DNA of 23,308 nucleotides from a virus. The notes beneath the pieces are model-generated. The model was given only the letters and a program-made list of their open reading frames with translations. It had not been told where the DNA came from and ran no database searches. The translations under genes were made by a program, and so were the position numbers. Numbering within the stretch: the first letter of the stretch is position 1; each line of letters starts with the position of its first letter. The stretch lies in IMG/VR virus record IMGVR_UViG_3300006052_000030, positions 1-23,308 of that record, one strand, 5' to 3'. This document shows positions 1 through 23,308 of this stretch, piece after piece.

Positions 1-2
1 GG

Positions 3-155
3 CTGCGGGACTGGGACGATGACTACGAGCGCCGCGTGATTTATCTGTGGAACGAAGCCTACCGGCTCCAGAAGGTCACGGACGAACTGTGCAAACGTCT
101 CGGATGTAAGCCTGTAGCGCCCGCACCTGAGAGTCCGCGTCCCGGCCTACGGTGA
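3..155 (+). CDS. C-terminal fragment of a plus-strand hypothetical protein (partial)
   Basis: An open frame enters from the left edge and runs 50 codons to a TGA at 153-155. It contains the stretches RDWDDDYERRVIYLWNEAY and KVTDELCKRLGC, which are charged, aromatic and unlike the Arg/Pro/Ala-rich shadow frames typical of this GC-rich sequence. Third codon positions are mostly G or C, as in the real genes. It would converge on the minus-strand lysis operon and overlap the end of the inner-membrane spanin gene by 80 bases, which is more than usual and lowers confidence. No family is recognised and the start lies outside the window. If real, it marks the boundary between the late minus-strand operon and a plus-strand block. 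Confidence 0.4.
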   Translation: MRDWDDDYERRVIYLWNEAYRLQKVTDELCKRLGCKPVAPAPESPRPGLR

Positions 156-528
156 CGGTGGGCCGACTGTCCCAGTCTTCGGCAGGCTGTCCCTGATCCG
201 CTTCTCGTAGTCTGGTGCCTGCATCAGCGACGGATCCGGCGCGGGCGGCTGGTAGCACTTCACCGGGATGGGATGGCTGGGCAGCAGGGCACATCCGGTA
301 GTGAGGAGCAACGACAGGAGCGGCAATCTCTTCAGCATGGGTTTTCGCCTCTTCCTTGACGACCTCGGAAGCCTTGCCTTCCGCAGCCGCAATCTTCACT
401 TCCTGCTTGGTCCCTGCCTGCACGTCTGAACTCACGCAATTCTGCGCGCCCTGGTGACGTTCGTAGGCAATGCCGAGTCCCACGGCAAGGATCACCAGCA
501 CCGCCCACACCAGCCGCTCCTGGATCAT
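76..528 (-). CDS. Rz: Rz-like inner-membrane spanin
   Basis: A 150-residue protein that starts at an ATG overlapping the upstream holin candidate's stop (ATGA). Residues about 7-22 (VWAVLVILAVGLGIAY) form one N-terminal membrane segment with a short cytoplasmic head, followed by a Lys/Glu/Ala-rich helical periplasmic region (about 40-70). This is the usual i-spanin layout. The segment AAPVVAPHYRMC resembles a pattern I recall from other phage Rz proteins. A second lipoprotein gene sits wholly inside this gene in another frame, exactly as in embedded Rz/Rz1 pairs, which is the strongest support. With its partner it would fuse inner and outer membranes in the last step of lysis. The C-terminal part downstream of the nested gene is less characteristic. 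No significant similarity was computed; the call rests on topology and context. Confidence 0.7.
   Translation of the reverse strand: MIQERLVWAVLVILAVGLGIAYERHQGAQNCVSSDVQAGTKQEVKIAAAEGKASEVVKEEAKTHAEEIAAPVVAPHYRMCPAAQPSHPGEVLPAARAGSVADAGTRLREADQGQPAEDWDSRPTVTVGRDADSQVRALQAYIRDVCTVRP
147..338 (-). CDS. Rz1: Rz1-like outer-membrane spanin lipoprotein, nested within Rz
   Basis: A 63-residue protein encoded entirely inside the Rz-like gene in a different frame. It begins MLKRLPLLSLLLTTGC: a basic n-region, a hydrophobic stretch and a Cys at residue 16 preceded by LTTG, a plausible lipobox for signal peptidase II. The mature part is Pro-rich, with PSHPIPVKCYQPPAPDPS, as is typical of o-spanins. 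GAGG-like Shine-Dalgarno sequence (GAGGCG) lies about 9 bases upstream of the ATG; a longer in-frame extension to 392 lacks these features and spoils the signal peptide, so this start is chosen. It would be lipid-anchored in the outer membrane and pair with Rz across the periplasm. Its presence implies a host with an outer membrane. Confidence 0.75.
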   Translation of the reverse strand: MLKRLPLLSLLLTTGCALLPSHPIPVKCYQPPAPDPSLMQAPDYEKRIRDSLPKTGTVGPPSP

Positions 529-758
529 TGTGGCTCCGCCATCTTGCGCCTGACGCGCAGGTAGATCACGCCCAGGAAGCCAGCCGCCAGCAGCAGATGG
601 TGTACCTGTTCCTGATGGCTCTTCGGGATGTAGTAGGCAACGTACGCCCACGCATCCGGCAGGACATCAGGGAGACCGGCGAGCGCGGCCATGAACATGG
701 CGAACCATGTCGTCCATTTGCTGCGCGCCTCGACGCAGAACCGGCAGACCCACGTCAC
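525..758 (-). CDS. Small two-segment membrane protein, holin candidate
   Basis: A 77-residue protein starting at GTG just after the endolysin stop, with AAGGGAG about 6 bases upstream. Two hydrophobic stretches are visible, about residues 14-32 (WTTWFAMFMAALAGLPDVL) and about 54-67 (HLLLAAGFLGVIYL), followed by a basic tail (RVRRK). Size, topology and the position between endolysin and spanins fit a class II-type holin that would permeabilise the cytoplasmic membrane at lysis. No specific holin family motif is recognised. Another membrane protein pair upstream of the endolysin could supply the holin instead, with this one acting as antiholin or pinholin. Confidence 0.6.
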   Translation of the reverse strand: MTWVCRFCVEARSKWTTWFAMFMAALAGLPDVLPDAWAYVAYYIPKSHQEQVHHLLLAAGFLGVIYLRVRRKMAEPQ

Positions 759-759
759 A

Positions 760-1161
760 TCACTCTCCCTTGTCGATCAGATCAGGCCAGCCGGGAACCT
801 GGAAGTGCGCGGCCTCGCGGAACATCGAGTCCGGTGCGCCGAGCCACTGGAGTCCGCGAGCCTGACCGAGCGCGCCGATCTCCAGCCACAGCGGGTCCGT
901 TCCAGACCAATCCGGCTTGCCGTTGACGATGGGCACGATGTCCATGCCAAGACCGTACTGATGCGCCGACTGACCGGGCTTCGCGTTGGTGACGATGGCT
1001 CCGGGAACCGTGCGGCCCTGCGCGTAGAGCGCGGCTTGTTCTGCCTCGCTTCGCAGGGTACAGGTCACCAGAATGTCGTAGCCAGCCGCCGCACAGTCAT
1101 CCAGGAACGGGTCTGCGAGGCGTCGCATCTCAGGGCGAAGGTCGGTCAGCAGGCGGCTCAA
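760..1161 (-). CDS. Endolysin, M15/VanY-type L-Ala-D-Glu (or D-Ala-D-Ala) peptidase
   Basis: A 133-residue zinc peptidase that cleaves peptidoglycan stem peptides. The zinc-site signature is complete: SAHQYGLGMD (residues about 65-74, giving His67 and Asp74) and the downstream EAAHFQVPGW, giving the catalytic Glu116 and third ligand His119. The upstream TLRSEAEQAALYAQGR block is typical of the family, as is the length (about 130 residues, no cell-wall-binding domain). The start is taken at a TTG that overlaps the previous gene's stop (TTGA); an upstream extension in the same frame runs antiphase to two better-supported genes and is Arg/Ser-rich, so it is rejected. An internal ATG (Met12) would trim the N terminus. 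There is no signal peptide, so a holin is needed for access to the wall. Confidence 0.9.
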   Translation of the reverse strand: MSRLLTDLRPEMRRLADPFLDDCAAAGYDILVTCTLRSEAEQAALYAQGRTVPGAIVTNAKPGQSAHQYGLGMDIVPIVNGKPDWSGTDPLWLEIGALGQARGLQWLGAPDSMFREAAHFQVPGWPDLIDKGE

Positions 1162-1400
1162 GGGTGCTTGCCGCCCATGAAGTCGATCAGCCAATGGACA
1201 GCCGATCCGACGCCGACGCCCAGACCACCGATGACCCAGATCGCTCCGCGACCCTTGGCAATCGTTTCGTTGAGGGACGAAACTGAATCCTCCAGGGACT
1301 TCACGGTATCGATGAGGTGATCGACGCTGACCGACAGCCTGCCGTTGGCAACTCGGAGATCGGCCACATGAGTCTCCAAATCGTGGACTCTTTCTTCCAT
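1158..1400 (-). CDS. Coiled-coil protein with C-terminal membrane segment (lysis-cassette accessory)
   Basis: About 80 residues. Residues 1-50 (EERVHDLETHVADLRVANGR and following) show heptad spacing of Leu/Val, and then comes a single hydrophobic segment, GAIWVIGGLGVGVGSAVHWL, and a short GGKHP tail. This layout is like the XhlA/haemolysin-type lysis accessory proteins, although I cannot assign the family firmly. The ATG at 1400 overlaps the previous stop (TGATG); a GTG one codon upstream (1403) is also possible. It lies directly before the endolysin with a TTGA overlap, so co-translation with it is likely. Possible roles are holin partner or antiholin. Confidence 0.75.
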   Translation of the reverse strand: MEERVHDLETHVADLRVANGRLSVSVDHLIDTVKSLEDSVSSLNETIAKGRGAIWVIGGLGVGVGSAVHWLIDFMGGKHP

Positions 1401-1546
1401 CACACCTTACTCGCCACCTTTGCGCGAGCAGATGCGATTTTGGCCGCAACGAACGCGAAAGCCTTCGGAACCGTTACGACAACCACTGCACCGATGACGG
1501 CACCGACGAGCAGGGCGGGAAGGTTTTCGAGGAAGAACTTCAGCAT
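1400..1546 (-). CDS. 48-residue single-span membrane protein (lysis cassette, possible holin)
   Basis: A short gene with a near-ideal ribosome site: the tailspike stop is immediately followed by TAAGGAGAGACC and then ATG. The protein starts MLKFFLENLPALLVGAV and carries one long hydrophobic segment (about residues 9-27, ending VVVVTVP), followed by a helical basic tail ending in KVASKV. It overlaps the next gene by one base of its TGA. The size and position between tailspike and endolysin suggest a lysis-membrane protein, but no family is recognised. The tail contains several Lys and Arg and no Asp or Glu, so the C terminus is expected in the cytoplasm. Confidence 0.75.
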   Translation of the reverse strand: MLKFFLENLPALLVGAVIGAVVVVTVPKAFAFVAAKIASARAKVASKV

Positions 1547-1555
1547 GGTCTCTCC

Positions 1556-4138
1556 TTACAGTTTGAATGGCTGCGGAACTGAGGCGCGGTAGTAAACCGC
1601 GAGTCCGCTCGCTCCCGGATCCGAATCGCACTGGATCGCAAAGCTGTTGGCGGCAAAGGCCCCGGCACTCACCATCCTCGGAGTGTTCGTCGGAGTCTTG
1701 GTTCCCGGAGTCAGGTAGACCATCGTCGCGTCCATCGTGTAGGACGATGAAATCAGGTTCGGCGTGATGGTCTGCGACGTTGCGCCGCTCGCAATCGTCG
1801 TCGCCCCGGTCTTGACGACATCGTATCCGCCCTGGATCAGAGGACAGGTGCATGGGTATTCGACCACGTTGCCGATGATCGTGTACGGGTAGACACCACC
1901 ACCGGTCGGCAGTGTGTTCAGGCAGTAGCGGGTATTGTCGCTGTTCAGGAATCTGTTGTTGACGATCTGATGCGAGACGGCGGTAAGGTGGATCGCGCCC
2001 CAGCCGGTAGCGGAGCGGTCCCAGTTCTCGATCCGGTTGCCCTCGATGATGTTGTCGCGGTCGGACGAATAGATGCCTGCGCCATTGCATCCGATGATCT
2101 GGTTGTTCGCGCAAATGTTGCGCCCGCTGTAGACGCCGACTCCGCTGTTGAACGCGATACCATGTCCGCCGCAATTCTCCAGCCGGTTCCCGGTGATGAC
2201 GAACTCGCGTTGCAGCGGCCAATACGCGGATGCTCCGTCGATTGCCAGACCGGTGGTATTGGTGAACGTGCCCTGCATCCATGCGGTCGTGATCGTTCCG
2301 GCAGACAATGCGCCAGCCCAGTTGCAGGTCGTGTTCGTAGTGACCGTGACGGAGCGCGTCTCGCCATCCGAGAAGGTGGTGTTATAGGTTCCGTTCGGAA
2401 CGCCCACCGACAGCGTGCCGGTGGTGAGTCCGGCGACGTTGCCGGTGAAGGTGACCGTCGACATGGGGTCGCAGTTGCGAAGATTGTTGCCGGTCCAAGT
2501 TGCGCGGAAGCATTCCGTGCCGCGCAACGGAGACTGGTATCCCTGAGAGTCGTTGCCGGTGAACGTCGCGCCCATGCACCGCTGCATCTTGATGCCGCGC
2601 TGCGAGGGCGGGGTCGGAAAGACTGCGGCTCCCTGGAAGATTTCCCACGCTTTGGTGCCGTTGAGGATGTTGCCGTTCGCGACAGCGGCCTCGCAGTAGG
2701 TCATGTCGCAGCCGAAAAACGCCCCCATGATCGAGTTGTTCTCAAGGGTCGCGGAGCGAAAGCCCTGGATGTCGATGTTCGCTCCAGGAGAGCCGCCCAC
2801 GGTATTGCCGATGTTCTCCTCGAAAACGCAACTGCGGACCTTGCAGTCGATGCCGTAGAAAATTCCCAGGAGGTCTGGCTGGTTCGCTCCGTTCACGTTG
2901 AAGTTGAAGAACCGCATGTTCTCCATCAGGACGCTGCGATAGATGCAGGCGCGAATGCACATTCCGAGCGAGCCTGGGGTCGTGTACAGGGAGCCATCCC
3001 AGTCCACGTTCCTGAACCAGCAACGCTGCCAGAGCGTAGTGCTGTTGTTGTAGAGGTTGCAGGAGATCGTTCCCCAGTAGATCCAGGCGACCCCGCCATC
3101 CGAGATGCCGACGTTCGGCGTGGTGCCTGTCGGGCCTCCCGCGCCAGCCGAGGTGCCAGGTATGGCGCAGAAGTAGATGTTGCCGCCGTTGGTGACGAAG
3201 TCACCGTAAACGTAGGCAGTCGTGGCCTGCCAGTTGAAGTTGCCGGTCGAGTTCGTATTGCTGATGTAGTCGAACGGCAGCGGCCGGTCGAGCGTGAGGA
3301 TCAGCCCGGTGATCTGCTTGATCTGCGCCCAGAAGAACGGCAGGCCAATCGACCCCTGAATGCAGATCGTCTGCCCGACAGCGAGACTCGCAGTACTGGC
3401 TACCGTGACGAACAGGGTTCCCTTGAGCGCAAGCGTGACGTTGGTCGTCGCATCGGGAGCGCCGATGTTCCGGTAAAGCTGCCCTGCCACCGAGGGACGC
3501 ATGACGCAGCCCTGGCCGTCGAAGATGATGTCCTTCGGCAACGCGATATTGCCGCTGTACTTGTAGGTGCATTGCGGGCCTCCGCCATACACCAGGACAT
3601 TGGAGTTGAATGCGTTCTGGATCGCGGTCGTGGAGTCCGTGGCACCACTCGGATCGGCACCGTACCTTCTCAGGTCTCCATACGGGTAGCCGTAGTTCGT
3701 CGGCGTGACGCCAGCGGTGATCTCCGTGGCGCTCCGCATGAACGTCTGGTCGATTGCGTAGATGACCGATGTCGGAGCAAGCGAAGAGTCGGTGACGAGT
3801 CCCGTGAGGGATCCGACAGGAGCAATCAGGTTATCGACGCTCCAGATCGGGTTCGTCGGAGGGTCGCTGTCGGTCGATGGCGCGAGGACGATCTTGTACG
3901 CAGTCCCTGGCGGCATCCAGATGCCGATGCTCGCGCCTGCTGAATTCGCGGTCTCGCCGCGAGCGTTCAGGATGCAGGGATTCGGGACGGGAGTCGTGCC
4001 GGTGCTGTCGGTATAGACGCTCTGCTTGATCGTCGTGCCGGCCTGATAGAAGAACAGCTTGCCACCGACGAGCGCGGCTCCGGTGTTGCTGTCCTTGAAG
4101 GCCCAAACCGGCAGATAACCTGAGACGACTGTGGTCAT
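1556..4138 (-). CDS. Tailspike with right-handed beta-helix and inserted carbohydrate-binding-like modules
   Basis: An 860-residue receptor-binding protein. Residues 1-102 form a virion-attachment domain (LFFYQAGTT, PCILNARGE, DSDPPTNPIWSVD) shared with the tail fibre just upstream. At about 154-176, DLRRYGADPSGATDSTTAIQ is the start signature of pectate-lyase-type beta-helix tailspikes. Repeated Asn-rich rungs (such as ENNSIMG, TGNRLEN, EGNRIENW) continue to about residue 740. Two modules interrupt the helix: one at 303-356 (WQATTAYVYGDFV, GGPTGTT, ISDGGVAW) that resembles CBM5/12-like modules common in phage fibres, and one near 557-620 built around GTYNTTFSDGETRSVTV. The C terminus is beta-rich and ends PQPFKL. 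It probably binds or cleaves a surface polysaccharide, but catalytic residues cannot be assigned by eye. No clear Shine-Dalgarno precedes the ATG; translation may be coupled to the fibre gene, which ends one base upstream. Confidence 0.85.
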   Translation of the reverse strand: MTTVVSGYLPVWAFKDSNTGAALVGGKLFFYQAGTTIKQSVYTDSTGTTPVPNPCILNARGETANSAGASIGIWMPPGTAYKIVLAPSTDSDPPTNPIWSVDNLIAPVGSLTGLVTDSSLAPTSVIYAIDQTFMRSATEITAGVTPTNYGYPYGDLRRYGADPSGATDSTTAIQNAFNSNVLVYGGGPQCTYKYSGNIALPKDIIFDGQGCVMRPSVAGQLYRNIGAPDATTNVTLALKGTLFVTVASTASLAVGQTICIQGSIGLPFFWAQIKQITGLILTLDRPLPFDYISNTNSTGNFNWQATTAYVYGDFVTNGGNIYFCAIPGTSAGAGGPTGTTPNVGISDGGVAWIYWGTISCNLYNNSTTLWQRCWFRNVDWDGSLYTTPGSLGMCIRACIYRSVLMENMRFFNFNVNGANQPDLLGIFYGIDCKVRSCVFEENIGNTVGGSPGANIDIQGFRSATLENNSIMGAFFGCDMTYCEAAVANGNILNGTKAWEIFQGAAVFPTPPSQRGIKMQRCMGATFTGNDSQGYQSPLRGTECFRATWTGNNLRNCDPMSTVTFTGNVAGLTTGTLSVGVPNGTYNTTFSDGETRSVTVTTNTTCNWAGALSAGTITTAWMQGTFTNTTGLAIDGASAYWPLQREFVITGNRLENCGGHGIAFNSGVGVYSGRNICANNQIIGCNGAGIYSSDRDNIIEGNRIENWDRSATGWGAIHLTAVSHQIVNNRFLNSDNTRYCLNTLPTGGGVYPYTIIGNVVEYPCTCPLIQGGYDVVKTGATTIASGATSQTITPNLISSSYTMDATMVYLTPGTKTPTNTPRMVSAGAFAANSFAIQCDSDPGASGLAVYYRASVPQPFKL
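3071..3232 (-). other. CBM5/12-like module inserted in the tailspike
   Basis: Encodes tailspike residues about 303-356. Pattern: Trp followed by TTAYVYGD, then NIYFCAIPGTSAGAGGPTGT, then an acidic-Gly turn and AWIYWG. The aromatic positions and the GGPTGT motif match a module I recall in many phage tail proteins. It sits between beta-helix rungs rather than at a terminus. Confidence 0.5.
3833..4138 (-). repeat. Copy 2 of duplicated virion-attachment domain (tailspike N terminus)
   Basis: Tailspike residues 1-102. It shares with copy 1 the MTT start, LF-YQAGTT, the LN-RGE motif, an aliphatic IW-P segment, YK-VLA and DPPTNPIW-VD, with the same order and nearly the same spacing. Recognisable at the protein level; the nucleotide sequences have diverged except for short blocks. 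Confidence 0.8.
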
Positions 4139-4139
4139 T

Positions 4140-5363
4140 TTAGATCAACGGGTAGGTGAAGGACGCGCCGAAGCCAAAGCCCTTGACTCCGGTATTGGTG
4201 AACCCGGAACCGTTCGGCGGTGCCGTGCCGATTCCAAAGGTGATGTTCCCGGAGAGTCCGAATGATACCGACCCGAGTGCGGTATTGTTGTTGTCGATCA
4301 CCCATACCGGAACGCGGGCACCGCCGCCGGTCGATGGCTGGAGGTTCGCCGGAAGATTGGTGATCGTCATCGATGTCGAATTGCTGGTCCCGGTGCCGTT
4401 GATGCTGAAGGCCATCGTCACCAGATTGCCGATCTTCGTCCACAGGATGCTTCCTGTCGGAGCCACCGAGAATCCGGTCCATGACGGATTGAAGCTGCCG
4501 CTGCTGAACGAGGACTGACCGGCAGTCAGCAGGATCCACTTCAACGATTGCTGAACCACCGTTGCGATGGTGCCGTTGGTGAGCGCACCGGCTTGAAGCG
4601 GAGAGCCATCGGGATAGACGACAGACAGCGCGCCGATGCCGTTGACGTTGAGTGTCGATGCCCCGGTGTTCGTTACGTTCGGCACCCAGTAGATCACGAT
4701 GCCGTCGTTGTAGGAGCCGTACTGCGCGGAATAGGTCAGCGCATAGGTGTTCGCCGGGCCGGTCGAGACTCCGCCATACAGCGACGGGTAGACGTTGCCG
4801 GAAGAGACCAGCAACCACTGCCCACCCTTGTACATGATCACCGCAACCTGGTTCGCGAGGATGTTGTTCGACGCGAGCGCGGTGCCGTCCTGACGGACGA
4901 TGTTGGTGATGCCGTAGTTGTTGACGTTGATCGTGCTGGGTCCGGTATTGTTGTGCGCCGGGATCCAGTAGATGACGATGCCGTCAGTCAGGGCATTGAA
5001 GTTCGATACGAAGTTGATGACATACGCATTGGCGATGCCGGTGTCGACTCCGCCATAGAGTGTGATCAACTGCGAACTGACGATGCTGTCGACCGTCCAG
5101 ATCGGATTCGTCGGCGGGTCCGTGTCGGTCGCACTCGCAAGGACGTACTTGTACGAGACGTTCGGCGGGATCCAGAGATTGCACTCACCACGCGAGTTCA
5201 GGACCACCGGGTTGGTATTGACCGTGCCGACGCTGTCCTTGTAGCTCGAAAGCTTGGTGGTCGTTCCCGCCTGATAGGTGAACAACTGCATGCCGACGCC
5301 AGGGTTGCCATTCTGGTCCCAGGCGCGGAAGATTGGTGCAGGCGAGAGGACTTCAGTCGTCAT
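4140..5363 (-). CDS. Tail fibre / tail appendage protein with tandem repeat
   Basis: A 407-residue protein. Residues 1-92 are the attachment domain shared with the tailspike (WDQNGNPGVGMQLFTYQAG, NPVVLNSRGE, DTDPPTNPIWTVD). Residues 102-188 and 195-281 are two copies of an 87-residue unit beginning LYGGV-TG and containing DGIVIYW and STLNVN-type motifs. The C-terminal 110 residues are Gly/Ser/Thr/Asn-rich beta sequence ending in FTYPLI and would form the distal tip. It is the first gene after a 92-base gap and lies directly upstream of the tailspike (TAA then ATG, one base between). It probably mounts on the same tail site as the spike, giving the phage two receptor-binding proteins. No enzymatic motif is seen. 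The ribosome site is weak. Confidence 0.85.
   Translation of the reverse strand: MTTEVLSPAPIFRAWDQNGNPGVGMQLFTYQAGTTTKLSSYKDSVGTVNTNPVVLNSRGECNLWIPPNVSYKYVLASATDTDPPTNPIWTVDSIVSSQLITLYGGVDTGIANAYVINFVSNFNALTDGIVIYWIPAHNNTGPSTINVNNYGITNIVRQDGTALASNNILANQVAVIMYKGGQWLLVSSGNVYPSLYGGVSTGPANTYALTYSAQYGSYNDGIVIYWVPNVTNTGASTLNVNGIGALSVVYPDGSPLQAGALTNGTIATVVQQSLKWILLTAGQSSFSSGSFNPSWTGFSVAPTGSILWTKIGNLVTMAFSINGTGTSNSTSMTITNLPANLQPSTGGGARVPVWVIDNNNTALGSVSFGLSGNITFGIGTAPPNGSGFTNTGVKGFGFGASFTYPLI
4521..5060 (-). repeat. Tandem 87-residue repeat within the tail fibre
   Basis: Fibre residues 102-188 and 195-281. Aligned landmarks: LYGGVDTGIANAY with LYGGVSTGPANTY; DGIVIYWIP with DGIVIYWVP; GPSTINVN with GASTLNVN; QDGTALASN with PDGSPLQAG; QWLLVS with KWILLT. 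Such repeats usually extend the shaft or duplicate a binding unit. Confidence 0.8.
5088..5363 (-). repeat. Copy 1 of duplicated virion-attachment domain (tail fibre N terminus)
   Basis: Fibre residues 1-92, homologous by eye to tailspike residues 1-102 (see copy 2). The tailspike copy is about ten residues longer, mostly around the SAGAS segment. Confidence 0.8.
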
Positions 5364-5487
5364 GTGGCTGTTTCTGTCGGTTGTGCTGCTGCTGGCGGTT
5401 TACCATAAGGGATTCAGGACGGTCCTGTACTTCCTCGCTGGAGCGTTCGTCCTGTTCATGGCTGTCGCACTGGCATTCTTGCGTTGA
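5362..5487 (+). CDS. Possible 41-residue two-span membrane protein on the opposite strand
   Basis: Starting at an ATG, this frame encodes WLFLSVVLLLAVY, a short basic turn (HKGFR) and TVLYFLAGAFVLFMAVALAF. That is two membrane segments with a positive loop, an organised pattern rather than random hydrophobicity. It fills the only notable gap (5364-5455) between the ejection and fibre genes on the minus strand, and its end overlaps the 3' end of the ejection gene by 32 bases. A GAGAGGA sequence lies about 11 bases upstream of the ATG, a little far. Against it: it would be an isolated plus-strand gene inside a minus-strand operon, with no promoter seen. Confidence 0.3.
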   Translation: MWLFLSVVLLLAVYHKGFRTVLYFLAGAFVLFMAVALAFLR

Positions 5488-7447
5488 CGCCCGCGCCGGG
5501 CGCGACAGCGTCTTCCGCAAAGGCGCGCTTCGCAGCGGCAATCGATTCTGCGGACTTCGCAGCAGACCGCTCCGCCCAGACCTTCTCACCGATCTTCTTG
5601 GCGAGAACCACCGGGCCACCCATGTGCATTGCCGCCACGTCGCCTCCCATGCTCGCGAGATCTCTAGCCATGCTGCTGCCTGCGGGGAACTGCGCCCCGA
5701 AACGGTTGAGCGTTCCTGCGGTCCCTGCCCGATTGATTTCCGTGCCTGGAGGAGACCACGTCACGTCGCTGGAGAAGTCGCGAAGATTCGCCGTGTGTTC
5801 GGCACTCTCTGGACTCATCAGGACATCGGCCTTCGGCTCAAGCGCATTGCGGGCGTTGCGATACGAGGCGTGCCCGAATCCTGACGCACGCGGCGTGCCG
5901 AATTGATCGATGCCAGCGGCATCCCGCAGATTGTTCAGCGCAGCGGCCTCGATGGTTTTTGAGAACTCAGGATCCTTGACCACACCCTTGATGCGAGAGA
6001 CGTAGGCTCGCGAGGCATTCTTGCCGTCACCCAGGAAGTACTGATCCATGAACCTGTCGGCAAGCGGAGAAGGAGCGCCGATCTCATGGAGTCCATGCTC
6101 GTCTTTCGGGACGTTGTCCTCGACCGCCGCCTTGTAGGCCGGGTTCTGCCTAATGCGGTCGAACCGCTCCTTGGCTGACGCCTTCGCATCGTTGAGCATT
6201 CCGCGAAGTCCTTGCGCGCCCTCACTCAGCGGCATGTTCTCAAACTGCTCGCGGATGATTCCGGCGGCAGTTCCCTCCGAGCTTCCCTTGCGCTGCACTT
6301 CCGAGAGAGCCTTGGTCGCGGACTCCCAGTCCTCGAAAGTCATCGGATCGCCAGAGCGCAACTTCTCCATGATTGGCCCGAGGACCGGATGGTCGTCGAC
6401 CAGCTTGGAGAGATAGCCTTTCTTCAAGGCCGCATCGGCGGTCGTCGCGGCGGCTCCCTTGTCGATAGGCATTGCCCCGCCGTTCTGGTCGGCGAGCGCC
6501 TTGTACTTCGCCCGCGTGGCCGTGACCAGGGCATTGTCTTCGGCCTTGATCGAGTCGATTGCCGCCTGCCCATGATCGAGGTTGTTGCGCTGCACAATGT
6601 CGGGAGTGGCGCGGCGGCGGATCTCCCCGAGACTCAGGGCGGCTTTCTCGCTCTGCTCATCGAAGCGGTCGGTCAGCAGGCCCCCGGTGTCTGGATCCTG
6701 GCGGAGGTTGCGCTCGTCGCTGATCTGCTGGGAGTCCCGCGCCGCCTGCCCCTTCGTGAGCCTCGGAGGGGTCTCCCCTTCGGGCATCGGCAGGGATTCG
6801 GCCCTTGCCTGACGGTCGAGGGCTTCCTGATGGAGCGTCCCGGACTGGTGCGCTTCTTGGGCTGCGGCGCGGAGTTCAGGAGTGACCCGAGACAGGTCGG
6901 TAGCGGCAGCGGCTGACCCGGCTGACCGATTTCCCGTCACCCCCGCCATCCCAGCCTCGGCTGCGTCCTCGCCCGCCACAGGCGCTCTGGCGAGCAGGAA
7001 TGGAGCCTGCTGGATGGCGAAGTTCGTCGCCATGCCGAGTTCCGGGATTCCGGTCTTCTCGGTGACCCATGTTCCTGGGTAGTCGATGACCTTCCCGGTC
7101 GCCTTGCCGAGTTCCGTGACCTGTTTCCCCTCCGGGGAGCGCGGCTCGTAGGTCAGGAGATTCCTGACTTCCGGGTAATCGCCCCCTTGGGGAGTATGAC
7201 TGAGGATCCCGGCCACCTTCGATGATCCCCAGTGCAGGAGCGCCTCTGCGCCGCCCGCCAGCCCGCGAGCCTCGTCCCCCTCGGTGGCATACGGATCTGG
7301 TTCAGGGGGGGCTGGAGGAGTCGGTTCCGGTGCCTCTGCGGCAAGAACGGCAGGGCTGTAGGGGCGCGCAGGCGCGGCAGGGGCATCGGAGGCGGCTGAC
7401 GGGTCGTCAGCGGCAAGGACTGCTGGACTGTATGCGCGCTCGCCCAT
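5456..7447 (-). CDS. Large ejection / DNA-transfer protein candidate
   Basis: A 663-residue protein in the third and last slot of a run of three large soluble proteins between the neck genes and the fibres, the usual place for P22-type internal (pilot) proteins that leave the capsid with the DNA. The N terminus is Pro/Ala-rich and contains YSPAVLAA twice (residues 6-13 and 30-37). The middle (about 190-470) is mainly charged helix, and the C-terminal 130 residues include RDAAGIDQFGTPRAS and an Ala/Lys-rich helix before a short disordered tail. No lysozyme or transglycosylase motif is visible, so a wall-degrading activity is not supported. The start overlaps the stop of the previous gene by one base. 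Function is inferred from position and composition only. Confidence 0.72.
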   Translation of the reverse strand: MGERAYSPAVLAADDPSAASDAPAAPARPYSPAVLAAEAPEPTPPAPPEPDPYATEGDEARGLAGGAEALLHWGSSKVAGILSHTPQGGDYPEVRNLLTYEPRSPEGKQVTELGKATGKVIDYPGTWVTEKTGIPELGMATNFAIQQAPFLLARAPVAGEDAAEAGMAGVTGNRSAGSAAAATDLSRVTPELRAAAQEAHQSGTLHQEALDRQARAESLPMPEGETPPRLTKGQAARDSQQISDERNLRQDPDTGGLLTDRFDEQSEKAALSLGEIRRRATPDIVQRNNLDHGQAAIDSIKAEDNALVTATRAKYKALADQNGGAMPIDKGAAATTADAALKKGYLSKLVDDHPVLGPIMEKLRSGDPMTFEDWESATKALSEVQRKGSSEGTAAGIIREQFENMPLSEGAQGLRGMLNDAKASAKERFDRIRQNPAYKAAVEDNVPKDEHGLHEIGAPSPLADRFMDQYFLGDGKNASRAYVSRIKGVVKDPEFSKTIEAAALNNLRDAAGIDQFGTPRASGFGHASYRNARNALEPKADVLMSPESAEHTANLRDFSSDVTWSPPGTEINRAGTAGTLNRFGAQFPAGSSMARDLASMGGDVAAMHMGGPVVLAKKIGEKVWAERSAAKSAESIAAAKRAFAEDAVAPGAGVNARMPVRQP

Positions 7448-8820
7448 TACTTCAGGACTTCCGGCATGTGCTGCTTGATCCCCTGAACCTCATCGACAAA
7501 GTTCTGGCGCGACTCCCGATCTCCGAAATTACGCTTCAGGAACGCACCGCGCTCCTTGTCGGTCTTCAGAGCGTTGTACTCATGGTGAAGCGGATTGGTC
7601 GCGTTCTGAATGACGAGGTCGGATCCGGCAAATCCCGGCAGGTTCGGATCCTTCTGGCCGGAAAGGTTACGGCCGCGAGCAAGATCCTGCCGCAGTGCGC
7701 CGCGAATGTAGTCCATTGCGGCATGAGTGGTGTTCGCAGGAGTGGTGTCGGTCGGATAGCCTTTTGAGATCGCCGCTGCGCGGGCGTCGGATCCTGATCT
7801 CGAAACAACGGTTCCCTCGACCAGCCCGAGATCCTTGACGAGTTGGGCGCGGGCTTCGTTGACACCTGACGCGCCAACATAGTTGAAGAACTGGCTGGTG
7901 CCCTTTGCGATATTGCCGTTGTCGATCTCGTCGCGCAGCCGGTCGATCTCGGTGGTGAGCGGCAGGAGCCTGGAGGCATTCTGCTGTGCGGACGTGACTT
8001 CCTTGGCAGCATCGAAATCGCGGTTGCCGCTGCTGACTGCCCGGCCACTCAGACCGGCCACCGTCGATCCCGGAGGCGCAACGACACCACCCTGATAATT
8101 GACTCCGCTGACACCGGATACGTCCCCGGTGAGCCTCGACCGGGCGATTGGTTGCTGGTTCGAATTCACTTCCAGTTCTGGAGACAGCAAGCCTCCGGTG
8201 CCAGAGAGTTCCGCAGGACTCAGGTTGCCGCGCACCATCCCAGTCACGAACGTCTGCGCGCCCTCCAGGCCATGCTTCGATGCAGATGCGGTGACACCAT
8301 CCGTGACGTTCTGGGCAATGCGCCGGGCCGCAGCTTCACTGGGAGTTCCCTCGAATTCCTTTGCCGTGGACTGCGCTGCCGCAATGATGTCGGCAGGATT
8401 CTTGGCATTGATCGCAGCCCCCTGAAGCCTTGTTCCAAAGGCTGAACGCTCCGCGCTGCCGAGTGAAAGCATGTCGTTCGCAAGCTGCGTGTGCCCGCGC
8501 ATTGCCATAATCAGGTCTCCATATTTCTGGAGTCCGGTCTTCGGGGCAGCAGCGAGAATGATATTCCTGGCGTTCGGAGTCTCGTTCCCCTGCGCGTCAA
8601 CGATTCCAGCCTTGACCGGATCGCGCATGATGGGGATGAGATTCTGCATCTCCGTGGCATCCTGCTGTTGCTGCTGCGCCGCCGCTGCCTGCTGCTGCTG
8701 GATGTACTGCCCGGTCTGAAGGTTCTGCTGGGCCTGCTTGAGTCCCAGGATCTTCGAATACATGTCGAGACCGGCATTGGGGTTGACGTTTACCCCTGCC
8801 GCTACTGCCAGATCGCCCAT
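7447..8820 (-). CDS. Ejection / DNA-transfer protein candidate with poly-Gln segment
   Basis: A 457-residue protein between two other ejection candidates, linked to both by single-base or TGATG overlaps. The N terminus (GLKQAQQNLQTGQYI) leads into a Gln/Ala tract (about residues 42-54), encoded by CTG/CTGC-rich repeats near 8660-8700. The rest is mostly helical, with a Ser/Gly-rich middle region and a charged C-terminal helix (KERGAFLKRNFGDRESRQNF). The N-terminal Gln-rich helix resembles what I know of phage internal virion proteins, but no named family is recognised. It probably forms part of the injection channel. Confidence 0.72.
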   Translation of the reverse strand: MGDLAVAAGVNVNPNAGLDMYSKILGLKQAQQNLQTGQYIQQQQAAAAQQQQQDATEMQNLIPIMRDPVKAGIVDAQGNETPNARNIILAAAPKTGLQKYGDLIMAMRGHTQLANDMLSLGSAERSAFGTRLQGAAINAKNPADIIAAAQSTAKEFEGTPSEAAARRIAQNVTDGVTASASKHGLEGAQTFVTGMVRGNLSPAELSGTGGLLSPELEVNSNQQPIARSRLTGDVSGVSGVNYQGGVVAPPGSTVAGLSGRAVSSGNRDFDAAKEVTSAQQNASRLLPLTTEIDRLRDEIDNGNIAKGTSQFFNYVGASGVNEARAQLVKDLGLVEGTVVSRSGSDARAAAISKGYPTDTTPANTTHAAMDYIRGALRQDLARGRNLSGQKDPNLPGFAGSDLVIQNATNPLHHEYNALKTDKERGAFLKRNFGDRESRQNFVDEVQGIKQHMPEVLK

Positions 8821-9905
8821 CAGGAGATCCTCGCGTAATCGACCATCTGGTACCCATCATCACCGACGATGACGGCATCCGGGAATAGATTCTTCGCCTC
8901 GTCGGCCATGACTCCGACGTGCCACATCGAAAGATCCCTGATGTAGCGGAAGACGTAGAGCGGAAGGCCGGAAGCGAGCGCGCCGAAGCGTGCGATGTCG
9001 GTCTTCAGCCTGCGGTCGGACTGAGACCAGTCCGAAGTCATGCTTGGTGAAGGCAGTCCAATCGGAGTCGAGATCATGCTCCCTGCATTGGAACTCGACA
9101 ACGAAGCTGGATTGTTTGCGGCAGTGCTTCCCAATAGCCACGGCAACGAACTCGCGGCCCCGCCAAGTGAGTTCGTAACACCAACAATGCCGCCTGCCTG
9201 CGCGGTGCCTGCGTTCGCAATCTGCGTGCCGATGCTGCCACCATAAGACGATCCGCCGGTCGCGGAATTCGACGCTGCGGCCTGACCCGTCCCTGCGACT
9301 CCAGCGAGACGCGAGTAGATGTTGTTCTGCTGCGTGTTCCACTGGTTGAAGGCATTGTTGAACGAGGTGTTCGCGAGACCCTGGTTGAAGGAGATCAGAT
9401 CCTTCTGGGCGGCACCCGAGAGAGACCCGGCCCCTGCGGAATCTCCGTTCATCGTCCCTTGGATGCCCTGCTGCAACTGGAACTGGTAGGCAGGGGAGAA
9501 CTGCTTGAACGTGTCGATGGTGAACGGCGAGAGCAGCGAACCGAAACCCGAGTTCGGTCCTGAAGATGGCGAGGTCGTAGTGCCGCCGGGGATCACACCA
9601 TTAATCGGCCCACCACCCAGGGTTCCGTATCCATTCCCTCCCCAGTTGTACGATGGCGCGGTGGTCGTGACCCCACCGGCACCCCCCTGTGAGCCGGGCA
9701 ACCCAAGAAGGTAATCGAGGTAATTCTGCGCCGACGTTCCGCTGGATACGAATGGAGCTTCGCGTGCAACCGTGGAGTTGTACATGCCAAGCTGCATGTT
9801 CGCGGCATTGGTTGCCGCGCTCGCCTGCGTGTCCGCAGCCTGATTGGAGCCAACGGCACCGACCACGGCACCAACGACTACTGCGCCCGCTACCCAGAAA
9901 GTCAT
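8820..9905 (-). CDS. DNA-transfer (ejection) protein with C-terminal endosialidase-type chaperone (S74) domain
   Basis: A 361-residue protein. The start is the ATG at 9905, which overlaps the previous stop (ATGA); a longer frame to 10028 lies inside the cupin gene and is rejected. Residues about 4-20 are a hydrophobic Val/Ala/Gly segment (VAGAVVVGAVVGAVG), followed by an Ala-rich helical region and a Gly/Ser-rich body containing FSPAYQFQLQQG and FNNAFNQWNTQQNNIYSRLA, patterns seen in P22-like DNA-transfer proteins. The last 72 residues carry the S74 signature: QSDRRLKTDI, VFRYI, HVGVMADEAKNLFPDAV and DGYQMVDYARI. The protein ends there, without the longer C-terminal coil found in many fibre versions. 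The membrane-like N terminus fits insertion into the host envelope during injection. Confidence 0.8.
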   Translation of the reverse strand: MTFWVAGAVVVGAVVGAVGSNQAADTQASAATNAANMQLGMYNSTVAREAPFVSSGTSAQNYLDYLLGLPGSQGGAGGVTTTAPSYNWGGNGYGTLGGGPINGVIPGGTTTSPSSGPNSGFGSLLSPFTIDTFKQFSPAYQFQLQQGIQGTMNGDSAGAGSLSGAAQKDLISFNQGLANTSFNNAFNQWNTQQNNIYSRLAGVAGTGQAAASNSATGGSSYGGSIGTQIANAGTAQAGGIVGVTNSLGGAASSLPWLLGSTAANNPASLSSSNAGSMISTPIGLPSPSMTSDWSQSDRRLKTDIARFGALASGLPLYVFRYIRDLSMWHVGVMADEAKNLFPDAVIVGDDGYQMVDYARIS

Positions 9906-10345
9906 TCTTGATGCTCCAAGGCTCGCAGCGTATTCCCTGCGAGATACATTGAGTTGGGATCGTCCTCGACAAGTTCCTTCTCGATCTCCTCGATGTCGGT
10001 CTTGTCGGTACGATGAATGGTGATGCAAACGGTGTCTTGCAGCGCATAGACCGCACGCTTCGTCCCAGGCTCGCTCACAACGATGGCCGGTGCCTTCATG
10101 CGTTTAGGACCATCGGGACCACCGGCAATCTCGATCTCGCCCTGGATGACGAGGTAGAAATGCTGCTTTTTGTGGACTTTCCCGATCACCAGTGTCCCGG
10201 CCTTTCGAAACACCCAGCGCAGATACATGCCGTCAGCGAAGTAGTGCGTCGTCTCTGGCTGGTATTGCTCCATCTTTGAGACGACAGCCTGTAGCCGCAG
10301 GATCGCAGCCACAGGGTCTTCCTGCTGAAAGATGAGTTCGTTCAC
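9902..10345 (-). CDS. Cupin-like virion-associated protein
   Basis: A 147-residue protein starting at a GTG that overlaps the preceding stop (GTGA); the longer frame to 10462 is antiphase to the previous gene. A cupin-like core is visible: HYFADGMYLRWVFRKAGTLV, GKVHKKQHFYLVIQGEIEI, an IVVSEPGTKRAVYAL segment and CITIHRTD. His residues in GKVHKKQH could be metal ligands, but a full cupin metal set is not obvious. The C terminus is acidic (DIEEIEKELVEDDPNS) and may be an assembly tail. Proteins of this pattern are familiar to me between neck and ejection genes in podovirus genomes, where their function is unassigned. Confidence 0.7.
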   Translation of the reverse strand: MNELIFQQEDPVAAILRLQAVVSKMEQYQPETTHYFADGMYLRWVFRKAGTLVIGKVHKKQHFYLVIQGEIEIAGGPDGPKRMKAPAIVVSEPGTKRAVYALQDTVCITIHRTDKTDIEEIEKELVEDDPNSMYLAGNTLRALEHQE

Positions 10346-10707
10346 TCGACCAGCAGCGTGATGACAGCGTCGCCAGCGGTGGTGGAGGTATTGTCGGCGT
10401 CGGTCGCGACCTTGGTCACCGCAACCCACAACTGACCGTTGCCGGTGACACCATCCGGCCACGACTGCTCGTTGTGACCGACGCCAGTGCTTGGCACGCC
10501 GACCTCGATGGTCATGTTCGGGACTGTGGTTCCGACGACAGGCGTCGGGGCTGCGGCGGTCGGGACGAACCAGTAAAGCTTGATGAAGACCGGATACGCC
10601 GCAATCACGACTGCGGAATATCCCTTGAGGTTCCCGCCCTGCCCGGCGCGAACAGGCTGAAGATTGTTGCTTGAGGCGAGCGTGAACTTATACGGTACGG
10701 AAGCCAT
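10342..10707 (-). CDS. Small beta-rich probable structural protein, unassigned
   Basis: 121 residues, starting MASVPYKFTLASSNN, with GAGG four bases upstream of the ATG. It is dominated by Val/Thr/Pro/Gly-rich beta sequence, including GYSAVVIAAYPVFIKLYWFV and NMTIEVGVPSTG. No membrane segment or signal peptide is convincing. The position between the neck genes and the ejection set, and a soluble beta-rich composition, suggest a minor virion or tail component. No family is recognised. Confidence 0.7.
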   Translation of the reverse strand: MASVPYKFTLASSNNLQPVRAGQGGNLKGYSAVVIAAYPVFIKLYWFVPTAAAPTPVVGTTVPNMTIEVGVPSTGVGHNEQSWPDGVTGNGQLWVAVTKVATDADNTSTTAGDAVITLLVE

Positions 10708-10713
10708 AATGCC

Positions 10714-11055
10714 TCACTGTGGAACGAAGGTCAGTGACGGTGCCACTGAGTAGTTGATGATCAGAGAATCACCGGCACTCAGGGCGAACATGCCCTGCGT
10801 CTGCCCGGTCGTGTAGTTGTTGGTGCCATTGCGACTGAACTGTATCAGGGACACGGTCCCACCCTGGACGATCAGCGAACCCTTGATGGGAGCGACGAAC
10901 GTGAACGGAGACACTGTCGGAGTGACCGCATACTCGCTTGCGGTCGGCCTGCCGGTATGAAGGTCCGACAGGAACCGATACCACACCTTCGAAGTCGTTC
11001 CCTTCTCGTTGAGCGGCTGGCTGACAGAAGGAAGGTTGGTGAGTTGGACGGTCAT
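10714..11055 (-). CDS. Small probable tail/neck structural protein, unassigned
   Basis: 113 residues; the ATG overlaps the end of the gp10-like gene (ATGA), so the two are probably translated together. The N terminus, LPSVSQPLNEKGTTSKVWYR, is a motif I associate with phage virion-attachment segments (PL-...-G..t..W). The remainder is beta-rich with SLIQFSRNGTNNY and DSLIINYSVAPSLTF. It could be an adaptor or short tip protein, taking a place comparable to the P22 tail needle gene, but no coiled coil of needle type is present. Confidence 0.7.
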   Translation of the reverse strand: MTVQLTNLPSVSQPLNEKGTTSKVWYRFLSDLHTGRPTASEYAVTPTVSPFTFVAPIKGSLIVQGGTVSLIQFSRNGTNNYTTGQTQGMFALSAGDSLIINYSVAPSLTFVPQ

Positions 11056-12833
11056 GCCACTTCCGGCTCCTGCTCGTTACCCTGGCCCCAGAGTGTCGCG
11101 CCGATGATGTCACGCTGCGTCGGATCGGTGTAGGTGACCTCGTAGACCCGGTCACGCGCACGCCCGAGCCTGCGCCAGATGGCGCGGTTCTTGGTCATGC
11201 CGGTCGCGCCGATGGTCGTCCAGTGTTCGTTCGACCACGTCTGCCCGCCGTCATTCGACCAGCGCAGCATCACCTGTGGGTTCGATCCCTGCCCGGTCGC
11301 GAGTCCGACGCCCGGCGTGAACTCGACCTGAAGGGCCGACATGAACACGCGCTCGCGGTTCTCCTTCGACCAGACATGCGGAGTCCGCCGCTGGCAGCGC
11401 AGCACATTGCCCGCATCCGTGTAGTAGCTGCGGGACATCTGGTGGATCTGCCCGGTCTGGCAATCGCCCACCACCCGCATGTCCGCGAACTGCGCGTAGC
11501 AGTTGGAGCGGTGACGGTGATAGACACCGAGATTCGAATCCCAGCTTCCACGCTGATGCCACCCGAGCTTGCCCTCGCTCTGCCGGTACAGCGTCACGTC
11601 CAGGCACCACGTCACGTCCGCCGTGGGGAACGTGAGCATGTAGAAGACATGGTTGTCCTCTTCGTAGCAGTAGCCGATGGCATCGTTGCGAACCGCATAC
11701 GAGGTGATTGCATGGTTGATCGCGGAGGTCGAGACCGTCTCCCAGGAATACTCGTTCGTCATGGCGACGAAGTTCTGGCCCTGCTCGTTCTGCGCGAGCC
11801 AGATGAGTGCGGTGCCTGCTCTCGAGATCGAGTGGACCGCGCCGCAGCCTACTTGCGGGCCGATACCAGGGAGACGCGAGAAGGCGAAGTTCGCGCCTCC
11901 CTGGTTGAACCACACTTCTGTGGTTCGCTCGCCGAATAGCCAGAGTTCCCGTGCATTCTCGTAAAGAGTGATGAGGTTGTCGGAACTGCTATCTTTGAGC
12001 GAATAGAACGATCCGGGAAACGCCAGCGTGTAGGCAATCGGCCCGGTCGTGAAGAACGTGCGTGTCTTGGTGTAGTTGAACACCAGCCAGCCTTCGATGA
12101 ACGCAATCCGGTCGGCAGGCAGGAATCCCGGATCCACGATCTGACCGAATACCGGAGTGGTCACCGTGAACGTGTCGGAAGGAGTGACACCAACCGACGT
12201 GTACGACATCGTGATCGTATTGGCGTTGAAGTTCGTCTGCGTCAGCGTCGTACCGGCTGGCAGCACACCGAGCGAGTCCGTGATCACGCTTCCGGCAACG
12301 AGGTATGGGTTCACCGTCCCAACCGGAGTGATCACGTTCGATCCGACAGCAAGCGAGCCGACGAACTGCGTGGACGTTGGAAGCCCGGTCAGTGCGTAGT
12401 AGTAGCCGTACTTGCCGTCAACGATGACCGCATAGCCGCCAGCGAACCCCAAGGTCGTCTGCTGCGTGACTCCGTTGTCGCGAATGCAGACTGGCCCCGA
12501 ATTGGTCAGCAGCGTTCCGACAGCGACGGTCGAGAACTGCGCCGCCTGGAACTGTGTCGCCGGGACCGTGACGGTCGAGACGTAGAGCGTGTTCCCGGTG
12601 ACGAACAGGCACTGCTGGCCTCCGGGAAGTACCCACGCGCCGCGCACCTGTCCGGTCTGTGTCGAGATGACCGGGTTGAGTCCTGGGCACCCGAGCAGCG
12701 CCACAGGCATCTTCGCATGCTCACTGGGATCGAACTCGACGTACCAGTTGATGAGCCGCTGCGCGTCCTGCAACAGCATCGGGGCCTCGTATGCGCCTCC
12801 GACGAAGCCAAAATCTGCGCCTTCGAAGCTCAA
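11052..12833 (-). CDS. gp10-like head-completion (packaged DNA stabilisation) protein
   Basis: A 593-residue protein resembling the P22 gp10 hub family, which plugs the portal after packaging. Landmarks are YEAPMLLQDAQRLINWYVE near the N terminus, RGAWVLPGGQQCLFVTGNTL, YGYYYALTG, RIAFIEGWLVFNY and a conserved core with ARELWLFGERTTEVWFN, GPQVGCGAVHSI, TALIWLAQNEQGQN and WHQRGSW. It is longer than P22 gp10 (472 residues), partly because of an insertion of about 70 residues that resembles one in the gp4-like protein. The start is the TTG at 12833, overlapping the previous stop (TTGA) with GGCGGG upstream; another TTG at 12860 would add nine Arg-rich residues. The position directly after gp4 is conserved in P22-type phages. 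Confidence 0.82.
   Translation of the reverse strand: MSFEGADFGFVGGAYEAPMLLQDAQRLINWYVEFDPSEHAKMPVALLGCPGLNPVISTQTGQVRGAWVLPGGQQCLFVTGNTLYVSTVTVPATQFQAAQFSTVAVGTLLTNSGPVCIRDNGVTQQTTLGFAGGYAVIVDGKYGYYYALTGLPTSTQFVGSLAVGSNVITPVGTVNPYLVAGSVITDSLGVLPAGTTLTQTNFNANTITMSYTSVGVTPSDTFTVTTPVFGQIVDPGFLPADRIAFIEGWLVFNYTKTRTFFTTGPIAYTLAFPGSFYSLKDSSSDNLITLYENARELWLFGERTTEVWFNQGGANFAFSRLPGIGPQVGCGAVHSISRAGTALIWLAQNEQGQNFVAMTNEYSWETVSTSAINHAITSYAVRNDAIGYCYEEDNHVFYMLTFPTADVTWCLDVTLYRQSEGKLGWHQRGSWDSNLGVYHRHRSNCYAQFADMRVVGDCQTGQIHQMSRSYYTDAGNVLRCQRRTPHVWSKENRERVFMSALQVEFTPGVGLATGQGSNPQVMLRWSNDGGQTWSNEHWTTIGATGMTKNRAIWRRLGRARDRVYEVTYTDPTQRDIIGATLWGQGNEQEPEVA
12147..12362 (-). other. Inserted beta module in the gp10-like protein (shared with gp4-like)
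   Basis: About 72 residues. Shared features with the gp4-like copy, in order: a GS-[NP]-[VT]-IT start, a Gly-x-x-ITD turn (VAGSVITDSLGVLP), PAGT, an alternating N-T-[IV]-T-M strand, and a SDTFT ending. Homologous position within the two host proteins is not expected from their separate folds. Confidence 0.6.
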
Positions 12834-13843
12834 TTCGCGAACCCGCCGTGCATGATCCAACCCGCGTCAGTGCGCTTGCCGCGCACGATGTCAGCGTCGA
12901 AGAACGCAGTGACGGTCGGGATCGAGTTGAGTGCGCGCACGGAATCCTTCGACTCCTTCGCCTGCCTGACGAGCAGCGCGCCTGCGGTCTTGCCATACTC
13001 CGGGGCAAGCTCCAGAGCGAGGTTCTTCTTGAGGGCACGCGCATAGCCCTGCGGGAGAAGGATCGTCTGGTTGATGGTCTGGAAGTCCGCGAGGACCGTG
13101 TCGCTCCAGAGGTGCAGTACGCCAGCCTGCGAGGGATTGGGGTAGAAGTAGATCGTGCCCCACGGATAGGTCGGGTCGTAGTAGAGCATCGTCGGCCACG
13201 GCCCCGAGACACCCTTGAGACCGATCACCGTGTACTTGTCCTTGGTGATGATGTCGATGGGATAGTCGAGTCCGGTGTTCCCGGATGAGGTGATGCGCGT
13301 GAACGCATTGGTGATCCGCACCGGCCGCTGGATCGGAGCGAGACTCTGCGCGTCCTGGTAGAAGTTTCCGGGGATCAGGTAGGTGAACGTGTCGGAACCG
13401 ATGCTGTTCGCAGTCGCGTTCTGAGTCATCGTCACCGTGTTCAGTCCCGAGTTGTAACTCAGGACGCTCGTCCCTGCCGGGAACGAGTAGCTGCTCGTCG
13501 GAAACAGTCCCTGCGCGTCGGTGATCGGAGCGCCGACCGCGAGTCCACTCGGAACAGTCACTCCGGTGATCGTCGGAGAACCGGAGGTAGCCACTCCCGT
13601 GAAGGTTCCACCCGGAGCGTTGCCAATCGTGTACTGGTACTGCCCCGCCGTGAAGTTCAGGAAGTTCTCGGTCTGCGCGAAGACCAGACACTTGTCGATA
13701 GACCACGACTCCAGCATGTCGTTGAGGACCTGGAGCGCGTCGTTGGCATCCTGGGCACTCGGAGTTTCACCGGCTTCCAGTGCATTGATGTTGCGAAGCG
13801 CGCCCACGATGATGTCGAGCGCGCTCTGGGTCGTTGCTGCCAC
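12830..13843 (-). CDS. gp4-like head-to-tail adaptor (portal-ring extension) protein
   Basis: A 337-residue protein starting at GTG with AAGGAG five bases upstream. The N-terminal helices (SALDIIVGALRNINALEAG, DANDALQVLNDMLESWSID) and the C-terminal part (WGTIYFYPNPSQAGVLHLW, ILLPQGYARALKKNLALELA) match the pattern of P22 gp4-type adaptors, which bind below the portal and close the head with gp10. P22 gp4 is 166 residues; this one is about twice as long. Part of the excess is a beta module at residues about 80-160, and another part is a segment near 175-220. The next gene is the gp10-like protein, as in P22. A peptidoglycan hydrolase activity has been reported for P22 gp4 but cannot be judged here. 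Confidence 0.78.
   Translation of the reverse strand: MAATTQSALDIIVGALRNINALEAGETPSAQDANDALQVLNDMLESWSIDKCLVFAQTENFLNFTAGQYQYTIGNAPGGTFTGVATSGSPTITGVTVPSGLAVGAPITDAQGLFPTSSYSFPAGTSVLSYNSGLNTVTMTQNATANSIGSDTFTYLIPGNFYQDAQSLAPIQRPVRITNAFTRITSSGNTGLDYPIDIITKDKYTVIGLKGVSGPWPTMLYYDPTYPWGTIYFYPNPSQAGVLHLWSDTVLADFQTINQTILLPQGYARALKKNLALELAPEYGKTAGALLVRQAKESKDSVRALNSIPTVTAFFDADIVRGKRTDAGWIMHGGFAN
13364..13606 (-). other. Inserted beta module in the gp4-like protein (shared with gp10-like)
   Basis: Residues about 80-160. SGSPTITGV, then LAVGAPITDAQGLFP, then FPAGTSVLSYN, NTVTMTQNAT and GSDTFTYLIPG. The gp10-like copy lacks about seven residues before PAGT. The two genes also share short nucleotide blocks such as the one encoding SDTFT. 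Confidence 0.6.
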
Positions 13844-13862
13844 CGACGCTCCTTGAATAGAT

Positions 13863-13880
13863 GCCCCTCTTGCGAGGGGC
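13863..13880 (-). promoter_or_regulatory. GNRA-capped hairpin after the 115-residue gene
   Basis: On the minus strand GCCCCTC, loop GCAA, GAGGGGC: a perfect 7-bp GC-rich stem with a GNRA tetraloop, five bases after the TAA. No U-run follows (ATCTATTC), so it is more likely an mRNA-stabilising or processing hairpin than a full Rho-independent terminator. Confidence 0.65.
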
Positions 13881-13885
13881 GAAAG

Positions 13886-14233
13886 TTACTGAAGGACCGA
13901 AGGAATCGCCGCACCGGCAGGCAAAGCCTGCGCGTTCTCGCAGCGACAGATCGACCACATCACCGTGACAGAGCCGGTGCTGATACCGGTGCCGTCCGTA
14001 CCCCACAGGATGGTGATGGTGTTATTCGCCGAGACGTAGGCATTGTCGAGCGTGAGGTGGGCGGGCGGATTGATCATCGAGAAGGTGACGAGGTCGTAAG
14101 GCTGAACACCCGGAAGCGTGAAGGTGTTCGTACCAGAAGCAGATGCGGCGAGCGTTGGGTAGGTGACTGCTGCTGAGAGCAGCACCATATCCATTACTTC
14201 GTTGCCCTGCTGAACGCGAGTTGCACCCGGCAT
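13886..14233 (-). CDS. Small beta-rich probable virion protein, unassigned
   Basis: 115 residues starting MPGATRVQQGNEVMDMVLLS, with AGGAG six bases before the ATG. A beta-rich body follows, with NTFTLPGVQPYDLVTFSMIN, TLDNAYVSANNTITILWG and GSVTVMWSI. The pattern P-x-D-[LV]-V followed by a strand pair and a Gly/Thr turn resembles the neighbouring 142-residue protein. Located between coat and adaptor genes, and flanked by hairpins on both sides, it could be a head decoration or minor head protein. No named family is recognised. Confidence 0.75.
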   Translation of the reverse strand: MPGATRVQQGNEVMDMVLLSAAVTYPTLAASASGTNTFTLPGVQPYDLVTFSMINPPAHLTLDNAYVSANNTITILWGTDGTGISTGSVTVMWSICRCENAQALPAGAAIPSVLQ

Positions 14234-14244
14234 TGGGTTCTCCT

Positions 14245-14270
14245 GAAGAAAGGGGGCCGCGAGCGCCCCC
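14245..14270 (-). terminator. Terminator-like hairpin with short U-rich tail
   Basis: On the minus strand GGGGGC, loop GCTCGCG, GCCCCC, followed by TTTCTT. It lies 24 bases after the stop of the 142-residue gene and runs directly into the ribosome site (AGGAG) of the next gene, so partial termination or translational masking is plausible. The U-tract is broken by a C, so a weak terminator is inferred. Confidence 0.6.
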
Positions 14271-14293
14271 GAATGCTGATGTCAGCGAGGGGA

Positions 14294-14722
14294 TCAGTTG
14301 GTGGTGACGGAAGTCGGCAGCGACGAGAACGTGCCCGGCGTGACCGACGTGGACTGGTTGAAGCGGGCCACGGTGATCAGGTAGATGCCGGAAGCCGGAG
14401 TCACGCCAGCCGCAGTCGGGTTGACGAACGTGACGTAGAACTTGTCGGCCACTGCCGTATCCACGCGGAAGCCAGCGATACCGACGCCAGCGACGAGCGA
14501 GGGGGCACTGATCCCCAGGATCACGTCGCCCGGCAGGATGCCGGTTGCCGCCGTGGCCTGAGACACACCGTTCGCGCCGAAGGACTGTTCCGCCGTCGTG
14601 ATGGTGGCGACGATCAGCGGAGTCATCGACACCGCAATCGTCTGGATGGTCTGGTCGGTCGAGCGCGGCGGCTGAGTGTTCAGGCTCGTCGCAACTGCGG
14701 GACCCGGATTGACTGAAGGCAT
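14294..14722 (-). CDS. Small beta-rich probable virion protein (decoration-like), unassigned
   Basis: 142 residues starting MPSVNPGPAVATSLNTQPP, with GGGAG about eight bases before the ATG. After an extended N-terminal arm, the body is beta-rich: LPGDVILGISAPS, KFYVTFVNPTAAGVTPASG and IYLITVARF. The pattern P-G-D-V then V-x-F-x-N-x-T-A-G-x-x-P-x-S-G is a recurring one in small phage structural proteins. It directly follows the coat gene, the typical place of a head decoration or cement protein, but separation from it by a strong hairpin suggests different expression. No family is named with confidence. Confidence 0.75.
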   Translation of the reverse strand: MPSVNPGPAVATSLNTQPPRSTDQTIQTIAVSMTPLIVATITTAEQSFGANGVSQATAATGILPGDVILGISAPSLVAGVGIAGFRVDTAVADKFYVTFVNPTAAGVTPASGIYLITVARFNQSTSVTPGTFSSLPTSVTTN

Positions 14723-14754
14723 TGAAGGATCTCCCGAGAAAGAAGTGAAGGGAT

Positions 14755-14797
14755 CCGCTGCGGATACCGATCATTGCTGATCGTGTACCCGCAACGG
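14755..14797 (-). promoter_or_regulatory. Long GNRA-capped hairpin after the coat gene
   Basis: On the minus strand the arms CCGTTGCGGGTACACGATCA and TGATCGGTATCCGCAGCGG enclose the loop GCAA. The stem has 19 pairs, two of them G-U wobbles, and one bulged base. It begins 13 bases after the coat TAA. No U-run follows, so a role in mRNA stability, processing or attenuation of read-through from the coat gene is inferred. Confidence 0.75.
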
Positions 14798-14810
14798 AAA
14801 ACCCTATGAT

Positions 14811-16843
14811 TTAGCCTGCGACGCGAACGCCCAGCTCCGGGTACAGCTTCGCCCAGCCGTACAGCACATCGAATCGGCACGGAAGAGCGTCGTTGTTGAT
14901 CGTGTACTGTCGGACGACACGGAAGTTGATTCCGGCCTCCTCGTCCACGGCCCGAGCCGCCATGTCCACGCCACCCGGCAGATCGAGATCCGCGAAGGCG
15001 AGCGCGAGACAGTCGCGGTGCATGGCGATGCTCTGCGGCGAAACCGCATTGGCATACGCGCCGGTCGTCACGCCCCAGACCTGGATCGTCGCGGTCGCGC
15101 CGGGCTGCGCCGAGATGTTCTGGAACTGACCACCGTAGATGCCGCAGTTCGCGACGTAGAAGTCGAGCGCACCGCCAGCGGTGGACGAGTACACACCCGT
15201 CGTGCTGTTGTACGTTCCGTTCGCCAGCGTCGCGGTCGGCGGGACCACCACGAACTGCCGCTGACGGTTGGAACCGTACACACCACGGTTCTGCGGGTTC
15301 ACCGAGTACACGCCGGTCACGGTGACGATGTCGCCAACCGTGAGTCGCGGGTTCGCGGACGCAGTCCAGGTATTGGACTGGATGAGACCGCTCTGCGCCC
15401 AACCTGACGCGAGCCACGCGCTCGACGTATTGTTGATCAGCGCAGCCGAGATCGCGGTGCCGGTACCGTTGCCGTTGCCGACAGCGTAGGACACCACATT
15501 CTGGTCGAGGTACCAGTCGAATCCGAGCGTGTTCTTGCCGATGAGACCCTTGGTGTACTGCTCACCGATCTGCACCTGGGGATTGAACAGCCCCTTCAGT
15601 GCGTCCTGCATGTAGGCCATGCTGAACGGATCGAGGATCAGGACGCGGGTACCGTCACGCGGAGCGGCCTCGCCGTCGAGGACTGCACTCGCGAGGTTCG
15701 CGACCAGTGCCGACGCGGGAGGCACACCGGGCGTGCCGACAGCATTCGGGATGTTCTGGTACGCATAGACCGCACCGTCGCGGTCGATCTTGTTCGCGAC
15801 CGCCGCGACCGCCGGATTGATGATGCGCTCCTTGAAGAGATCGACCGAAGTCGCCAAGTCGGCAGTCGTGAACTGCACGTCGACGTGGAACTGGGTCGTC
15901 AACGTGACGGGAATGTACGTCTCGTTGGTGTCTTCGATGTTGAGTGCCGGGCCGGTCGTGCCGATGAAGCGCGGCGGCTTGCGGACGTTACAGGTGTAAC
16001 CGATCTTCGCGCCCGAGAGGGCGAACTGATCAGCATATTGGCGCGTATGTATTTGATTGAGATCGCTATTCCCAATCCGCCTTTCGGCGCTCTGACTCTC
16101 GCCAGAGACTAGACTATATCTTTCAGATGTGAGCCCAGTACTTCCGGGATCTGACCATGTGGACCGTTGCTTGAGAAACACCGAATTGCTTCGCGATGTC
16201 TCTCTGTTTACCTGTCGAAGCGCGAATGCCTTTCACCGTCTCATCGGTGAGTTTGGCATTCCCATGCTTAGTACCCTTGGCTTGCCGATTCTTTGAAACC
16301 TTATCGGCAATATTTTCGGCTTGGGTTCCAATTCTGAGATGTTCGATATTGACGCATGCTGGGTTGTCGCAAGCATGCATCAGAATCAAACCGTCAGGAA
16401 CTTCGCCTAATCCAGCCAAGAGCCAAGCAGCACGATGAGCAAAGACATTTTTACGCTTTGAACTCAGCGCAAAAATTCCATAGCCACATTCGTTCTTGCA
16501 GGCCGTCCATTCAATGCAGCCATTGTCTAGCTGCTTAGTCTTATCCCAAAATCTCTTCACACCCTACCCCGCGTTTCCGCATCGCTTGATGCGTACGAGC
16601 TTGCGCTCTAGTCGTTGAACCTTACTTGATTATAAATCAAGTCTTGGCTGCTGATTGCCCAATCCTCAGGATTTTTACGACTTTCGTCGTACCTTCGGCT
16701 CTAAGGGGTTTCCAGCAATTAACGGGGTTTAACGTCAACTCGACCTTAAGTTAATTGACGTGATCGGCGAACACCAGATCGTTTTCGAGAGCCATCAGGC
16801 CCTCGTTGGTGATCTGTGCGATGGTCAAAAGATTGTTCGACAC
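14811..16843 (-). CDS. Major coat (capsid) protein, P22-type fold, gene split by a group I intron
   Basis: The product is assembled from join(16754..16843, 14811..16043) on the minus strand: 30 codons plus 410 codons, 440 residues. Exon 1 starts at GTG with AGGAG six bases upstream, 17 bases after the scaffold stop, and encodes SNNLLTIAQITNEGLMALE, ending in DHVN. Exon 2 begins RQYADQFALSGAKIG, then NVRKPPRF and PVTLTTQFHVDVQF. Intron-less relatives that I recall run through N-x-x-L...VNRQYDDQF without a break, so the joined sequence restores the family N terminus in frame. P22 gp5 is 430 residues, a good fit. A longer frame that starts at 16181 inside the intron would replace exon 1 with unrelated residues and is not the mature N terminus. 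Upstream scaffold and portal genes support the call. Confidence 0.88.
16044..16753 (-). mobile_element. Group I intron (probably IA-type) interrupting the coat gene
   Basis: A 710-base intron. The conserved core elements occur in the right order on the minus strand: P-like AATTGCTGGAAACC (16707-16720), Q-like AATCAGCAGCCAAG (16643-16656), R GTTCAACGACTAGA (16607-16620) and S AAGATATAGTC (16112-16122). GACTA in R pairs with TAGTC in S to form P7. The 5' exon end CGTCAAT (16754-16760) pairs over seven positions with GTTGACG (16733-16739), making P1 with the required U-G pair at the splice site. The intron ends in G (16044). Extra hairpins near the 3' end (such as CGCC-GAAA-GGCG) fit P9 extensions. 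The endonuclease gene lies between R and S, in the P8 region. The sequence is visibly more AT-rich than its surroundings, a sign of transfer. Confidence 0.93.
16123..16560 (-). CDS. Intron-encoded HNH homing endonuclease
   Basis: 145 residues starting at GTG with GGGGTAGGG upstream. The HNH core is LILMHACDNPACVNIEHLRI (about residues 58-77), preceded by FAHRAAWLL, as in HNH_3-type homing enzymes. The N-terminal CIEWTACKNECGYGIF holds two Cys, which with the Cys pair in the core could bind a structural metal. The C-terminal TDETVKGIRASTGKQRDIAK followed by QFGVSQATVHMVRSRKYW is a helix-turn-helix that would give site recognition. The TGA stop is immediately followed by the S element of the intron. 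It would cut intron-less coat genes of related phages and so spread the intron. Codon use is more AT-rich than in neighbouring genes. Confidence 0.92.
   Translation of the reverse strand: MKRFWDKTKQLDNGCIEWTACKNECGYGIFALSSKRKNVFAHRAAWLLAGLGEVPDGLILMHACDNPACVNIEHLRIGTQAENIADKVSKNRQAKGTKHGNAKLTDETVKGIRASTGKQRDIAKQFGVSQATVHMVRSRKYWAHI
16754..16843 (-). other. Coat gene exon 1 (30 codons)
   Basis: GTG-initiated open frame preceded by AGGAG, reading SNNLLTIAQITNEGLMALE then NDLVFADHVN, and closed by an in-frame TAA immediately after the 5' splice site. Without splicing, translation would stop here after 30 residues. Confidence 0.88.
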
Positions 16844-16860
16844 GGAGGTCTCCTGGACCC

Positions 16861-17907
16861 TCAGTGCCTGCGACCGCTCCTGCGAATCTCCTCCATCCTC
16901 AGACGCTTGTACTCGTTGAAGTTGGAGGCTTGTGCGGAATCAGACACGACTGTGGCTTCTCCCGTTCGCAGCGACTGGACAGGCGCTGGAGCCTTGCTGG
17001 TTTCAATTGTGGGTTTGGCAGCGGGCGGAGGTGGCGGCGGTTCGCCTTCCTTCTTCGCCTGCTTCTCGTATCTCGCTTCGATGCGACCCAGTGCTGCAAG
17101 AGCAAGCTCAGGTCGAAGGGCCAGGATGCGCTTCTGCTCATCCGGGTACTTGGCGAGGTGATACGCAATCTGCGGACCAACCTCGGATACCTTGATCAGG
17201 TTCTGGACATAGATCGGAAGCTCGACCTTCACCCGGTCTGCCGCCTCGATCACCGCATTGAAGTCTGGAAGGTCTCCCCTCGCCACTTCAATTCGGGCCG
17301 CAAGGAGTTCGTTCTCGCGTTCCATCTGGACACGAACGCGCTCCTCCTCGCGAGCCTGTGCGATTTCCCTGTCGCGAACCTTCTTCTGGTATTCCCGGTC
17401 GGCCTTGATGAAATCACCGACCGTCTTGTACTGCGGATCGTTCGGATCCGGCTCCTTCAACTCTTCCTGCTTGACCGGCGGCGGCTGGTTTCGCGCCGAT
17501 TCCAATTCCTTCTCCAGTTCCTGGACGCGACCCTCTGCACGCAGGCGAGCGTTGTACTCCTCGCGTGCGAACTCCTCCGTTTCCTCGCGGGCACGGGTGA
17601 GTTCATCAAGTCGCTTCTGGACACCTGGGTCCGTACCCGCTTTCGCTTTCGCGATGTCCTCTTTCGAGGGAGCCTTGGCGGTAGGCTTGAGGTTGCCGGG
17701 ATCCGGCGGTGCGTCCTTCGTCTCTGCTACCCCATCCTTGATGACGGGATTACCCGGAGTGGCCTCGGTCCTGTCGCCCTTCTTCGCGTTCTCGATGCGG
17801 TCAGCCGCAGCGACAAGCTGGTCGGGATTCAGGATCTGAGAGCCTTTTGCCGTCCGTTCGGCAATGAACTCAGCGACATTCGACGCATCGACAGTTCTGA
17901 CAGCCAT
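16861..17907 (-). CDS. Capsid scaffolding protein
   Basis: 348 residues, directly upstream of the coat gene and downstream of the portal region, the standard place of the scaffold. It is strongly charged, with a predicted coiled coil at about residues 96-140 (RLDELTRAREETEEFAREEY, then QELEKELESARN) and a second long helix at about 185-210. A Pro-rich linker (PPPPPP, near 290) precedes a short basic C-terminal helix, NFNEYKRLRMEEIRRSGRRH. A basic C-terminal helical motif is what binds coat subunits in the P22 scaffold, so the same role is inferred. It would direct procapsid assembly and portal incorporation and then leave. Start: ATG with GGGGG about 11 bases upstream. No protease motif is seen. 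Confidence 0.82.
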   Translation of the reverse strand: MAVRTVDASNVAEFIAERTAKGSQILNPDQLVAAADRIENAKKGDRTEATPGNPVIKDGVAETKDAPPDPGNLKPTAKAPSKEDIAKAKAGTDPGVQKRLDELTRAREETEEFAREEYNARLRAEGRVQELEKELESARNQPPPVKQEELKEPDPNDPQYKTVGDFIKADREYQKKVRDREIAQAREEERVRVQMERENELLAARIEVARGDLPDFNAVIEAADRVKVELPIYVQNLIKVSEVGPQIAYHLAKYPDEQKRILALRPELALAALGRIEARYEKQAKKEGEPPPPPPAAKPTIETSKAPAPVQSLRTGEATVVSDSAQASNFNEYKRLRMEEIRRSGRRH

Positions 17908-17955
17908 GACTTGGGAACCCCCAATCGAAACCCCGGATACCGTCCGGTGCGGTGA

Positions 17956-18306
17956 TCAATCCTCGCGCTCGCGATACTTGGATCGCACGCGCTCAATCAT
18001 CTCTTCATGCTGTGCCTCACTGTGGTTCTGCTTGCACTTAGGGCAGGCATTCGGGTGTGCCAGCAAGGTGGGAATGTCATCTGTGTGGAACCCGTACTTC
18101 ACGCCACAGGTAGCATGGATGGAGTTCTTCGGAACCCCATTGGAATCCCTCATGCCTATCGCATGATGGACATAGGAATCCTCCAGCATCCCCTTGGAAT
18201 CGCGGCGCACCACGACAGGCGAAGTCTTCTCCTTCTCCTCATATCCAGAACGCGGTCTGGGAGTACTCGTCTCTGGAAGGTCAAGGATCGAACGGTATGC
18301 GCCCAT
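17956..18306 (-). CDS. Cys/His mini-protein C (C-G-x16-H-P-x2-C-x2-C), unassigned
   Basis: 116 residues between portal and scaffold; its ATG overlaps the portal stop (TAATG). The C-terminal half holds a motif shared with two tiny proteins on the other side of the portal: CG, sixteen residues, HPNACPKC, then KQN. Four potential metal ligands (C, H, C, C) keep identical spacing in all three proteins. The N-terminal half (YRSILDLPETSTPRPRSGYE and following) is polar, probably disordered, and unique to this copy. An acidic, basic-mixed helix closes the protein (EEMIERVRSKYRERED). No named family is recognised; a zinc-stabilised mini-domain is inferred. Confidence 0.78.
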   Translation of the reverse strand: MGAYRSILDLPETSTPRPRSGYEEKEKTSPVVVRRDSKGMLEDSYVHHAIGMRDSNGVPKNSIHATCGVKYGFHTDDIPTLLAHPNACPKCKQNHSEAQHEEMIERVRSKYRERED

Positions 18307-20453
18307 TATTCCACCCTGTGACTCGCCACGTCGGCGTCCTCGAGTGCTTCCCTGGTCATTTCCTTCTCATGCGCCTGCGCGACGTGCGTCTGGAGGATGC
18401 TCCCGGCCTGATTGATCTCCGCCACGTCGTGAGCGGTGATCGCACGCACGGTCGTGTCGTGAACCTTGACGTGAGCGTTCACGTCGGTGTCGCGCTTCTT
18501 GGCGTCGGTCTGGATGATCGTGCGGTGCGTGGCCGCAGCTTCCTTGAGAGCCACCCGGTCGGTCTCGCCCTTCTGCTGCGTCTCGATGTTCTGGTGACGA
18601 CCCTTGAGTTCCAGTTCCAGGGCCATGCTCTTCTGGCCTTCCTGCTGAAGCTGCTGCTGGAGACCCTTGATCATCATCTGGTACTTCGGCGGGCAGTCGC
18701 TGTCCTTGTCGATCTGCGCGGTGGGCATGTTCGCGGCCATGCGGTCGGCAATCGTGTCCGACTCCGGGAAGTCCATCGAACGCACCACGATGTCGCCCGC
18801 AGCCGCAGCCACAGTCTCGCCAAGAGGCGTGCCGAGAAGGGTCATCATGTTGATGGCACCCTCCTCGCGCTTCGTCTGGTACGAAGGCCCGCTGTCCACC
18901 ACGCTGTCGTAGAGTCCGCCGGTCAGGTCGTTCTTGACCTTGCCCTCGGCGGTCTTCTCGTTGATCTTCACGGTCCTCGGAGTGCCATCGTCACCGATGA
19001 TCCGCTGCATGCGCTCCGTGTCGTAGAAGTGCGGGATCAGGTCGCTGATGATGTTCCCCACCTGACGCAGCGAGCGCGACAGGTTGTCGGAAAAGTCGAA
19101 GTGCGAGATGTCCGACATGCCCTGCCGCTTCTTGATGGCGACACCGGAAATCACCTGTCCCTGCTCGTCCTGGCCGGGATCGTTCGGCATTCCGGCGACG
19201 GCGAGGAAGTCCGACTTGGTGCTGTCGCCCCACTCCGCAAAGCCTGTGTTCGGCTGCGGCGGCGGCTGGCGCTGCGGAGGCGGGGCCATCGTGCCGTCCG
19301 GGTTCTGTACCGGCTTGTACGGCAACGCGACGATGGGCTTGCGGTTGGCGTCGCGCCACGCATCCTCATGCCCCTCCATCTGCCCCTCGGCAATCATCCA
19401 GGGAGCCTTGGGCATCAGCGCATAGACTTCGGTCTTGGCAGTCGTCGCGTAGTTGTACATGCGCGCCGGGTCGCGGAGGTCGCGCACCATGCCCTTGCGC
19501 TCGATCCGCCCATTGACGTTCGTCTGGCGACCGTACACCGGGACCACGGGAATGAACTTCCCCGGCCACTCACGCTTGTCGAGAACCTTCGCGGCAGACA
19601 GCAGGAACCACTGCACCTTCTTGCGGTACGTCGGGCGCTCGCGAATGACGTACAGACCGTCCTTCGCCATCTGCTCCTTGGTCGGCATCTCGCTGCTGTA
19701 CAGCGAGCCGTACACACCCTGATGGTCGCCAACCAGATACAGGCGCTCCGGGACCAGCTTGATGCGCCAGTACTCCGCAACGCGGATCTCTTCATTGTTC
19801 GACCAGTCCTTGATGTCCTCACCGGCACCGACGAACTGCCAGCCCTTCGGATCACGGTCACCGTACCGCTGCTTGTACTCGTCCCGGCGCATCCAGTGCG
19901 AGGCGACACACCACTGCGCGTCCGATCCATCCGGCATCGTTGAGGCGGGATCGAGGTAGTAGGTGAACTGGTTCGGGACAGCCTCGATGGTCAGATCCTG
20001 GTCGAAGCTGCGCTCGTCAATGTAGCGCGAGCCGACCCGGATGTAGCCCCAGCCAGACCGCACCGCCGACTCGACGGCAGTGTCGTAGGCATAGTCGGCA
20101 TTCGATGAGGTCTCGATGTGCCGCATCAACCCGTCACGGACCTTGGCGGTCTCGATGTCGGTGTCCTTGACCGGGTGGAACTTGATGCGCGGGCGGTTCT
20201 CGCGCAGCGCATTGGTCACGCGGCGCACCATTGCGTCGGTGATGTTGACGGTCAGGCACGGTCTCGCGTCGCTGTCGCGGTCCCGCTTGATGTCCACAGG
20301 CCACTGGTCGCCATTGGCGAAGCGAAGGTCGTACAGGGCTTCCTTGCGGTTCTCTGACTCGGCGTCGGCGGAAAGCTTGAGGCGCGCAGCGCACTCGGTG
20401 ATCACCTGTGGGTCGGTGTCTTTCTCTTTCTCGTCGGAGAGGACCGCAGACAT
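18306..20453 (-). CDS. Portal protein, P22 gp1-type
   Basis: 715 residues, close to the 725 of P22 gp1. The N terminus is charged, followed by ALYDLRFANGDQWP, then RPCLTVNITDAMVRRVTNAL and RENRPRIKFHPV, the family's opening pattern. SGWGYIRVGSRYIDERSFDQ, PNQFTYYLDPAS, WCVASHWMRRDEYKQRYGD and ISHFDFSDNLSRSLRQVG continue it. The last 150 residues are a long Gln/Glu/Ala/Lys-rich helix, corresponding to the crown/barrel region. It forms the dodecameric vertex through which terminase packages DNA and to which the gp4-like adaptor binds. Start: ATG overlapping the upstream stop (TGATG). Terminase upstream and scaffold downstream agree. Confidence 0.9.
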   Translation of the reverse strand: MSAVLSDEKEKDTDPQVITECAARLKLSADAESENRKEALYDLRFANGDQWPVDIKRDRDSDARPCLTVNITDAMVRRVTNALRENRPRIKFHPVKDTDIETAKVRDGLMRHIETSSNADYAYDTAVESAVRSGWGYIRVGSRYIDERSFDQDLTIEAVPNQFTYYLDPASTMPDGSDAQWCVASHWMRRDEYKQRYGDRDPKGWQFVGAGEDIKDWSNNEEIRVAEYWRIKLVPERLYLVGDHQGVYGSLYSSEMPTKEQMAKDGLYVIRERPTYRKKVQWFLLSAAKVLDKREWPGKFIPVVPVYGRQTNVNGRIERKGMVRDLRDPARMYNYATTAKTEVYALMPKAPWMIAEGQMEGHEDAWRDANRKPIVALPYKPVQNPDGTMAPPPQRQPPPQPNTGFAEWGDSTKSDFLAVAGMPNDPGQDEQGQVISGVAIKKRQGMSDISHFDFSDNLSRSLRQVGNIISDLIPHFYDTERMQRIIGDDGTPRTVKINEKTAEGKVKNDLTGGLYDSVVDSGPSYQTKREEGAINMMTLLGTPLGETVAAAAGDIVVRSMDFPESDTIADRMAANMPTAQIDKDSDCPPKYQMMIKGLQQQLQQEGQKSMALELELKGRHQNIETQQKGETDRVALKEAAATHRTIIQTDAKKRDTDVNAHVKVHDTTVRAITAHDVAEINQAGSILQTHVAQAHEKEMTREALEDADVASHRVE

Positions 20454-20698
20454 CAGCCAGAACCGTCCTTCGCGCCCTTCGTCTTTCCCTGCATGGCCTC
20501 GGTGATCTTCTGCTTGCAGGCTTCGCAGGCAGTCGGGTGCGAGTAGAACGCTCCGGTGTGATTGGTGAGGCTCTTGCCACTCTCACCGCACAGCGTGGAA
20601 TTCATGTCGTGAGCGAAGTGCAGGGTGTCGTTGGTGCGGGCCTGGGACTGCACGCCGATCCTGCGGTTCTCCATGCGCTTCGAATTGCTCTTTGGCAT
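20453..20698 (-). CDS. Cys/His mini-protein B (C-G-x16-H-P-x2-C-x2-C), unassigned
   Basis: 81 residues, wedged between mini-protein A and the portal with TGATG overlaps on both sides. After a basic N terminus (MPKSNSKRMENRRIG) comes LHFAHDMNSTLCG, sixteen residues from CG to HPTACEACKQK, and a Lys/Gly-rich tail. The HxxHD-x5-CG segment is nearly the same as in mini-protein A, and the C-G-x16-H-P-x2-C-x2-C spacing is exact. Basic ends suggest nucleic-acid or procapsid contact, but that is inference. No named family is recognised. Confidence 0.78.
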   Translation of the reverse strand: MPKSNSKRMENRRIGVQSQARTNDTLHFAHDMNSTLCGESGKSLTNHTGAFYSHPTACEACKQKITEAMQGKTKGAKDGSG

Positions 20699-20913
20699 CA
20701 GCGTTCCTTTCTTGCGGCTGCGGCTTCGCCTGCGTAATCAGCGTCAGACTGTGCGCGAACAGCCTTCTGACACGACTTGCATCCGGCGGGATGCCTGTAG
20801 AGGATTCCAAGATTGTTCGTCATGGCATCACCTTTGGTGCCGCAGATCGGCGTACTCAGGTCATGCGAATAATGGATAGGCCCGTCGGTTCTTCCTGAAG
20901 TTAGCGTTCCCAT
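20698..20913 (-). CDS. Cys/His mini-protein A (C-G-x16-H-P-x2-C-x2-C), unassigned
   Basis: 71 residues; the ATG follows the large terminase stop with no gap. It contains IHYSHDLSTPICG, then sixteen residues to HPAGCKSCQKA, followed by an Ala/Arg-rich charged helix. It is the shortest of three paralogues. The core is about 40 residues, consistent with a single zinc-bound knuckle or treble-clef-like fold, though no structure family is recognised. Confidence 0.78.
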   Translation of the reverse strand: MGTLTSGRTDGPIHYSHDLSTPICGTKGDAMTNNLGILYRHPAGCKSCQKAVRAQSDADYAGEAAAARKER

Positions 20914-22353
20914 TCAGCCCATCCATCCGTTGTTGCGTGGGGGAGGCGGCGGCACGTTGCGTGATGGCTTCGCGCCCTTCACCTTGAAGAAGCGACGCAT
21001 CATCACCGCATAGCGCGTGGCACTCATCAGATCCTCGTTGACCTTGACGATCAACCCGTCCTTGCGGTGGTAGAGACCAAACTCCTCCCACCAGTCGAGG
21101 AGATGCGCGAACACCTTGAAGCGTCCGGTCTCCATGCGCTCCAGCATCTCGGCAATTCCAGCCTCGACACCATTGCTGCCATCCTCAAACTGGGCGCGAA
21201 TCGGCAGCATGTTGAGACCGGCGGACTTGTACTGCTTCGCAAGCTGCTCGCCCGATCCCTTGTCGTGCGCGAGACCATCGTGCGGCCACGACCACGGCAA
21301 CCAGTCGCCCCACGGCAGGACGCCAGCGGCGAACATGGTCGGGATCTGCTGCCGCGCCCGGTGGCAGGCAGTGACGTACAGCGTGTCCGAGTCGCGGTCC
21401 CAGGCCATCCTCACTGCGGCAGATGGATGGTCCCAGCCGAAGTCGATTCCACATCCCTGCGGCCAATGGGGCGGAATCTGAAAGGACTCGCACTTAAGGG
21501 AGCCTTCGGCCACTGGGAATACCCGCCCAGACCCAAGCTGCGGGATGCCCTTGGTGCGAGCTTCCCTCTCAAATTCAGGATACGAGGAGACGATTGCACT
21601 GCGTTCTTCCTCCGTGTAGTGAGCGGCGTCCCAGATGGTCATCTGCGTGACGTGCGTGCCCGGCACATGCTCGATGATGAACCGCCGCACGATGTCCGAG
21701 ACACCAAGGAGCGGCGTGAACGTCATCATCACCAGCCCGCCGGTCGCGTTCGTCCGAGTCAGACCCTCAAGGTAGATGTCCTGGTCGGGTTCTTCGTCGA
21801 ACCAGACACCATCGAGGCTCTCGCCCTGCCACTTCGCTCGACCGCGCTCGTAGGACTTGAGCGCAATGGTGGACTCACCACCGCTGACGTGCGCTACACG
21901 GATCGTATCAACGAGTTCCGCCACGCCCCTGGAGGGAGTCGTTTCAAGGATCGTGGATTTCGGTATCGAACCCGTACCACGCTGCCCGATCCGACCGAGA
22001 AGAATTCGCTGCACGTTATCGCGGGTGGACTCACCCGTAACACCAGCCGCCCACCAGTGAGTGGGTCGATCAAAGCGACGGCCATTCCACCATTCGGGAT
22101 ACTGACCCGTGACGTGCATGGCGACTTCCATGCCCGCTGCAAGCGTCTTGCCCAACTGGTTACCCGCCATGAGCAGTCGCTCACGGTTCGCGAATCCAGC
22201 GGAGTGAAAGTCAGCCTGCTTCGGGTACGGAGCATAGGACTGGAGCGCACGCTCACTGAGTCGTCTCTGAGCCTCCGCCTGAAGCTGACCCATCAAGCGG
22301 GCCAATAGCGACGAATCGCTGGAGAGCATCGATGGCAGCGCGGAGTTCAGCAT
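20914..22353 (-). CDS. terL: Terminase large subunit (packaging ATPase/nuclease)
   Basis: 479 residues. Walker A is MAGNQLGKT (62-70), Walker B is LDGVWFDEE (180-188, Asp186 and Glu187), and the coupling motif is MMTFTP (209-214). The nuclease domain starts at GIDFGWDHPSAAV (302-314), with Asp304 as the first metal-binding acid. It drives ATP-dependent DNA entry through the portal and cuts the concatemer. The first ATG lies inside the small terminase gene, with a 101-base overlap; Met21 (MGQLQAEAQRR) would reduce the overlap to 41 bases and is a credible alternative start. The domain order matches P22/T4-type large terminases. Confidence 0.93.
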   Translation of the reverse strand: MLNSALPSMLSSDSSLLARLMGQLQAEAQRRLSERALQSYAPYPKQADFHSAGFANRERLLMAGNQLGKTLAAGMEVAMHVTGQYPEWWNGRRFDRPTHWWAAGVTGESTRDNVQRILLGRIGQRGTGSIPKSTILETTPSRGVAELVDTIRVAHVSGGESTIALKSYERGRAKWQGESLDGVWFDEEPDQDIYLEGLTRTNATGGLVMMTFTPLLGVSDIVRRFIIEHVPGTHVTQMTIWDAAHYTEEERSAIVSSYPEFEREARTKGIPQLGSGRVFPVAEGSLKCESFQIPPHWPQGCGIDFGWDHPSAAVRMAWDRDSDTLYVTACHRARQQIPTMFAAGVLPWGDWLPWSWPHDGLAHDKGSGEQLAKQYKSAGLNMLPIRAQFEDGSNGVEAGIAEMLERMETGRFKVFAHLLDWWEEFGLYHRKDGLIVKVNEDLMSATRYAVMMRRFFKVKGAKPSRNVPPPPPRNNGWMG

Positions 22354-22615
22354 CGTCCATGTCCTCCAGCGGACGCTTCACGTCAAGCTCGCGTGGGCAC
22401 AGCGACGCCACGATCTTCAGGTAGGCCGCAGGCTCGCTCAGTCGCGTGACCTGAATGACAGATGCCCCATGCTGTTCGAAGTCCTCATGGAGCGCCTGGA
22501 GGAATGCCTCGGTCAACTTGTTGCGCGAACCCTTGGGACGACCGGCGGGATTGCCGCTTTGGCCGGGCTGCCAAGGAGGCTTGAGGAAGTCCAGCTTGCG
22601 AAGCGGTGTACTCAC
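22253..22615 (-). CDS. terS: Terminase small subunit candidate (DUF5681-type)
   Basis: 120 residues starting at a GTG that overlaps the GroES-like stop (GTGA). The N-terminal segment, WQPGQSGNPAGRPKGSRNKL, is the hallmark of DUF5681-type proteins, which commonly sit before large terminase genes and are thought to bind DNA. It is followed by helices (TEAFLQALHEDFEQHG, SEPAAYLKIVASLCPREL) and an acidic DMDDAELRAAIDALQRF segment, as in small terminases of this class. It would recognise the packaging site and load DNA onto the large subunit. Direct evidence is motif and position. Confidence 0.82.
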   Translation of the reverse strand: MSTPLRKLDFLKPPWQPGQSGNPAGRPKGSRNKLTEAFLQALHEDFEQHGASVIQVTRLSEPAAYLKIVASLCPRELDVKRPLEDMDDAELRAAIDALQRFVAIGPLDGSASGGGSETTQ

Positions 22616-23013
22616 GGTGCAATTTCACCGACGTTCTGATGCACCGCAGCAACGTCCTTCTCGCTCGCCACGATCACGTCCTCACCGTTGAGGCAGACGC
22701 GGGTGAAGGCGTAGCCGCTGTCGTGTTCCTGTCCGCCGAGTTCGACCACGTCACCGATCTTCACCTCGGTGGGGCGGAAGTGCTTGGACTGGTGACGCTT
22801 GCTGCGGTCTCGGTTGTAGATCCACGGGTACTCTCCGGGGCCGACTGCCATCACCGTGCCCAGGAAGTTGCCCTGTCTGGCGGCGATGATGATCTGGGAG
22901 AGTTTCACGGGGAGGGGCCTGACCACGATCCGGTCGCCCATTGGCTTGAGGGATCCCTCCACGAACTCGACCCGCTTCGGGTTGAGGCTGGTACCGGACT
23001 TCTCAAGATGCAT
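22612..23013 (-). CDS. GroES-like co-chaperonin
   Basis: 133 residues from the favoured ATG at 23013 (GGAA seven bases upstream, short overlap with the previous gene); an ATG at 23040 would add nine residues. The cpn10 pattern is clear: LKPMGDRIVVRPLP, then a loop with the hydrophobic triplet III, then LGTVMAVGPGEY, VKIGDVVELGG, and NGEDVIVASEKDVAAV. III could serve as the GroEL-binding tripeptide of the mobile loop. An insertion of about 20 basic residues (NRDRSKRHQSKHFRPTE) occurs where cellular GroES has its roof region. Such proteins in phages (T4 gp31 being the proven case) help the host GroEL fold the coat protein. The location one gene before terminase puts it in the head-assembly operon. 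Confidence 0.82.
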   Translation of the reverse strand: MHLEKSGTSLNPKRVEFVEGSLKPMGDRIVVRPLPVKLSQIIIAARQGNFLGTVMAVGPGEYPWIYNRDRSKRHQSKHFRPTEVKIGDVVELGGQEHDSGYAFTRVCLNGEDVIVASEKDVAAVHQNVGEIAP

Positions 23014-23293
23014 TGGGTAGTTCCGGGTGGAATGCGCCATTGATGGCGGTCGAGATCTTGTCCACGTCCGCGACCTTCCAGTCCTGCGTCTTCTGGTAGC
23101 TCAGGGCAATGTGATCCATGTTCCCGCCGCAGTCAGCATGCTCCCTGTACCAACCGTCTACGTCCTGCGGGCGCGGAGCGCCATAGTAGCCGGTGCCACG
23201 CCTCCGACCGATGCACAGGGACTGCTTCTCGGTGGCGTGATAGCGGCACACCAGGAAGATCCGGTTGGTGTCCTCGGGAAAGATGTCGCTCAC
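23003..23293 (-). CDS. Hypothetical protein with Cys/His residues
   Basis: 96 residues starting at GTG, with AGG and AGGA upstream. It contains IFLVCRYHATEKQSLCIG, an aromatic Gly-rich loop, WYREHADCGGNMDHIALSY and a charged C-terminal part. Cys and His (VCRYH, SLC, EHADC) could bind a metal, but spacing differs from the three mini-proteins near the portal. I recall similar small phage proteins (VCRYHAT...H-x-x-C-x-G-x-DH) without a known function. It ends inside the start of the GroES-like gene. Confidence 0.72.
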   Translation of the reverse strand: MSDIFPEDTNRIFLVCRYHATEKQSLCIGRRRGTGYYGAPRPQDVDGWYREHADCGGNMDHIALSYQKTQDWKVADVDKISTAINGAFHPELPNAS

Positions 23294-23308
23294 TTCCTGA
23301 CCTTCTTG
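23290..23308 (-). CDS. Last codons of an upstream gene (partial)
   Basis: In the frame ending with TGA at 23290-23292 the visible codons are KKVRK. The TGA overlaps the next gene's GTG (GTGA), the same arrangement as in several other gene pairs here. Only five residues are visible, so no function can be given. Confidence 0.35.

Follow-up and report, generated by a model that had tools for sequence, protein, structure and literature searches.

A probable mobile group I intron interrupts the major coat gene of an uncultured P22-type podophage

The window, by which we mean the whole stretch of 23,308 bases analyzed here (IMG/VR virus record IMGVR_UViG_3300006052_000030), comes from an uncultured P22-type podophage. 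Its minus strand carries a series of terminase, portal, scaffold, coat and head-closure genes recognized by Pfam and PHROG matches, and the P22 type is indicated by those of the coat (PF11651 and phrog_283), the portal (PF16510), the terminase (PF03237) and the scaffold (phrog_8865).

The coat gene lies in two pieces, both on the minus strand. Exon 1 (16754-16843) has a GTG start preceded by AGGAG at 16854-16850 and comprises 30 codons ending in DHVN; exon 2 (14811-16043) opens with RQYADQF and has 410 codons plus the stop, the ORF that contains it matching Pfam P22_CoatProtein (E 4.3e-22) and the phrog_283 major head protein (E 9.5e-56). The 710 nt between them (16044-16753) begin with a TAA in the coat frame at nucleotide 1 and end with a G at 16044. 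Joining the exons gives VN-RQY within a single open frame of 440 codons, collinear with intronless homologues, the insertion falling between Asn30 and Arg31 of the coat protein. In the alignment exon 1 by itself is also collinear, and gap-free, with the corresponding part of uninterrupted homologues. When compared with 28 intronless relatives it showed 332 differences at third codon positions and 80 at second ones, with 258 synonymous versus 119 non-synonymous codons, a coding-type pattern drawn from non-independent pairs that share ancestry and not specific to the window's own branch.

A preliminary description of this DNA had proposed that a group I intron at 16044-16753 splits the coat gene, and had suggested an Rfam search as a check. 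We ran cmscan at curated thresholds, where the gathering score of RF00028 (Intron_gpI) is 50 bits; the family was found at 16808-16090 on the minus strand with 66.9 bits (E 3.1e-15), covering the full model (1-253), and was the sole match within the window. A piecewise local search recovered the intron as two matches below the cut-off, of 47.6 and 18.6 bits. The boundaries follow from exon continuity, P1 and the terminal G. The internal guide sequence GTTGACGT (16732-16739, minus strand) pairs with the end of exon 1 to form P1 (CGTCAAT/GTTGACG), a helix of 8 bp in all with the U.G pair at the splice site, and when the first 60 nucleotides of the intron were shuffled 2000 times, an equally good P1 arose once. 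On the same strand, P3 consists of ACCCCGT (16722-16728) and GCGGGGT (16566-16572), paired over 7 bp; P7 is formed by ACGACTA (16609-16615), whose pairing part GACTA (16613-16609) makes an exact 5-bp match to TAGTC (16116-16112); and P8 joins GGGTGTG (16558-16564) to CACATCT (16125-16131) in the predicted fold. P10 is limited to 3 contiguous base pairs. The elements listed in the preliminary description, that is the 30-codon exon with its immediate TAA, P1, P7, the terminal G and the restored reading frame, were all recovered as described; the strand was not given there, and a 145-residue ORF located in P8 had been overlooked.

The unconstrained fold of the intron core was more stable than all of 200 shuffled sequences (z = -6.1), in a calculation where the ORF stretch of the P8 loop was swapped for a 4-base linker, which favours P8 by design. 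It contains P1, P3, P4, P5, P6 and P8, with two hairpins between P7 and P3 and three more that follow P7; a small hairpin is placed over the P7 3' strand, the program being unable to form the P3/P7 pseudoknot. We take the two hairpins between P7 and P3 to suggest subgroup IA. By the sequence tests applied, the insertion is a group I intron.

The ORF that fills the P8 loop (16123-16560, minus strand) encodes a predicted HNH homing endonuclease of 145 amino acids, matching Pfam HNH_3 (PF13392, E 1.2e-10) and PHROG HNH families down to E 4.1e-27. Residues H42, H62, C64, D65, N66 and C69 were invariant in an alignment of 6 related HNH proteins. The model predicted from a 6-sequence alignment (pLDDT 86, pTM 0.62) is helical in its C-terminal part, and its top fold match in the PDB was weak, to I-HmuI (1u3e; E 7.9e-3, TM 0.34); a PDB sequence search at E 0.1 detected no solved relative, and a profile search returned just two weak matches, to the helix-turn-helix part. 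The P8 5' strand holds the GTG start codon of this ORF, the P8 3' strand overlaps its end, and a GGGG 6 nt upstream of the start lies in the P3 3' strand, so the folded ribozyme should cover both start and GGGG. Folding of the intron would in this way hide these signals and hold nuclease output low. Two relatives of the protein (L262 and L264, at 2453-2926 in each contig) lie some 1 kb downstream of a P22-type coat gene that is uninterrupted; these are apparently separate genes and may represent a link between free-standing and intron-borne forms.

To place the intron among related phages we collected coat loci from IMG/VR with four coat queries, the best 80 of each being taken in overlapping lists that favour uninterrupted genes, together with 4 loci from genome contigs and phage records (42 with a match, 40 listed, two opened). 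Among the matches listed, 292 of 387 loci carry an uninterrupted full-length coat gene (259 distinct sequences), L262 and L264, which came from an endonuclease search, being counted with them; 28 are interrupted, truncated or copies of the window's phage, and 67 had no coat match. Some of the 28 are informative in part: L030, L037, L175 and L381, truncated at the far end, are uninterrupted from the gene start, L033 is uninterrupted from residue 26 onward, and L035 and L380 begin past sites A and B, described below. The uninterrupted homologues thus provide empty sites for the intron. A near-identical intronless partner of the window's phage was not found among the matches listed, where the highest coat identity of the window to another row of the coat tree was 82% (intronless L007).

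At least 11 distinct introns, the window's included, were found in these coat genes, at five sites within the first ~90 codons: site A, between VN and RQY (window and L254); site B, 7 nt downstream of site A (L017, L047, L248, L323, L332 and L373); site C (L029); site D (L083, which is MW202674.1); and site E (L361). The intron of L323 is also present in L324 and L325 (99.9 and 99.7% over 715 columns), and L327 corresponds to its last 468 nt, the contig beginning there. Interrupted rows made up 4 of the best 80 for the first coat query (L003, from the window's phage, L017, L029 and L047), 0 of the best 80 for each of the second and third, and 8 of the best 80 for the fourth (L254, L323, L324, L325, L327, L332, L361 and L373). 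The remaining routes were the intron motif for L248, an endonuclease query, which first retrieved L254, and the phage records for L083, the only two-piece coat among the 40 rows listed there; none of the 4 genome-contig loci was interrupted. The GenBank annotation of MW202674.1 presents its related interrupted coat gene as two 'P22 coat protein' CDS, illustrating how annotation can split such genes. In the window, likewise, the ORF covering exon 2 begins at GTG 16181, within the intron, as the preliminary description had anticipated for a standard gene caller.

In all eleven introns exon 1 ends in U, the intron ends in G and P1 measures 6 to 8 bp; the boundaries were picked to keep the coat frame, so the terminal U and G are partly a matter of choice. 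Shuffles with a P1 as good numbered, per 2000, 1 for the window, 6 for L254, 12 for L248, 18 for L017, 19 for L323, 20 for L332, 24 for L373, 29 for L047, 66 for L083, 70 for L361 and 87 for L029, and for the last three the P1 evidence is weak on its own. Pairing between guide and exon is not perfectly specific: the window's guide pairs over 7 bp with exons at site B, those of L017, L047, L323, L332 and L373, and for the L029 exon the guides of L323, L332 and L373 are as good as its own, at 6 bp. P10 reaches 7 contiguous base pairs in L017 and 2 or 3 in the other nine introns. The pairing of P3 and P7 is preserved despite two-sided changes among the coat introns, as in P7, which is GACTA/TAGTC in the window versus GATCA/TGATC in L254, and P3 varies in sequence from intron to intron. 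RF00028 scores were above the cut-off for L003 (66.8), L029 (65.3), L047 (59.7) and L248 (59.6) and below it for L332 (34.9), L373 (33.6), L017 (27.6) and L254 (26.8); no match at E 0.1 was obtained in L323, L324, L325, L327 or L361, and no group I match in L083. For the introns lacking such a match the group I label is based on P1, P7, the terminal G and, except for L083, P3. In L047 (2656-2671), exon 1 has ACG where the window and most homologues compared have GTG, TTG or ATG; an AGGAG is well placed upstream, and possible explanations are an ACG start, an error in sequencing or decay of the start codon.

Two types of endonuclease without detectable mutual similarity occur in the coat introns, along with introns that lack an ORF, and endonuclease similarity mostly tracks the insertion site, not the phage. 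At site A, the HNH proteins of the window and L254 are 59% identical and their coat exons 2 are 45% identical. At site B, L017 compared with L323, L332 and L373 shows 52-57% identity in the HNH and 45-48% in the coat; the nucleases of these four are of a different type from the window's, matching PHROG HNH and endonuclease VII families (seen with L017), and are sited before P7, the ORF probably lying in P6. Conversely, pairs with introns at different sites can have close coats, namely window/L017 (81%), L017/L029 (88%) and L254/L323 (80%), with nucleases that give no meaningful alignment; the window and L029, also at different sites, share 79% in the coat and 43% in the HNH. The rule of one type per site is broken by L248, whose HNH at site B is window-like (40%). 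On a FastTree coat tree of 249 rows, built without the first ~90 residues and unable to separate gain from loss, the 11 intron rows correspond to 11 changes of state. We disfavour a single ancient insertion passed down with the phage, since coats that are close to each other have introns at different sites, with nucleases that mostly do not align; different versions of the intron appear to have entered the P22-type coat family repeatedly and at more than one position.

Contig L017, whose intron at site B is 675 nt long, has very close intronless relatives and so appears to record a recent event. Upstream, over 189 nt, L014 and L008 match it at 98.9 and 98.4% identity, and over some 3 kb downstream at 99.6 and 99.4%; a base-by-base alignment was made with six intronless contigs (L008, L011, L013-L016), L014 ranking first among them in total score. 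In the 37 nt before the site and the 238 nt after it, the sole differences between L017 and L008/L011 are at -5, +2 and +5, all of them synonymous; with the L017 bases P1 and P10 are both of 7 bp, versus 4 and 2 with the intronless bases. At the overall L017/L008 mismatch rate, three or more differences in the 12 guide-pairing positions have a p near 6e-5, a value that rests on 12 positions picked after seeing the data. L013-L016 have in addition a non-synonymous three-base change relative to L017 at +6 to +8, and intronless L015 shares the L017 base at -5. Both co-conversion from a donor and later adaptation of the exon fit these flank differences, and either would imply a functioning guide. 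We also considered that the Asp to Ser codon change 6-8 nt downstream of site B (L013-L016 versus L008/L011) might confer resistance to homing, but the evidence is not good, as Ser is found at that position in L023-L026 too.

Taken together, these findings make it very probable, in our view, that the element splitting the major coat gene of this uncultured P22-type podophage is a mobile group I intron. The intron RNA would fold around P3-P9, its guide GTTGACG would pair with the end of exon 1, and the intron would excise itself; the ligated exons, with Asn30 next to Arg31, would encode a normal coat protein of 440 residues. During co-infection the HNH protein most likely cleaves or nicks the corresponding site of coat alleles that lack the intron, and repair of the cut allele would copy the intron in. 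Splicing, nuclease activity and homing are steps that we infer from the sequence for the window intron.

The alternative that survives best, although we judge it unlikely, is that the intron acts as a regulator, its slow or conditional folding setting the timing or level of capsid expression, an effect that the preliminary description had proposed for intron folding, to the benefit of the phage. The immediate in-frame stop would make coat output depend on excision, and together with the conserved exon 1 it suggests that coat synthesis depends on splicing; moreover, with the HNH start in P8 and the GGGG in P3, an interplay of folding with translation is to be expected, for the nuclease at least. 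However, the large share of uninterrupted coat genes among the matches listed (292 of 387 loci) indicates that the phage group does not generally need an intron for capsid expression, and 11 changes of state for 11 intron rows on the 249-row tree fit sporadic gain and loss. Given the HNH homing endonuclease in P8, a mobile selfish element seems the more economical reading.

Less probable still, and in our view very unlikely, is that the intron is dead and unspliced, the coat being translated without exon 1 from an internal start. GTG 16181 could serve, as an open frame of 456 codons runs from it past the end of the intron into exon 2. Against this, exon 1 retains its start codon, the AGGAG and a conserved protein sequence, the core pairings are intact and so is the HNH frame; we therefore discarded a coat start at this GTG on the grounds of exon 1 conservation and the intact core. 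In L029, furthermore, the coat frame has a stop just before exon 2 with no ATG, GTG or TTG between them, so starting within the intron would not work for all of these genes. An assembly artefact or chimera, conceivable for an uncultured virus record known here from assembly alone, is extremely improbable given that a second contig (L003, also retrieved as L244 and L245) has identical junctions and that 10 further introns of the same signature interrupt other coat genes. An intein was ruled out, as the insertion opens with an in-frame stop.

That second contig, IMGVR_UViG_3300027911_000040, has the sole other copy of the exact intron among the matches listed, and as it is 100% identical to the window over 4977 bp it does not constitute an independent case. 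It is 34.7 kb long and both starts and ends inside the interrupted coat gene, as would be expected of a circularly permuted assembly of the same phage.

Beyond the probable mobile intron of the window itself, we put forward tentatively, and with somewhat more doubt than belief, that the 5' part of P22-type coat genes is time and again contested by mobile introns whose nucleases mostly follow the site. If so, the coat gene would be a favoured target for nuclease-armed introns, these would also cripple co-infecting intronless rivals, and the guide RNA would co-evolve with synonymous sites of the coat gene. The coat alleles with and without introns, including the set that is more than 99% identical, offer a natural experiment on the cost or gain of a self-splicing intron in the gene of an abundant phage protein and also bear on a possible role of intron nucleases as weapons between phages.

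Group I introns carrying an HNH nicking endonuclease, I-HmuI or I-BasI, occur in the DNA polymerase gene of SPO1-like phages. The window shares with them the combination of group I intron and HNH; the host gene differs and similarity is low. Few phage capsid introns were found in print. One is that of mycobacteriophage LittleE, where, according to the available part of the source, splicing in the major capsid gene was demonstrated both at the RNA level, through RT-PCR and sequencing, and through the N-terminal sequence of the protein (PMC3706429). As in the window, the insertion lies in the major capsid gene, exon 1 ends in U, the intron ends in G and an endonuclease ORF is present; LittleE is a different phage with a different host, its intron is about 819 bp and is described as 'most likely' group I (PMC3706429). 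Its ORF is on the opposite strand and is LAGLIDADG-like according to the text and HNH according to a figure legend in those portions of the paper (PMC3706429), unlike the HNH ORF of the window, which lies on the coding strand in P8. The lactococcal phage Tuc2009, as cited in the same excerpts, also has a group I intron in a phage capsid gene, that of the capsid subunit (PMC3706429). In PhiPA3, the HNH protein gp210, encoded in a putative group I intron, is reported in the accessible text to nick the homologous gene of a co-infecting phage (PMC11620839); its target is an RNA polymerase gene, whereas the predicted HNH of the window sits in a coat gene. Group I introns likewise interrupt essential genes of the Jug phages, where the sections at hand give support from metatranscriptome reads for the splicing of 37 of 76 predicted introns in three genomes; these are jumbo gut phages, with terL, nrdD and DNA polymerase among the example genes (PMC12363816). 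Among the literature matches listed, which leave subscription journals mostly uncovered, we found no report of introns in P22-type coat genes. Capsid-gene introns of phages are thus already known, and the interesting part is what appears to be the repeated, site-linked invasion of one coat family.

A core motif derived from a coat intron, AATTGCTGGAAACNCCTTAGAGCCG, was present in 16 stretches of 15 viral contigs. P22-type coat genes account for 3 of the 15, one of them from the window's phage, and in 5 others a major head protein ORF follows downstream: L238 and L239 (phrog_1357), L240 (phrog_267), and L251 and L252 (SU10 MCP). The motif therefore adjoins major head-protein genes in 8 of 15 contigs, P22-type included, which is suggestive only. 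Elsewhere it accompanies a terminase (L242), a DNA polymerase III alpha (L250) and a Sak4-like gene (L247), the upstream sequence of L243 being closely like that of L247. The gene next to the motif in L249, which L237 resembles, gave no Pfam match and only PHROGs of unknown function, and that in L241 was assigned to no family.

Several other genes of the window deserve mention. Three small ORFs around the portal gene (17956-18306, 20453-20698 and 20698-20913, minus strand) share a sparse pattern of H, CG, T, HP and CxxC with 11 invariant columns; they have no Pfam match and perhaps encode small metal-binding proteins. Two adjacent tail-fibre-like genes (1556-4138 and 4140-5363, minus strand) are 36% identical over 207 columns in their N-terminal parts, as if two receptor-binding proteins were mounted on one adaptor. 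The minus-strand ORF at 22612-23040 has a Cpn10 (GroES-like) match (E 1.6e-5) and may encode a co-chaperonin near the terminase genes. At 76-651 and 147-392 on the minus strand, a longer ORF encloses, in another frame, a short one with a lipobox-like LTTGC, an arrangement that resembles an Rz/Rz1 spanin pair, and a VanY-type peptidase ORF (760-1449) is located close by.
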